Source: Verrucomicrobiota bacterium (GTDB lineage: Bacteria > Verrucomicrobiota > Verrucomicrobiia > Limisphaerales > UBA8199). From it: 64,000 nt of DNA. Shown here in pieces: positions 1 through 64,000 of the stretch (positions are counted from its first letter, which is position 1; every line of letters begins with the position of its first letter). Location of the stretch: NCBI GenBank assembly GCA_012517205.1, contig JAAYVL010000022.1, forward strand, positions 21,384 through 85,383. The letters run 5' to 3'. A program made the position numbers and the translations under genes. Below the pieces are notes generated by a model that worked only from the letters and a program-made list of their open reading frames with translations, did not search any database and had not been told where the DNA came from.

Positions 1-191
1 AACTGCCCGTCGAGGGCCACGGGCTGGTCCGGGGTGATGCTGATGGCGGCCGTGCCGATGCGCAACTCGGCGGCGCAGCAGTTCACAGTGACGGCCGCCG
101 CCAGGATCAGCATGGCGGACTTCGTGGTTTGCCCCCGGGTTGCGCCGGCGTGCGGCGCGGCGGGGTTGGAAGAATGAATCGCAGCAGTCAT
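1..191 (-). CDS. N-terminal part of a secreted neutral/alkaline ceramidase-like protein (truncated by window start)
   Basis: My translation of the minus strand from ATG at 191: MTAAIHSSNPAAPHAGATRGQTTKSAMLILAAAVTVNCCAAELRIGTAAISITPDQPVALDGQ...; signal-like stretch followed by 'RIGTAAISITPDQPVALDGQ', typical of the N-terminus of this family. Confidence 0.5.
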   Translation of the reverse strand, partial: MTAAIHSSNPAAPHAGATRGQTTKSAMLILAAAVTVNCCAAELRIGTAAISITPDQPVALDGQ

Positions 192-211
192 ACATCGTCT
201 AATCCCGGGCC

Positions 212-1498
212 TCAATCGGCGCGGACGCGGTAGAATTGCACGTTGGCAGGGGACGGATCCACCACGGAAATATCGGCTCCCGTTCCGTTGGTGGCGCCGT
301 TCAGGTCGGACCAGTTGGCGTCCGCGAGCGAGTGCTTGTACTGAGGCTGGTAAAGGAAGCCGGCGGTGGAGGGCCAGGTAAGAGTGGGTTGGCCGGCGGG
401 CGCGGTGATCTCCACCGGGAAAGGTGCCAGGGTGTTGGTGGAGAGGCTGAAGGCCATCAGGCCGTTGTTGGACTCGAGCGCGAAGACGGCGTCCGGGCTG
501 AAGGCCACGGCGCCGGTGAGATTGCCGTTGGAATGGGTGCCCGGGAAGGGGATCGTGGCGTCCTGCTGCACGAAGCCCTTGGCCGTAAGTCGGAACAGCC
601 GGAATTCGTGCCCCATGCCGCGCACGACACCCAGGAGATTGCGGCTGGCATCGAAGTTGAGCGGGCCGCCAGGAATGTTCAGGTGGTTTTGGATGAGCGT
701 GGCGGTGCCGGCGCCGGTGTCGTAACTGAAGTATTGCAGCGGCTGATTGGTGGCCGCGCTGTTCTCCGCCTTGGCCCAAAAGGTGTTACCGGCTCCGAAT
801 GCAATGGTCACCATGGCGCTGATCCCTTGCAGGTCGGGGGCCTCGAGTTTCTGGTGCTGGAAACTGTAACCGTCCGGGGTGCTGAACCGCGCCACGACTT
901 TGCCGGCGCGCGTGCCCGCCAGCAGCTCCGTGTTGCTGCCGCTGCCGCGCACGGCCAGGCTGTCGCCGAAACGCCGGTGGTTGAGGTTCGTATCCGTATC
1001 GCTTGGATCGCCGACATACGCCACGGTCGGGGCCGCGCTCTCGCTGGCCCAGCGGTAGAGGCGGAATGGACCATTGTTGCCGGCGGGCGTATTGGTGGAA
1101 TCCACCGTCAGGTTGCAGGCGTAAATCACGCCATCCGACGCGACGCCGACGCAGTTGACCGGGAAGTTGATTTCCAGGAACAGGCCATTGGTGTCGAGCT
1201 CGCCGAGGAGCGCGCCCGTGCGGCCCTCGAGAATGTAGATCGCGGCATTGGTGGCCGGATAGCGGCTCACGGTCAGCAGATGACCGGTGGCCGGATTATA
1301 GGCGATGCTACGCTGGGTGTGGTTGGTGCTGGCCCATTCGTAGGTTGTCAGTGGCGGGATGCTCCACAAAGGCGCCAGACTAAACGATTGGGCCGCCCGC
1401 GCGCCGGGTGCGATGAGCGCCGCAAGCAAGGAAAGCGACAATACGCAGAGAACTGCCGGCTGGCGGTGGGCTTGAAGTGGGTGAGAAAATGCTTTCAT
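212..1498 (-). CDS. Secreted beta-propeller-like protein (DUF4623-like) with C-terminal '...FYRVRAD' module
   Basis: 428 aa ORF; signal peptide (LSLLAALIAPGARA); repetitive propeller-like body; ending 'YQPQYKHSLADANWSDLNGATNG...VQFYRVRAD'. Confidence 0.65.
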   Translation of the reverse strand: MKAFSHPLQAHRQPAVLCVLSLSLLAALIAPGARAAQSFSLAPLWSIPPLTTYEWASTNHTQRSIAYNPATGHLLTVSRYPATNAAIYILEGRTGALLGELDTNGLFLEINFPVNCVGVASDGVIYACNLTVDSTNTPAGNNGPFRLYRWASESAAPTVAYVGDPSDTDTNLNHRRFGDSLAVRGSGSNTELLAGTRAGKVVARFSTPDGYSFQHQKLEAPDLQGISAMVTIAFGAGNTFWAKAENSAATNQPLQYFSYDTGAGTATLIQNHLNIPGGPLNFDASRNLLGVVRGMGHEFRLFRLTAKGFVQQDATIPFPGTHSNGNLTGAVAFSPDAVFALESNNGLMAFSLSTNTLAPFPVEITAPAGQPTLTWPSTAGFLYQPQYKHSLADANWSDLNGATNGTGADISVVDPSPANVQFYRVRAD

Positions 1499-1567
1499 GC
1501 GTAAAGCCTGCGCTCTTTGGCGAGGTGCTTCAAGCGCAAAGTCGGCGGCCGGTTGCGCAGCTCGGTG

Positions 1568-2998
1568 TTACTCCAGTACCACCCGCGCCGGGGTCGTCCC
1601 GCCACGGGTGAGGCTCAGTTCAAGCTCGCGGGTCTGGCCGCCACGCTGCACCACCACCCGGTATTTCCCGTAGAAGCCACGGAATCGGGCTTTGCCCTCC
1701 GGGTCGGTTTGGACCTGGGCGCGCGTTTTCCAGGTTTCGTTGATGAGCTGGTCGAGTGCGCGATAAGCTGCCTTGGACTGAAACTGGGCGTTCAGCAGGC
1801 CGCCCAGGGCCTCATTCTCGCCCTTTACCGCGGTTCCATCGCCCAGGTTCCACCAGGTGATGCCCGCCATCCGGGGCACGCTGAACCAGAGCCGGTAATG
1901 ATCGCGAACCACGGCGGCCTGGAGTTCTTCCCCGTCTTGCCCCGCCGACGGGAAGGTGATTTCCGTGATGTAGAGCGGCAGGCCAAAGCGTCCGGCCTCC
2001 TCGTACAAGTTCAGTAGCCCCTGCGGACTGCAATCCTTGCCCGCCAGGTATTTATCCAGCGCCTCGCGGCGCATATAGTGGTATTGAAAGCCGATCCCGC
2101 GAATCGCGGCGCCCTGGTCCAGCAGTTGCCTGATTTGGGCCAGGTATGGGTTGGTTCCGACCGGACGGAAGTTGAAGCCGGTCACCTCATTAATCATCAG
2201 GATGGTCTGGGGCGGGAACAGCGGCGCCACTTCCTGGAACGCCCAGCCGACATACTCGCGCGCCGGGCTGTAGAGCGGGTAATTGGTCGTGCAGACCAGC
2301 GACTCGTTGACCACATCCCAGATGGAAATCTTGTCCGCGTAGCGGCGGCTGATTTCACGAAACCGCTTGCGGTAGAGTTCGCGCAACTCATTTGCATCCT
2401 TGGGCAACCACGCTGGATTGTAGGCGTGCCATAACAGCGGATGGCCCTTGAGCGTAATCCCGTGCTTCGCGGCAAAGGGGAGAAAGCGATCGGGCGGCGG
2501 GCGGCGCCAGATGTCGCGCGCCGGCTCGGCATACCGCAGTTCGCCGCGCGCCGGTTCGAGGCCTTCCCAGTAGAACGGCACGGTGGCAAAATTGAACAGG
2601 CGCGCGAAGGCCGCTTCGTAGCGCTGCTCCAGGTCCTCCGGTTTCAACTGGCCCAGCACGAACGCGTTGCAGCCAAACAGGAATTCGTGGCGGGTCTGGC
2701 GCGCCTCAACCCGCGCGTCCGGCACGGGCTTGCCAGCCGCATCCACCACCTCCAGCAGGCAATCGCCTTTGCGGAATTGCTCGATGCCGCGCTCGATGCG
2801 TGCGTTAACCTCGGGATGGCTCCACGAGGTGCGATATGATTCCGGGACAGCCGCCCGGCCCCCGTCCGCCAGCACGAGCGCCAGTGCGATTATACCCTGA
2901 ACCGGGATGGGTGCTTTGGCGTTCCTTTTCCGTGGCGGGCAGGCTGGGCAGCGGCGCGCCAGCGCGTGCTCCGAAGCAAGTACAGTCTTTGGCGTCAT
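1568..2998 (-). CDS. Secreted endo-1,4-beta-xylanase, GH10 family
   Basis: GH10-like motifs: LKGHPLLWHAYNPAWLP, KISIWDVVNESL, and LYITEITFPS near the C-terminus. ORF opens at 3358 but the upstream part crosses a palindromic repeat; ATG at 2998 (MTPKTVLAS...) is the likelier start. Confidence 0.85.
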   Translation of the reverse strand: MTPKTVLASEHALARRCPACPPRKRNAKAPIPVQGIIALALVLADGGRAAVPESYRTSWSHPEVNARIERGIEQFRKGDCLLEVVDAAGKPVPDARVEARQTRHEFLFGCNAFVLGQLKPEDLEQRYEAAFARLFNFATVPFYWEGLEPARGELRYAEPARDIWRRPPPDRFLPFAAKHGITLKGHPLLWHAYNPAWLPKDANELRELYRKRFREISRRYADKISIWDVVNESLVCTTNYPLYSPAREYVGWAFQEVAPLFPPQTILMINEVTGFNFRPVGTNPYLAQIRQLLDQGAAIRGIGFQYHYMRREALDKYLAGKDCSPQGLLNLYEEAGRFGLPLYITEITFPSAGQDGEELQAAVVRDHYRLWFSVPRMAGITWWNLGDGTAVKGENEALGGLLNAQFQSKAAYRALDQLINETWKTRAQVQTDPEGKARFRGFYGKYRVVVQRGGQTRELELSLTRGGTTPARVVLE

Positions 2999-3124
2999 CA
3001 AAGCTGATTCTGGAGGGACCGTCGAGCATGTCAATCTGACAAGCCCGCTGGGGCAGCATCGTGGCCGGACCGGGCGGTTCCCGGGCAGGCGCGACTGGAC
3101 CACCACGGACGGTGACAAAGCCGA

Positions 3125-3229
3125 CGGCGCGCGGGCGTCCTCGCCCGCTTTGGGCCTGGGAACGCCCAAAACCTTCCTCTTCGCGTGGGAGTGCAAACGA
3201 TTTAAGCGGGCGGGGACGCCCGCGCGCCG
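3125..3229. repeat. 26-bp inverted repeat (one mismatch) enclosing a smaller hairpin, REP-like
   Basis: CGGCGCGCGGGCGTCCTCGCCCGCTT (3125-3150) versus AAGCGGGCGGGGACGCCCGCGCGCCG (3204-3229). Inner hairpin TTTGGGC(3149-3155)/GCCCAAA(3164-3170). Confidence 0.75.
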
Positions 3230-3739
3230 GCACGATGGAAATTTGGTCACTGGCCCTGGCAGGACCACCGGATTGCGTTCCAGGGCCTTGCGCGGACGCA
3301 AGCGCGGTATCCTGCAGGGTGAAAGACTGCCAGGTTCCGAATCGGGTGAAACCGCCACGGAGGAGCTCGTCCGACCCAGGCGTTGTGGCTGGCACGCTCT
3401 TGTTCCCTCCCCAACATGAACACACCCGCCGCCAAACGGGCCAGGCGGAGGAGGCGAACGCTGGCGCCGGGCATCGTGTCGGATGGCTGGTGCAGCCGCT
3501 GTGCCTTATACGGTCCCGCGGGCGAGTGCTTTGATTTTGCAGCAAAAAGTGGGCGCTGCGGCGGCTGGGTTTGGTACGTGTGGAACGGCCAGCAGTGGCG
3601 GCGACGCTGGCGGAAAGGGTTTAATCCCAAGACCGCCAAGCGGCTGGCTGGAAGAAGACAGAGGACCAACGGGTGGAGAGTGACGTGTGGGATGAAAGGC
3701 TGAAAGACGGGCGGGGTTTCAGTGTTGGGAAGCCGAGGC

Positions 3740-4510
3740 CTATTCGCCCAGGTTGCGGCGCAGTAGTTGGCGCAGTTTCAGCGGGGACAGGACGGTGAGG
3801 TTCCGGCCGGTCACGGCGACCAGGTTTTGCTGGCGGAGCTTGGCGAGCGTGCGGGAGAGGGTTTCGCTGACGGTGCCCAACTCGGCGGCGAGCATGCGCT
3901 TGGTGGTCTTCAGTTCCACCGCGACGGGCCGGTCCGATTCGGGGTCGGGGCAGCGTTTGATCAGCCAGTTGGCCAGGCGGGTTTCGACGTCTTTGAGGGT
4001 CAGGTCTTCGAGTTGCGCGATGAGCGAGCGCAGATGCTGGCTCATCGAGCCCAGCATCCGCAGCCCCAATTCGGGCTGCTGCTTGAGCAGGGACAGGAAC
4101 CCCGTCTTTTCCACCAGCAAGACCTGCGAGGATTCCAGGGCGCGCGCGTCCGCCGGGTAGCCGGACGCGGTCGCGAGGGCCGCCTCGGCAAAGGATTCGC
4201 CGTCGCGAAAGACGCGGATCACCTGTTCCTTGCCGGCGGCATTGACGCGGTGGACGTTGATGGCGCCCTTCTGCACAATATAAAACCCTTGCGCCGGGGC
4301 GCCTTCGCGAAAGAGGCAGCCGCCTTTGTTCAGCGGCTTGACGCGCGTGATGGCCGCAATGGATTTCAAGTCCGCCGTTTCCAGGCCGGCAAAGAGCTGG
4401 CAACCGCGGAGGGTGCGGACAATGGCGGCCTGTTTAAGTTCTGCGATCGAGTTGGCCATGTTGGTCTGCGCGCATTTGAACCGTTGCCGGGGCAAAAGTA
4501 AATCCCGCAA
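3740..4510 (-). CDS. Crp/Fnr family transcriptional regulator
   Basis: Cyclic-nucleotide-binding-like N-terminus (LFAGLETADLKSIAAI...FREGAPAQGFYIVQKGAINVHRV) and C-terminal HTH (KRMLAAELGTVSETLSRTLAKLRQQNLV). Confidence 0.85.
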   Translation of the reverse strand: MRDLLLPRQRFKCAQTNMANSIAELKQAAIVRTLRGCQLFAGLETADLKSIAAITRVKPLNKGGCLFREGAPAQGFYIVQKGAINVHRVNAAGKEQVIRVFRDGESFAEAALATASGYPADARALESSQVLLVEKTGFLSLLKQQPELGLRMLGSMSQHLRSLIAQLEDLTLKDVETRLANWLIKRCPDPESDRPVAVELKTTKRMLAAELGTVSETLSRTLAKLRQQNLVAVTGRNLTVLSPLKLRQLLRRNLGE

Positions 4511-4668
4511 ATCGCCTGCCGTAGCCGCGGCCGCCCGTGCCGGGGACTTCAGATATCAGCGAAGCTAATTACAGGATAACAAGTGGAGGGGCTGCCAATA
4601 TATGTCTATTCTTTAGCAAGCATCGTGTAGAGAGCCGCGGGCGGGGCGGCCAAGGTAGTCTGGTTATT

Positions 4669-5592
4669 GTGGAAGAAGTCATTCCAAAATCCACAACTGC
4701 GGTTGGGCCGGCGGAAAAGAAGCGGAAAGGGCCAGAGCGGCTTCCCGGCGGCCAGGAAACCGCCTTTGGCTCGCCGCGCGATTTTTTGGACAATCGTTTC
4801 GTGTATGCGGTGGTGTCCGCGCGCGCCGGCGGTTTGTCGGTCGGCATCAACCTGACGCCCGACAAGAGCTGCAATTTCCGGTGCGTCTATTGCGAAGTGC
4901 ACCGCGGAGAGGAGCGGCCGGCGGAACTGGTGGAGGTCGAGGCCATGGCCGGGGAACTGAAGAAGACGCTGGCCCTGGTGCGCAGCGGGCGGCTGCGCGA
5001 GCGGCCCCCCTACCGTGCGCTGCCGGACGACCTGCTGCAACTGCGGCACGTGGCGTTGAGCGGCGACGGCGAGCCGACGCTTTCGCCCCGGTTTGCCGAG
5101 GCGCTGCAGGCGGTCGTGCATGTGCGCGCCATGAGCGGCGCCCCGTTTTTCAAGCTGGTGCTGCTGACCAATGCGACCGGCCTGGACCTGCCGCACGTGC
5201 AGCGGGGGCTCAAGCATCTCACCAGCAGCGACGAGGTGTGGGCCAAGCTCGATGGCGGCACGCAGGACTACATCAACAAGGTCAACCGGCCGGCGGTGCC
5301 GCTGGAGAAGATTTTGTCCAACATCCTGCTGCTGGCCCGCCAGCGGCCGGTGGTTATCCAAAGCCTTTTTCCCGCCATTCACGAAGAAGAACCGCCGTCG
5401 GAGGAAATCGAGCAATATGCCCAGCGGTTGATTGAGCTGCGGCGCGCCGGTGCCCAGATTTCCCTCGTGCAGATTTATTCCGCCACGCGCCCGTCGCCCA
5501 ATTCGGAAAGCGGGCATTTGCCGCTCCGGGTGCTCTCGCGCATCGCGCAGACCGTCCGGCAAACCACCGGCCTGGCCGCCGAAGTTTTTTGA
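4669..5592 (+). CDS. Radical SAM protein
   Basis: CxxxCxxC motif in 'TPDKSCNFRCVYCEVHRGEE'; downstream 'LSGDGEPTLSPRF', 'VLLTNATGL', 'KLDGGTQDYINKVNRP'. ORF opens at 4537; GTG at 4669 is a plausible start. Confidence 0.8.
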   Translation: MEEVIPKSTTAVGPAEKKRKGPERLPGGQETAFGSPRDFLDNRFVYAVVSARAGGLSVGINLTPDKSCNFRCVYCEVHRGEERPAELVEVEAMAGELKKTLALVRSGRLRERPPYRALPDDLLQLRHVALSGDGEPTLSPRFAEALQAVVHVRAMSGAPFFKLVLLTNATGLDLPHVQRGLKHLTSSDEVWAKLDGGTQDYINKVNRPAVPLEKILSNILLLARQRPVVIQSLFPAIHEEEPPSEEIEQYAQRLIELRRAGAQISLVQIYSATRPSPNSESGHLPLRVLSRIAQTVRQTTGLAAEVF

Positions 5593-5595
5593 CGC

Positions 5596-6069
5596 TCAGG
5601 CCACCGGGGCGGTGAAGTCGGCCTCGTAGTCCAGCCAATACTCCTTTAGGATTCGCACCTTCTCCCGGAGGTCGGCAAAGCTGATCGGCTTGACGATGCA
5701 CGCCTGGATATCCAGCGCGTAGGCCAGTTGCGTCTCATTCGGGAGTTCGGTCGAGCTCAGCACCACCACGGGCAGCTTGGTCGGGATTTCCGGATGCTCA
5801 TGCAGCCAGCGGAGCACCTCCAGGCCGTCTTTAACGGGCATCTTCAAATCGAGCAGAAACAGCACCGGGAACGGATACGCGGCGCGGTCGGCGAACTGGC
5901 CCTGGCCCGCCAGGTAGTTAATCGCTTCCTCGCCGTTATGCACGATTTGCAAGGTGTTCAGCACCTTGTTTTCGCGAAAGGCACGGCACAGGAGCATGAC
6001 GTCGTTAGGGTCATCTTCGGCTACCAATACCGGACTACGCTTTTGCATACAATGCTTGCGCCCATCCAT
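5596..6069 (-). CDS. Stand-alone response regulator (Rcp1-like receiver)
   Basis: VLVAEDDPNDVMLLCRAF ... LFLLDLKMPVKDGLEVLRWLHEHP ... PVVVLSSTE ... IVKPISFADL: receiver motifs with no output domain. Confidence 0.85.
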   Translation of the reverse strand: MDGRKHCMQKRSPVLVAEDDPNDVMLLCRAFRENKVLNTLQIVHNGEEAINYLAGQGQFADRAAYPFPVLFLLDLKMPVKDGLEVLRWLHEHPEIPTKLPVVVLSSTELPNETQLAYALDIQACIVKPISFADLREKVRILKEYWLDYEADFTAPVA

Positions 6070-6359
6070 AGCGGATTACCTGTGCGCTGGCAAGCCCGTT
6101 AAAGTTCGGGCGCGAGGCCGTTCCGGATCACCCAGCGGGGAGCCCGGCGGAAAGGGGGATGCGTGGCGCGGGGGGCGCGGGTTGCGCTGGGAGGGGAATG
6201 AAGCCCCGCCGCGCGCGGGTTTGTTCGGCGGCTTGACTTGTTCGTAGCGCCTTGAAACGATTTGAGGGTTCCTATGCAGCAAATCCGCACTACTAGAAAA
6301 CGATTGTCCGCCGGGAGGAGAACCCCGGAGGCCAGGGGCGACGAAAGGAGCCCGCTCGT

Positions 6360-7481
6360 ATGAACGTCACTGTCCATGGGCGCACCCGTCATTTCCGCAC
6401 CGTCACGTTCGATGCCGGGCGCAACGCTGTTCGGCTGATTGAGCAACGGCTGCTCCCCCACGAGTTTCGGATTGTGGCTACACGCGATTTCCGCCAGACC
6501 GCGCGGGCGATCACCGATATGGTTGTGCGCGGCGCCGGCGCGATTGGAGCCACAGCGGCGTATGGCCTGGCCCAGGGCGCGCACGCTTTTCGGGGGCGGC
6601 GCCTGGCCGACTTCCAGCGCCACATGGGCGTGGTTTCCCGCGCGCTGAAAGCCGCGCGGCCCACGGCGGTTGATCCGGCTAACGCGATTCACTATGTCAG
6701 CCAGTTCATGCGCCGGGGCCGGACGATCGCGGAACGGCAGGCCCTGGCGCTGGCGGCGGCGGAGGAGTTTGCCAGCGCGGATGTGCGGCATTGTGAAGCC
6801 ATCGGCCGGCATGGCGCCCGGCTCATACGCAGTGGAATGAACGTGCTCACCCACTGCAATGCGGGCTGGCTGGCCTTTGTGGACATTGGCAGCGCCACCG
6901 CACCCCTTTACGCGGCGCAGGCGCAGGGGCGGAAATTCCATGTCTATTGTGACGAGACGCGGCCGCGCTCGCAAGGCGCGACCCTCACGGCGTGGGAGTT
7001 GGCGCAGCAGGGCATTTCCCACCAGGTCATCGCCGACAACGCCGCCGGTCACCTGATGCAGCGGGGGAAAATTGACCTCGTCATCGTGGGCAGCGACCGC
7101 ACCCTGGGCCGCACGGGCGAAGTCGCCAACAAGATCGGCACCTACACCAAGGCGGTGCTGGCCGGGCGGCACGGCATTCCTTTCTATGTGGCCATCCCGC
7201 TTTCCACGATTGATTGGGAACTGAAGTCCGGGAGGGACATTCCGATTGAGGAGCGGCACGAGGAGGAGGTCTTGGGCGCGTGGGGCGTGCCGGCAGGCGC
7301 GGGCCGGGCACGAGCCGGGCGGCGCGCCTATGTGCGCGTGGCCAATCCCACCAGCGGGGCGCTGAATCCCGGGTTCGATGTCACTCCGGCTGAGTTGATC
7401 ACCGGCATCATCACCCCGGTGGGGATCCTGAAGCCGAGCGAGCTGTGGGCGCGACGGCGAGAACTGGGTTGGGCGGGGTGA
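6360..7481 (+). CDS. mtnA: S-methyl-5-thioribose-1-phosphate isomerase
   Basis: ITDMVVRGAGAIGATAAYGLAQGA, LTHCNAGWLA, CDETRPRSQGATLTAWEL, IVGSDRTLGRTGEVANKIGTYTKAVLA: MtnA/eIF2B-like family. Confidence 0.9.
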   Translation: MNVTVHGRTRHFRTVTFDAGRNAVRLIEQRLLPHEFRIVATRDFRQTARAITDMVVRGAGAIGATAAYGLAQGAHAFRGRRLADFQRHMGVVSRALKAARPTAVDPANAIHYVSQFMRRGRTIAERQALALAAAEEFASADVRHCEAIGRHGARLIRSGMNVLTHCNAGWLAFVDIGSATAPLYAAQAQGRKFHVYCDETRPRSQGATLTAWELAQQGISHQVIADNAAGHLMQRGKIDLVIVGSDRTLGRTGEVANKIGTYTKAVLAGRHGIPFYVAIPLSTIDWELKSGRDIPIEERHEEEVLGAWGVPAGAGRARAGRRAYVRVANPTSGALNPGFDVTPAELITGIITPVGILKPSELWARRRELGWAG

Positions 7482-7488
7482 GCCCGGC

Positions 7489-7995
7489 TTAGCGGGATTT
7501 CCAGAACTGCCACCAGCGCTTGCGGGCGCGCGGGTTCTTCCACTGCTCGTAGCGCCGGGTGATGACGGCGGCGATTTTCTCGTAGTTTTCCCAGGTATCC
7601 GCCACGTGCCAGAAGCTTGGCAGGCGCGCGGCCAGCGTCGTTTTGTAATCGGCGAAGTATTCGCCGCGCCGCCCGGCTTCGTCCACGTAGTAATACTGCA
7701 CGAACTGGTTGCCCTCGTCGTTCAGGTCCGTTTCCGAGAATCGTCCCGGGCAGGCGGCTTCGAAGAACTGTCGGCCAGTGATCTCGCGCCGCTGCAAGCG
7801 CGCCAGGAGCGCCGCGGAATGCTGGCGGTGAAAGTCGCTCACCAATCCGTGCTGCACGGCCCAGGCGAGGAACATGCCGATATGCGTGCCGGCGTGTCCT
7901 TTGGGCAGCGGGTCGGCATCGGTGCTGTAATCAAAGTCTGCGCGGTCGTAGGACATGGCGGCTTCGATTATGGCAGGGGGCGTAGCCGGACGCAA
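7489..7995 (-). CDS. Conserved hypothetical protein
   Basis: 168 aa ORF: MSYDRADFDYSTDADPLPKGHAGTHIGMFLAWAVQHGLVS...; resembles a widespread uncharacterised family, no catalytic motif recognised. Confidence 0.6.
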   Translation of the reverse strand: MRPATPPAIIEAAMSYDRADFDYSTDADPLPKGHAGTHIGMFLAWAVQHGLVSDFHRQHSAALLARLQRREITGRQFFEAACPGRFSETDLNDEGNQFVQYYYVDEAGRRGEYFADYKTTLAARLPSFWHVADTWENYEKIAAVITRRYEQWKNPRARKRWWQFWKSR

Positions 7996-8010
7996 CCCGG
8001 GCCGTCCCGG

Positions 8011-9471
8011 TTAAAGCAACCGGGGTTGCGCCTTTTCCCGGGCGAGCCCTTCGGCCAGGCCGGGGCGGTGGCCGTTGCGGCGTTCGATAATGTGTTTGTC
8101 CACCGCCGGGTCGAAATGAACCGGGTAATGGCCGTCGTAGCAGGCCATGCAGAAGGCGTTGGCCGGCAGGCCGGTGGCCTGGAGCAGGCCGGCCTGGGAG
8201 AGATAGTTCAGGGAATCGGCGTTCAGGTATGAGCGAATCTCCTCCAACGAATAGTTTGCCGCCATCAGCTTGTTGCGATCCGGGAAGTCAATGCCATAGA
8301 CGCAGGGATGGCGGTGCGGCGGGCAACTGACCAGCACATGCACTTCCCGCGCGCCGGCTTCTTTGAGGTTGTTGACCCGGGTCCGGCAGGTGGTGCCGCG
8401 CACGATGGAATCGTCCACGACGATCACCCGTTTGCCCTTTACCAGTTCTTCGATCAGGTTGAGTTTGACGCGGACATCGAAGTCGCGGATCAGTTGCGAG
8501 GGCTGGAGGAAGCTGCGGCCCACGTAGTGGTTGCGCACGAACGCCATCTCGAACGGGATGCCCGATTCGAGCGAGTAGCCGAGCGCGGCGCAGTTGCCGC
8601 TGTCCGGCACGGGCACGACGATGTCCGCCGCGATCGGGAATTCGCGGGCGAGTTGGCGGCCCATCTCGACGCGCACCTGGTAAACGCTGCGGCCGGCAAT
8701 GGCGCTGTCGGGGCGGGCGAAATAGACGTATTCAAAAATGCAGAAGGCGCGCTGTGTATGGTCCGGAAAGGCCTGCCAACTGGTGAGGCCGTCGCGGTTA
8801 ATGGCCACGATCTCGCCCGGCGCCACGTCGCGCACGTATTGGGCGTGAATCAGATCCAGGGCGCAGGTTTCGCTGGCCAGCACCCAGGCGCCATCAATCC
8901 GCCCGAGGCACAGCGGCCGGAAGCCGTGCGGGTCGCGCACGCCGATCAGCTCGCTTTCGGTCATGATGACCAGCGAGTAGGCGCCTTCGATGCGGTGCAG
9001 GCTGCGCACGAGGTTGTTGGGCTCGCCCTGCTGGGTTGGCTGGGCCAGCAGATGCAGGATAATTTCGCTGTCCACCGTGGTTTGAAAGATTGAGCCTCGG
9101 GCTTCCAGTTCCGCGCGGAGCCGGGCTGCATTGGTGAGATTGCCATTGTGTGCGATGGCGATCTGGCCGCGGGCACAATCCACCGTGAGCGGTTGGGCGT
9201 TGCGCAGGTGCGACGAGCCGGTGGTGGAATAGCGGGTGTGGCCAATGGCCATGAGGCCGGGCATTTCCTGCAGGACGTTTCCCCGGAAAACCTGCGGCAC
9301 CAGGCCCATACCCTTATGCGTGTAGAACTGCCGGCCGTCGGATGTGACGATACCCGCGCTTTCCTGTCCGCGGTGCTGCAGCGCGTAAAGGCCGTAGTAG
9401 GTCAACTCGGCGGCTTTAGGGTGGCCATAGACGCCAAAGACACCGCAATAGTGTTTAGGATAAGTTTGCAT
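8011..9471 (-). CDS. purF: Amidophosphoribosyltransferase
   Basis: Class II glutamine amidotransferase N-terminus (CGVFGVYGH...ALQHRGQESAGI) and PRTase motif VIVVDDSIVRGTT. Confidence 0.97.
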   Translation of the reverse strand: MQTYPKHYCGVFGVYGHPKAAELTYYGLYALQHRGQESAGIVTSDGRQFYTHKGMGLVPQVFRGNVLQEMPGLMAIGHTRYSTTGSSHLRNAQPLTVDCARGQIAIAHNGNLTNAARLRAELEARGSIFQTTVDSEIILHLLAQPTQQGEPNNLVRSLHRIEGAYSLVIMTESELIGVRDPHGFRPLCLGRIDGAWVLASETCALDLIHAQYVRDVAPGEIVAINRDGLTSWQAFPDHTQRAFCIFEYVYFARPDSAIAGRSVYQVRVEMGRQLAREFPIAADIVVPVPDSGNCAALGYSLESGIPFEMAFVRNHYVGRSFLQPSQLIRDFDVRVKLNLIEELVKGKRVIVVDDSIVRGTTCRTRVNNLKEAGAREVHVLVSCPPHRHPCVYGIDFPDRNKLMAANYSLEEIRSYLNADSLNYLSQAGLLQATGLPANAFCMACYDGHYPVHFDPAVDKHIIERRNGHRPGLAEGLAREKAQPRLL

Positions 9472-9489
9472 GGAGCCGGCTTGCTTTTC

Positions 9490-11844
9490 TCAGTGCATGG
9501 CCTCGGCGATAGCATTCCACCAGCGGTCGTGGAGATCCCGCACGGGACAGTTCAATTCAGCTCCTGGGACCTGGAGCCGCAACGCGTCGCCGCCCACGGT
9601 GCCGAGGCGCGCCGTGGGCACGCCGAGAATCCGGGCCTGGGCGAGGACCTTGGCGGCATTGACCGCGTCCACCGAAATCAGGATTCGGCCCTGGGTTTCG
9701 CCGAACAGCAGCGCATCCAGGCGGATGCCGTCGCGCCCGGGGGCTTCGGTCAGCGGAGTGAGATCCACCTGCGCCCCGATCAGGCGCGGGGTTGCGCGCG
9801 CCACCGACTGGCTGATGCAGCCCTCGGCGAGCGCGACCGCCAGGCCGCCTTCGCTGCAATCGTGGGCGCTCTTGACCACGCCCGAATGAATCAGCGCCCG
9901 CAAGGCCAGGTGCAACTCTTTTTCCCGGGCCAGGTCGCACCGCGGCGGCGTGCCATTTTTCATGCCGTGAATCAACTGCAGGTAGGCCGAGCCACCCAAG
10001 CCGAGCAACGGGTCGCTCGTGTCCACCAATTCACCCAGCAGAAGGATGACGTCACCTTCGTCTTTGAACCATTGGGTGGTGATGTGCTCGGGGTTTTCGA
10101 TCAGGCCGACCATGGCCACTGTGGGGGTGGGGTCAATGGGGCCGTTCGGATGCTGGTTATACAGGGAGCAGTTGCCGCCCGTGACCGGGGCGTTGAACGC
10201 GCGGCAGGCGTCAGCCAGGCCGCGCACGCTTTCCTTGAGTTGCCAAAACAGCTCCGGGTTATGCGGATTGCCGAAGTTGAGGTTGTCCGTCGCGCCCAGC
10301 GGCATCGCGCCGGTGCAGGCAAGGTTGCGCGCGGCCTCGGCCACGACAATCTTGCTACCTTCGTAGGGATCGAGATAGACGTAGGCGCCGTTGCCGTCCA
10401 CGGAGAGGGCGATAAACTTCTCGGGCACGGGTCGCAGAGCGGAGGCGGCGTTCGGGGGCGCGGGCACCGAGTCTTCCTTGATTCGCAGCACCGCGGCGTC
10501 GCTGCCGGGGCCGACGACCGAGTTGTTGCGCACCATGTGGTCGTATTGGCGGTACACCCAGTTTTTGGAGGCGATGGTGGGCCAGGCCAGCAACGCCAGG
10601 AGATGCGCTGCCGGGTTGGTTGTATCCGGCACGCCGTCGAGGCAGAAGGCGCGCACCGCTTGCAAATACTCCGGTTCCCGGGCGACGCGTTCATACACGG
10701 GGGACTCGTCGGCAATCTTGCGGGCCGGAATATCGGCCACGACCTGGCCGTGGTGCCGGACGACCATGCGGCCCGTATCAGTCACCACGCCGATCTCCGC
10801 CCAAGGCAAGTCCCACTTGTCGAAAATGCGTTTTACCTCCGCTTCCCGGCCCCGGTGAACGATGATGAGCATACGTTCCTGGGATTCGCTGAGCATGATC
10901 TCGTAGCTCGTCATGCCGGGCGCCCGCTGCGGAACTTTATCCAACTCGATCTCGATGCCCGTTCCGGCCCGCGCCGCCGTTTCGCAGGTCGAGCAGGTCA
11001 GGCCCGCCGCGCCCATGTCCTGGATGCCGGCGACCGCGCCCGTGGCCAGCAGTTCCAGGCAGGCTTCGCACACGAGCTTCTCCATGAACGGGTCGCCCAC
11101 CTGCACCGCTCCCCGTTGTTGCTCGGCGGATTCCGCCGTCAGGTCCTGCGAGGCAAAGGCCGCGCCCGCCAGTCCGTCGCGCCCGGTTGCCGGCCCGACG
11201 TAGAAAACCGGGTTGCCCACGCCGCGGGCATGTCCGCGGACGATTTGTCCGTGGCGCAGCACGCCGAGGCAGAACGCATTGACCAGCGGGTTGCCTTCAT
11301 AAGACGGGTCGAAATAAATCTCGCCGGCCACGGTGGGGATTCCGAAGCAGTTGCCGTAGTGTGCGATGCCCGCCACCACCCCGCCAAACAGGCGGCGGTT
11401 GTTGGCGACGGCCGGTCCCGGTTCCCCGGCGGCGGTGATCGGTCCGAACCGCAGCGAGTTGGCGGCGCATACCGGCCGCGCACCCATAGTGAAAATGTCG
11501 CGCACAATGCCTCCCACGCCGGTGGCGGCACCCTGGAAAGGCTCGACGGCGCTGGGGTGATTGTGCGACTCGATTTTGAAGGCGATGGCCAGGCCGTCCC
11601 CGATGTCGAGGATGCCCGCGTTTTCCTCGCCGGCGCCCACCAGGATCCGGGGCGATTGGGTGGGGAAGGTCTTGAGCAGCGGGCGGGTGTTTTTGTAGGA
11701 GCAATGCTCGCTCCACATCACTGAGAAGATGCCCAGCTCGGTGTAGGTGGGCACGCGGCCCAGCACCGCTTTGAGCTTCTCGTATTCCTCGGGCGTGAGG
11801 TTGTGCTTTTGCACCAACTCGGGAGTAATGGCGGGGTCAGTCAT
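9490..11844 (-). CDS. purL: Phosphoribosylformylglycinamidine synthase subunit PurL
   Basis: [70 protein letters not shown]. Confidence 0.97.
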
Positions 11845-11897
11845 GAGGATTCCAAAAGCGGGAGGATGTGGTTGTGTGGGCGGTCAAAAGCGCGGGT

Positions 11898-12614
11898 TTA
11901 CCCGGCCGCTGTCGGCCGGGACGCCAGGGCCGCGATCATGCTTTCGAGGATCAGGCGGCCGTCGGTGCTGCCCAGGATGGGCTCGCTGGCGCGCTCCGGG
12001 TGCGGCATGAGGCCGGCTACGTTGCGCCCCTCGTTGCAGATGCCGGCGATGTGGTCGAGCGCTCCGTTGGGGTTGGCGTCGGCGGTGATCTCGCCCTGGG
12101 CGTTGACGTAGCGCCAAAGGATCTGGTGGTTTGCCTTCAACCGGGCCAGGGTGTCCGCGTCGGCATAATAGCAGCCCTCGCCGTGGGCGATCGGCAGCCG
12201 CAGCAGCTTGTCCGGCGGAATCCGGTTCGTGAACGGCGAGTCGGGAGTGGAGGTCTTCAGGAAGATGTGTTCGCAGCGAAACTGCAGCGAGCGGTTGCGG
12301 ATCAGCGCTCCCGGCAGCAGCCCGGCTTCGCATAGAATCTGGAAGCCATTGCAGATGCCCAGTACCAACCCGCCCGCTGCGGCAAACTGCCGCACGGCTT
12401 CCATCACCGGGCTGAATCGCGCAATGGCCCCCGTGCGCAGGTAATCGCCGTAGCTGAAGCCGCCAGGCACCACCACCGCATCCGCCGCGCCCAGGGACGC
12501 TTCCTTGTGCCAGCGCAGCTCAACCGAATGCCCCAGCACGTGGCGCAGCGCGTGAACGACATCCTGATCGCAGTTGGAGCCGGGGAATTGGAGGACCGCA
12601 AAGTTCATCGGCAC
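11898..12614 (-). CDS. purQ: Phosphoribosylformylglycinamidine synthase subunit PurQ
   Basis: AVLQFPGSNCDQD, VVPGGFSYGDYLRTGAIA, LGICNGFQIL, GLMPHPERA. Confidence 0.96.
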   Translation of the reverse strand: MPMNFAVLQFPGSNCDQDVVHALRHVLGHSVELRWHKEASLGAADAVVVPGGFSYGDYLRTGAIARFSPVMEAVRQFAAAGGLVLGICNGFQILCEAGLLPGALIRNRSLQFRCEHIFLKTSTPDSPFTNRIPPDKLLRLPIAHGEGCYYADADTLARLKANHQILWRYVNAQGEITADANPNGALDHIAGICNEGRNVAGLMPHPERASEPILGSTDGRLILESMIAALASRPTAAG

Positions 12615-12622
12615 AGGCCTCC

Positions 12623-12862
12623 TTACTCGATCTCGAACCGGTAATCCTCAATCACCGGGTTGCTCAGGATTTTGTGGCAGGCGGCGTCAATTTGCTGGCG
12701 CGCGGCTTCCGGGTCGGAGTTCGTCAGCTCGATTTCCAGGTATTTGCCCACCCGCACGGCGCCGATCCCGTGATAGCCCATCTGGGTCAGGGCGTTTTGG
12801 ATGGCTTTGCCCTGCGGATCGAGCACGGCTTGCTTCGGCATGACTACAATTTTTGCTTTCAT
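12623..12862 (-). CDS. purS: Phosphoribosylformylglycinamidine synthase subunit PurS
   Basis: MKAKIVVMPKQAVLDPQGKAIQNALTQMGYHGIGAVRVGKYLEIEL; ATG at 12862, ORF track extends further upstream. Confidence 0.92.
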   Translation of the reverse strand: MKAKIVVMPKQAVLDPQGKAIQNALTQMGYHGIGAVRVGKYLEIELTNSDPEAARQQIDAACHKILSNPVIEDYRFEIE

Positions 12863-13053
12863 GGTAGAAAAGGAGGCTCCACTACGGAAGCCGCGGGAAA
12901 TGTGAACCAGTTGCCGCTTTGAAGCCAGAGTTTTTTTGTCCCGTACCGGAGTGCGCTGCAATTACGGATTGGCAAGCGGCGCGGGAGGGTTTACATAAAG
13001 CTCGAAAACCGAATGATTACGCCCGCCACCGCCCATCGCCCGCCCGCCACGGA

Positions 13054-13647
13054 ATGAACCTGCCCAACCAACTGACCATCTCCCGCTTTCTGCTGACCAT
13101 CGCCTTTTTGACGGTAATGTTTTCCGCGATCCAGTTTCACCGCACGATTGCCCTCCTGCTCTTCATTGCCGCTGCGCTCAGCGACTACCTGGACGGGGTG
13201 ATCGCCCGGCGCCGCAAGCTGGTCACCAATTTCGGCATCCTGATGGATCCGCTAGCCGACAAGATCATGGTTTGCTCCGCCTTCATCGCGTTTGTCGGGC
13301 TGGGGTGGATGCCGGCGTGGATGGTGGTTATCATTGTTGCCCGTGAGTTGGCCATTACGGGGATGCGCTTGCTGGCGGCTTCCAGGAACGTGGTGCTGGC
13401 CGCGGAGGGCTGCGGCAAATACAAGACCGTCGCCCAGATCGTCGCCATCATCTCCATTTTTGTGGTAGCCAGTTACCCGGAATGGGGCGCGGTGGGCCGG
13501 GTTGTTTTTGGCTATCCGTGGCCCGGCCCAACCCCGTGGGCGCAATGGTTCACCGAGTTGGCCAAATGGGTTGCCGTGGGGCTGACCTTTCTCTCCGGCT
13601 GGCTTTATCTCTGGCGCAATCGCGCCATCTACCTTCAGGACCTGTGA
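13054..13647 (+). CDS. pgsA: CDP-diacylglycerol--glycerol-3-phosphate 3-phosphatidyltransferase
   Basis: MNLPNQLTISRFLLTIAF...; CDP-alcohol phosphatidyltransferase signature 'DYLDGVIARRRKLVTNFGILMDPLADK'. Confidence 0.92.
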   Translation: MNLPNQLTISRFLLTIAFLTVMFSAIQFHRTIALLLFIAAALSDYLDGVIARRRKLVTNFGILMDPLADKIMVCSAFIAFVGLGWMPAWMVVIIVARELAITGMRLLAASRNVVLAAEGCGKYKTVAQIVAIISIFVVASYPEWGAVGRVVFGYPWPGPTPWAQWFTELAKWVAVGLTFLSGWLYLWRNRAIYLQDL

Positions 13648-14150
13648 AACTTTGGATTGCGCAAGGCTTCGGCGTTGGCCGCATTCCCCTGGCCCCGGGC
13701 ACCTTTGGTTCGCTGCTGGGACTGCTCTGGTTCGGGCTGCTGCTCCTGACAGGGCATCTTTGGCTTTTTCTTGCCGGTACCCTCGCTGCCCTGGCCCTCT
13801 CCGTCTGGCTTTGCGGTGCTGCCGAGCGGTCCCTGGGGCAGACTGATCCCGGGAGCGTCGTGTTGGATGAAATTGCGGCCATGCCCCTGTGTTTTCTCGG
13901 CTGGATGGCGGTTCAATTCTGGCACACCGGGGCCTGGCCCGCGCTATCCGCATTTTTCTCCGCGCGGACCTGGCCTCTGACGCTGGCGGTCTTTGCCGCG
14001 TTCCGCTTGTTCGATATTCTCAAGCCCTGGCCGGTGCGCCAGAGCCAGTCATTGCCGGGGGGGTGGGGGGTGACGATGGACGACGTGCTGGCTGCGGTTT
14101 ACGTCAACGTGATAGTGCTGCTGGCCATTGCCCTGGCCGCGCGGTTCTGA
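13644..14150 (+). CDS. pgpA: Phosphatidylglycerophosphatase A
   Basis: VKLWIAQGFGVGRIPLAPGTFGSLLGLLWF...DPGSVVLDEIAAMPL...FRLFDILKPWPVRQSQSLPGGWGVTMDDVLAAVY. GTG start overlaps the pgsA stop (GTGA, 13644-13647). Confidence 0.9.
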   Translation: MKLWIAQGFGVGRIPLAPGTFGSLLGLLWFGLLLLTGHLWLFLAGTLAALALSVWLCGAAERSLGQTDPGSVVLDEIAAMPLCFLGWMAVQFWHTGAWPALSAFFSARTWPLTLAVFAAFRLFDILKPWPVRQSQSLPGGWGVTMDDVLAAVYVNVIVLLAIALAARF

Positions 14151-14184
14151 TTGCCGCCGCCCACGGGAGCCGGGGCGGTTTTCC

Positions 14185-14688
14185 TCAACGCGCCGGGCTG
14201 CGCGGTGCTGGCGGCAGCGGCAGCGTTTCTCCCCAATTGTCCGGGGCGGATGGATACCGTCCGGGTGATACCTTCTTCAACGGATCATGATGCCGCCAGG
14301 CGACCCAGCCCCAGAGCGCCGCGATAAAGAGCGCGACGGCTCCCAGGGCGATCAGCCATTGACGCCACGCCACCTGCGAAAGCTGCAACATCAGGAAGTC
14401 TGCCAGGTTGCGCGGGCGTTTGGCCAGCGGCGGCGGCTCGGCGAACTTGGCACTGCGCTCCAGTTCCTGATCCAAAGCCACCATGATTTGCGGCACATCC
14501 AGCTTGAGCAAACTCGCATAACTGCGCACAAAACCACGCACATAAACCGTCGCGGAAAACACCTCATAATTCCCCTCTTCAACCGCTCGGATATGGTCGC
14601 TCCGCACCTTGGTGATCTCCGCCACCTGTTGCACCGTCAGGCTGCGAGCTTCCCGCCCCTGCCGTAGTTGTTCTGCGACTGTGGACAT
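14185..14688 (-). CDS. RodZ-like helix-turn-helix protein with a transmembrane segment
   Basis: EQLRQGREARSLTVQQVAEITKVRSDHIRAVEEGNYEVFSATVYVRGFVRSYASLLKLD, then TM WLIALGAVALFIAALWGWVAW. Confidence 0.75.
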   Translation of the reverse strand: MSTVAEQLRQGREARSLTVQQVAEITKVRSDHIRAVEEGNYEVFSATVYVRGFVRSYASLLKLDVPQIMVALDQELERSAKFAEPPPLAKRPRNLADFLMLQLSQVAWRQWLIALGAVALFIAALWGWVAWRHHDPLKKVSPGRYPSAPDNWGETLPLPPAPRSPAR

Positions 14689-14784
14689 GTTCCCCATCTT
14701 TTAACGGTTTTAGCCCCGCTTGACAACCATGCAGGCAACGCATCCTGCAGGGAAAGACGCCCCGGACTTTTGCGCCCCGAATCT

Positions 14785-15732
14785 TCAGCCGCCCACCCGA
14801 TCGCTGGCGTGGCGGGCGATCCATTTTCGTGACCACTCTACCGCTGCCAGGTTCATGTCGCACAACGGCGTGCAATGAAAGATCAGGCCTTCGATCTGCC
14901 CCTGGCTCAGCCACTGCCAGCCCAGACGGCATTGATGCTCCATGGCTTCCGTCGAAATCGGTTGGCCGGCGCCAAAGTCCCACATGTAAATCCCCAGCCG
15001 CGTCCGCCCGGTTGGGTTGATCTTGCGATAGGCGGCAAAGTTCCGCTCCAGGGCTGACAGGTCCCGAGCCTGCCACGTCCAGAAATACACCACGTCCACG
15101 TTCTCAAGATGCCGCTGGATTGCCGGGTGCAGTTGGTGGGAGTAGAGCACCAGGGACAATTCGAGCCGGCGTTTGCGGTTTGCCAGTTCCTGCTGAATCT
15201 GCCGTACCTGCTCGACGCTCAGATGCGCAGGGGCTTCTCCGCCTTCGGTCTTTGGAACCGCGTTGCCGAGGAAGAAATCATCCATATCCAACCCGACCAG
15301 GTTTGGCAGCTTCGCGGCTAAGCCGAGCGCCAACTGCTTCTTTTGCTCAGTGGTATGCCCGCTGTCTCCGTCCACAAAGCTCCACGTCAATCGCCGGGCG
15401 TGGGCGAATTGCCGGGCGTAGTCCTCGAACGGTGGTCGCGGCGTGCCCGTAAAGCGCACCATGCAGACATTGGGAATGCCCATATACTTGATTGCCGCTC
15501 CCGGGAGAATGTCTCCGCCCTGGCTGCCAATCCCAAACGAGTTCTTCAACGATCCGGCATCGTGCCCCCACATCCACAACCGGTCGCGCAGTTTGCGCCC
15601 GAAGGGCCGGATGTTTCCCAGGCAAACTGTTGGCTGCCCAGGCATTCCAGGCAGGGCGCAGGCGCCTGCCACCATCGCTGTGCGGGCGAGAAATCTTCGT
15701 CGGGTCAGGAAAGAGCTGGCAGGCGGGTGCAT
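14785..15732 (-). CDS. TAT-signal-bearing putative secreted protein, TIM-barrel/glycosidase-like
   Basis: Twin-arginine motif TRRRFLARTAMVAGACALPG; 'LVGLDMDDFFLGNA' reminiscent of a glycosidase-like barrel; function not established. Confidence 0.6.
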   Translation of the reverse strand: MHPPASSFLTRRRFLARTAMVAGACALPGMPGQPTVCLGNIRPFGRKLRDRLWMWGHDAGSLKNSFGIGSQGGDILPGAAIKYMGIPNVCMVRFTGTPRPPFEDYARQFAHARRLTWSFVDGDSGHTTEQKKQLALGLAAKLPNLVGLDMDDFFLGNAVPKTEGGEAPAHLSVEQVRQIQQELANRKRRLELSLVLYSHQLHPAIQRHLENVDVVYFWTWQARDLSALERNFAAYRKINPTGRTRLGIYMWDFGAGQPISTEAMEHQCRLGWQWLSQGQIEGLIFHCTPLCDMNLAAVEWSRKWIARHASDRVGG

Positions 15733-16094
15733 GGGAGCAGTTCCTATTCTATCGCTGGGGGGCGAGTAAGAAAGCCAAAGACGGACATCGTGCTCATTCT
15801 GTAGCAAATAATCACATAATGGGCGGCTGCGACAAGCTAATTAAGGCTTCTTTTGTTCACCCTGCAACCGCTAATCCGGGAACGTAAAAAGGCTGCGGAC
15901 GGGATGTCGGCCTCGTGAATCACTCTATGCGGCCGCTGGGCAAGCTGATCCGCTTTGGCGGAGATGGGAGATGCCGTTTCCGGAGTCCGGCATAAGGGTG
16001 AGCAGGGCTGGTTCTGCCGGGGCGTTGCTGGCGATGCGTTCCCAATCCAGCAAGGAGATTTCGGGAGGCTTCGGTGCCTGGATAGATTTGAGGC

Positions 16095-16931
16095 TTACGG
16101 TTTGTCCTGCCGCGCCGTGGGCGGCTGCTGAAGAATGTCAATTCTTTGCCGATGATCCACGGTTGGCCAGTCCAGGCGATAAAGGCAATCGAAGAGCCGC
16201 TCCTTAAAAGAGGCCGGGCCGGTGGCCTTTTCGGCAGCGATTTCAGCGGCAATACCGAAGCACGCCAGAGCGCAGGCGGCGGCCAGCGTCGCATCGTGTT
16301 CCACCGCCGCAAAAGCCCCGATGATCGAAGCCGCCATGCAACCGGTTCCGACCACGCGCGTCATCAGGGAATGACCGTTTTTGACGAGATAGGTGCTTTT
16401 CCCGTTGGTGGCGATGTCCCATTGGCCGGTGATTACGACGGTGGCCTGGCGTTGGTCCGCCAATCGCTGCGCCAGCGAGACCAGGTCGGCGCTAATTTCC
16501 GTCGCATCCACCCCCCGGGTTTTGACGTCCGCGCCGCTGATCCTGGCGATTTCGGAAGCGTTGCCTTTGATCACGGTTACCCTGGCTTCGTTGAGGAGTT
16601 CCAGACTTTTTCGGTCGCGCAAGGCGGTTGCACCGGCACCGCAGGCATCCAAAACCACGGGGATGCCTTTCTGGTTAGCGCTCCGGGCGGCCAGTTTCAT
16701 GGCCTCAACCAGATCGGTTGTCAAGGTGCCGATGTTCAAAACCACGGCAGAGGCGATTTGGGCCATTTCAGCGGCTTCCTCGCGCGCGTGAGCCATTACC
16801 GGCGATGCCCCCAGGGTTTTCAGCACCTGGGCGCAGTCGTAAATGGTCACCCAGTTAGTCAGGTGATGCACCACGGGGGATTGCTGCCGGATTTTCTCCA
16901 GCAGAACGAAGGTATTGGGGCTGGCCGTCAT
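16095..16931 (-). CDS. thiM: Hydroxyethylthiazole kinase
   Basis: SPVVHHLTNWVTIYDCAQVLKTLGASPVMAHAREE, VVLDACGAGATALR, VIKGNASEIARISG, MTRVVGTGCMAASIIGAF. Confidence 0.93.
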   Translation of the reverse strand: MTASPNTFVLLEKIRQQSPVVHHLTNWVTIYDCAQVLKTLGASPVMAHAREEAAEMAQIASAVVLNIGTLTTDLVEAMKLAARSANQKGIPVVLDACGAGATALRDRKSLELLNEARVTVIKGNASEIARISGADVKTRGVDATEISADLVSLAQRLADQRQATVVITGQWDIATNGKSTYLVKNGHSLMTRVVGTGCMAASIIGAFAAVEHDATLAAACALACFGIAAEIAAEKATGPASFKERLFDCLYRLDWPTVDHRQRIDILQQPPTARQDKP

Positions 16932-16970
16932 GGGGGAAAGGAGAAAATTCAGCTTGCCGAAAGCTCTGGA

Positions 16971-17579
16971 TTACAAGTCGCCGCCATCCACCTCGGATTC
17001 AACAGCCTCCAGAAAAGCTTTGAGAGCCTTGACGCGCGGTTCGGCCAGACGGTGCGCAGATGGCAGTTCAAGCAGTGTAGGCAGGCGCTCCAGGTTGCAC
17101 CGCAGAGCCTGAACAGCGTCGGCATGGCGCACGAACCTCGTGTCGCGGCCTACTTTGCTGACGACGCGGAGAACCGCGACGGCTCCGAGTTGTTCCAGCA
17201 AATCGGCATCCCGCAGCAGCGTGCCTTCAAAGCTGGTCGGCTGGCACGTGGGCAAGTGCGTCCGGACAGCTTCAAGGGTTGCGGGAATCTTGTCCTCCGG
17301 GAACCCGAATTGCCGGAGAATCGCAGGCACTTCTCTGGCCGCATACGCCACGTGGTCCCAGGCCGCAAGCGCCGCCGGTTCTTCCGGCCGATGCCCGACG
17401 AAGACCCCGAGGTCATGCATCCAGGCCGCCGCATACAGGATGTCGTCATCGTAGGGTTTGTCTTCTGCCAGCCGCCGAGCGAGGCGGTACAGCCGCGGTT
17501 GGTGGCTGAACTTATCCGGCGGCTTTGCCTGGGCGCGGATATAATCAGCGATCGCCTCGCGGTATCCGGGTTGAATCAT
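16971..17579 (-). CDS. HD-domain protein (putative phosphohydrolase)
   Basis: 'H(QPRLYRLARRLAED)...ILYAAAWMHDLGVFVGH...' HD motif; ATG at 17579 (MIQPGYREAIADYI) preferred. Confidence 0.75.
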   Translation of the reverse strand: MIQPGYREAIADYIRAQAKPPDKFSHQPRLYRLARRLAEDKPYDDDILYAAAWMHDLGVFVGHRPEEPAALAAWDHVAYAAREVPAILRQFGFPEDKIPATLEAVRTHLPTCQPTSFEGTLLRDADLLEQLGAVAVLRVVSKVGRDTRFVRHADAVQALRCNLERLPTLLELPSAHRLAEPRVKALKAFLEAVESEVDGGDL

Positions 17580-18035
17580 GCCGCAGGATAGCAGTGCCGC
17601 CGTCAACTCTGTCAAGCGCCGCACATTGATCAAGGTAAGCGCGAGTTGCCAACCCTCCGAGGCTAATTCCAAGGGTAAATATTCCCCGCCCACTCGGGTC
17701 AAGGTGCGGGACCTGACAAACGCAACGGCCGAGTTCCTGAAGAGCTGACAGGGTTGGCCCGGGAAAGGCGTCCCAGGCCGGGCGTTGGCATCAGCGTCCG
17801 CTATCCTGGGGACGCAGTTCAAAACGAAGATGCGCCTTGAACCGAATCGCAGCTAAAAAAGAGCTTGCGTATTTATTTGGGAACTGCCAGTCTCTGGATG
17901 TCTGTAGATAGCTTGTCAATCCCATGGCATGGTAAATCTTCAGGTGAACTCAGTTCAGTGATGATTTGAAACCCGATGAGCGGGAACAGTCTGGCGAGAG
18001 CAATAGTTAGTCTAGGACAGTAGTTAGAGAATCGA

Positions 18036-18341
18036 ATGAGTGCAAAACTGTTTGTAGGAAACCTTTCCTTCAACATCACCGAAAACGATCTGCAGGACGC
18101 CTTTGCCGTCCATGGCACGGTCGTCGAAGCCAATCTGATGATGGACCGGGCCACGGGCCGTCCGCGCGGGTTTGGGTTCGTTACCATGAGCACGCCCGAG
18201 GAGGCGGAAAAGGCCATTCAGGCCTTGAATAATACGGAATTGGCGGGCAGAAAACTGACCGTCAATATCGCCCGGCCTCGCGAAGAACGCCCGATTGGCG
18301 GCTCGCGTGGTTACGGCGGGCGTGGTCGCGAGCGGTATTAA
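18036..18341 (+). CDS. RRM-type RNA-binding protein
   Basis: RNP2 'KLFVGNLSF' and RNP1 'RGFGFVTM'; Gly/Arg-rich tail GGSRGYGGRGRERY. Confidence 0.95.
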   Translation: MSAKLFVGNLSFNITENDLQDAFAVHGTVVEANLMMDRATGRPRGFGFVTMSTPEEAEKAIQALNNTELAGRKLTVNIARPREERPIGGSRGYGGRGRERY

Positions 18342-18363
18342 TTTAATCGCTTGCTTGGATTCA

Positions 18364-18395
18364 GGGGCCCGGGCGCACCGGGCCCCATTCTTTTT
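18364..18395 (+). terminator. Rho-independent terminator after the RRM gene
   Basis: GGGGCCCGG-GCGCA-CCGGGCCCC, perfect 9-bp stem with 5-nt loop (18364-18386), followed by ATTCTTTTT. Confidence 0.85.
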
Positions 18396-18513
18396 GCCGG
18401 CGGCGGTTATTGCAGCCGGAGAGGAGGGTAGGTTGCGGGCGGTGCGGGTGAACAAGGCGCCAATCGCCGGCCGCGGTAGCGGCACGCGTTCATGCGAGCG
18501 CAGCCCGGTCTAA

Positions 18514-19365
18514 TCAGGCAACAAATTCCAGTTCCGGTTGCCGGGGGATCAGTCCGCGCGCCGCCGCTTGCCCCAGGAACCGCCGGATGGACTCGCGGCC
18601 TTTTTCACCGTAGTCGAGCGTCCAGTGGTTCACATACATGCCGACGAACTTGTCGGCCAGGTCCAGGCCCATGTCGCGGGCGTATTGCAGGGCATGCTGT
18701 ACCGCTGCAGGCCGATGATCGAGGCTGTATTGGATGCTGGCTGTCAGCACATCCGACACCGTGCGGCGTATGGCCGGCGGGAAGCGCTTGTGGATGACAT
18801 TGCCCCCCAGGGGCAGGGGCAAGCCTTCGTTGGTTCGGCCCCACCAGGCGCCCAGGTCCTCGCACATTTGCAGGCCCTGCTGCTGATACGTGAGCTGGCC
18901 CTCGTGGATGATCAACCCAACCTCGGCCCGGCCGTCCCGGACGGCGGCGAAGATTTGATCGAACGGGACCACAAGGCAGTCCAGTTCGCAGGCGGGCTGG
19001 TTCAGCCATAGCTGCAACGCGAGGAAGGCGCTGGTCATCGTGCCCGGCACGGCAATTCGTTTGCGGCGGATCTCGGCGGCCGAAAGCTTGTCCCTGGCCA
19101 CGAGCATGGGGCCGTAGCCGTCGCCCATGCTCGCGCCGCTCGGCAGCAGGGCATAATGCCCGCTGACGTAGGCATAGGCGTGAATGCTGATGGCCGAGAT
19201 GTCGAGCTCGCCGCGCGTGGCCCGTTCGTTGAGGGTTTGGATATCCTGCAGGATATGCTGGAAACGAAAGCCGCCGGTTGGAATCAAGTCGCGGGCCAAC
19301 CCGTAGAACATGAACGCATCGTCCGGGTCGGGCGAGTGGCCAAGCGTAAGAGTGTTTTGCGACAT
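18514..19365 (-). CDS. mqnD: 1,4-dihydroxy-6-naphthoate synthase (futalosine menaquinone pathway)
   Basis: LTLGHSPDPDDAFMFYGLA...DIQTLNERATRGELDISAISIHAYAYVSGHYALLPSGASMGDGYGPMLVA. Confidence 0.92.
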   Translation of the reverse strand: MSQNTLTLGHSPDPDDAFMFYGLARDLIPTGGFRFQHILQDIQTLNERATRGELDISAISIHAYAYVSGHYALLPSGASMGDGYGPMLVARDKLSAAEIRRKRIAVPGTMTSAFLALQLWLNQPACELDCLVVPFDQIFAAVRDGRAEVGLIIHEGQLTYQQQGLQMCEDLGAWWGRTNEGLPLPLGGNVIHKRFPPAIRRTVSDVLTASIQYSLDHRPAAVQHALQYARDMGLDLADKFVGMYVNHWTLDYGEKGRESIRRFLGQAAARGLIPRQPELEFVA

Positions 19366-19455
19366 GCGCGCAGGCTACTCCGTTTTCCGCGCGGTTGTCA
19401 CGCCGAGAAGTTCGCCGCGCTTTTGCGCCCGGGTCGCCGGGTGCGTCCAATCCGC

Positions 19456-19483
19456 TTGTCTTCGCCTGCGCGCGCCCTAAACT
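19456..19483 (+). promoter_or_regulatory. Candidate sigma70-type promoter immediately before the UvrD-type helicase
   Basis: TTGTCT (19456-19461), 16-nt spacer, TAAACT (19478-19483), then 8 nt to ATG at 19492. Confidence 0.4.
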
Positions 19484-19491
19484 GCGCGGCG

Positions 19492-21645
19492 ATGGGCCAT
19501 CTGGACACGCTTAACCCGCAGCAAAGACTGGCCGTGGAGACGATTCACGGCCCGGTCTTGATCCTGGCCGGCGCGGGAACCGGCAAGACGCGGGTGATTA
19601 CGCATCGCGTGGCGCATCTCATCGAGCGCGGGATTGCCCCCGGCCACATTCTGGGCGTCACATTCACCAACAAGGCGGCGCGCGAGATGCAGGAGCGGGT
19701 CGCCCAACTGATCCGCAAACGGCTGCGAACTCCCGGGGGCGAGGCGCCGGGCGGCTCCCCGGCCTCCGCGCCCGCCGCGGCCCCTTTGTCCCCCACCATT
19801 TGCACCTTTCACTCCTTGTGCGTGCGCATTTTGCGGCAGCACATCGAGAAACTCGGCTACAAGCGCAACTTCGTCATCTATGACGAAGCGGAGCAACTTG
19901 GCGTCCTCAAAAAGATCCTGGCGCAGATTTCCACCCCGGATGCGAAGGCTGATCCCGCGGCAATTCTGGCCTGGCTCAGCCGGCTTCGCAATGGCGGCGA
20001 GCATGCGACGGCGTTGTCCGACCCCGGCTGGCGCGCCCTGGCCGAGCACCTCCGCGCCCGCTACGAATCGGCCCTGCGCGCCTGCAATGCGGTGGACTTT
20101 GACGATTTGATTCTGCTCACGCTGCGGCTCTTCCGCGAGCAGCCCGTGGCGCTGGAAGCCTGCCGCGCCCGCTACCGCTACGTGATGGTGGATGAATACC
20201 AGGACACCAACGCCGCGCAATTCCGCCTGGTCCATGACCTGACCCGCGAGCACCGCAACCTTTGCGTGGTCGGCGACGACGATCAAAGCATTTACGGCTG
20301 GCGCGGCGCGGAAATCGCCAACCTGCTCGAGATCGAGAAGCATTACCCGGAAACGCGGGTTATCAAGCTCGAGCAAAACTACCGTTCCACCAACACGATC
20401 CTCGCCGCCGCCAACGCGGTCATTCGACACAACGTCCGGCGCCGGGGCAAAAGATTATGGTCGCAAAAAGGCGATGGGCCGAAGATCACGTTGCATGCTT
20501 TTGCCAGCGATGAGGAGGAAGCGCGCACCATAGCCGAGCAGATCGAGTTTGCCCGGCTCGCCCACCGCACGCCCTGGGCCCACCAGGCAATTCTCTTTCG
20601 CACCAATGCCCAGTCGCGCCCGCTGGAAACCGCCCTGCGCCAGGCCGGCGTGCGCTACCGCCTGGTCGGCGGCCAGAGCTTCTTCGACCGGCGCGAGATT
20701 CGCGACTTCCTGGCGTACCTGAAGGCGCTGCTGAATCCGAGCGACGACGTGAGCCTGCTGCGCATCGCGAACGTGCCGGCGCGGGGCCTGAGCGACGCCA
20801 CGATGGAGCGCCTGCTGGCGGCGAGCAGCGAGCGCAAATGCCCGGTCTTTGCGGCAATGAAGAACCCGGCGGTGACGACCTCCTTTCCCTCCCGCCCGCG
20901 CGAAAGCATCGCCCGCTTTGTCGAACTCATCGAGCGCACGCAGGAGCAGCTCCTGGCCCCGCGGGAGCCCGGGGCGCGCGATCCCCGGGCGCTGCAGAAC
21001 TGGGCCAACGGCTTCCTGACCGAGATCGGCTACTTCGCGGAAATACGCCGGCTCGAAAAGAACCCCGAAACCGCGGAGAACCGGCTCCGGAACCTCAAAG
21101 ACCTCATCGCCACTCTCGACGAATCCGCCAGCGCCGCGCCGTCCCGGTTCGAGGGCCTGCAGACATTTCTGGAGCAGATCACCCTGGACGCCGGGCGCGA
21201 GGAAGAAAAAGAACCGGACGCGAATGACGGGGTCACACTCATTACGATGCACAGTTGCAAGGGGCTGGAGTTTCCGCACGTTTACGTGGTCGGCATGGAA
21301 AACGGACTGCTGCCGCATTCGCGCGCACAGGCGGACGGCACGCTCGACGAGGAGCGCCGCCTGTTCTATGTCGCCATTACCCGCGCCATGCAAACGCTTA
21401 CCATCAGCCATTGCGGCGCGCGGAAAAAATACGGCACCCCTGTGCCGTGCCATCCCTCGCCGTTCCTCCAGGACCTGCCGCCCGAATTGGTGGAGCACGC
21501 CGACGAGCGGGCCCGCCAGCCCGTCACGCCGCAATCCGCCAAGGCCAACTTCGCCATCCTGCGCGCCTCCCTGGACAACGCGGAGCCTCCACCGGCCCCG
21601 TCACGCGCCGGGCCGAACCGGGCGCGCGGAGAAACGCCTCGCTAG
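19492..21645 (+). CDS. ATP-dependent DNA helicase, UvrD/PcrA/Rep family
   Basis: LNPQQRLAVETIHGPVLILAGAGTGKTRVITHRVAHLI (Walker A), VDEYQDTNAAQ, GDDDQSIYGWRGA, LITMHSCKGLEFPHVYVVGMENGLLPH. Confidence 0.96.
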   Translation: MGHLDTLNPQQRLAVETIHGPVLILAGAGTGKTRVITHRVAHLIERGIAPGHILGVTFTNKAAREMQERVAQLIRKRLRTPGGEAPGGSPASAPAAAPLSPTICTFHSLCVRILRQHIEKLGYKRNFVIYDEAEQLGVLKKILAQISTPDAKADPAAILAWLSRLRNGGEHATALSDPGWRALAEHLRARYESALRACNAVDFDDLILLTLRLFREQPVALEACRARYRYVMVDEYQDTNAAQFRLVHDLTREHRNLCVVGDDDQSIYGWRGAEIANLLEIEKHYPETRVIKLEQNYRSTNTILAAANAVIRHNVRRRGKRLWSQKGDGPKITLHAFASDEEEARTIAEQIEFARLAHRTPWAHQAILFRTNAQSRPLETALRQAGVRYRLVGGQSFFDRREIRDFLAYLKALLNPSDDVSLLRIANVPARGLSDATMERLLAASSERKCPVFAAMKNPAVTTSFPSRPRESIARFVELIERTQEQLLAPREPGARDPRALQNWANGFLTEIGYFAEIRRLEKNPETAENRLRNLKDLIATLDESASAAPSRFEGLQTFLEQITLDAGREEEKEPDANDGVTLITMHSCKGLEFPHVYVVGMENGLLPHSRAQADGTLDEERRLFYVAITRAMQTLTISHCGARKKYGTPVPCHPSPFLQDLPPELVEHADERARQPVTPQSAKANFAILRASLDNAEPPPAPSRAGPNRARGETPR

Positions 21646-22593
21646 TCAGGGGTGGCGGACGGTTGCTTCCGGGGCGCGGCCTTTGCCCGCCCGGGCGCAG
21701 CCGATGAGCTGCCGCACGTCCGCGAGGTTTTCCTGGCGCATAAACTGGCGCAGGCCGGCGATGATTTGCAGGGCGGTTTGGGGGGCGTAGAAGTTCGCCG
21801 TGCCGACGGCGACGGCGGTGGCGCCGGCCATGATAAACTCGAGGGCGTCCGCGGTGTTCTGAATGCCGCCCATGCCGATGATGGGGATCCGAACCGCCTG
21901 GGCGGCCTCCCAAACCAGCTTGAGGGCGATGGGCTTGATGCACGGGCCCGACAAGCCGCCGGTGACGTTGGCCAGCACGGGACGGCGGGTTTCGACATCA
22001 ATAGCCATCGCCGGATAGCTGTTCATGATGGACAGGGCATCGCTGCCGGCGGCTTCCGCCGCCTGGGCGTAGGGGACGATGCTGACCACGTTCGGACTCA
22101 GTTTGGTAATCAACGGCAGCCGGGTCGCCGCCCGGCACGCGGCCACCACCTGGCGAAGGAGCGCGGGGTCGGTGCCGAACTGCGCGCCGCCTTCCTTGAT
22201 GTTGGGGCAGGAGACGTTCAACTCCAAAGCACCGACGCCGCTGAGGGCATCGAGGCGGCGGGCCACCTCGGCGTATTCCTCGACGGAGGTCCCCCAGATG
22301 TTGATGATCGTGGGCACTTTCAACTGCTGGAGAAACGGCCAGTAGCTGCGAATAAAGCCGTCCACGCCGGGTCCTTGCAAGCCAATGGCGTTGATCAGGC
22401 CGCTGGTGACCTCGACCAACCGCGGCGTCGGGTTGCCGCGGACAGGGTCGCGCCGGATTCCCTTAACGACCACCGCGCCGAGCTGGTTCAGGTCAAGGAG
22501 TTGGGCGTATTCAACGCCGTAGCCAAAGGTGCCCGAGGCCACGGTGACCGGGTTGGGCAGCGCCAGGCCGCCGATTTGGACGGCCAGGTTCAT
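21646..22593 (-). CDS. pyrD: Dihydroorotate dehydrogenase, catalytic subunit (class 1B)
   Basis: NPVTVASGTFGYGVEYAQLLDLNQLGAVVVKGI, LELNVSCPNIKEGG, PLITKLSPNV, GLSGPCIKPIALKLVWEAAQAV. Confidence 0.95.
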   Translation of the reverse strand: MNLAVQIGGLALPNPVTVASGTFGYGVEYAQLLDLNQLGAVVVKGIRRDPVRGNPTPRLVEVTSGLINAIGLQGPGVDGFIRSYWPFLQQLKVPTIINIWGTSVEEYAEVARRLDALSGVGALELNVSCPNIKEGGAQFGTDPALLRQVVAACRAATRLPLITKLSPNVVSIVPYAQAAEAAGSDALSIMNSYPAMAIDVETRRPVLANVTGGLSGPCIKPIALKLVWEAAQAVRIPIIGMGGIQNTADALEFIMAGATAVAVGTANFYAPQTALQIIAGLRQFMRQENLADVRQLIGCARAGKGRAPEATVRHP

Positions 22594-23456
22594 TCGGCCG
22601 CCTCCCAGGCAATTTGCCGAAAGTCAAAGACCGGCCCTTCGGTGCAGGTTCGCTGGTATTCCCAGCCGCCGGCGGTCTTGATGGGGACCACACACGCCAG
22701 GCATACGCCGATGCCGCATCCCATGTGCTGATCCAGCGAGAGTTCCGCCGGCAGGCCGTGCTCCGCCGCCAGCCGGCCGACGGCCCGCAGCATCGGCGTG
22801 GGGCCGCAGGCAAACAGTTTCCGCCCCGGCGCGCGCCGCTGGAGCTCGGCCCGCAAGGGCTCCGTCACCACGCCTTTCTCGCCGTGGCTGCCATCCTCGG
22901 TCGTCACGCGCACCTCCCAACCGAGCGCGCGAAACTCCGCCTCGCAAAGAATGTCAGCGCGCTGGCGTCCTCCCACGAATACCAGCCCCTTCCGGGGCGA
23001 GCGTTGCGCCAGCAGGTAGAGAGCGGCCATGCCGTAGCCCCCGGCGACCAGGAGGGGAATCTCGCCGTCCGGACGCGGCACCGTGAAGCCGTGGCCGAGC
23101 GGGCCGAGGAGGCTCAGTTCCTCGCCGGGCCGCATGCGCGCCAGCGCTTCGGTGCCCTGGCCGATGGTCTTGTAGAGCAAGGACAAGGTATCCCCCGCCA
23201 CCTGGAAAACGCTGAAGGGCCGCCGCAGCAGCGCGTGCTTGAGGGGCAGAATCCGGACATGCACGAATTGCCCCGGTTGCACCCGGGGCGCAATCAGCGG
23301 GGCGCGCACCCGCAGGCGGAAGTAGGGGCCGGTGTCGCGCTCATTGGCGATAATCTGGGCGGTCTGCTCAACCATGGGCGCGCAAACGGGAGGCGGGGCG
23401 GTCCGGGCTTGTCCGGCGCACTGCTTCGGCGCGCGGGCCGCACCGCCGCGGGTCAT
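22590..23456 (-). CDS. pyrK: Dihydroorotate dehydrogenase electron-transfer subunit
   Basis: QPGQFVHVRI, LRRPFSVF, and C-terminal [2Fe-2S] cysteines 'DQHMGCGIGVCLACVVPIKT...RTCTEGPVF'; 4-bp overlap with pyrD. Confidence 0.93.
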   Translation of the reverse strand: MTRGGAARAPKQCAGQARTAPPPVCAPMVEQTAQIIANERDTGPYFRLRVRAPLIAPRVQPGQFVHVRILPLKHALLRRPFSVFQVAGDTLSLLYKTIGQGTEALARMRPGEELSLLGPLGHGFTVPRPDGEIPLLVAGGYGMAALYLLAQRSPRKGLVFVGGRQRADILCEAEFRALGWEVRVTTEDGSHGEKGVVTEPLRAELQRRAPGRKLFACGPTPMLRAVGRLAAEHGLPAELSLDQHMGCGIGVCLACVVPIKTAGGWEYQRTCTEGPVFDFRQIAWEAAE

Positions 23457-25444
23457 GCCCGGCGGGCGGCGCTGTCGGGCGCCAGCAGTTGGCGATAAGT
23501 GGCCAGCGCCAGCAGCGGCCAGGAGTTTCGATACATGTCATATTTGAGGTAGAATACCTTCGGGAAGCCCGTGCCGGTGGTTTCATGCTCAGTCCAGGAG
23601 CCATCGGCATTTTGCGTGCGGACCAGGTATTCGATTCCCCGCTGGAGGCTGGGGCGTTCCGGGTCGCCAAAGGCGCAAAGCCCCATCACCGCCCAGGCGG
23701 TCTGCGAGGCGGTGCTGGGGCCCTGGCCTTTGAAGACGGGGTCGTCGTAGGTGTTGCAGCGCTCCCCCCAACCGCCGTCCTCGTGCTGCACGCTCTCCAG
23801 CCAGTCCCGGGCCTTGAGCAGCCACGGCTGGCGCATATCCAGGTTCAGGGCCCGCAGCCCGCGCAGCACCTGCCAGGTGCCGTAGATATAATTGACCCCC
23901 CAGCGGCCGTACCACGAGCCGTCTTCCTCCTGCCGCTCGCGAATGAACCGCAGCGCCCGCTGCACCTGGGGATGCTCCACGCTCCAGCCTTCGTAGCCGA
24001 GCAACTCCAGGATGCGCGCCGTGATGTCGGCGCATTCGGGATCCAGCATGGCGTTATGGTCGGCAAAGGGAACCTTTTCGAGCACGCCCTTGGTGCAGTC
24101 CTTGTCGAAAGCCGCCCAGCCGCCGTCCTTGCATTGGAAGGTCATCATCCAGGTCAGGCCCCGTTGGAAACATTCGTCACGTTTCTGCCGGTCGTCTGTC
24201 GCCACCAGCCGCAGCGCCAGCAGCACCATCGCTGTGTCATCCACGTCCGGGTTCCACTTGTTGTCGAACTCGAACACCCACCCGCTGGGCTCGACCTTGG
24301 CCGGGTTCTTGTAAATCCAGTCCCCGCGGAAGCGGATTTCCCGGGCCATCAGCCACTCGGCGGCGCGTTTCAACGCCGGGTGATCCGCGGGCACACCGGA
24401 TTCACGCAGACAGATGCTGACAATGGCAGTATCCCAGACCGGCGACAGGCAAGGCTCGATGCGGACGCTCTGCTCGGTTTCGTGCTCGAGTTTCTTTAAT
24501 TCCGCCGCCGCCCGCACCACCTGCGGGTGGTCGTCCGGGTAGCCCAGCGCTTTGAGGGCGATGAGGGAATTGAGCATCGCCGGGAAGATCGCCCCCAGGC
24601 CATCCGACCCCTCGAACCGTTCCAGCATCCACTGTTCGGCCTTGCGCAACGCCCGCTTGCGGAAGGGATGGATTCCGTGCTGCGCGAACCATTCCGCGAA
24701 CTTGTGCACCCGGTCCAGCCAGAGAAAGAAGTTGCGCCACGTAATCCGTTCCGGGTCGGGCGCCAGCGCCAGGTCGCGCCCGTGGATGCCCTCCGGGTAA
24801 AGCTCGTCCAGTTTGACCCCGCTCTTCAGTTTGCGGGTGGGCTTGAAATGATTGATGATCGCCAGCGGCACGAACATCGAGCGGCTCCAGGAGCTCATCT
24901 CGTTGAAGTTCACGTAGAACCATTTGCCGATCAGGATCACTTCGCAGGGGATGGTCGGCACGTACTCCCAGGGAAACAGCCCCAGCAAGGCCAGGTACAG
25001 CTTGGAAAAGGTGTTCATGCGCGGCACCCCCCCGAGGTTGACCGCCACCTCGCGGGCGCGCAGCATGCGGGGGTCGGTGACGGGCACCCCGGCCAGCTTG
25101 AGCGCGAGATACGCCTTGACGGTCGCGTTCACCTCCGCCGGGCCGCCGTGGTAGATATTCCACCCGCCGTCGGGCAGTTGCTTGGAAAAGATGTGGTTGA
25201 CCGCCTTGCGCTCCCATTGCGGGTCCACCTGGCCGTTCCAATGATGATAGGCCACCATGTCCGAGACCAGCGTGGCATCCACCAGCAACTCGCCGATCCA
25301 GTAACCCTCGGCTTTCTGCTCGCCGAGCAAATACCGCTGCGACCGCTCAATGGCGGCTTCCAACTCGACCCGAGGCTTGAACCCGAAGTCTGTTTGACGC
25401 GGGTTTCCCTCAGCACGGCTTTGGCGAAGCGATGCTACTTCCAT
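23453..25444 (-). CDS. shc: Squalene-hopene cyclase
   Basis: 663 aa; multiple QW-like repeats (QLPDGGWNIYHGG, QCKDGGWAAFDKD, EDGSWYGRWGVNYIYGTW, NADGSWTE) and catalytic 'DVDDTAMVLLAL'. Confidence 0.94.
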   Translation of the reverse strand: MEVASLRQSRAEGNPRQTDFGFKPRVELEAAIERSQRYLLGEQKAEGYWIGELLVDATLVSDMVAYHHWNGQVDPQWERKAVNHIFSKQLPDGGWNIYHGGPAEVNATVKAYLALKLAGVPVTDPRMLRAREVAVNLGGVPRMNTFSKLYLALLGLFPWEYVPTIPCEVILIGKWFYVNFNEMSSWSRSMFVPLAIINHFKPTRKLKSGVKLDELYPEGIHGRDLALAPDPERITWRNFFLWLDRVHKFAEWFAQHGIHPFRKRALRKAEQWMLERFEGSDGLGAIFPAMLNSLIALKALGYPDDHPQVVRAAAELKKLEHETEQSVRIEPCLSPVWDTAIVSICLRESGVPADHPALKRAAEWLMAREIRFRGDWIYKNPAKVEPSGWVFEFDNKWNPDVDDTAMVLLALRLVATDDRQKRDECFQRGLTWMMTFQCKDGGWAAFDKDCTKGVLEKVPFADHNAMLDPECADITARILELLGYEGWSVEHPQVQRALRFIRERQEEDGSWYGRWGVNYIYGTWQVLRGLRALNLDMRQPWLLKARDWLESVQHEDGGWGERCNTYDDPVFKGQGPSTASQTAWAVMGLCAFGDPERPSLQRGIEYLVRTQNADGSWTEHETTGTGFPKVFYLKYDMYRNSWPLLALATYRQLLAPDSAARRA

Positions 25445-25591
25445 CCGCTTATCCTGCCCAGTCCAGAGGCGGGTGTAAAGCTTTCATTCGCCCGCGCTGA
25501 TCGGCGGCGCCCCAACCGCGGCCCCTTTGCGCCCGCCGCGGGCGGCCGGGAGCAACCGGAGCGCGCGGCCCACCTCCGGCCATCAGCCCGC

Positions 25592-26482
25592 TCAACGGTA
25601 GCGCAGGCTGCTGAGGTAGCCCCAGGCAATGCCCATCACCAGGCCCCCCGCATGGGCCGCATTGGCCACGTGCGGCACGATGGGCGTGAAACAGGCGAAG
25701 AACCAGATGATCATCATCGTCAGCGTCGTGGGATGCAGATACAGGCCGGACCCGGGATCAAATTTGCCCCGCATCCAAATGTAGCCCAACAGCCCATAGA
25801 CCACCCCCGACATGCCGCCAAACACCGGCCCCCCGAACCAGAATTGCACCAGGTTCGATACCACCGCCAGCCCCAGCACAAGGCGGGCCAGCATGCCCGT
25901 GGACTGCCGCCCCTCAATCATGCTCCCCAAATCGTGCAGCCACAGCAGGTTGAAGAGTATGTGGAGCAGGTTGAAATGAATGAAGATCGGCGTCACCAGC
26001 CGCCACACCTGGCCCTGGAGGACTTCTGGCAGACCCGCCCCGGCGGAGCCCCCGGCAACGAAGTTCCGGATGAACAGCCCCTGAATCGGCCGGAAATCCT
26101 TGCCCATGCCGGACAAAATGAAAACCGTGACGCTGATGACCATCAGCGCAAAAGTCAGCGGCCCGAACCCGTAGGCGGTCGGTGCTTGAAAGAGATGCCG
26201 CCGTTCCTGCTGTTTCTTGCGATACCCGGCCTCGCGTTTCTCGGCCTCGGCGCGCCGGTCAGCCGCCTCCCGGGCCTGGGCGCGGTATTGCGGATCGGCG
26301 GGATTGCTGCGGAACTCGGTCAGCAGCCGCTCCGCATCCTGGATCTGATCCTCGTCCGCCACCCAAATGCCCCAGCCCTCCGCGGGCTCGAACTCGAGCT
26401 GCGTCTCGATTTGCCGGACATAGAGAAAATCCGCAAACGTGCGGGCGGCCTTTTCCTCCGCCAGGTAGCCGATTAAACGCAT
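25592..26482 (-). CDS. Rhomboid family intramembrane serine protease
   Basis: Catalytic Ser motif 'GMSGVVYGLLGY' and His 'NAAHAGGLVMG'; 'WRLVTPIFIHFNLLHILFNLLWL'. Confidence 0.92.
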   Translation of the reverse strand: MRLIGYLAEEKAARTFADFLYVRQIETQLEFEPAEGWGIWVADEDQIQDAERLLTEFRSNPADPQYRAQAREAADRRAEAEKREAGYRKKQQERRHLFQAPTAYGFGPLTFALMVISVTVFILSGMGKDFRPIQGLFIRNFVAGGSAGAGLPEVLQGQVWRLVTPIFIHFNLLHILFNLLWLHDLGSMIEGRQSTGMLARLVLGLAVVSNLVQFWFGGPVFGGMSGVVYGLLGYIWMRGKFDPGSGLYLHPTTLTMMIIWFFACFTPIVPHVANAAHAGGLVMGIAWGYLSSLRYR

Positions 26483-26518
26483 GCCGTTGGAAGCGGGGCC
26501 CGGGCCGAAGGCCGGGCG

Positions 26519-27430
26519 CTACGCGGCCCGCCACTTCAGCTCGACGACCTGCCCGTGCGCGCGGTGCGCGGGATCCATGCTCCGCAATTCGAGCCGCATC
26601 CCGCGCCGCTTCAAGGTCGCCAGCACCCACCCGGAAGGGTCTTCCGGGCGGAAGACATAGCCCAGCGCCGGCAGGTTGATCAGGTGAATGCCGCTGGGGT
26701 CCTGCTCCACGTGCCAGGAGTGGGTGTGGCCGTAGATATACGCCTTCACCTGTTTGCGCGGGCGGATGATGTTCAAAAACGCCTCCGAATCCTTGAGGTC
26801 GCTGCGTTTTGCCGTCGTGCCCACATTATGGTGAGCCAGGATTAACGTGGGCTTTTTCGGATGGTCGTCCAGCGTCCGGGCCAGCCAATCCAACTGCTCC
26901 GGCCCCAGCAATCCGGGCGTGGACAGGGTCTTTTCGAGCGAGTCCAGGATAATCCAGTTCACGCGCGGCGTCGGCAGCAGCGCAACCTGCCGGTCGGCCA
27001 GCGGTCGCGGGGGCGCGCCCCCGGCTTCCAGGACCGCCCGGAAACGCTCGCGGTTATCATGGTTGCCCATGGCGATGTAGACCGGGACCTGTCCCTGCCG
27101 CAACGGCTGCAACAGGCGCGCCAGGTGCTCATAATCCACGGATTGCCCGCTGTTAAAGGCGCAATCGCCGGTGATGATGACCCCCGCCGGGCGCTTGCGC
27201 AGGGCCAGCACCTCGCGCGTGGCCTGGGTGAAATGATCCGTCATGTTGATCCCGCGCTGAACCATGCTGGCATCCGCGGACAGGTGGATGTCGGACAGCA
27301 GCGCCCAGACATTCGGGTCCCGGCGTTGGGACGCGGCCAACAGCTCCGGCGCCAGCACCAGCGCCGCGCTGCCAACCAGGGTGCGAACGAGAAACTCACG
27401 ACGTGAAAGAGCAGGCAAATGTTTCGACAT
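26519..27430 (-). CDS. TAT-signal metallophosphoesterase
   Basis: SRREFLVRTLVGSAALVLAPELLA; WALLSDIHLS, IITGDCAFN, IAMGNHDNR, LILAHHNVG, AYIYGHTHSWH. Confidence 0.9.
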   Translation of the reverse strand: MSKHLPALSRREFLVRTLVGSAALVLAPELLAASQRRDPNVWALLSDIHLSADASMVQRGINMTDHFTQATREVLALRKRPAGVIITGDCAFNSGQSVDYEHLARLLQPLRQGQVPVYIAMGNHDNRERFRAVLEAGGAPPRPLADRQVALLPTPRVNWIILDSLEKTLSTPGLLGPEQLDWLARTLDDHPKKPTLILAHHNVGTTAKRSDLKDSEAFLNIIRPRKQVKAYIYGHTHSWHVEQDPSGIHLINLPALGYVFRPEDPSGWVLATLKRRGMRLELRSMDPAHRAHGQVVELKWRAA

Positions 27431-27554
27431 GGTCTCTTCCTACCGCCGCCCGCCGGGTGACTCAAGCCAAAACGTTGAGGAACCCGCCGGAAATCTTTTT
27501 CGGGCTTGCCCGGGCGGCGGAACCGGCCCACTCTTGCCCCATCGCTTTTTTGGC

Positions 27555-28079
27555 ATGGCAACCAGCAACGAGGCAAAGACCGCGCCCGGTTGGGGGCAGC
27601 GCGCGCTCATCGGGCGCCATCCCCGGCGCACGCTGGTCCGCATTATCCTGCTGGCCATCACCTCGCTGATCCTCTTCCGCTACGTGCTCCTGCCCGTGCG
27701 CGTAAGCGGCGGAAGCATGCTGCCGACGTACAAAGAAAACGGCGTCAACTTCGTCAACCGCCTGGCGTACCTGTTCCACGAACCCCGGCGCGGGGATGTC
27801 GTCGCCGTCCGCCTGCTGGCGGGCGCGCACCGGCTGTACCTGAAACGGATCGTCGGCCTGCCGGGTGAAACCGTGGCCTTCCACCACGGCCGGCTGTTGA
27901 TCAACGGCCAGCCGCTGGCCGAACCCTACGTCAAGTTCCCCTGCGACTGGAATCAGAACCCCGTCCCGGTCGGGCCGGACCAATACTACCTGGTCGGAGA
28001 CAACCGGGACAATCCCCGGGAAGGACACGAGCAGGGCCGCGCGGCGCGCGCGCTCATCATCGGCAAAGTGCTCCTGTAA
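27555..28079 (+). CDS. lepB: Signal peptidase I
   Basis: VSGGSMLPTYKENG (Ser), YLKRIVGLPGETV (Lys), YYLVGDNRDN (box E). ATG at 27555. Confidence 0.92.
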   Translation: MATSNEAKTAPGWGQRALIGRHPRRTLVRIILLAITSLILFRYVLLPVRVSGGSMLPTYKENGVNFVNRLAYLFHEPRRGDVVAVRLLAGAHRLYLKRIVGLPGETVAFHHGRLLINGQPLAEPYVKFPCDWNQNPVPVGPDQYYLVGDNRDNPREGHEQGRAARALIIGKVLL

Positions 28080-28083
28080 AATC

Positions 28084-28590
28084 ATGAAAGAATGGACGAT
28101 CCGCATCCTGCTGGTGGCGGCCCTGGCCGCGCTGGGGATCTGGGGCTGGCGCACGCTTCATCCCGACCCGGAACAGGTCATCCGGCGCCAGCTCCAGGAG
28201 ATGGCCAAAGCCGCATCGTTCACCGCGGAGCAGGGGCTGGCCGCCCAGGCCTGGTACGCCAGTTCGCTCCCCGAGTTCCTGGCCCTGGATATTGAAGTGA
28301 CGCTGCGCGTGCCCGGAGTCCCGGCTACCTTGAGCGGGCGGGACGAAGTGATGCAGTTGCTGACGGTCTCCCGCCGGGTTTGCCGCAGCCTTCGCCTCCG
28401 CTTGCCCGACCTCAAAATCAGCCTTGCCCCGGACCGGACAATGGCCGAGGTTTATGCCACGGGTGAAGCCGACGTGACCTATGCATCCGGCGAGAAGGCG
28501 TCTTTCTTGCAGGAACTGCGCCTGCGCCTGGTCAAGGTCAAGCAAGGCTGGATTGTCCAGCAGGTCGAGACGGTAAAAACGCTTACCTAA
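28084..28590 (+). CDS. Membrane-anchored NTF2-like hypothetical protein
   Basis: N-terminal TM (ILLVAALAALGIWGWRTL) then alpha/beta domain; 4 nt after lepB stop; 3' end overlaps rnr by 8 nt, convergent. Confidence 0.65.
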   Translation: MKEWTIRILLVAALAALGIWGWRTLHPDPEQVIRRQLQEMAKAASFTAEQGLAAQAWYASSLPEFLALDIEVTLRVPGVPATLSGRDEVMQLLTVSRRVCRSLRLRLPDLKISLAPDRTMAEVYATGEADVTYASGEKASFLQELRLRLVKVKQGWIVQQVETVKTLT

Positions 28591-30781
28591 GGCGGCGATT
28601 TGCCGGGGGACCGCCGGCCCTGGAAACAGGGGGTGCCTTTCCCGACGGTTTCCCCGGCTTCGGCCGCCGCTCCCGGGCCGGCTCCGCCAGTTGAAAATCC
28701 ACCTGGCGCTGGCCGGTGTCCACTTTCGCCACCCGCACCTCCACCGTGTCGCCCAGCTTTAGCCCGCGCCGCGCACCGCGCCGGGGCGGCCGGCCCCGCT
28801 GGGCGTCGGGCGGCCCATCGCCGGCCCCCGCGCCTGCGGCCGGCACCAGCCCGCTTAGCCCCAGCCCCGGCACATCCACCCGGCATCCGAAGCTCCGCAC
28901 CTCGATCACCCGGGCCTCGTAGTGCTCCCGGTGCGCGGATTGAAGCTGCGCCGCCAGAAACGCGAACAGCTTCGCCTCCCGGCTGTCGCGCTCCGCGTCA
29001 TCGGAATTGCGCTCGGTCGCGGAAAGATGCTCCGCCATTTCCGGGAGCGGCCGGGCCGCCACGGGCCGCCCCGGCGGCCCCAACAGCGCCCGGTGAACCA
29101 CCAGGTCCGCGTAGCGCCGGATCGGCGAGGTGAAGTGCGTGTAATCCGGCTTGGCCAAACCGTAATGCCCGAGCGGCTCGACCGCGTAGCGCGCGCGCGG
29201 GAGCGACTTCAGGAACCCGATCTTGAGCGCCGGGCCGATCGGCAGCGTCGCGAGCCGCGCCAGCAGCTTCTGCGCCTCGCGCCGGTTCGACAGCCGGCCG
29301 CAGGGAATATGCTGGCTCCGCACTTCCTGGCGAAACTCCTCGAGCCGCGCCTCCTCCGGCGGCTCGTGGACGCGGTAAATCGCCGGGCCCGGCCGGGCCC
29401 GCAGCCGCCCGGCCGCCGCCTCGTTGGCCAGCAGCATGTATTCTTCGATGAGCTGGTGCGCGCTGTCGCTCGCCTCCCGCTCCAGGCGCAGCACCCGCCC
29501 GTGCGCATCCAGCCGGATCTTGAGCTCCGGGAAATCGAGCTCCAGCGCCCCCGCCTGGAATCGCGCCCGGCGGATTTTCCCGGCCAGCGCATGCGCGTCG
29601 TGCAGCATCTGCTCCAGCGGGTTGCGGGGCGGACGCGCCAGCAGGGCCAGCACCTCGCCGTAATCATACCGGCGCTGCGAGCGGATCACCGCGGAATAAA
29701 ACCGCGTCGCGCGCACCCGCCCGTCCGCCGTGAGCAGAAACTCCGCGCATTGGGTCAGCCGCTCCACCTGGGGCTTGAGCGAACACAACTCCTCGCTCAG
29801 CGCCGCGGGCAGCATCGGCACCACCCGGTCCACCAGGTACGTCGAGTTCCCCCGCCGGGCCGCCTCCTCGTCCAGCGCGCTGCCGGGCCGCACGTAATGC
29901 GACACATCGGCGATATGCACCCACAGCTTCCACTGTCCCGCCCCGGCGCGCTGCAGGCAGATGGCATCATCAAAGTCTTTCGCGTCGGACGGGTCTATGG
30001 TGATGACCGGGTGCGCGCGGCAATCCACCCGCCCGGCCCGGTCCGCCGGCGTCACTTCCCGCCCCAGCGCCTGCGCCTCCGCCAGAACCTTCCGGGGGAA
30101 ATGCAAGGGCAACTGGTACTGGCGGATGACCGAAAGCATGTCCACTCCCGCGGCGTCCGGCGGCCCCAGCACCTCGATGACCTCGCCCGCCGGCCCGGCC
30201 TGGCGCGGCGTCCACTCCCCCAAACGCACGACAACCTTATCGTTGACCCGCGCCGGGCGCCCGGTCTGGCGCGGCGGCGGCACGTGAATCTCGTGGCCGA
30301 TGCGCGGGTCATCCGGAAGCACGTAGAAGGATTGCCGGTTCCGCCGCAGCGTGCCGACTAATTGAGTGCGCGCCCGCTCCAGGACGCGCACGACCCGGCC
30401 GGCCGCCTCTTTTGCGCCCGTTCTCCGCGCCCGCGGCGGAGCGCCCTCCCGCCGCACCAGCACCCGGTCCCCATGCAGGGCCGGCGCCGTTGCCGGGCCG
30501 GGAATGCGAATGACCGGGATCCGGGGATCGTCCGCCTCCAAAAAACCCGTTCCCTGCCGGTTCATCCGAATGCGCCCCGGCACCAGTTCCGCCGCCCGCG
30601 GCAGCGTATAGCGGTTGCCCGGCCGGTTGCGCATGATTTGGCCGTTCCGCTCCATGCGCGCCAGCAGGCGCGCCAGGTCTTCCCGGCGATCGCGGCGGAA
30701 ACCCAGCCGCGCCCGCAATTCGGCGACATTCAGCGGCGCGGAGTTGGCCCGGCCAAGCAGGGATAAAATCTTCTCTTCCAT
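28583..30781 (-). CDS. rnr: Ribonuclease R (RNB family exoribonuclease)
   Basis: VITIDPSDAKDFDDAICLQ, WVHIADVSHYVRPGSALDEEAARRGNSTYLVDRVVPMLP, HFTSPIRRYADLVVHRAL; C-terminal S1-like region. Confidence 0.95.
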   Translation of the reverse strand: MEEKILSLLGRANSAPLNVAELRARLGFRRDRREDLARLLARMERNGQIMRNRPGNRYTLPRAAELVPGRIRMNRQGTGFLEADDPRIPVIRIPGPATAPALHGDRVLVRREGAPPRARRTGAKEAAGRVVRVLERARTQLVGTLRRNRQSFYVLPDDPRIGHEIHVPPPRQTGRPARVNDKVVVRLGEWTPRQAGPAGEVIEVLGPPDAAGVDMLSVIRQYQLPLHFPRKVLAEAQALGREVTPADRAGRVDCRAHPVITIDPSDAKDFDDAICLQRAGAGQWKLWVHIADVSHYVRPGSALDEEAARRGNSTYLVDRVVPMLPAALSEELCSLKPQVERLTQCAEFLLTADGRVRATRFYSAVIRSQRRYDYGEVLALLARPPRNPLEQMLHDAHALAGKIRRARFQAGALELDFPELKIRLDAHGRVLRLEREASDSAHQLIEEYMLLANEAAAGRLRARPGPAIYRVHEPPEEARLEEFRQEVRSQHIPCGRLSNRREAQKLLARLATLPIGPALKIGFLKSLPRARYAVEPLGHYGLAKPDYTHFTSPIRRYADLVVHRALLGPPGRPVAARPLPEMAEHLSATERNSDDAERDSREAKLFAFLAAQLQSAHREHYEARVIEVRSFGCRVDVPGLGLSGLVPAAGAGAGDGPPDAQRGRPPRRGARRGLKLGDTVEVRVAKVDTGQRQVDFQLAEPARERRPKPGKPSGKAPPVSRAGGPPANRRLR

Positions 30782-30862
30782 TTCAGGTGATTAGCCCCAG
30801 GTGAGGTGTCGGCGCGCAAAATGCACGGCGGCAGCCCCGCTGTCCAGCTTAATTGCGGCCGC

Positions 30863-31498
30863 TTAACCGACCCGCTTCGCCGCCGGCGGGTGCCGCCGCG
30901 ACACAAACAGGCTGCCCGCCAGGTAAAACCGCAGCGGCGCGTCCGCCGCCTTTTTCAAGCCCACCCGCACCGTGGTGATCATGGGGCCTCGTTTCCGGCG
31001 AAATTCTGCCACCGCCGGGTTTCGGGCCACAAACAACGCCGCCGCCGCGTCGCACAAATCAACGCCGTCCAGCCCCCGGTCAATAGCCATCGCCTGGCAC
31101 AGCTTGCCGGGGCCGCTGGTCAATTCCCGCGCACTCTCGGCCGACCGGTGCTCACGCATAAAGTCCTCTCCAAAAGCAACTTCCACCGCGCGAATCAGCA
31201 CCGCTTCGGCGACCCCCGCCGGCTGGCAAACCACGTTGGCGCAGAAATAATTGCCGTAAATCAAATACACATACCCATGCCCCGGCGCGCCGAACATTAC
31301 GCGATTCCGCGCCGTCAGCCCTGCGGCGCCATGACAGGCGGGATCCCCCACCAAATACGCCTCCGTCTCGACAATCGCGCCTCCACACGCCCCGTTGGCT
31401 GTGTTGCGAATCAACCAATGCCCCAGCAACGCCGGCGCGACCGTCCGGGCCGACGGCTCATAAAAACTCCGCGGGAGCGCCCGAAAACCATTCTTCAT
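30863..31498 (-). CDS. DNA-3-methyladenine glycosylase (AAG/Mpg family)
   Basis: ALLGHWLIR, AIVETEAYLVGDPACHGAAGLTARNRVMFGAPGHGYVYLIYGNYFCANVV, GPGKLCQAMAID. ATG at 31498. Confidence 0.93.
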   Translation of the reverse strand: MKNGFRALPRSFYEPSARTVAPALLGHWLIRNTANGACGGAIVETEAYLVGDPACHGAAGLTARNRVMFGAPGHGYVYLIYGNYFCANVVCQPAGVAEAVLIRAVEVAFGEDFMREHRSAESARELTSGPGKLCQAMAIDRGLDGVDLCDAAAALFVARNPAVAEFRRKRGPMITTVRVGLKKAADAPLRFYLAGSLFVSRRHPPAAKRVG

Positions 31499-31661
31499 GC
31501 CCCGCCACTCTACGACCAAACCGCTTCCGCAACAACCCAACTCCTCCCGCAATCGCCCAACGAACTCCCCGCTCCCCCAATTCCGTCCCCGGACGCCATA
31601 TCCCCGCGCCCGCCCCTTTCCACGCCCGTTCATCTCCGTTCCGCTCCCCTCCCGATACGCC

Positions 31662-31754
31662 GTGTACAAGGGGTGTACAAGGGATGCTCACCGGAAGTTC
31701 ATAGGATTTTAGCTGGTACACCCGATGGGCATCCCTTGTACACCCCTTGTACAC
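31662..31754 (-). repeat. 93-bp palindromic interspersed element, copy A
   Basis: 26-bp perfect inverted arms GTGTACAAGGGGTGTACAAGGGATGC (31662-31687) / GCATCCCTTGTACACCCCTTGTACAC (31729-31754). Its reverse complement matches 59121-59213 at 84/93 positions with no gaps. Confidence 0.95.
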
Positions 31755-31856
31755 GGGCAGGAGGCAGGTATGGTTTAGCCTGAAAAGACTGGAGTTATGT
31801 GATTGGGGAGGCAAAACGGATGGAAAGACGGTTTGCAGGGCCAGGATTCAGTTCAG

Positions 31857-31873
31857 TGTCCAAAAAATGGACA
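31857..31873 (-). repeat. 17-bp dyad TGTCCA-AAAAA-TGGACA accompanying copy A
   Basis: TGTCCAAAAAATGGACA; perfect 6-bp arms; related to 58997-59013 near copy B. Confidence 0.7.
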
Positions 31874-32080
31874 GTATGGATAAGGGCAGAAAAGAGGAGC
31901 GGGTGATAGGGTAGGGTTGAGCGGCCTTATGGTTTCTGGCGAGGGAGAGGGTATTCGTTCGGCGGATTTCGAGTATGTCGGGGGGATTGGGGTTGTGGAC
32001 GGTTTTCAGCCGTCGGCCGGAGGGTTCCGCTGGCGTCACGAAGATATTGCGTTTTTTCAGGAAGATGTTAAGGTGGGGAT

Positions 32081-32236
32081 ATGGCTGGATATCGCAGGCC
32101 ACTTTCCCGCAGTGAATTGCGGCAAATAAGACGACAGAAGGGGCGCATCATTATTTGGTGCGGGGTGGCGGTGTTTTTAGCTTTGATTTCGGTGGTTGGC
32201 CTGGTTTGCCTGATGTACGAAATGGCCCCGCTTTGA
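32081..32236 (+). CDS. Small single-pass membrane protein candidate (51 aa)
   Basis: My translation: MAGYRRPLSRSELRQIRRQKGRIIIWCGVAVFLALISVVGLVCLMYEMAPL*. Preceded by AAGGTGGGG Shine-Dalgarno-like sequence. Below the ORF-track size cutoff. Confidence 0.45.
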   Translation: MAGYRRPLSRSELRQIRRQKGRIIIWCGVAVFLALISVVGLVCLMYEMAPL

Positions 32237-32307
32237 CCGGCGCGCCCGGCGGGTTCGCGTGCCGTCCTCCCGCATTGATTTGCCACGACCGTGGCTAAAG
32301 TGCTAGT

Positions 32308-35144
<2,837 letters not shown>

Positions 35145-35148
<4 letters not shown>

Positions 35149-36107
35149 ACGCGGCGGCCCCGGAACCGCCGGTCCCGGATGCGTGGATCGGGAAGTTCCT
35201 GCAGCACCTGGCGGCGGATCGCGGGGCCTCGGCGTACACGCAGCGCAATTACCGGCAGGCGCTGGAGGAGTTCTGCCGCTGGCGCCAGGCGGAGCGCCTG
35301 CCGCCGCCCGGGTGGGAGGCGTTGCAGCGGGATGATTTCCGCGCGTATGTGCGCTTCCTGGGGCGGCAGAACCTGAGCCGCGCCGCGGTTCAGCTTCGTT
35401 TCAGCGCCCTGCGGACCTTTTACCGGTTTCTCGTGCGGCGGGGGGCTGTGGCGGCGTCGCCCATCCGGAACCTGGCCCTGCCCAAGGTCGCGAAAAGGCT
35501 GCCCCGGTTTCTCACGCCGGAGCAGATGGCCGATCTGCTGGCCGCCCCGCTCAAGCTCCGGCCGCCCCCCGGGCAAGCCGATTCCGCCCGCGCGGCGGCC
35601 GTCCTCGCGGCCCGGCGCGATGTGGCGGTGCTGGAAACCATATATTCCTGCGGCCTGCGCATCAGCGAGCTGTGCGGGTTGACGGCGCAGGATATTGACT
35701 GGCATGAACGCGTCGTGCGCGTGCGCGGCAAAGGCAAAAAGGAGCGGCTCGTTCCCATCGGCGAACCGGCCCTGGCCGCCATTCGAAACTACTGGGCGCT
35801 GCTGCCCCAGGCGCCGGCCGGTGACGCCCCGGTTTTTCTGGCGGGACCAAAGAAGGCCGCCGCCATCGCGCCGCGGCAACTCCAATTGCGGCTGAAGAAA
35901 CACCTGGCGGCCGCGGGATTGGACCCGCACCTGACGCCCCATAAGCTGCGGCATAGCTATGCCACGCACCTGCTTGACGCGGGCGCGGACCTGCGCAGCG
36001 TTCAGGAACTGCTCGGGCATGCACACCTGGTCACGACCCAGGTCTATACCCACCTGACCACGGAACGGCTCAAGCGCGCCTACGACGCCGCCCACCCGCG
36101 GGCCTGA
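35145..36107 (+). CDS. xerC: XerC/XerD-type tyrosine recombinase
   Basis: SAM-like N-terminus; catalytic R 'YSCGLRISELCGL', 'HKLRHSYATHLLDAGADLRSVQELLGHAHLVTTQVYTHL' (HxxR, H, Y). GTG at 35145 overlaps the topB stop (GTGA). Confidence 0.93.
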
Positions 36108-36181
36108 ACCGGCGGCGCCCCGGCGGGCGGGCCGGGGGCGGGGCGCGCAAAATACTGGCAATTTGCCGGCGGGTCATTAGC

Positions 36182-38674
36182 TTGAGCCGCATGATGTACC
36201 CGAGCCCGATTTGGATCCGGACATGGAGCGTGCTGGCCGCGGGGTTGCTGGTGATTGAAATGTCGGGGCTGGCGCGCGCCGCCCTTTCCGCTCCCGTCAG
36301 CCGCCCCATCCGCGCCGTCCTGCGCGAACCGCTGCCGCCCGAGGAGTTGAGCCTCACGGAAGAGGCCGCCGAGGTGGTGGTGGCCGGCCCCACCTTTACT
36401 TACCGCGTGCAAAAAGCGACCGGGCTGGTCAGCGCCGTCCGGGTGGTGCGCGAGGGGCGGGAGGTCATCGCGTCCAGCGGCCCGGCGGAGCTCCAGTTGG
36501 ATCAATACCGGTTCGCTTCGGAATTCAACACCGGCAAGCTGGTCGTCGAGCGCGCGGGTAAAGACCAGGCGGTCCTGCGGGTGGAGGGGACGCTGCGCGA
36601 CCCGGCTCAACGCGGTCCGGAAGTGGATTACACGCTGCGGCATACGTTCTTCAATGATGGCGTGGTGGTGAGCGCGGTGAAGCTGACGCCGCGCGGGGAA
36701 TTGCGCGTGGAGCGGGAGTTGGTGTACCGGCTTTCCGCGCGGGGCCAGCTCAGCCACTACCTGCACAAGACCCGGGGCGAAAACGGCAGCGACGCGGTGC
36801 GGGGCAGCCTGCCGCCCGCCGGCCAGGCAGTTCGTTTTACGGCGGAGACTTCCTGCCTGCAGGTTTTCAGCCCGGCGGCGGCGCTGGCCATTTTTACCGA
36901 CGGCGGCGCATTGCACCTGAGCCAGCCGAAGCTGGACACGGCGGTGGTGGAAACCGCCGGGCCCGCGGACGGCCCGGGGCGGATTTCCCTGGCGCAGTAC
37001 CTGATACGGATCGCCCCCGGCGACCCGCCCCGCGTGCTGAAAGCGGGCGAGCCGCTCACCTTCCGGGTCGGCCTCAGCGTGGCCCCCAACCGGCGGCCGC
37101 ATCCCCGGATGCACGACCTGCGCATGTTCACCTGGATCGGGGATGAGAAACACCCTTACCCGACGGACGCGGAGATCAGCCGGGTCGCCCAGTTTGGTTT
37201 TACGCTGTTCCAGATGCACCGCGTGGGGACGCCCGGCCTGCCGCGCCCGCCCGCCGACGAGTTCATGCGGGTGCTGGACAAGGTGCATGAGCTGGGCCTG
37301 CTTTTTCTGTGGGAGGAGAACGCGGATTTGATGTATGACAGCGCGCCCGGGGTGCGGGAGTTGAAGGCCAAAGGCCAGTTCGCCCTCTGGCAGGGGTTCA
37401 ATTACGGCGGCCGCTACACCGCGGAGATGGACTCCTACTGCGACCTCATCGCCACCTGCCTGGCTTCCCCGAACGGCCTGGCCGAATACCGCCTGGCCAA
37501 CCTCGCGCGCATGATGGACCGGTACGCCGTGGACGGCATTTACCTGGACGACAACCTGGCTTACGGCAACTGCACGCTGGCGCGCGAGCATGGGCATCCG
37601 CGCGAGGTCTATGATTGCCTGATCGAATTGCATGAGATGAACTGGTGCCGCCGCGAGCTGTTGCGCCGCCGCTGCCCGCATACGGTGCTGGTCAGCCACA
37701 GCACGCGGGCTTTTGTCCTGCCGGTAGTGTGCAATTTCGACGCGCTGATCTATGGCGAAGGCTATTCCTTTGGTTCGCTGACGGATTACTGGAGCTATTT
37801 TGGCTTCGCCCATTGTCTTCCCGCCCAGGGCATGATCTGGCCCGGCGGCCAGGATATCGAGCGCTGCCCGGCGTCGCTGGTTTATAACTACGACCTGCTC
37901 ACCGGCGGGGGCCAATACAGCCAGATTGACTGGCGCCTCTTTCCGCACAAGTTTCCGCATGCCAAAGGCGTCACCCCCCCCGAACCCTTCTACACCCAGG
38001 CCTACAACCTGGCCCAGTATGACTTCGGAATGTACGAGTCCCGGATCTGGCGGTTTGTGGATGCCGCCGACCTGTTCGCGGCCACGGCGCCCCAAACGTT
38101 CGCGACGGTGTATCGCAACCAGACGTGGGGAGACTGGCTGATTCCCGTCGCCAACATGGCGAACCAGGACGTCAAGACCGCCCTGGCTTTTCATTCCCCC
38201 GAGGCGCTGGGATTCGAGCCGCATAAAGACTACGTGCTGTTCAACGTTCATCGGCGGCTCGCGCGGAAGTTGCGGGGCGACGCTCTGAACGCGGCGTTCA
38301 GCGACCTCGCTATTTCCGGGGGGAGCCTGCAGCTCTTTTACCTGCGTGAAGCGCCAGGGCAAGCGCCTTTCCATCTGTGGGGCGGCAAGCGAATCTCGGA
38401 GCGGTGGGATGCCTCGGCCCGCAAGCTCACGGTGAGCCTGGACGGCCCGGCGGGGCGGCAGGATACCGTGTTCCTGGCCGGGGCCAACCACGGTCTGCAA
38501 TTGGTTCTGGCCGGAGGCGCGCCGGCGCGGTTCTTCTTCGACCCGGCCCAGGGGCTGGTTCACGGGCAGGTGACCTTCACTGCCAAACCCCTGACCCTCG
38601 AAGCGCACTATTCCGTCAGCGGCACCAACCGGTTGCCCCACAAGGTGGCGGCGCCCGCAAGCCCGTACTTCTAA
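36182..38674 (+). CDS. Large secreted glycoside-hydrolase-like protein
   Basis: 830 aa; signal peptide; beta-rich N-terminus; central barrel-like motif 'YAVDGIYLDDNLAYGNCTLAREHGHPREVYDCL'; ATG at 36191 is an alternative start. Confidence 0.7.
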   Translation: MSRMMYPSPIWIRTWSVLAAGLLVIEMSGLARAALSAPVSRPIRAVLREPLPPEELSLTEEAAEVVVAGPTFTYRVQKATGLVSAVRVVREGREVIASSGPAELQLDQYRFASEFNTGKLVVERAGKDQAVLRVEGTLRDPAQRGPEVDYTLRHTFFNDGVVVSAVKLTPRGELRVERELVYRLSARGQLSHYLHKTRGENGSDAVRGSLPPAGQAVRFTAETSCLQVFSPAAALAIFTDGGALHLSQPKLDTAVVETAGPADGPGRISLAQYLIRIAPGDPPRVLKAGEPLTFRVGLSVAPNRRPHPRMHDLRMFTWIGDEKHPYPTDAEISRVAQFGFTLFQMHRVGTPGLPRPPADEFMRVLDKVHELGLLFLWEENADLMYDSAPGVRELKAKGQFALWQGFNYGGRYTAEMDSYCDLIATCLASPNGLAEYRLANLARMMDRYAVDGIYLDDNLAYGNCTLAREHGHPREVYDCLIELHEMNWCRRELLRRRCPHTVLVSHSTRAFVLPVVCNFDALIYGEGYSFGSLTDYWSYFGFAHCLPAQGMIWPGGQDIERCPASLVYNYDLLTGGGQYSQIDWRLFPHKFPHAKGVTPPEPFYTQAYNLAQYDFGMYESRIWRFVDAADLFAATAPQTFATVYRNQTWGDWLIPVANMANQDVKTALAFHSPEALGFEPHKDYVLFNVHRRLARKLRGDALNAAFSDLAISGGSLQLFYLREAPGQAPFHLWGGKRISERWDASARKLTVSLDGPAGRQDTVFLAGANHGLQLVLAGGAPARFFFDPAQGLVHGQVTFTAKPLTLEAHYSVSGTNRLPHKVAAPASPYF

Positions 38675-38875
38675 CCGCCGGATTTCAGCTTCCGAAGGAA
38701 CCGGCAACCGCCCGCCGCGCGAAGGCGCGCCGCCTGCAAGCGTCTTTCCTTTTCCCCGCTGACCGCCTGCCTGCGGGCGGCGTGGTACGGGCGAAACCCG
38801 CGGGCGGGAAACGCTTTTGCCCGTTCGCCGGGCGCGGCGGGCTGCCGGGGCGGGTCTTTGATGGGTGCTCGGCGC

Positions 38876-41215
38876 TTACGGAACCGCCAGTTCCAGGATG
38901 CGGGCGGCCCGGGGGGGCAGCTCCATTTCCATTTCGGAGCCGAGCTGGCGCAGGGTGCCAAGCTGCCGACGGCCGGTTTCATCCAGCAGATGGACCCGGG
39001 CGCGGCGCGGCAGGCCGTAGCGGTCGGCGGGGAAGTGGAGAGTGACGCGGGTGGGTTCGTCCGCGATGCTGACAATCGCGATGCCCACCTTGCCGTCCGG
39101 CGCCTGCCAGGCGGCGGCCAGCGCCAGCGGGCTGGTTTTCTGGAATGCCGTCAGGCCTCCCTCCCGCCCGGCGTAGATCGAGAGGCGCGACATGTCCAGG
39201 GTGGCCGTCGGGGCCTGGAGCCGCGGGGGGCGCAGGAAGGTTCCGCGCAGGAGATAATTTTCGGCGCGGTGGCGGAGGCGCGCCAGGCGCAGCACAAAGT
39301 CCAATTCCTCGGCGCGCTCGGTCAACTGGTTCGGGAGGAAATTGGCCAGGGTGGGTTGCTGCCCCCAGACAAAGGCCCGCGCCTGTTCGAGGCAGAATTG
39401 GCGGGCATATTTCCGGTCGAGGAGCTTGAGCGGCTCGGCGGGCGCGGACTCTGCCGGCCACAGGTCGTCGTAGGGCGGCATGGTCAGCGAAGCGTAGTTG
39501 CCATAGGTGATGGCGAAAGGATGGTACACCGCCGGCCAGAACGGAAGGGGATCCCAGCCATCGGGGGCGGCGTAGCGTTCGCGGCTGATTTCCAGGCCGA
39601 GCATCAGATCGAGGTAGGGCAGCCAGCATTCGCCGCAACCCTCCCCCGCCAGCACCACCGGCTCGCGGCGGTCGGCGCAGCGGCGGCGGATGTCCGCCTG
39701 GAGCGCCTGGAACCCTTTCATCCAGTAAACGCCGCCGCCCACGGGGTGTCCGTGCTGGGGGTCGAAACACGCCAGGCTGGTGCAGGCCTGGTCCATGTAG
39801 ATGCCGTTCACGCCCAGTTCCTGGACCGCGCGCTCGGCCAGGCCGGCGTATTTATCCCGCCAGAAGGCGGTGCCCATGCACATCGTCGCGCAGGGTTGGC
39901 GGGTGAAGGTGTTATAGACTTCCGGGTGAATCTGGCCGTCCGGGCCTTTGACGGCGAACCGCGCGGCGGCTTCATTGGTCCAGCTTGGGGTGGTCATGCC
40001 CCAGAGCCGCTGGTTCATATACACCAGGGTGCGGATGTCTTTGGCCTGCGCGCGGGTCAAGGCGTTGGTGAAACTCTCGGCGCCCTCGCGGGGCGGCAGG
40101 TATTCCGGGAAACCGGCGTCGTAGGAGCAGCCATGCCACCAGTGCCAGAAGACGCTGACCGGCAGGCCCAGTTTTTCCCGCAGAACCATCGCCGGTTCGA
40201 GCACGCCCGGCGAGCGGCCGCGGTTCCAGACCCACAGCGCGGTGTTAAGCGCCCAGTCGGACACCCGGCCGCGCGCCAGCCGGCTTTCCCGGGCCCAGGG
40301 CTGGTTGGTTGCCCAGGCGCGGTAGCGCTCGGCGGCTGTGAACCAGTCGCCGGTGAAAGTCCCGAGTTGGACGGCGTAAGGCAGGCGCCAGGCCGGGACC
40401 GCTGCCGGGCGGCGCTCGGGCAGGTGCGCGATTTCGCAGTGCAGGCGGTTTTCGCGGTCGCCGAAGAACGCAAAGTCTTTGTTGAACCCGGCGGTATCGT
40501 TGCAGGCCACATACAGCCCCGGCCCATCCTGTTGGTAAAACGCCAGGCATTGCAGGGACAGATGGCCGGGATAGCTCCATTGGAACCGCCGCCCGTTCCC
40601 CGCCGGGCCGGCAAAGACCTGGCGCGGCTCGGTGGCGAGATACCCCATCCATGCCGGCACGGCCAGCCGCTCGTTGGCTTGGCACGGGATGTTTATGATG
40701 CGCGGAAAGCGGACGTGGGTGAGGCTCAATGCATTCAGACCGCTGACCGCCAGTTCCCAGTGGCTCATGGGTTGCCCGGCGTCCAGCCGCACCACCGCTT
40801 CCACGCGCAGTTCCGGCGCCGCCGGCAGTCCAAACTTTTCCCAGGTCAGGCGCAGCCCGGAGGGCTTGCGGTCAAGCGGTTGGGCGCGAAAGGACTGCGC
40901 GGATGACGCCGTCAGGGTCTGGTTGGCCGGCGCGAGCGTTAATTCCCAGAGCGGCGCTCCGGAGGGCATCGTGCCCGCAAAGTTCTGGCGCGTATGCGCG
41001 TCGGTGAACTCCACCAGGTCCCCGTGCTCGGGGCTGAAAGCGATTATCAGCCGGTCATTGGCGAGCCGGCAGGTGTTGGCATCCGCAGAGGCAAGGGGGG
41101 GGCCTGGCAGCGCAAGCAGCAGCACCAGGGCCGCGCGGCCCGGATGGGTCAGCACCAAAGGGTTCACGAAGTTATGAAGTGTGGGCAGTTTCATCTGGCC
41201 GCAAGGCTGGCTCAA
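38876..41215 (-). CDS. Large secreted glycosidase-like protein (DUF6259-like)
   Basis: 779 aa; signal peptide (AALVLLLALPGPPLASA); 'LGVNGIYMDQACTSLACFDPQHGHPVGGGVYWMKG'; substrate unknown. Confidence 0.75.
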   Translation of the reverse strand: MSQPCGQMKLPTLHNFVNPLVLTHPGRAALVLLLALPGPPLASADANTCRLANDRLIIAFSPEHGDLVEFTDAHTRQNFAGTMPSGAPLWELTLAPANQTLTASSAQSFRAQPLDRKPSGLRLTWEKFGLPAAPELRVEAVVRLDAGQPMSHWELAVSGLNALSLTHVRFPRIINIPCQANERLAVPAWMGYLATEPRQVFAGPAGNGRRFQWSYPGHLSLQCLAFYQQDGPGLYVACNDTAGFNKDFAFFGDRENRLHCEIAHLPERRPAAVPAWRLPYAVQLGTFTGDWFTAAERYRAWATNQPWARESRLARGRVSDWALNTALWVWNRGRSPGVLEPAMVLREKLGLPVSVFWHWWHGCSYDAGFPEYLPPREGAESFTNALTRAQAKDIRTLVYMNQRLWGMTTPSWTNEAAARFAVKGPDGQIHPEVYNTFTRQPCATMCMGTAFWRDKYAGLAERAVQELGVNGIYMDQACTSLACFDPQHGHPVGGGVYWMKGFQALQADIRRRCADRREPVVLAGEGCGECWLPYLDLMLGLEISRERYAAPDGWDPLPFWPAVYHPFAITYGNYASLTMPPYDDLWPAESAPAEPLKLLDRKYARQFCLEQARAFVWGQQPTLANFLPNQLTERAEELDFVLRLARLRHRAENYLLRGTFLRPPRLQAPTATLDMSRLSIYAGREGGLTAFQKTSPLALAAAWQAPDGKVGIAIVSIADEPTRVTLHFPADRYGLPRRARVHLLDETGRRQLGTLRQLGSEMEMELPPRAARILELAVP

Positions 41216-41479
41216 ACGGAAGGCCTGAACAATAAAAAACCGGCGGCGGGCAGTTGGGGCGGGGAAGGTTCTTTCTGGGGCGGCGTGCGCACCGCAGGCT
41301 GCATTGGCGCCGCCGGGAACCGCAGTCGCCGGCCTTTTCCTGCTCGACTTGGGGCGCCACCATCGCTTACGTTGCGCCTTGCCGTGGGCATGCCTGGCGC
41401 ATTATCCGAATGGGGGCGGAAAAGTGGAACGAGATAGCGAAGAGCGTGTCTAACTTTCCCAAGCGCAGGCTTTGCGGGT

Positions 41480-41556
41480 GCGTCCGTAGCTCAATTGGAT
41501 AGAGCTTCTGACTTCGGATCAGAAGGTTGCAGGTTCGAGTCCTGCCGGACGCGCCA
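41480..41556 (+). tRNA. tRNA-Arg, anticodon TCG, CCA encoded
   Basis: GCGTCCG-TA-GCTC-AATTGGATA-GAGC-T-TCTGA-CTTCGGA-TCAGA-AGGTT-GCAGG-TTCGAGT-CCTGC-CGGACGC-G-CCA: complete cloverleaf. Confidence 0.97.
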
Positions 41557-41820
41557 GTTAAGAATGGAGTAGCTTGAGGAGAACCGGCCCGTTTCGCACA
41601 AGCCGCAATTTAACCGTTAGCTTGCTGGGCACTGCGATGGGGCAGAACCTTGCCGGCCTGCGGGTTGCGGTTTTTGTCGGCGTGGTTTCGGTTTTTGCCG
41701 CTAAGTATGAAGAAGGCCACGGCTCCGGGCTTGTGGGGGCTGGCTATACCGGGACGAGCCGAGAGCGAGTTGGGCGGATTCCAGGCTTGCGCGTTGGTGG
41801 GGAATGTTCAGACTTGGCGT

Positions 41821-42855
41821 ATGCGAATGAATACAAACTTGGGCGGCATTCTGGCGGGAGTGTTAATGGCGTCCTCCTTGTTTGCCCAGCAGGCGACGGA
41901 CCCATACATGGGCGATTGGCAGGGCGAGATCAGCGTCAATGATGAATCCCAAAAGGTGGGGGTTTATATGATCCCGCTGGGCGGGGGAAAGTACGAGGCG
42001 CGGCTGGTATCAGATTTTCTTCAGCGCGGACCGTATCTTTACCGGTTGAAAGGTGAGATTCGCGACGGGCAGGTCAGGTTCATGGATGACATCCCCTTTG
42101 ATATAAGCCGGGTGTTTGGCACCACGGGAAACGGGGTGGTGCTAAGCGCGGCTTTGTGGTCCGGCGCTGTTGAGGGCGGGAACGCCCGGGGGACGATGGC
42201 GGGCCGGTTGCGCGGCACTTTTGAATGGAAGCAGACACAACGGATATCGCCGGAACTGGGCAAGGCGCCCCCGGCGGGAGCGATAGTGCTTTTTGACGGG
42301 AAGAACCTGGACCAGTGGCGGCACCGCGAGGAGGGCAAGCCGGTGAAATGGAAGGTGCTGCCCGATGGGGTGATGGAAGTAAACGGCGGTGACATCATGT
42401 CCCGGGAGAAGTTCCTCGATCAGCGGGTTCACCTGGAGTTCCGATTGCCGTATATGCCGACCGCCTTTGGCCAGGGCCGGGCTAACAGCGGAGTTTATTT
42501 GCAGGGACGCTACGAGGTGCAGGTGCTGGACAGTTACGGGCTGGAAGGGCAGGACAACGAATGCGGCGGCGTTTACACCGTGAGCCGGCCCCGGGTGAAT
42601 ATGTGCGCCCCGCCGTTGCAATGGCAGTCGTATGATATCACGTTTACGGCTGCCAAATTCGATGCCGCCGGCAAGAAGACCGCCCGGGCGCGGATTACGG
42701 TGGTGCATAACGGTGTCGTGGTGCAGGATAACCTGGAGCTGCCGGGCGTCACGGGAGGCGCGCTGAATGACCGGGAGAACGAGCCGGGGGGCCTTTTGCT
42801 GCAGGACCACGGCAATCCGGTGCAGTATCGCAATATCTGGGTGGAAAAGCGATAG
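41821..42855 (+). CDS. Secreted DUF1080 (3-keto-disaccharide hydrolase-like) protein
   Basis: Signal peptide MRMNTNLGGILAGVLMASSLFAQQ; 'GAIVLFDGKNLDQWRHREEG...WKVLPDGVMEVNGGDIMSREKFLDQRVHLEFRLPY'; C-terminal 'GGLLLQDHGNPVQYRNIWVEKR'. Confidence 0.9.
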   Translation: MRMNTNLGGILAGVLMASSLFAQQATDPYMGDWQGEISVNDESQKVGVYMIPLGGGKYEARLVSDFLQRGPYLYRLKGEIRDGQVRFMDDIPFDISRVFGTTGNGVVLSAALWSGAVEGGNARGTMAGRLRGTFEWKQTQRISPELGKAPPAGAIVLFDGKNLDQWRHREEGKPVKWKVLPDGVMEVNGGDIMSREKFLDQRVHLEFRLPYMPTAFGQGRANSGVYLQGRYEVQVLDSYGLEGQDNECGGVYTVSRPRVNMCAPPLQWQSYDITFTAAKFDAAGKKTARARITVVHNGVVVQDNLELPGVTGGALNDRENEPGGLLLQDHGNPVQYRNIWVEKR

Positions 42856-43077
42856 CCGGTTAAGGAATGGGGTTTTGACCGCGGCAGCGCAAGGAAATGT
42901 TCTGGTTGGGGATTGGCGGCCAATGGCAGGGATACGGCGATGCCGGGGAAATCCCGCCGCGGCGCGAGGGTTGTCTTGGGGGTGATTTAATGCTAGGCGC
43001 CAGCGGGAAGTTCTGGAATGAAAAACATGGCTTAGTCCGTGACAGGGCTGGAGCTTTCGGCTAGGATGGGGTGTTGC

Positions 43078-44466
43078 ATGCTTTGGGTGACGTTACGACA
43101 GCTAAAGTCCGGGACGGCAGCGACGCGCAGAAAGGCAGCGCAGGAGCTTTCGCAGGATCCTAAAGCGCGCACATTGAGCGCGTTGGCAACGGCGGCGTTG
43201 ACCGATTCCGATGTGGAAGTGCGGCGGATAGCGGCGACGGCGTTGGGACGGTCGGAGCACCCCGGACGCTATGAACCGCTGCTGAAGGCGCTGGAGGACA
43301 AAGACCCGGAGGTGATTCGGGCGGCCCTGTTCGGCTTGCGAAAGATCGTTGACGAGCGGGTGTTGGTCGAATTGGTGCGCCTGCTCCGCCACCCGAATTT
43401 TCACGTGCGCGTCGGGGCGGCGCAAGCGATTGATACCGTGCGATGGACGCCCAAAGACCGGGAGGAACGCATCTGGTTTCAAAACGCCAAGGGATGGTAC
43501 CGGCGGGCCGCGGCGGCCGGGGTTGACGCGCTTCCGGCGTTGCAATTGACGATTCAAACAGGGCCGGTTCAGGCGGCGGCCGGGGCGGTGGAAGCCCTTG
43601 GCCAGATTTCCGATCCGCGCATAATCAAGTTGTTGCGTTCAGCGTTGCAAGCCGAAGAGCCGACGGTGCGGGTTGCCGCGGTGGATGCGTTGGGAAAGGT
43701 TGGCGGAGGCGAGGCTGTGGATGCGCTGACCACCAGCCTGCGCAACAGCCATCCGCAGGTGCGAGTTGCGGCCGCGCAAGCGCTGGGGGTGTTGAGAGCC
43801 GCGGAGGCCATCGGCCCGATTTGCAAACTGCTGCGTGACAAGGAATGGGAGGTTCGCCAGGAAGCCGCCATCGCTCTTGGCCGGTTCAACAACCCGGCGG
43901 CCTGCGAACCGCTGGCGAGCGCGCTCAATGATACGGATGCCGATGTGCGCGAAGCGGCGGCGATGGCGCTAGGACGGATCGGCGATCGTCGCGGGGTGGC
44001 GCCGTTGATCCTGGCTTTGAAAGATGAGGTTACCAGCGTGCGGCGGATTGCCGCGGCCAGTCTCGCCCGTATTGATCCGGACTGGGCCTCGCTGCCGGAA
44101 ACGCGCGGGGTGGCGGAGCAATTAAAGCTGGCCATCCAGGATGCAGAGCCGGCGATTCGATTCTTTGTCGCCCAATTACTGGTGAATCTGGGAGAGATGG
44201 CGGCGGACCACACGTTTGAATTTACGCCCGAGGACCATTTGGGTTCGCCGGCGATAAAACGCAAGCGCATGGCGACTCATCTCTTCATCGGCATGCTGGA
44301 GGATCCGGATCGGGATGTCCGCCAGGCCGCTGCCGAAGCGCTCGGGCGTTTGGGCGGCGAACGGGCCCGGCAGGCGCTGGCACGCACCGCGGCCGATGTG
44401 GACGGGGATGTGGCCGCGGCGATACAAATGGCACTGCAGGCGCTCGGAACTGAGAGCGGCAGCTAA
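43078..44466 (+). CDS. HEAT-repeat protein
   Basis: About ten ~31-aa HEAT/PBS-lyase-like repeats, e.g. 'LLRSALQAEEPTVRVAAVDALGKVGGGEAVDALTTSLRNSHPQVRVAAAQALGVLRAAEAIGPICKLLRDKEWEVRQEAAIALGR'. Confidence 0.9.
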   Translation: MLWVTLRQLKSGTAATRRKAAQELSQDPKARTLSALATAALTDSDVEVRRIAATALGRSEHPGRYEPLLKALEDKDPEVIRAALFGLRKIVDERVLVELVRLLRHPNFHVRVGAAQAIDTVRWTPKDREERIWFQNAKGWYRRAAAAGVDALPALQLTIQTGPVQAAAGAVEALGQISDPRIIKLLRSALQAEEPTVRVAAVDALGKVGGGEAVDALTTSLRNSHPQVRVAAAQALGVLRAAEAIGPICKLLRDKEWEVRQEAAIALGRFNNPAACEPLASALNDTDADVREAAAMALGRIGDRRGVAPLILALKDEVTSVRRIAAASLARIDPDWASLPETRGVAEQLKLAIQDAEPAIRFFVAQLLVNLGEMAADHTFEFTPEDHLGSPAIKRKRMATHLFIGMLEDPDRDVRQAAAEALGRLGGERARQALARTAADVDGDVAAAIQMALQALGTESGS

Positions 44467-44472
44467 GACGAT

Positions 44473-45537
44473 ATGCAAGAGAACGACCCGCAGCACCATC
44501 AATTTTTGATTATCGATGACGATGCACAGTTCCTGGCGGCCATCGGGGCTTCGTTCAAGGAATTGTCCGGGGGGCGATGGGCGATTCGAACGGCGACCAA
44601 CCACTCCCAGGCCCTGGAGCACTTGAAAGCGCACCCGATGAATTTGGTGGTGCTGGATGTCGAGATGCCGGTTATGGACGGCGTCGAGTTCCTGCGCCTG
44701 CTGGGACGCACCCATCCGGGGCAGCAGGTGGTCATGCTTTCGGAACGCATGGAGGAAACCGTGCGCCAGACTTGCCTGGACCTGGGGGCGATCTTGTTCC
44801 TGGCCAAGCCGTCTTCGCCGGAAGATTTTCACAACCTGTTTATCACGTTGGATTCCCTGGCGACGGCGCGGTCGGCATCGGGATTCCGCGGAGTCATGCA
44901 GCAGGTGGGGTTGGATGATGTGTTGCAAATGGAGTGCCTGGCTCGCAAGTCGTCTATTTTGAAGGTGACCACCGGCAAGCGGCAGGGGCAGATATATATT
45001 AGCGAGGGAGAGATTATTCACGCGCAAACCGGGCAATTGGAGGGGGAAATGGCGTTATACGGCCTGCTGGCTTTAAAGGGCGGCGAATTCAAGCTCCAGC
45101 CCTTTGCCGAGCCGGCCCGTCGCACCATTTCCGGGCAATACCAATTCCTGCTGATGGAAGCAGCGCGGCTGCGGGATGAGGGCGAATTGCAGCCGGGGCG
45201 GGGGTTCGGCGGGCTGGGGCGCCCAGCGGACTTTGGCGCGACGTCGTTCGATGCTTCCGCCCCCACAGAAGCCCGCGGAACTCAGATCGAGGAGGTGCTG
45301 CTCTGCTCGAATGCCCGGGAAGTCCTTTACGAGTCCAAGTGTGAGTCCATTGAAAACCGCCTGGAACTGTTTGCCAAACTTGAGCAACAGGCGAACCAGG
45401 CGGCCAAAGGCACGCCCAGCGGACGATTCCACCGGATGTGGATGAGCACCGGCAGCAGCCGGATGCTGGTTCAAATCCAGCCTGCCTTCAAACTATTGGT
45501 GCGCAGCGCGTTGCCACCCGCCTCCGACGCCGAATGA
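44473..45537 (+). CDS. Receiver-domain protein fused to PATAN/DUF4388 domain
   Basis: Receiver: FLIIDDDAQFLAAIG...LVVLDVEMPVMDGVEFLRLL...FLAKPSSPEDF. PATAN-like: VGLDDVLQMECLARKSSILKVTTGKRQGQIYISEGEIIHAQTGQLEGEMALYGLLALKGGEFKLQPFAEPARRTISGQYQFLLMEAARLRDE. Confidence 0.85.
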   Translation: MQENDPQHHQFLIIDDDAQFLAAIGASFKELSGGRWAIRTATNHSQALEHLKAHPMNLVVLDVEMPVMDGVEFLRLLGRTHPGQQVVMLSERMEETVRQTCLDLGAILFLAKPSSPEDFHNLFITLDSLATARSASGFRGVMQQVGLDDVLQMECLARKSSILKVTTGKRQGQIYISEGEIIHAQTGQLEGEMALYGLLALKGGEFKLQPFAEPARRTISGQYQFLLMEAARLRDEGELQPGRGFGGLGRPADFGATSFDASAPTEARGTQIEEVLLCSNAREVLYESKCESIENRLELFAKLEQQANQAAKGTPSGRFHRMWMSTGSSRMLVQIQPAFKLLVRSALPPASDAE

Positions 45538-45884
45538 ATAACGCACTGGAGACCTTTCTTTCGTCGCGCCTGCCGATAGCCGGCCTGGTCGCGTATAGCA
45601 TCCACCTGCCGGATCGTGTGCTCGAGGTCCAATGCCTGAGCAAGTCTTTTTATCCCTCGGCGGCGGAGGATATGCTGACGGGCCTGGTTTATGCCGGGCA
45701 AACCCTTTTACCTGCCAACCAGCAAGCGGCCCACTACTGCTGGGTCTTTGATTGTATTCGGGTTTACGTTGCAGCTCGATCGGATGGAACCAGCCTCGCG
45801 CTGCTGGTCGAAAATAATCCCGGAGCAGAGATGGATCGAATCAAAGATACCCTGACTGCCTTTATTGAGCAGCCATCGTCTTGA
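45534..45884 (+). CDS. Small protein, possibly roadblock/LC7-like
   Basis: 116 aa from ATG 45534 (ATGA overlap with upstream stop); MNNALETFLSSRLPIAGLVAYSIHLPDRVLEVQCLSKSFYPSAAEDMLTGLVYAGQTLL...; roadblock-like assignment is an inference. Confidence 0.6.
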   Translation: MNNALETFLSSRLPIAGLVAYSIHLPDRVLEVQCLSKSFYPSAAEDMLTGLVYAGQTLLPANQQAAHYCWVFDCIRVYVAARSDGTSLALLVENNPGAEMDRIKDTLTAFIEQPSS

Positions 45885-46017
45885 GCCTGTCGACCAAGGG
45901 AGATTCCGGGTGGGAATGACGTCCGCACGATGCGACGGAGAAGCGATTAATCAACTGTCAGCATTGGCAGGCGTGCTGGAGTTCAGCGGTGCTCCGCGCG
46001 CCCTTCGGGGATGCCCA

Positions 46018-46338
46018 TCATTTGTTGGCAAACTCGGTGGTGTCAAAATACACGGTTCGCGTCTGACCTTCCGCCGTGGCAATCTCAAACACGGCATATT
46101 GCCGGTTGGCCAGGGTTTGCGTTGACTCCTTCGCCGCGCGATATCCTGGATAAGTTCGCTCCAGCCACAATCTTTGTGCCAGAATGCCTGCTTCCCGGCA
46201 GTGCGCTTCACGAATGAGGATGGCCTGCTCGTACGAAGAACCATCGCCGCCCTGGTAAGCTATCGGGTTGACGGAGGTTCGCGAAGTCTGGCAGCCGACT
46301 GCCAGGAGGGCGAGACATGCTATTATCAGTATTCTCAT
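46018..46338 (-). CDS. Small lipoprotein
   Basis: MRILIIACLALLAVGCQTSRTSVNPIAYQGGDGSSYEQAILIREAHCREAGILAQ...; lipobox LAVGC. Confidence 0.7.
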   Translation of the reverse strand: MRILIIACLALLAVGCQTSRTSVNPIAYQGGDGSSYEQAILIREAHCREAGILAQRLWLERTYPGYRAAKESTQTLANRQYAVFEIATAEGQTRTVYFDTTEFANK

Positions 46339-46724
46339 AACCAGCGTTGCTTTCTCAGTTTGAGCAGGGCACAACGTGTGCCACGCGTTTTCTGGCGCAA
46401 AATTGCGAATCCGGGCGGCTAAATTTGCCAAAAACACCTCTGCCAGAGAGGTTCAACCCCGCGAACGCCGGTTTTTTCCGCCTCTCCGGCGTGTAATTTC
46501 GCAAAACTGATAATTTGACGATCAGGATTCCGCGGACTGTTCTCGGGAAGTCCGAACAGGTTTGCCAGCCTCCGGCGGCGGCCCCGGGTATTTATAAGAC
46601 CCAGTTGTTTGCGCGCGCACAGCGCCCGGGGAGCCTGCTTCAGCCGCGTAACGCCATAGGGGAAAAGGGTCGCTGCTTTCTACGCTGGCCGCAACCCGGA
46701 GGCGGGAGCCACAAAGCCGAGAGG

Positions 46725-47510
46725 CTAGGCGGCAGTGGGACCGTTTGAAGATGCCGGCGCAACGCCGATGATCCGCTCGTCGTTGGTGGCAATCACCGTT
46801 TGCCCCGGGGACACGATGAGAAAATCCGATTCCGGCCATTCGCCCGCGAGCAGTTGATGGAGCAACCGGAGGTCTCCCGGGATTTCGTCGTATTGCCAGC
46901 CTCGCTCCGCGCAGATCTGCCGCACCTGCTCATTTAACTTCAGGTGTTGGACTAAATCAAAGTGGATCAAGGTGCCATGCGTATAGGAATCCGCCCAGCG
47001 ATTCATTTCCGTGAGCAGGTAATCAGCCTGGCTCTCGCCGTATTTCTTCACCCATTCCTCATAATAGGTTGCCTTGATGCTGTCCTTGGTGCCGGCGGGC
47101 AGGGAAGCGCCGTCCCAGGTGGCTCCCGTTCCCCGGCGCCGGGTGGCGCATTCCAGCCAGCCGGAGGTGTAGTAGTAGGTGCCGGGCCGGGCGTCGAAGC
47201 ATTTGCGGTAGCGTTCCTTTGAGCCCAGGAAGAACGTGATGCAATCGTGCGCGCGGGGAATCACCAGCGGCGTGTGCGCCGTCGTCAACCCGGGGAGGAT
47301 GCTGCTGCATAACCCGTAGCCAAGCAGGATTGCGTCGTACCTGCCGGCGGGCACGGCATCAATGCGCTTCTGGATTTCCGCGCGCCCCGCCCCGGGAATA
47401 TCATGATAGCCCTGGGTCAGGAAGTCGAAGTCAACCAGGTTCTGCGACTGGGATGCGGCATGGCAGAGCTCGCGAAAGGCAATCTCGCAGGCGATGACGT
47501 GGAAGAACAT
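46725..47510 (-). CDS. DUF1638-like protein
   Basis: MFFHVIACEIAFRELCHAASQSQNLVDFDFLTQGYHDIPG...YDAILLGYGLCSSILPGLTTAHTPLVIPRAHDCITFFLGSKERY. Confidence 0.8.
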   Translation of the reverse strand: MFFHVIACEIAFRELCHAASQSQNLVDFDFLTQGYHDIPGAGRAEIQKRIDAVPAGRYDAILLGYGLCSSILPGLTTAHTPLVIPRAHDCITFFLGSKERYRKCFDARPGTYYYTSGWLECATRRRGTGATWDGASLPAGTKDSIKATYYEEWVKKYGESQADYLLTEMNRWADSYTHGTLIHFDLVQHLKLNEQVRQICAERGWQYDEIPGDLRLLHQLLAGEWPESDFLIVSPGQTVIATNDERIIGVAPASSNGPTAA

Positions 47511-47610
47511 GAGGGAGGCGGCGGCTGACAGGATAAAGGCGCGAAGCTGCCGGGGCGAATGCGAGCAGGTTCCGATTTAACCCGGTTGTTCCATGCGCAG
47601 CCCGGGCAGT

Positions 47611-48366
47611 TCAATGCCGGCGCGCCACCCAGCGGATGGCTTGCCGGAGCAGTTGCTGGTAATTGGGGTTTTCGTAGGTCTGGCGATCGTGGCCAAGCTG
47701 GAGATAAACCACCCGGGCGCGCCGGTAGGTTTTGGCCCATGAGAGGACTTCATTGTTCTCCGGTTCGTCGGTGGTCAACAGTGGATGGCATTTTGGGGCG
47801 ACGTCGAACCATTTATAGGTTTCATCGCGAACCATGAAGTCCTTGATCCCGCGGGTCACCGGGTGGCGCGGGTCGGCCACGTGAATCCGAAAAGTCATAT
47901 CATCCCGGGCCTTCGAGCGCGGTTTGGCTACGCCGTTAATGTTTGTTGCCGCCAGGTAGTAGCGCGCGCCGATGATGTTCCAATACTCCGGCCAGTTCGG
48001 GTAAGCGGCGATGGCGTGGTGCAGAGCCACCAGGCCTTTCCCCTCCTTGAGCCGCGCCAGGAAATTCGCCTTCGCTTCTTCCGAGATCGCTTGGTTGTAG
48101 TCGTAAGTGACGATCACGTCGTACTGCTTCGCCGCCTCGGCCGTCAGCCGCGCATGCGCGTTCGGGTGCTCCACCGCCTGATAAGCGATGTCGGGGTTAT
48201 CCGCGAAGAGCTGGAAAAAGGAGTCCTTCTGGAATCCGTGTCCGCCGGTGATCACCAGCAGGCGAATCTTATCCGGAGACTTCTGCGCCGCTCCCGCCGC
48301 CATCTCCGGCAGCAGGCATGCCCAGGCTGCGGCTGCGGCAACCACCAGCAAACGTATCGCTTTCAT
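47611..48366 (-). CDS. Secreted ThuA-domain protein
   Basis: Signal peptide MKAIRLLVVAAAAAWACLLPEMAAGA; 'IRLLVITGGHGFQKDSFFQLFAD', 'KGLVALHHAIAAYPNWPEYWNIIGARY', 'HPVTRGIKDFMVRDETYK'. Confidence 0.9.
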   Translation of the reverse strand: MKAIRLLVVAAAAAWACLLPEMAAGAAQKSPDKIRLLVITGGHGFQKDSFFQLFADNPDIAYQAVEHPNAHARLTAEAAKQYDVIVTYDYNQAISEEAKANFLARLKEGKGLVALHHAIAAYPNWPEYWNIIGARYYLAATNINGVAKPRSKARDDMTFRIHVADPRHPVTRGIKDFMVRDETYKWFDVAPKCHPLLTTDEPENNEVLSWAKTYRRARVVYLQLGHDRQTYENPNYQQLLRQAIRWVARRH

Positions 48367-48624
48367 AGGCCCTTTTGTAGCACAAATGCGCCCCGGTTTC
48401 AAAAGCAATCTGTCGGCAAAACGATTGGCGAAGCGCCATCCTGGCCGTGCGGGAGCCTCGCGGGTTCAATCAATCCGCGCCGGGGAGCACGCGTTGATTC
48501 GCGCGCGTTTTCCCTTGAATTTGGCCCCGCCGGGAAGCCGCTGCGAGGCCCGGCTTCGGCGCGGCCTGGCCCGCTGCGGATTAGCCCGGCCACCCTTATT
48601 CGGGGACGGCTTCTTCGCGGGGCG

Positions 48625-50313
48625 CTATTCGATAATAACCTTGATCTCAGCCCAATAGGCGGCCTCGAAGGCCCAGCCGGAGGGCTGGTTCACCAGTTCA
48701 ATTTGCGGGGCCTTCTTGCCGGCGAACTGGGAGAGATCCACTTCCCGCACCAGCCACGGATCCCGGGTGGCGGTTGCCTTGCTCACGGGCTGGCGCAGCA
48801 ATTCCCGGCCGTTGGCGCGCACGATGAGGTCGAAATCCCCTTGCGGGTCGTGGCCGACGACCAGGCGCAGCCGCGCCGTTTTGCCGGCGGGCACTTTGAC
48901 GCGGTTGCTCAGCGTGCAGCCGGTGTCCTTGTCGAGCGGGTGCGTGGCCAGGACATTCGGCTTGCCGCCCCACTCCGCGCGCAACCCGGGGTCCATATCC
49001 AGGCCGCAGTTGGCGATCTGCCAGCCCGGGGCGAATTTTCGGACAGCGGCATGCATGTGGGCGGGCACGTTATCCACCCGGATTTGGGCCATCTCCGCGG
49101 GCGTAAAGCGGCTGTTGGCAATCGGGCCGGGCGCCCAACTGAGTTCCAGCTTGCTGGGTTGCGGCGCGCGCACCGGGATGAGGAAAAACTCCTCGCCTTT
49201 CCGGCGCGTGATTTTGCCGCCGGCGCTCTTGACGACCTGGCGGGCGAGTTTTTCGCACACAGCCACCAATTTGGGGAAGTTGTACGCGGTGTGATCGAAG
49301 AGAGTCTTCTGGTTCAGTTCCTGGGTGAAGCGTGGCGGCAGGTTCGCAAAGCCGATGGTGGTGAAGAGCACCCCCGCGGCACTGGAAGGGTTGCAATCCG
49401 AATCCTGTCCGCCACGCATCGAGATGATGATCGTGCGGTCGGGATCGCGCTGGCCCCACAGCAGGCCGAGCAGGACGTAGGCGCCGTTAATCTTGCAGTC
49501 AATGCCGCCGTTGGAGGCTTTCTGATATTCCGGGTCCTCGCGGTATTTCCGCTGGCAAAGCTGCCAGGCCTTTTCCCAGTCGTTGGGGTCGGCACGATAC
49601 CAGGCAACCAGGTCGCGGACCATTTCGGCGTACTGACAGTCCGCCGGAATGGCCCGGAGGGCGGTTTCGGCGATCGTCACCGGGTCGCTCTCGAAGAATG
49701 CGGCCGCGTACATCGCGCCGATGAATTGCCCCGCATACATGCCGTCGCCGTAGTTCATCAGGCGGCCGAACTTTTCCCCCATCTCAATGGCAAACTGCGG
49801 CAGGCCGGGCGCGATCAGCCCCGAGTAATCCGCCTCGATCTGGTAATCAATGTCATTCGGGCACTGGTTGAACTTCGGGTGGCCGGAATCCGGCGGCGCG
49901 ATGCCGGCGCGCAGATTATCCCGGCCGGCCCGGTTCGCGCACCAGAGCGGGTAGCCGCTGTTGGCAAAATCCAGACCCGCCTGCCGAATGGAAACGTTCA
50001 GGCCGTATTGTTCGAGCGTGCGCAGGAACGTCATCTCGACGTAGAGATCATCCTGGCCGAACGCGTCGTTAATCATCGCGGGCTTCCAAACCGGGACCTT
50101 GTCGGCGGGGATGATTCGATCCCGGAACTTGAACTCCGTCGGGGCGCCCCACGTCACCCCCGCGATCTGCCCGATCCAGCCGGCTTTCATCTTGTCCCGG
50201 TATTCCGTCAGCGACAGGCGGCGAAATTCCGTCGCCTTCTCCGCCGCGGCCAGCCGGCCCGGCGGGATGAGGGTGCAAACCAAAGCGAGCAGCAGCGGAG
50301 CGAACGGTTTCAT
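48625..50313 (-). CDS. Secreted ADP-ribosylglycohydrolase-fold protein
   Basis: DKMKAGWIGQIAGVTWGAPTEFKF...FGQDDLYVEMTFL...GMYAGQFIGAMYAAAF...SMRGGQDSDCNPSSAAGVLFTTIGF. ATG at 50313 with signal peptide. Confidence 0.85.
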   Translation of the reverse strand: MKPFAPLLLALVCTLIPPGRLAAAEKATEFRRLSLTEYRDKMKAGWIGQIAGVTWGAPTEFKFRDRIIPADKVPVWKPAMINDAFGQDDLYVEMTFLRTLEQYGLNVSIRQAGLDFANSGYPLWCANRAGRDNLRAGIAPPDSGHPKFNQCPNDIDYQIEADYSGLIAPGLPQFAIEMGEKFGRLMNYGDGMYAGQFIGAMYAAAFFESDPVTIAETALRAIPADCQYAEMVRDLVAWYRADPNDWEKAWQLCQRKYREDPEYQKASNGGIDCKINGAYVLLGLLWGQRDPDRTIIISMRGGQDSDCNPSSAAGVLFTTIGFANLPPRFTQELNQKTLFDHTAYNFPKLVAVCEKLARQVVKSAGGKITRRKGEEFFLIPVRAPQPSKLELSWAPGPIANSRFTPAEMAQIRVDNVPAHMHAAVRKFAPGWQIANCGLDMDPGLRAEWGGKPNVLATHPLDKDTGCTLSNRVKVPAGKTARLRLVVGHDPQGDFDLIVRANGRELLRQPVSKATATRDPWLVREVDLSQFAGKKAPQIELVNQPSGWAFEAAYWAEIKVIIE

Positions 50314-50368
50314 GCCGTCATCGTGGATGAAAATAGCGCCGGTGTAAATGGGAAAGCGCGGGACACCC

Positions 50369-51346
50369 TTAGTCCCCCTCGCGGAGCCGGGCCCCGGGCA
50401 GGGCCAGCGCATCAAAGCGGTTGGGGTCAGCCCGGCCGGCCCAGGCGATGCCCCGCAGCAGCAGGAGCCGAACATAGGGATCGTCGAAGGTCCAGGTAAA
50501 ATGCCCGGGCACACAGCCAAAAACGCGGCCGTTGCCGGGTTCGCAAGTCCAGAACATGACTTGCGGCTGCGTCACCTCCGCACCCGGCTTGACGGGCTCG
50601 GCAGAACTGGCCAGCACGGTGTAAGCCGGCGCGCTGGGCGGGGGCGTGGCCGGCCAATAGGTCTCATCGGCCAACTCGATTTGGCGCGGCAGGCCCCGGC
50701 AAATCGGATGCCCGGGCTGCTTCAGCCGGAGCCGGACCGGGCCATGCCGATAAAACTCAAAGCCGCCGATTCCAGTCAGCGCGCCCACTTCGGCGGAGGG
50801 CCGGGGTTTGGTCCAGGTGGCGGAATGAATGACCACCAACCCTTTGCCGCGCGCGAGGTGTCGGCGGACCTGCTGCAGGCGCGGCGCATCCCAATCCAGA
50901 TAACAGTACGCCACGAGAACATCCGCCGCCGCGAATTGTTCCGGGCGGGGCCACGCCTGGGCTTTAAGCACGCGAACGCCCGGCGCCTCGGGCGTTTCGG
51001 CGGGCGGCAAAGCCGTTTCGCCAAACAGGTTCACGGGGCCTTTGCCCCACGCCGCCGACCCTCCCAGCAGGCGCGCCCACCTTTCCTGCCACCGCGGGTA
51101 GTCGTGGGCCTCCGCGCCGTGGTCCTGCGCGCCGGCCAGCAGCAGAATGGTCATCGGGCCGGCGGGCGCCGCCGCGTTCGTGCTTTGCGCCTTCGCCAGG
51201 ACGCGCTCGACTTCCATTCGGCTGCGCGGCGGCGGCGGCTGGACCGGTTCCGGCGGCGGCGCGGCCAGGGCGCACCCGGCCAGGCACAGCAGCCCCGCAA
51301 GGCCCCGGCGCGCGGGGGCTGCGGGGGATCGAAGCCACAAGGACAC
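50369..51346 (-). CDS. ThuA-like lipoprotein
   Basis: GTG at 51346 gives VSLWLRSPAAPARRGLAGLLCLAGCALA (lipobox LAGC); 'MTILLLAGAQDHGAEAHDYPRW', 'GKGLVVIHSATW', 'HPICRGLPRQIELADETYWP'. Confidence 0.75.
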   Translation of the reverse strand: MSLWLRSPAAPARRGLAGLLCLAGCALAAPPPEPVQPPPPRSRMEVERVLAKAQSTNAAAPAGPMTILLLAGAQDHGAEAHDYPRWQERWARLLGGSAAWGKGPVNLFGETALPPAETPEAPGVRVLKAQAWPRPEQFAAADVLVAYCYLDWDAPRLQQVRRHLARGKGLVVIHSATWTKPRPSAEVGALTGIGGFEFYRHGPVRLRLKQPGHPICRGLPRQIELADETYWPATPPPSAPAYTVLASSAEPVKPGAEVTQPQVMFWTCEPGNGRVFGCVPGHFTWTFDDPYVRLLLLRGIAWAGRADPNRFDALALPGARLREGD

Positions 51347-51351
51347 TGCCG

Positions 51352-52200
51352 TCAGTTCGGCTCCGGGGCGGCCCGGAGCACCGCCGAAAGATGTTCGAGG
51401 CTCCGGGCGGCCTGCGCCGGCGTCCCGCACTCAACCGAGAAAACAATATCGCGCGGGCATTTCCGGCGGACAATATCCACAATCCGCGCCCAATCGAGCA
51501 CGCCTTCGCCGCAGGCGCAGCCGACGGGCGTTCCCGTCACCTTGCCGCGTTCGGCTTCCGCGTGCGACACGGAAATATCTTTCGCATGGAGATGCACCAG
51601 CCGCGGCGCCACCCGCTCCAGCCACGCATACACGTCGTGCCCGCAGAGATAGGCATTCCCGGTGTCGAAGTTGATGCCGATGGCAGGCGATTTGACGAGG
51701 TGATAGATGCGGTCCAGGCCGTCCGGGTGCCGGGAATACTGGGCGTGCGGCTCCAGGCCGATTTTGACGCCCCGCCGCTCGGCAACGAACGCCGCCTCCT
51801 GCAGCGTGTATTTGATCAGCACGAAGTCTTCCGCCTCCGTCGTCCAGGGCGCCTTGATGCCTTCATCGGTGTTGACGACCGGGACGCCGATTTCCGCCGC
51901 GGCCCGGATGGCGAGCTTGAGGTATTCGCCATGCACCTCGGGGCGGCCCAGCGGCCCGTGCGATTGCAGGCCCGAGATCTTCAGCCCCGCCTGGTCGCAC
52001 GCTTCCCGGATGCGCCAGGGATCATCAAACAGCGAAACCGTGTGGAAATACCCGGCTTCGCTCATCAGTTCCCGGCCCCAGTGGACCATGGGTTCGAAAT
52101 AGGTGTAGCCCATCTCCGCCGCCTTCTGGACGGCCCACGTGAATGGTTTGTCCGAGCTGCGCGAGAATTCCGCGTTCAGTCCAATATGTATCTTGCTCAT
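51352..52200 (-). CDS. Xylose-isomerase-like TIM-barrel sugar phosphate isomerase/epimerase
   Basis: MSKIHIGLNAEFSRSSDKPFTWAVQKAAEMGYTYFEPMVHWG...GLQSHGPLG...GIGNFDTGN-like 'AIGINFDTGNAYLCGHD', 'VHLHAKDIS'. Confidence 0.88.
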   Translation of the reverse strand: MSKIHIGLNAEFSRSSDKPFTWAVQKAAEMGYTYFEPMVHWGRELMSEAGYFHTVSLFDDPWRIREACDQAGLKISGLQSHGPLGRPEVHGEYLKLAIRAAAEIGVPVVNTDEGIKAPWTTEAEDFVLIKYTLQEAAFVAERRGVKIGLEPHAQYSRHPDGLDRIYHLVKSPAIGINFDTGNAYLCGHDVYAWLERVAPRLVHLHAKDISVSHAEAERGKVTGTPVGCACGEGVLDWARIVDIVRRKCPRDIVFSVECGTPAQAARSLEHLSAVLRAAPEPN

Positions 52201-52250
52201 CTTCAGGTTTCTTTGTGTTCGGGTTTTCAGGGGTGCGGCCCCGGCGCGGC

Positions 52251-53642
52251 TCAGAGCTTCCAGCCGTTGTACAACGGTCGGCGGAGCCGCCGGTTCGCCT
52301 CGCGATTGCCGATGAATTTTTCTTTCACCGGGTCCCACTTAAGCCGGGTCTCCAGCCGCGCCGCGATCTCGGCCAGGAGGCCCAAATACGACGCCACGTG
52401 CGTTGCGTCCACGTCCGAGATGGGATCCTGGCGGCTGCGAATGCAGTCCAGGAAATTCTGGCCGTGGTTGAGGTCTTTGAACGCCGCGCGGTCGCCGGTT
52501 TCCTTTTTGATCAACACGACATCCTCGCCGGGGCCGGTCACCGGGTACAGGTGCGTTTCGCCGGGGCGGAGCAGGACCCGCAGCAGCGATTGCGGCTCGG
52601 CGGAAATGCCGGCGCGGCTGACGTGCACCCATCCCTGGTCGCCGATGAACCGCGTGCCGGTCTGGAGCTCCCGCTCGCTGCTGCAGTCAGTGAAGCGCAT
52701 CCGCAAGCCGCTGGCGAACGTGAAGGTGGCCTGCCACCGTTCGAGGTTGTCGGTGAAGCCCTGCTTGCGATAAACGCCCTGACACTGGATTTCACACGCC
52801 TCCCGCGCCAGCGCCGGGCAGCCCCAGGCGGCGATATCGAGATAATGCACGCCCCAGTTGCAAATAAAGCCGGCGCAGTAGTCCCAGATCAGATACCAGT
52901 CCGGCCAGGCGACGCGCCCGGGATTATAGGGCTGGGCCGGCGCCGGGCCGCGCCACATCTCCCAGTCGAAGCCGGCCGGCACCGGCTGCGGTTCGAGGGA
53001 CCCGGCATATTTGGGCTGGTATTCCGGGCCGGGAGCGGCGACCTGGATCTCGCGCAGTTGGCCAAGGTAGCCGTTGCGGACCAGTGCGCAGGCCTGCCGG
53101 AACTTCCCTTGCGACCGCTGCCATGTGCCCGCCTGGAACACGCGCCGGTGCTTCCGCACGGCCCGGCGAATCTGCTGCCCCTGCTCGACCGATACGCCCA
53201 TGGGCTTCTCGCAATAAAGATCCTTGCCGACCGCCGCCGCCGCCGTCGCCATCAGCGCGTGCCAATGGTCCTGCGCGGCGATCATCACCGCGTCAATATC
53301 CGGCCGGGCGATTAAGGAGCGGTAGTCGGCATACATCTCGCAGCCCCGGTCGCCGTAATGCGCATCCGCCAGCTCTTTGGCTTTTCGGCGCCGGTCCGCG
53401 TAAACGTCGCAAACCGCCACGACCCGGCAATCGTCCAGGCCCAGAAAGCTCTTCATATTGCCGACGCCCATTCCGCCGACGCCGATGCAGCCCAGCGCGA
53501 TCCGGTTGCCGGCGCCGAACGCCGAGGCGGGAATGAAAGTGGGCAGGCTGAGTGCCGCGACGGCCGCCGCCGAACTTTTCAGAAAGTCGCGGCGGGTGAG
53601 GGCGGCGGGCTTCAAGGGAATGGTGGGGATGGATTTTTGCAT
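52251..53642 (-). CDS. TAT-exported Gfo/Idh/MocA family oxidoreductase
   Basis: LTRRDFLKSSAAAVAALSLPTFIPASAFG; 'RIALGCIGVGGMGVGNMKSFLGLDDCRVVAVCDVYADRR', 'DIDAVMIAAQDHWH', 'KDLYCEKPMG'. Confidence 0.93.
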   Translation of the reverse strand: MQKSIPTIPLKPAALTRRDFLKSSAAAVAALSLPTFIPASAFGAGNRIALGCIGVGGMGVGNMKSFLGLDDCRVVAVCDVYADRRRKAKELADAHYGDRGCEMYADYRSLIARPDIDAVMIAAQDHWHALMATAAAAVGKDLYCEKPMGVSVEQGQQIRRAVRKHRRVFQAGTWQRSQGKFRQACALVRNGYLGQLREIQVAAPGPEYQPKYAGSLEPQPVPAGFDWEMWRGPAPAQPYNPGRVAWPDWYLIWDYCAGFICNWGVHYLDIAAWGCPALAREACEIQCQGVYRKQGFTDNLERWQATFTFASGLRMRFTDCSSERELQTGTRFIGDQGWVHVSRAGISAEPQSLLRVLLRPGETHLYPVTGPGEDVVLIKKETGDRAAFKDLNHGQNFLDCIRSRQDPISDVDATHVASYLGLLAEIAARLETRLKWDPVKEKFIGNREANRRLRRPLYNGWKL

Positions 53643-53681
53643 GGGGTAGTGATGGGGATGCGGTGTCATGGGCCAGGCGGT

Positions 53682-55886
53682 TTACGGGGTCTGGGCGACG
53701 GCGCGGGTCGCGGCGCGGCCCAGCCGGTAATGGTGATGGATTTCCGCGGGCGGGAGCACCCGCGGGTAGATGGCGATTTCGTCAATGCGCCCCTCGAGCG
53801 TGGCCTCGAGGTCGCTCCGGCCCCCGAAGAAAACCTCCCGGGATGGGTCCGGCGCGGCCTCGCCCGTCAGCTCCGGATCGGGATTGCCGTCCAGGTAAAC
53901 CGCCACCCGCCGGTCCTCCCGCACCAGCGCCACGTGGTGCCACGTTTTCGGAGCGATGACCGTGCGGCCCGTCAGCGGGCCATACGCCAGCGTGCCGGCG
54001 GCGCCGGCGGTTCCGTTGAGCGCAAGCGCCTCGCCGCCGCGCCCGTACAGGTAGCCCGTGACCGGCCGCGCGTCGTGGGGCAGGCCGTTCCAGAACCAGA
54101 ACTCCACCGTGCTGTTCCGCCCCGGCGGCTTCAGCTTCGCGCGCAGCCGGCCGCCGGCGAAATGCGGGCAACGGTTAATCGCGTCCCGCCCGGAAAAAGC
54201 CGGCGACGGCGGCCCCTCCAGCCAGCGGACAACGCCCGGCTCATAGACGGCCGGCCAGCGCGCGCCGACGGCGTTCCGCGCGGCCGGCCCGCCGGGTTCC
54301 TCCAGCCGCCAGTAGGCCAGCGGTTTGCCCGCCCGCACCGCCTGCGCGTAGGCGCCGTCGGTGACCGTGAGCGGGCGGCGGGGCTGGCCGCTGACCTTTT
54401 CCAGCAGCCCCAGCAGCGCCGCCAAGATCTTGGGTTCGGCCTGGGGTTCCAGGCCGGCGGTGCGGCAGGCCCAGGTATTGTATCCGCCCAGCACATGCAG
54501 CTCGGGCGGAGGGATGTAGCCCTCCTCCGCGTTGGCCAGCTCGATGTTCATCGTCGGCTGGAGCGGGCTTTGGGCTTTGAGCTTCAGTCCGCTGAGCGCG
54601 AACACTTCGCAGGGCCAAATGGCGATGCCCAGCTCCCCGACGCGCAAGGCCTGCAAGGGCACGGCGCGGACCGGGTTCTCGTGCAGCCAGAGTTGCTCGC
54701 GCGCATAAACCTCCGGCAGCGACCGCGGCGGGCGTCCGTCGAGTTGGGCGGCCATCTCCCGCGCCCAGGCCAGCCGCTTCGCATCCGGCTGGCGCGTCGC
54801 CAGCCGCAGCGTTTTCTGGCGCATCGCCAGCGGCGCCCAGTCATGGAACACCATCTTCCGGTATGCCTCCGCCGCTATTTGCGCCAGCTCGCCCGCGTAA
54901 GCGTCCCGGGTGATCTCGCGCCGCGGCTGGCTGTAATCCATCCACTGCTGATCGCCGCTGGTGCCTTGCGACATGATGCCCACAAAGGCCGGGCCCGCTC
55001 CGTCCGCGCCGAGCAGCGTCCCCAGCTTTTCCGCAAACACTCCGTAATAGTCCGCCGAGAGCGCGGGGGCGCCAAAATAGTGCATCGAATAGTTCGCCAG
55101 CACGGCGAGGGGCCGTCCCGCGGGGGATTGCACCGCCAGCAGCGTCAACGCCGGGTCGGACGGCCCCGACGGCCCGATGGTGTCCGGGTTCTGGTGGCCG
55201 GGATGCATATTGGCGCGAACCGTCAGCTCGCCAAACGGATCGGGCAGCCGTTTGTCTGGGCGGCGAATCCACACCCGCGTGTGTGTATGCTCCGGCGCCG
55301 CCGCGACGGTCCAGCCGACGCGGGCCGGGGCGAGATTCGCCACCGCGCGCTGCAAACCGTCCACGATGCGGGGCAGCGCAAACGCCGGGTAATGCGGGTC
55401 GGCGTCGGTCCCCAGGCAGCGCATGAGCGACGGCGTGCTGTGTGTATGCACCGCCGAAAGCATGATGCGCTCCGCCGGGATGCCCGCAAGCTGCTGCGCG
55501 CGCGCCCGCACGGCGTCGGCGAACTCGACCGGGATCAGGCACGTATCCAACACCCCCAGCGCCACCCGCGCGCGCCCGTCATCCAGCACCAGCCAGCGCA
55601 CATGCAGGCGGTCGTGAACCTGATCCGCCGTCTGGGTAAAGAAGCCGCCGTTGACAATCACCGGCAGATTCGTCGGCGTCACATCCACCGCGGCCGCACC
55701 CGCAAGAAAGACCCGCCCCCGGCCGGCCGGATGCGCCGGCTGCGGAAGCCCGCCCGGCGCGGCGCTGGCCGCCAGCGCAAGGAAAAGAACCAGCCCCGCA
55801 AAGTGCGGCCACTCCGCCCGCGCCCGGACCCGCCGTCCGGGGGTGCTCCCGCGTCCGCCGCTTGCGTTAAACTCCGGGCGTTTCAT
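53682..55886 (-). CDS. Secreted neutral/alkaline ceramidase-like protein with C-terminal LamG/concanavalin-like domain
   Basis: AGAAAVDVTPTNLPVIVNGGF...VLDTCLIPVEFADAVRARAQQLAGIPAERIMLSAVHTHSTPS; C-terminal 'KTWHHVALVREDRRVAVYLDGN...GRIDEIAIYPRVLPPAEIHHHYRLG'. Confidence 0.85.
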   Translation of the reverse strand: MKRPEFNASGGRGSTPGRRVRARAEWPHFAGLVLFLALAASAAPGGLPQPAHPAGRGRVFLAGAAAVDVTPTNLPVIVNGGFFTQTADQVHDRLHVRWLVLDDGRARVALGVLDTCLIPVEFADAVRARAQQLAGIPAERIMLSAVHTHSTPSLMRCLGTDADPHYPAFALPRIVDGLQRAVANLAPARVGWTVAAAPEHTHTRVWIRRPDKRLPDPFGELTVRANMHPGHQNPDTIGPSGPSDPALTLLAVQSPAGRPLAVLANYSMHYFGAPALSADYYGVFAEKLGTLLGADGAGPAFVGIMSQGTSGDQQWMDYSQPRREITRDAYAGELAQIAAEAYRKMVFHDWAPLAMRQKTLRLATRQPDAKRLAWAREMAAQLDGRPPRSLPEVYAREQLWLHENPVRAVPLQALRVGELGIAIWPCEVFALSGLKLKAQSPLQPTMNIELANAEEGYIPPPELHVLGGYNTWACRTAGLEPQAEPKILAALLGLLEKVSGQPRRPLTVTDGAYAQAVRAGKPLAYWRLEEPGGPAARNAVGARWPAVYEPGVVRWLEGPPSPAFSGRDAINRCPHFAGGRLRAKLKPPGRNSTVEFWFWNGLPHDARPVTGYLYGRGGEALALNGTAGAAGTLAYGPLTGRTVIAPKTWHHVALVREDRRVAVYLDGNPDPELTGEAAPDPSREVFFGGRSDLEATLEGRIDEIAIYPRVLPPAEIHHHYRLGRAATRAVAQTP

Positions 55887-56079
55887 GGCGCGGCGGCCCG
55901 GCGGCGAACGGGATCGGAAGGATGCAGGTTCACGCCCCCTTTATAAAGCAATCGGGCCAAAGCGCAATTCCCAAACTCGGCGCCCGCCGCCGCCGCGGCC
56001 GGACGCCGCCGGCGGCGGGGCGGGGGGCGGCGGGAGCGGGCTTCCGGCGGCCGCGGTTGGCGGGCTTCGCCGCCGTGCC

Positions 56080-57204
56080 TCAACCCGCGCGCCGGGCGGC
56101 TTCCACCACCTTGCGCATGGCTTCCTCATGGCGCTCGAAGGAGTCCACCATCTTGAATTGGACCCGGGCGCGGTCCGCGCTGTGGCCCGGCCGATGCACC
56201 TTGAAGTAGCGGTCGCCCTCCAGGTGATCCGTCAGGAAACGGATGCCGATCTCGAAGGTGATGAGCCGGGCGCAGAAGACCAGGTGATCCTTTTCCACCG
56301 GGTTAAGGAACCCGCCCGCGGAGTCCAGGTAGCCGTTCACCAGGGCCGCGAACATGTCCAGCCGCATTTCAACCCGCGCCAGGTCGCGCTCGTCTTCCGC
56401 CGTCGGGCAGGTCGCGGTGCGGCACATATCGCCGAAATCATAAAGCGCCAGCCCCGGCATCACGGTGTCCAGATCAATCACGCAGACGCCCTCGCCGGTG
56501 GCGTCATCCAGCAGGACGTTGTTCAGCTTGCAGTCGTTGTGCGTGACCCGCTCGGGAAGCAGGCCGCGCGCGTGCAGGCCGGCCAGCACGTCCACGATGG
56601 GCTCGCGGCGCAGGGCAAACTCGATATCCGCTTTCACGCCGGCGGCGCGGTTGCAGGGATCCCGCGCGAGGGCCCGGCACAGCGCGTCGAACCGGCTGCG
56701 GGTGTGGTGGAAGTTGGGAATGGTGTCGCGCAGGCGGGGCGCGGGCAGGTCGGCGAGTTGTTGCTGGAACCGGCCGAAGGCCCGGGCGGCCTCGAACGCC
56801 TGCCGGGGCGTCTCGACCCAGTCGTAGCTCCGGGCCTGCTCAATAAAAAGATAACAGCGCCAGTGGTGGCCCTCGGCGTCGGCGTAAAAGCATTGGCCCG
56901 CGCGCGTCGGCACCAGGGTCAGCACCCGGCGGGAAACCGGGTCGGCGCCGGCGGCCTCCAATTGGCGCCGGATGTGGGCCGTGACGCGCGCCACGTTATC
57001 CATCAGCCCGGCCGGGTCTTGAAAGACGCGCGCGTTGAGGCGCTGGAACAGGTAGCGCATCGGGCGGCCGGACTGGTTAAACACCACCGCGTACGTGTCG
57101 TTGATATGGCCGCTCCCGTAGGGGGCGGCTTCGCAAAAATCGCCGTAAATCTGGAATTGCCCGGCGACCGACGGCAGGTCGTGCTGGGGCGGGGAAGCGG
57201 ACAT
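56080..57204 (-). CDS. Aminoglycoside-phosphotransferase-fold sugar kinase (NahK-like)
   Basis: GHINDTYAVVF, 'RVTHNDCKLNNVLLDDATGEGVCVIDLDTVMPGLALYDFGDMCRTAT' (HNDxxxxN, DxD). Confidence 0.8.
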   Translation of the reverse strand: MSASPPQHDLPSVAGQFQIYGDFCEAAPYGSGHINDTYAVVFNQSGRPMRYLFQRLNARVFQDPAGLMDNVARVTAHIRRQLEAAGADPVSRRVLTLVPTRAGQCFYADAEGHHWRCYLFIEQARSYDWVETPRQAFEAARAFGRFQQQLADLPAPRLRDTIPNFHHTRSRFDALCRALARDPCNRAAGVKADIEFALRREPIVDVLAGLHARGLLPERVTHNDCKLNNVLLDDATGEGVCVIDLDTVMPGLALYDFGDMCRTATCPTAEDERDLARVEMRLDMFAALVNGYLDSAGGFLNPVEKDHLVFCARLITFEIGIRFLTDHLEGDRYFKVHRPGHSADRARVQFKMVDSFERHEEAMRKVVEAARRAG

Positions 57205-57213
57205 GGAACCGGC

Positions 57214-58128
57214 TCAGCCCCAAAGGCGTTCCGGGTACTCGCCGGCGCGGACCAGCGCCCGGATGCTTTCCGTGACCACCGCGCGGTCTTCCCGGTAAGT
57301 GACGCCGAACCAGGCGCAGGGCGTCGGCAGCACCTTCACGCGCGCCCGGCCTTCCTGGATCAAGGCATTCACCGCCGTTGGCAGGTAGAACTCGGCTTTG
57401 AGATCCCCCTGGTGCCGCGCCAAAAACTCCGCAAAGAGGCGTCGCAAGACGTCCAGCAGCTCCGGCGTGAACCCCCAGCAATTCATCGAGACAATCTCGC
57501 GCCCGGTCAGCGGCCGGTAATGGCCGTCCGGCTCCCGGTTCCGGGCGCCGCCGGGCTGGCGTTCGATGGCGGTGAGCTCCTCCACCGACACGAGGTAACC
57601 CTCCGCGTCGGCCTGGCAAAGGCCGCGCGCCACCGTGCCGTGCTCCGAAAGCGTGCGGTCCAGTTGGAAGCCCACCATCGCGAACCGGTCGGACGCCGCC
57701 GGCCCCGGCGCCGCCAGGAACCGGGCGAGCACGCGAAACGACTCCGCCCCATAGAAATCATCCGCATTGATGACCGCAAACGGCCGGTCCAGCAGCGGCG
57801 CGGCGCACAGAACGGCATGGCCGGTGCCCCACGGTTTCTGGCGTCCGGGCGGCACGCCGAACCCGGGCGGCAGCATTTCAAGCTGCTGAAAAGCGTAATC
57901 CAGGCTGACGTGCCGGGCAAAACGGCGGCCGAAACGGTCCCGGAAGTCCTGCTCGATCTCCCGGCGGATCACAAAGATAAACTTGCCAAAACCGGCCCGC
58001 TGCGCGTCGAACACGGCATAATCCAGCACCGCCTCGCCGGCGGGACCGACAGGCTCAATTTGCTTCAAACCGCCATAACGGGAACCGATGCCGGCGGCTA
58101 AAACGACCAATGCAGGTGCGGTGCTCAA
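57214..58128 (-). CDS. Sugar nucleotidyltransferase
   Basis: ALVVLAAGIGSRYGGLKQIEPVGPAGEAVLDYAVFDAQRAGF...; 'PFAVINADDFYG'; 'GFTPELLDVLRRLFAEFL'. Confidence 0.85.
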   Translation of the reverse strand: MSTAPALVVLAAGIGSRYGGLKQIEPVGPAGEAVLDYAVFDAQRAGFGKFIFVIRREIEQDFRDRFGRRFARHVSLDYAFQQLEMLPPGFGVPPGRQKPWGTGHAVLCAAPLLDRPFAVINADDFYGAESFRVLARFLAAPGPAASDRFAMVGFQLDRTLSEHGTVARGLCQADAEGYLVSVEELTAIERQPGGARNREPDGHYRPLTGREIVSMNCWGFTPELLDVLRRLFAEFLARHQGDLKAEFYLPTAVNALIQEGRARVKVLPTPCAWFGVTYREDRAVVTESIRALVRAGEYPERLWG

Positions 58129-58286
58129 ACTCGACCGCAGACGCTACCGCCCCCCCGGCGCGGTGCAAGTCCAAAAAACGGCGGCGCGGCGTCAAAAACG
58201 CGCCCCGCCGTCCGCGCCCCCTCCCGGGAACCGGCCCGGGTCTGGCTTGCGCCGGGGCGCATAATGTGTTCCGCTGGGCGGCGGAT

Positions 58287-58883
58287 ATGGCTGCTGCAAC
58301 CATTGGCAAACTCACTTTCGGCGCCGCCGCGTTCGAGGTCGTCATCAGCGACCTGCTCCAGGAACCGGTGGAGTGCATCGTCAACGCGGCCAACGGCGAA
58401 CTCGCGCACGGCGGGGGAGTGGCGGCCGCCATCCGGCAAGCCGCCGGGAGCGAACTCGACCAGGAATGCCGGCAACGAATCCGCGCCCACGGTCGCATCC
58501 CCGTGGGAGAAGCCGTCGTGACGACCGCCGGCCGGCTGCCCTTTAAGGGCGTCATCCATGCCGTGGGCCCCCGCTTTGGCGTGGGCGACGAGGAGAACAA
58601 ACTCGTGCAAACGCTCAAAAATGCTTTTCTGCGCGCGCACGAACGAGGCTGGAAATCGCTCACCTTTCCCGCCGTCAGTTCCGGCATCTTCTCCGTGCCG
58701 CACGACATCTGCGCCCGGGCCTACCTCCGCGCCGTGCGCGAATTCTTCACCCTATACCCGCAATCGCCCCTCCAAACCATCCGCCTCGCCCTGTTCCCGG
58801 GCCCCCTGGCCGAACACCTGCGCCAGAACGTGTTCCCCCCGAAGGGCGCCGACGAAGGATGCCCAAAGCCGGGGCAGCCTTAA
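58287..58883 (+). CDS. Macro-domain protein
   Basis: VECIVNAANGELAHGGGVAAAIRQAAG, IPVGEAVVTTAGRLPFKGVIHAVGP, FPAVSSGIFSVP. Confidence 0.95.
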   Translation: MAAATIGKLTFGAAAFEVVISDLLQEPVECIVNAANGELAHGGGVAAAIRQAAGSELDQECRQRIRAHGRIPVGEAVVTTAGRLPFKGVIHAVGPRFGVGDEENKLVQTLKNAFLRAHERGWKSLTFPAVSSGIFSVPHDICARAYLRAVREFFTLYPQSPLQTIRLALFPGPLAEHLRQNVFPPKGADEGCPKPGQP

Positions 58884-58996
58884 CCCCCATCCCAAACGCG
58901 CCTCGCGTCCTCGTCACAGCCCCCGGCGAGCCGCTGGTCCGTGAAATAGCCTCCGCCCCTTAACCCACCGCTCCGCTTTCCGCCATCGCCCCCGAT

Positions 58997-59013
58997 TGTC
59001 TAATTTTTGGACA
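58997..59013 (+). repeat. 17-bp dyad accompanying copy B
   Basis: TGTCTAATTTTTGGACA; reverse complement TGTCCAAAAATTAGACA resembles 31857-31873. Confidence 0.65.
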
Positions 59014-59120
59014 CTCCCTATAACGCCATTTTCGTCCTTTCAAGACCGCTTCAGCCAAAAACCCCGCCATCCTTACGCATCCGCCATAATTCCAAGGCGT
59101 TACATAGCCAGTAATAAGTC

Positions 59121-59213
59121 GTGTACAAGGGGTGTACAAGGGATGCTCATCGGGTGTACAAGCTAAAACTCTTTGGGCATCCGGTGAGCATCCCTTGTAC
59201 ACCCTTTGTACAC
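59121..59213 (+). repeat. 93-bp palindromic interspersed element, copy B
   Basis: GTGTACAAGGGGTGTACAAGGGATGCTCATCGGGTGTACAAGCTAAAACTCTTTGGGCATCCGGTGAGCATCCCTTGTACACCCTTTGTACAC; 84/93 identical to the reverse complement of 31662-31754. Confidence 0.95.
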
Positions 59214-59388
59214 GGCGCTTTGGGAGCGGGGAAATGGGGGTATCGAGGGGAGTTGGGCTGCTGGCAGGGAGGGGGTTGGAGGAGGGGATGCCGGATGGGC
59301 GGGCTGGGGTCGGAGCCGGATATTGCTTTGTCAAGGAATCCGGAAAGGCCTGGGTTGGAGTGCCAACCGGGTGGCGTCGCCGAGGTCG

Positions 59389-59411
59389 AACTGTGCCAAA
59401 TTGGCACAGTT
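59389..59411. repeat. 23-bp perfect palindrome (11-bp arms around one A)
   Basis: AACTGTGCCAA-A-TTGGCACAGTT. Confidence 0.85.
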
Positions 59412-59642
59412 GGAATCGGGTTGGGAGGTTGGCGGGAAAAAGGGGGATTTAGGAGACTGTGAGTGGCTGAAGCCGCTGGGGGTTGGGGATGAGGTCAGTT
59501 TGGCCGATGGAGATAGGGAGGGGGAGATTCTGCCGGTTATGGGAGGGGTGCATATCCGGGGGCCTGTTCCAATGGAGCAGGCCCGAATCGGGAGGGGGAT
59601 ATGGGCAAGGGCGCTGCCGGGGCTGGCTTCGGCGCGCTTCCT

Positions 59643-61934
59643 TTATTGTGCGAACTGTTCTAACAGCCAGCGGCAGGCGATTACTTTCTCGACGAGGTCC
59701 AAAGGCAGGTAGAAATATTGGCAGGAGGGTTCAAAGCCGATCCGCGAATCCTGCCGTGTGAGGGTGTAGAGCTGGCGCGCCAAAGCGATTTCGGACTCCA
59801 GGCAGCGAGCGGCTTCCGTCCGCAACCGCCGGCGGTCTTCGGCGGGGAGGGCCGCCGGGGGGCGGGCGAGCGCGTCGCGGGCGAGGATGAAACGCGCCTG
59901 GTTGGCCACGGACTGGAAATGAATGGCCGCGGCCTGGGCCAGCCGCAGGTCGGCCCGGGCCTCGGCGCGGCGGCGGGCGGGCGCTTTGGCCACGGCCTGC
60001 CGCAATTCGGCAATGCCCGGCTGCCAGCCGGCGGCGATCTTCTCGAATTGCGCCGCGAAAATCTCCGGCGGGTAAGGACCGCGCCAGCCCTCCAGGTCGT
60101 CGTAGGGGAATCCCCACATGGTCGCCCGGTAGCCGGTTTTCACCGGGTAAAGCGCGTTGGCGGGGCCGTATTGGACGGGGGAGTTATAGACCACGCGGAT
60201 ATGAAAGGGGTACTGGCGAAAGGCATCGCTCATCAGAGACCATGCCTTGCGGGCGTGCGCGGCGCCAGCTCGGCCAAATCGTTCCCGCGCCAGCTCGTCC
60301 AGCGCGGTTTCGGGAGATGGCGCCGGGGAGCGGCTCAACCGGGCGGCAAGCTGGAGGTTAGGCGAGGGATAGCCGCCCATGGTCCAGCCGATCAGTTGGG
60401 CGTTCAGTTGGGTTGCGGAAACCAGCTTATGGGCGTGCGCGGCCACGAGGTCCAGCACCGGGAGGCAGGGCAGGCTGGCGATTTCGCAGGTGTTGTTGAA
60501 CGGGATTTCCGCCCCGATTTTCAGCCCGGCTTGCCGCGCGGCCTGCCAATGCGCCAGCGCGCGCGGGCCCGGCCCGACCGAGGAGATGGAATACTCGCCC
60601 ACGGTGCTCGGGATGCCGCCGCGCTCGATGGGCAGGTCCCATTCGCTGACCGACATCAGCCAGGCCGTTCGGGGCAGGCGCGCGATGATGTCCGGGGCGC
60701 GGCCATGCCCCCGCCAGCCCCAGTCCGACAGGAGCACGCGGGCCGCGGGGTTGCCGCGGTGGACCCCCGCCTCGAGGACGGCCGCCACCTCGGAGATGAT
60801 GTCCGCGTCGCTGCGGGCCTGGCAGCGCTGACAGGAACGCCAGTTGCCATGCGACGCGCAACTGGTCAGGTTCTCCGACGCGGTGATCGCGTACACGCCC
60901 GCCAAACCGGGCACCCGCGCGAAGACGAAAGCCAGCGCGTCCTCCATCCATTGGCGCACCGCCGGGTGCGAGGTGCAGAGCGCGGTGGCATCGTCTTCCC
61001 GGACGCCGGCGAGATCCGGGCGTTGCGCGAAGAAGGCCGCGGGCATCGCCCGGGGTTCATTCAGGTAGAGATAGACGCCGATGCCGTAGTGGCGCGCCCG
61101 TTTCACCAGGGTCTGAAGGTTGGCCAGGCGCTGTTCGTGGTGGACGCCAAACTCGGGGAACGCCGGGCCGCCGGGCGCGAGGTCGCGCAGGACGGCGTGC
61201 AGCCAGACGCCATTGATGCCCGCCGCGGAGAGCCGTTGCAGCAGTCCGTCGGGATAAGGATTCAACCGGGGGTTCAGCAGCGGGTCGCCATAGACGGCGA
61301 CGTAGGAATAGACCAGGCGCAGGGGGTCAGACTCGGCGGGCGCCGGTTTCCGCGGCGGGGCGCCTTGGGTTCGGGCAAGCTGCCGGACGAAGTCGAAGCG
61401 GGGCTCGGCCGGGCGCCGGATTTCCGCGCCAAAATCCGCCTCGACCACGCGGCGGATTTCGGCGGCGCGGCGCCGGGCGGCTTCGTCCGGAGGCTGGTAG
61501 CCGAGCGGCGCGCACCGGGGTTTCAACTGGCCCAGCTTGATCCACAGGAAGTCCTCCTCGCGCAGCATGAACGCCAGGCGTTCGGGCGTCAGCTCCAGCA
61601 GCTCCAGCAGTTGCTCATACGGCAGGAGATGCCAATTCCGGCGCAGCAGGGTGATATACCCTCGCTCGCGGAGCGCGCGGGGCACTTGGGCGGCCGGGGG
61701 CAGGCCCATGGACGCGGCCAGCGCGGTGATGTCCCGTTCCGAGGCTCCGACGATCTTTGCCAGCCGGGCAGGCTCGACGGCCTGCCAGTTGCGCCAGACG
61801 AACTCGTGGAGGCGGTCGGGGAAATGGCGGCTGATAAGGGGGGCTGGCGCGTCGCCGGCGGGCAATAATGTTTCCGCGGCAAAGCCGCCGCCCGCCCCGC
61901 CCAGGGCGGCCAGGCCCGCGCAGATGAGCGCCAT
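59643..61934 (-). CDS. Secreted glycosidase-like protein with helical N-terminal region
   Basis: Signal-like MALICAGLAALGGAGGGFAAE; barrel-like region 'GLLQRLSAAGINGVWLHAVLRDLA', 'YGIGVYLYLNEPRAMP', 'GVYAITASENLTSCASHGNWRSCQRC'. The ORF opening at 63881 is antisense to leuS; ATG at 61934 chosen. Confidence 0.75.
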   Translation of the reverse strand: MALICAGLAALGGAGGGFAAETLLPAGDAPAPLISRHFPDRLHEFVWRNWQAVEPARLAKIVGASERDITALAASMGLPPAAQVPRALRERGYITLLRRNWHLLPYEQLLELLELTPERLAFMLREEDFLWIKLGQLKPRCAPLGYQPPDEAARRRAAEIRRVVEADFGAEIRRPAEPRFDFVRQLARTQGAPPRKPAPAESDPLRLVYSYVAVYGDPLLNPRLNPYPDGLLQRLSAAGINGVWLHAVLRDLAPGGPAFPEFGVHHEQRLANLQTLVKRARHYGIGVYLYLNEPRAMPAAFFAQRPDLAGVREDDATALCTSHPAVRQWMEDALAFVFARVPGLAGVYAITASENLTSCASHGNWRSCQRCQARSDADIISEVAAVLEAGVHRGNPAARVLLSDWGWRGHGRAPDIIARLPRTAWLMSVSEWDLPIERGGIPSTVGEYSISSVGPGPRALAHWQAARQAGLKIGAEIPFNNTCEIASLPCLPVLDLVAAHAHKLVSATQLNAQLIGWTMGGYPSPNLQLAARLSRSPAPSPETALDELARERFGRAGAAHARKAWSLMSDAFRQYPFHIRVVYNSPVQYGPANALYPVKTGYRATMWGFPYDDLEGWRGPYPPEIFAAQFEKIAAGWQPGIAELRQAVAKAPARRRAEARADLRLAQAAAIHFQSVANQARFILARDALARPPAALPAEDRRRLRTEAARCLESEIALARQLYTLTRQDSRIGFEPSCQYFYLPLDLVEKVIACRWLLEQFAQ

Positions 61935-62154
61935 GAGGCCCTTGCGGTGGAGACGGGAGAATGGGGTTTGGTCCGCAACCGCGCGGCCAGGCCGGGTCGA
62001 GTGGCGGGGCGGCTTATCCACAGGAAGCGGCCCGGGAGCGCGGGCGCCCGGGGAGCGCGGGGCGGAGCGGGCGGATGAAATGGCCGACCATGCGCCGACC
62101 CTGACAGGAACCGGCGCGGGAGTCAACCCCCGGGGCGGCGGAGCAACTCCGTCA

Positions 62155-62183
62155 TTGTCTGCCGGGGCGGTTTCCGTGATAGT
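62155..62183 (+). promoter_or_regulatory. Candidate sigma70-type promoter immediately before leuS
   Basis: TTGTCT (62155-62160), 17-nt spacer, GATAGT (62178-62183), then 9 nt to ATG at 62193. Confidence 0.4.
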
Positions 62184-62192
62184 CTCGCGCTC

Positions 62193-64000
62193 ATGGCAAT
62201 CGGACGCAGACAGTATCCGTTTCATTTGATAGAGCCCAAATGGCAGCGCCAATGGGACGAGCAGCAGACGTTTCGCGCATGGAACCCGGGGGAGACGGTT
62301 CCGGCCGGGCATCCGTTTGCCTGGCGGCACGCGGGCGCGGGGCCGGAGCGATTGCCCAAGTTTTATATCCTCGACATGTTTCCCTATCCCTCGGGCGCGG
62401 GGCTGCACGTGGGGCATCCGGAGGGATATACGGCCACGGATATCCTGGCCCGGTATCGGCGCGCGCTGGGCTACAATGTGCTGCATCCGATCGGCTGGGA
62501 TGCCTTCGGCCTGCCCGCCGAGCAATACGCCATCAAAACCGGCCAGCACCCGCGCCGGACGACCGAGGAGAACATTGCGACCTTCAAGCGCCAGATCAAG
62601 AGCCTGGGCTTCAGCTACGATTGGAGCCGGGAGGTGGACACGACGGAACCGGAGTATTTTCGCTGGACCCAATGGATTTTTCTGCAGCTTTACCATTCGT
62701 GGTTCAACCCGCAAAGCAATAAGGCCGAGCCGATCGCGACGCTGCCCTACCCGCCGGAGCTGCAAAGCGGGGCGGGCCTCCCGGCGGCCGAGCTGGAGTC
62801 GAAACGCCGCGCCTACCGCGATGCGAAGCGGCTGGCCTATGTCACGGAGGCGCCGGTCTGGTGGTGCGAGCAGTTGGGCACGGTGCTGGCCAATGAGGAA
62901 GTCGTGGACGGCAAGAGCGAGGTGGGCGGTTTTCCCGTCACGCGCAAGCCGATGCGCCAATGGATGCTTCGCATTACGGCCTACGCGGAGCGCCTGCTGG
63001 AGGGCCTCGAGACGATCGATTGGAGCGACTCGCTCAAAGAGATGCAGCGCAACTGGATCGGGCGCAGCGAGGGGGCGGAGGTGGACTTCCGCATCGTCGG
63101 CGCGCCGGGGGTTATCCGCGTATTTACCACCCGCCCGGATACCTTGTTTGGGGCGACGTATATGGTGCTGGCGCCCGAGCATAAGCTGGTGGATGCCCTG
63201 ACCTCGCCGGCGCAGCGGCCGCAGGTCGAGGCCTACCGGGCGGCGGTGGCCCAGAAGAGCGATTTGGAGCGCACGGAGCTGGCCCGGGAGAAGACCGGCG
63301 TTTTCACGGGCGGCTATGCCCGCAACCCGGTGAACGGGCAGGAAATCCCGGTCTGGATTGCGGACTATGTGCTGCTCAGCTACGGCACGGGGGCGATCAT
63401 GGCGGTGCCGGGGCACGACACGCGCGACTTCGAGTTTGCCTCCCGGTTTAAGCTGCCGATCGTGCAGGTGGTCGAGCCGCCGGCCGGCGTGGATTGGCGC
63501 GGTTTTGTGGAGGACGGCATTTCGGTGAACTCGACCGGCGCGGATATTTCCATCAGCGGCCTGCCCACGCCGGAGGCCAAGCGCAAGATCACCGCGTGGC
63601 TGGAGGCGAAGGGGTGGGGCAAGCCGACCGTCAACTACAAGCTGCGGGACTGGCTGTTCAGCCGGCAGCGCTACTGGGGCGAGCCGTTCCCGATCCTTTG
63701 GAAGACGGGGCCGGACGGGCGGGCCTACCACGAGGCGCTTCCCGAATCCGCGCTGCCGCTGATGCCGCCGCCGCTGGAGGATTACAAACCCACGCCGGAT
63801 GGCCAGCCGCCGCTGGCGCGCGCGCGGGAGTGGCTGAACCTGCCCGAGGGCGCGACGCGCGAGACCAACACCATGCCGCAATGGGCCGGCAGTTGCTGGT
63901 ATTACCTCCGCTATTTGGACGCCCGCAACCGCGCGGCGTTTTGCGCGCCCGAGGCCGAGCGTTACTGGATGGGGACCTCCGCGCCCGCCGCGGCGCCCGC
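62193..64000 (+). CDS. leuS: Leucyl-tRNA synthetase (3' truncated by window end)
   Basis: My translation: [34 protein letters not shown]...[62 protein letters not shown]...; [16 protein letters not shown] downstream in the same frame. Absent from the ORF track because it has no stop in the window. Confidence 0.96.

Follow-up and report, generated by a model that had tools for sequence, protein, structure and literature searches.

Palindromic sites scattered around the chromosome and bound by one protein that assembles into nucleoprotein complexes are known in bacteria. Examples are the Noc binding sites (NBSs) of Bacillus subtilis, of which there are about 70 (PMC4331003), the SlmA sites and the matS sites of MatP. 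A second kind of dispersed palindrome is formed by REPINs and REP-BIME elements, which are inverted pairs of conserved arms with a diverged centre, are associated with RAYT (Y1) transposases, are reported to be randomly distributed in extragenic space (PMC3116915) and can receive insertion sequences in the palindrome (PMC1525189). MITEs of transposons with terminal inverted repeats (TIRs) are a third kind. Finally, transposition target immunity, as in Mu (MuB), creates a zone around an element in which further insertion is disfavoured; Mu cis-immunity is strongest around 5 kb and decays between 5 and 25 kb (PMC7350765).

Here, a 93-bp palindromic element of a Verrucomicrobiota bacterium (assembly GCA_012517205.1) was compared with these systems. 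The window, i.e., the whole stretch of DNA that was analysed, comprises 64,000 nucleotides of contig JAAYVL010000022.1 (positions 21,384 to 85,383). About 127 copies of the element were found in the genome. They lay between genes, were almost unchanged at their ends and, among the spacings that could be measured, were never closer together than about 9 kb, as if the chromosome were marked at intervals by a DNA-binding system that has not been described.

Results

The two copies in the window

In the first-pass annotation of the window, two inverted 93-bp copies of a palindrome with conserved arms and a diverged centre had been noted in intergenic DNA. This observation was confirmed, although it proved to be far too small. 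Copy A and the reverse complement of copy B were both 93 bp long and aligned without gaps with 9 mismatches (positions 9, 35, 37, 38, 41, 44, 45, 54 and 67), one of which lay in the outer 26-bp arms. The 26-bp arms of copy A were perfect, and those of copy B had one mismatch. The arms exceeded chance, since 9 matches to GTGTACAAGGG at up to 1 mismatch were found in the window against 0.44 expected (0 of 100 shuffles). The DNA hairpin z-score was -8.7. The features of the two copies were as follows.

31662-31754 (+): copy A core, 93 bp, four 11-bp units, a 5-bp centre and four inverted 11-bp units
31662-31705 (+): copy A left arm, GTGTACAAGGG GTGTACAAGGG ATGCTCACCGG AAGTTCATAGG
31711-31754 (-): copy A right arm, inverted units
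31857-31873 (no strand): copy A second palindrome (P2), TGTCCAAAAAATGGACA (consensus TGTCCAATTATTGGACA), 102 bp from the core
59121-59213 (-): copy B core, 93 bp, inverted with respect to copy A
59121-59164 (+): copy B left arm, four 11-bp units
59170-59213 (-): copy B right arm, inverted units
58997-59013 (no strand): copy B second palindrome (P2), TGTCTAATTTTTGGACA, 107 bp from the core
59392-59408 (no strand): copy B third palindrome (P3), TGTGCCAAATTGGCACA, 178 bp from the core on the other side

Thus, the feature was larger than had been noted: each 93-bp core carried a second, 17-bp palindrome, and copy B carried a third. Copy A was located between divergent genes for a methylpurine-DNA glycosylase (PF02245) and a DNA topoisomerase (PF01131). 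Copy B was located between a macro-domain gene (PF01661) and a convergent gene without a Pfam match, so the earlier designation of the latter as a glycosidase was not confirmed. A tRNA gene at 41480-41553 was the only Rfam match in the window.

Copy number and distribution

To determine the copy number, the 25-nt arm was searched in the draft genome (a MAG of 3.60 Mb in 181 contigs, 93% complete; hereafter G000). At up to 3 mismatches, it occurred 127 times forward and 126 times reverse, i.e., 253 hits, whereas the reversed control gave 0. The possibility that only the two copies of the window existed, which the annotation had named as a refuting condition, was therefore rejected. The 40 best matches were 95-100% identical with no length change. 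From five sequence searches 103 cores were located, and six more were located later; about 18 of the estimated 127 copies were not located.

Of 293 genomes of the order, only five had the two-unit pattern. G000 had 401 hits, and the genomes G008, G012, G138 and G203 had 4, 1, 5 and 4 hits, respectively. A looser three-unit pattern searched over 87 genomes gave 419 hits in G000, 5 in G008 and single background hits in three others. The element was thus essentially confined to this genus. In G008, which belongs to another genus of the family, one-sided arrays of three to four of the same 11-bp units were found at four places inside a different repeated sequence. In the GTDB collection, the hits were Verrucomicrobia MAGs plus one 3-kb contig (JAKQJK010000358) in a Pseudomonadota MAG. 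Since this contig was 99.6% identical to a contig of G000, it was probably mis-binned. No matches were found in IMG/VR or in the phage and plasmid collections, which spoke against a phage, plasmid or viral origin.

Anatomy of the core

Each arm consisted of four 11-bp units of the form RTGNNCANSGG around a 5-bp centre. The core was 93 bp long in 95 copies and 104 bp long in 7 copies, and a relative in genome G010 was 82 bp long; therefore, the length moved by whole units. The outer two units kept 99.5% consensus identity in 49 copies of the AB class and 99.0% in 33 copies of the P2 class (both classes are described below), against about 66-81% for the adjacent flank of the AB units. Unit 3 kept 94%, and unit 4 plus the centre kept 77-91%. 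In one orthologous copy of a sister lineage (94.9% identity over 1461 bp, same place), no changes were found in the 44 outer-unit bases, whereas the flanks differed at about 6%. This was the only full orthologous pair, and its 44 outer bases would be expected to change only about 2.6 times at the flank rate.

To check whether base pairing was conserved, changes in one arm were compared with those in the other. In the variable unit 3, the arms matched less than when arms were exchanged between copies, and in the orthologous pair the inner changes were uncompensated. Only five outer flank positions showed a modest excess of matching (z about 2-3). The absence of compensatory changes, which had also been considered a possible refutation of the element, thus held for the variable inner units; this counts against conserved base pairing and not against the element.

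Surroundings of the cores

Of 96 copies with flanks, 49 belonged to the AB class, 33 belonged to the P2 class and 14 belonged to neither. The AB class was a 764-bp non-coding unit. Its conservation of about 70% ended sharply about 259 bp to one side of the core and 412 bp to the other, at 19-bp inverted terminal repeats CTTAGCCGGAACGATTCAG, which were recognisable at 30 left and 17 right ends. The TIRs were decayed like the rest of the flank, and the left TIR shifted in 11-bp steps. No target duplication was found: among the 12 copies with both ends recognisable, no offset stood out after hundreds of combinations had been tested, although decay cannot be excluded. There were 51 TIR-like hits in the draft genome, most of them beside a core; the coreless ones that were read looked truncated or degenerate, and no transposase was noticed beside them, although without annotation of their genes. 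Judged by eye, part of the left flank of the AB unit seemed to be repeated, weakly, in the right flank (a direct repeat of about 110 bp), giving an LTR-like layout. Every scored match to the A/B arms bordered a core (40 of 63 candidates were scored). Therefore, no empty site was seen, and the view of the core as a small free insertion into a repeated target was rejected. The composite was also rejected as a protein-coding gene family because frames were not kept among copies.

The P2 class, to which both copies of the window belonged, carried the palindrome TGTCCAATTATTGGACA on one side, most often exactly 108 bp from the core; other distances were mainly 91, 102, 106-107 and 119 bp. Some copies had TGTGCCAATTTGGCACA, often about 178 bp away on the other side. 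P2 had 27 perfect sites in the genome and almost none in 19 relatives. Five P2 sites without a known core led to cores with variant units, which supports the pairing of P2 and core. Neighbouring P2-class units in one contig pointed both ways, which spoke against replication polarity.

The centre lay in both orientations relative to its surroundings (29 to 20 in the AB class and 22 to 11 in the P2 class), so it has been flipped repeatedly. Insertion sequences of at least three kinds had landed in cores, at five places in G000 and one in the sister lineage, mostly right after AAAATC/TTTT at the dyad centre; contigs often ended just beyond. The palindrome may therefore sometimes extrude, and insertion at a hairpin axis is known for REPs (PMC1525189), without this being what is conserved.

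Spacing and position relative to genes

The 45 spacings within contigs ranged from 8,974 to 37,229 bp (median 17.5 kb, CV 0.34). When the same number of copies per contig was placed at random, about 18 spacings would fall below 8,974 bp, and the smallest would be about 280 bp (largest simulated minimum 3.8 kb); the conditional P was about 10^-11.7. An earlier set of cores gave P of about 10^-15. A minimum of 11.2 kb, obtained first, was lowered to 8,974 bp after variant cores had been found through the orphan P2 sites. The cut-off was read off the data and strongly decayed copies may have been missed, but neither is likely to account for an effect of this size. The rule also applied between the two classes (AB to P2 minimum 13.6 kb).

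None of 96 copies checked lay inside a called gene; the gene calls came from a simple hexamer model trained in this work. The gaps that held the copies were long (median about 870 bp, against 110-420 bp for typical gaps), with about 330 bp to the nearest gene on either side. They were of all orientations (42 tandem, 26 divergent and 12 convergent), without a strong bias.

Discussion

The interpretation given in the first-pass annotation, selection on a hairpin or cruciform or a REPIN/MITE-like mobile element, was partly supported. A genome-wide, intergenic family with conserved arms, a diverged centre and no transposase beside it was found, and one class of copies is carried in a MITE-like unit with TIRs. 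Selection on a hairpin or cruciform and membership in the REPINs were not supported. The 11-bp architecture as a genome-wide rule, the second palindrome and the spacing rule could not be seen in that annotation.

The reading tentatively preferred here, at slightly less than even confidence, is that the element is a selected, dispersed chromosomal site for a protein. What the analysis itself established is the set of about 127 copies, intergenic wherever checked, the 11-bp units in dyad arrangement with helical phasing, the 11-bp length steps, the second palindrome at fixed distance in one class, the near-invariant outer units inside strongly diverged flanks and the minimum distance of about 9 kb between copies of either class. 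Everything further, including protein binding itself, is inferred from sequence alone. In this view, an oligomerising DNA-binding protein would cover the phased TGNNCA units from both sides of the dyad and build one large nucleoprotein complex per site. Its host role would need sites that are spread along the chromosome and do not lie close together, so that it would serve chromosome organisation, anchoring or segregation in the manner of the sites of Noc, SlmA or MatP. About half of the sites would long ago have been carried to their places by the 764-bp MITE-like unit, whose ends have since decayed while the site was kept by selection.

The phased units, the 11-bp steps of core length and of the left TIR, and the P2 distances fit helical phasing and point to protein on double-stranded DNA, which fits better than conserved base pairing. 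Moreover, a dead MITE would lose its inside as fast as its ends, whereas here the ends and body of the AB unit have decayed alike while the core has not; what is kept is the core and not the ends for transposition. This favours a host function of the core. Against this reading, it stands without an identified binding protein, and the element is essentially absent from other genera of the family, which is unusual for a housekeeping site. There is no sign of an upper limit on the spacing, with gaps of up to 37 kb, as an organising role might predict, and the data come from one draft MAG whose 181 contigs are not placed relative to origin and terminus. Several cores are split at the centre by insertion sequences, so single sites are dispensable. 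A more far-reaching version, possible but less likely than not, is that the copies are the sites of an unknown chromosome-organising system, in which a protein polymerises on the phased dyad array, placed every 9-37 kb around the chromosome, and which a genus of Verrucomicrobia acquired by domesticating a MITE-like carrier.

The main rival, less likely but still possible, is a non-autonomous mobile element family, in which the core would be an internal binding array for the transposition machinery and the gap of 9-11 kb would be due to target immunity, as in Mu or Tn7-like elements, and not to host selection. The sharp ends and TIRs of the 49 AB copies, the lineage-specific distribution and the fact that spacings above the minimum look like a random tail are consistent with this. 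However, no transposase was noticed with these ends, no target duplication was detected, the TIRs decayed while the outer units of the core stayed 99% identical, and the P2 class has no such ends yet obeys the same spacing. No empty site was seen among the scored matches, and no relatives were found in the phage, plasmid or viral collections. The spacing rule would reflect either selection or an imprint of transposition immunity.

A REPIN-like hairpin mobilised by a RAYT and kept for its fold as single-stranded DNA or RNA is unlikely. The high copy number, intergenic position, conserved arms with a diverged centre, strong hairpin and insertion sequences at the dyad centre would agree with it, and two Y1_Tnp (RAYT-like) genes are present in the genome. 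However, these genes are flanked by palindromes of their own (CCCCTNACGGGG and CGCCCCAACGGGGCG) and not by this element, the changes are not compensatory, the copies are over-dispersed, and the surroundings of both classes share features far beyond the hairpin. Least likely are operators of a global regulator of the OmpR/PhoB type or transcription terminators: although the element is always intergenic in the copies checked and its phased 11-bp direct units resemble the layout bound by PhoP of Mycobacterium tuberculosis (7-bp direct repeats with a 4-bp spacer, PMC4832192), there is no preference for upstream or convergent positions, the nearest genes are about 330 bp away on either side, and gene regulation would not produce the spacing rule.

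Dispersed repeats in bacteria are normally explained as randomly scattered selfish DNA. A family whose members avoid each other over about 9 kb, and whose putative binding array is kept while its surroundings decay, makes a long-standing question testable, namely whether an inserted repeat family can become chromosome architecture or whether transposition immunity leaves a lasting imprint on a chromosome. Either answer would be informative.

Compared with the sites of Noc, SlmA and MatP, the element shares dispersed copies with sequence-specific conservation of the site only. It differs in being a 93-bp phased array rather than a short palindrome, in having more copies, a minimum spacing of about 9 kb and a second palindrome at fixed distance, in its carriage by a MITE-like unit and in having no known cognate protein. 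With REPINs and REP-BIME elements it shares the inverted pair of conserved arms, over 100 intergenic copies and insertion sequences in the palindrome, but it is not linked to either RAYT of the genome, its neighbours are excluded instead of random, its variation is non-compensatory, and its length changes in 11-bp unit steps. The AB class resembles MITEs in its non-coding unit, sharp ends, TIRs and about 50 copies, but no target duplication was detected, no partner transposase was noticed, the best conserved part is internal, and the P2 class lacks the TIRs. The exclusion zone is of the same order as that of Mu target immunity, although no transposase or MuB-like partner was shown to act here.
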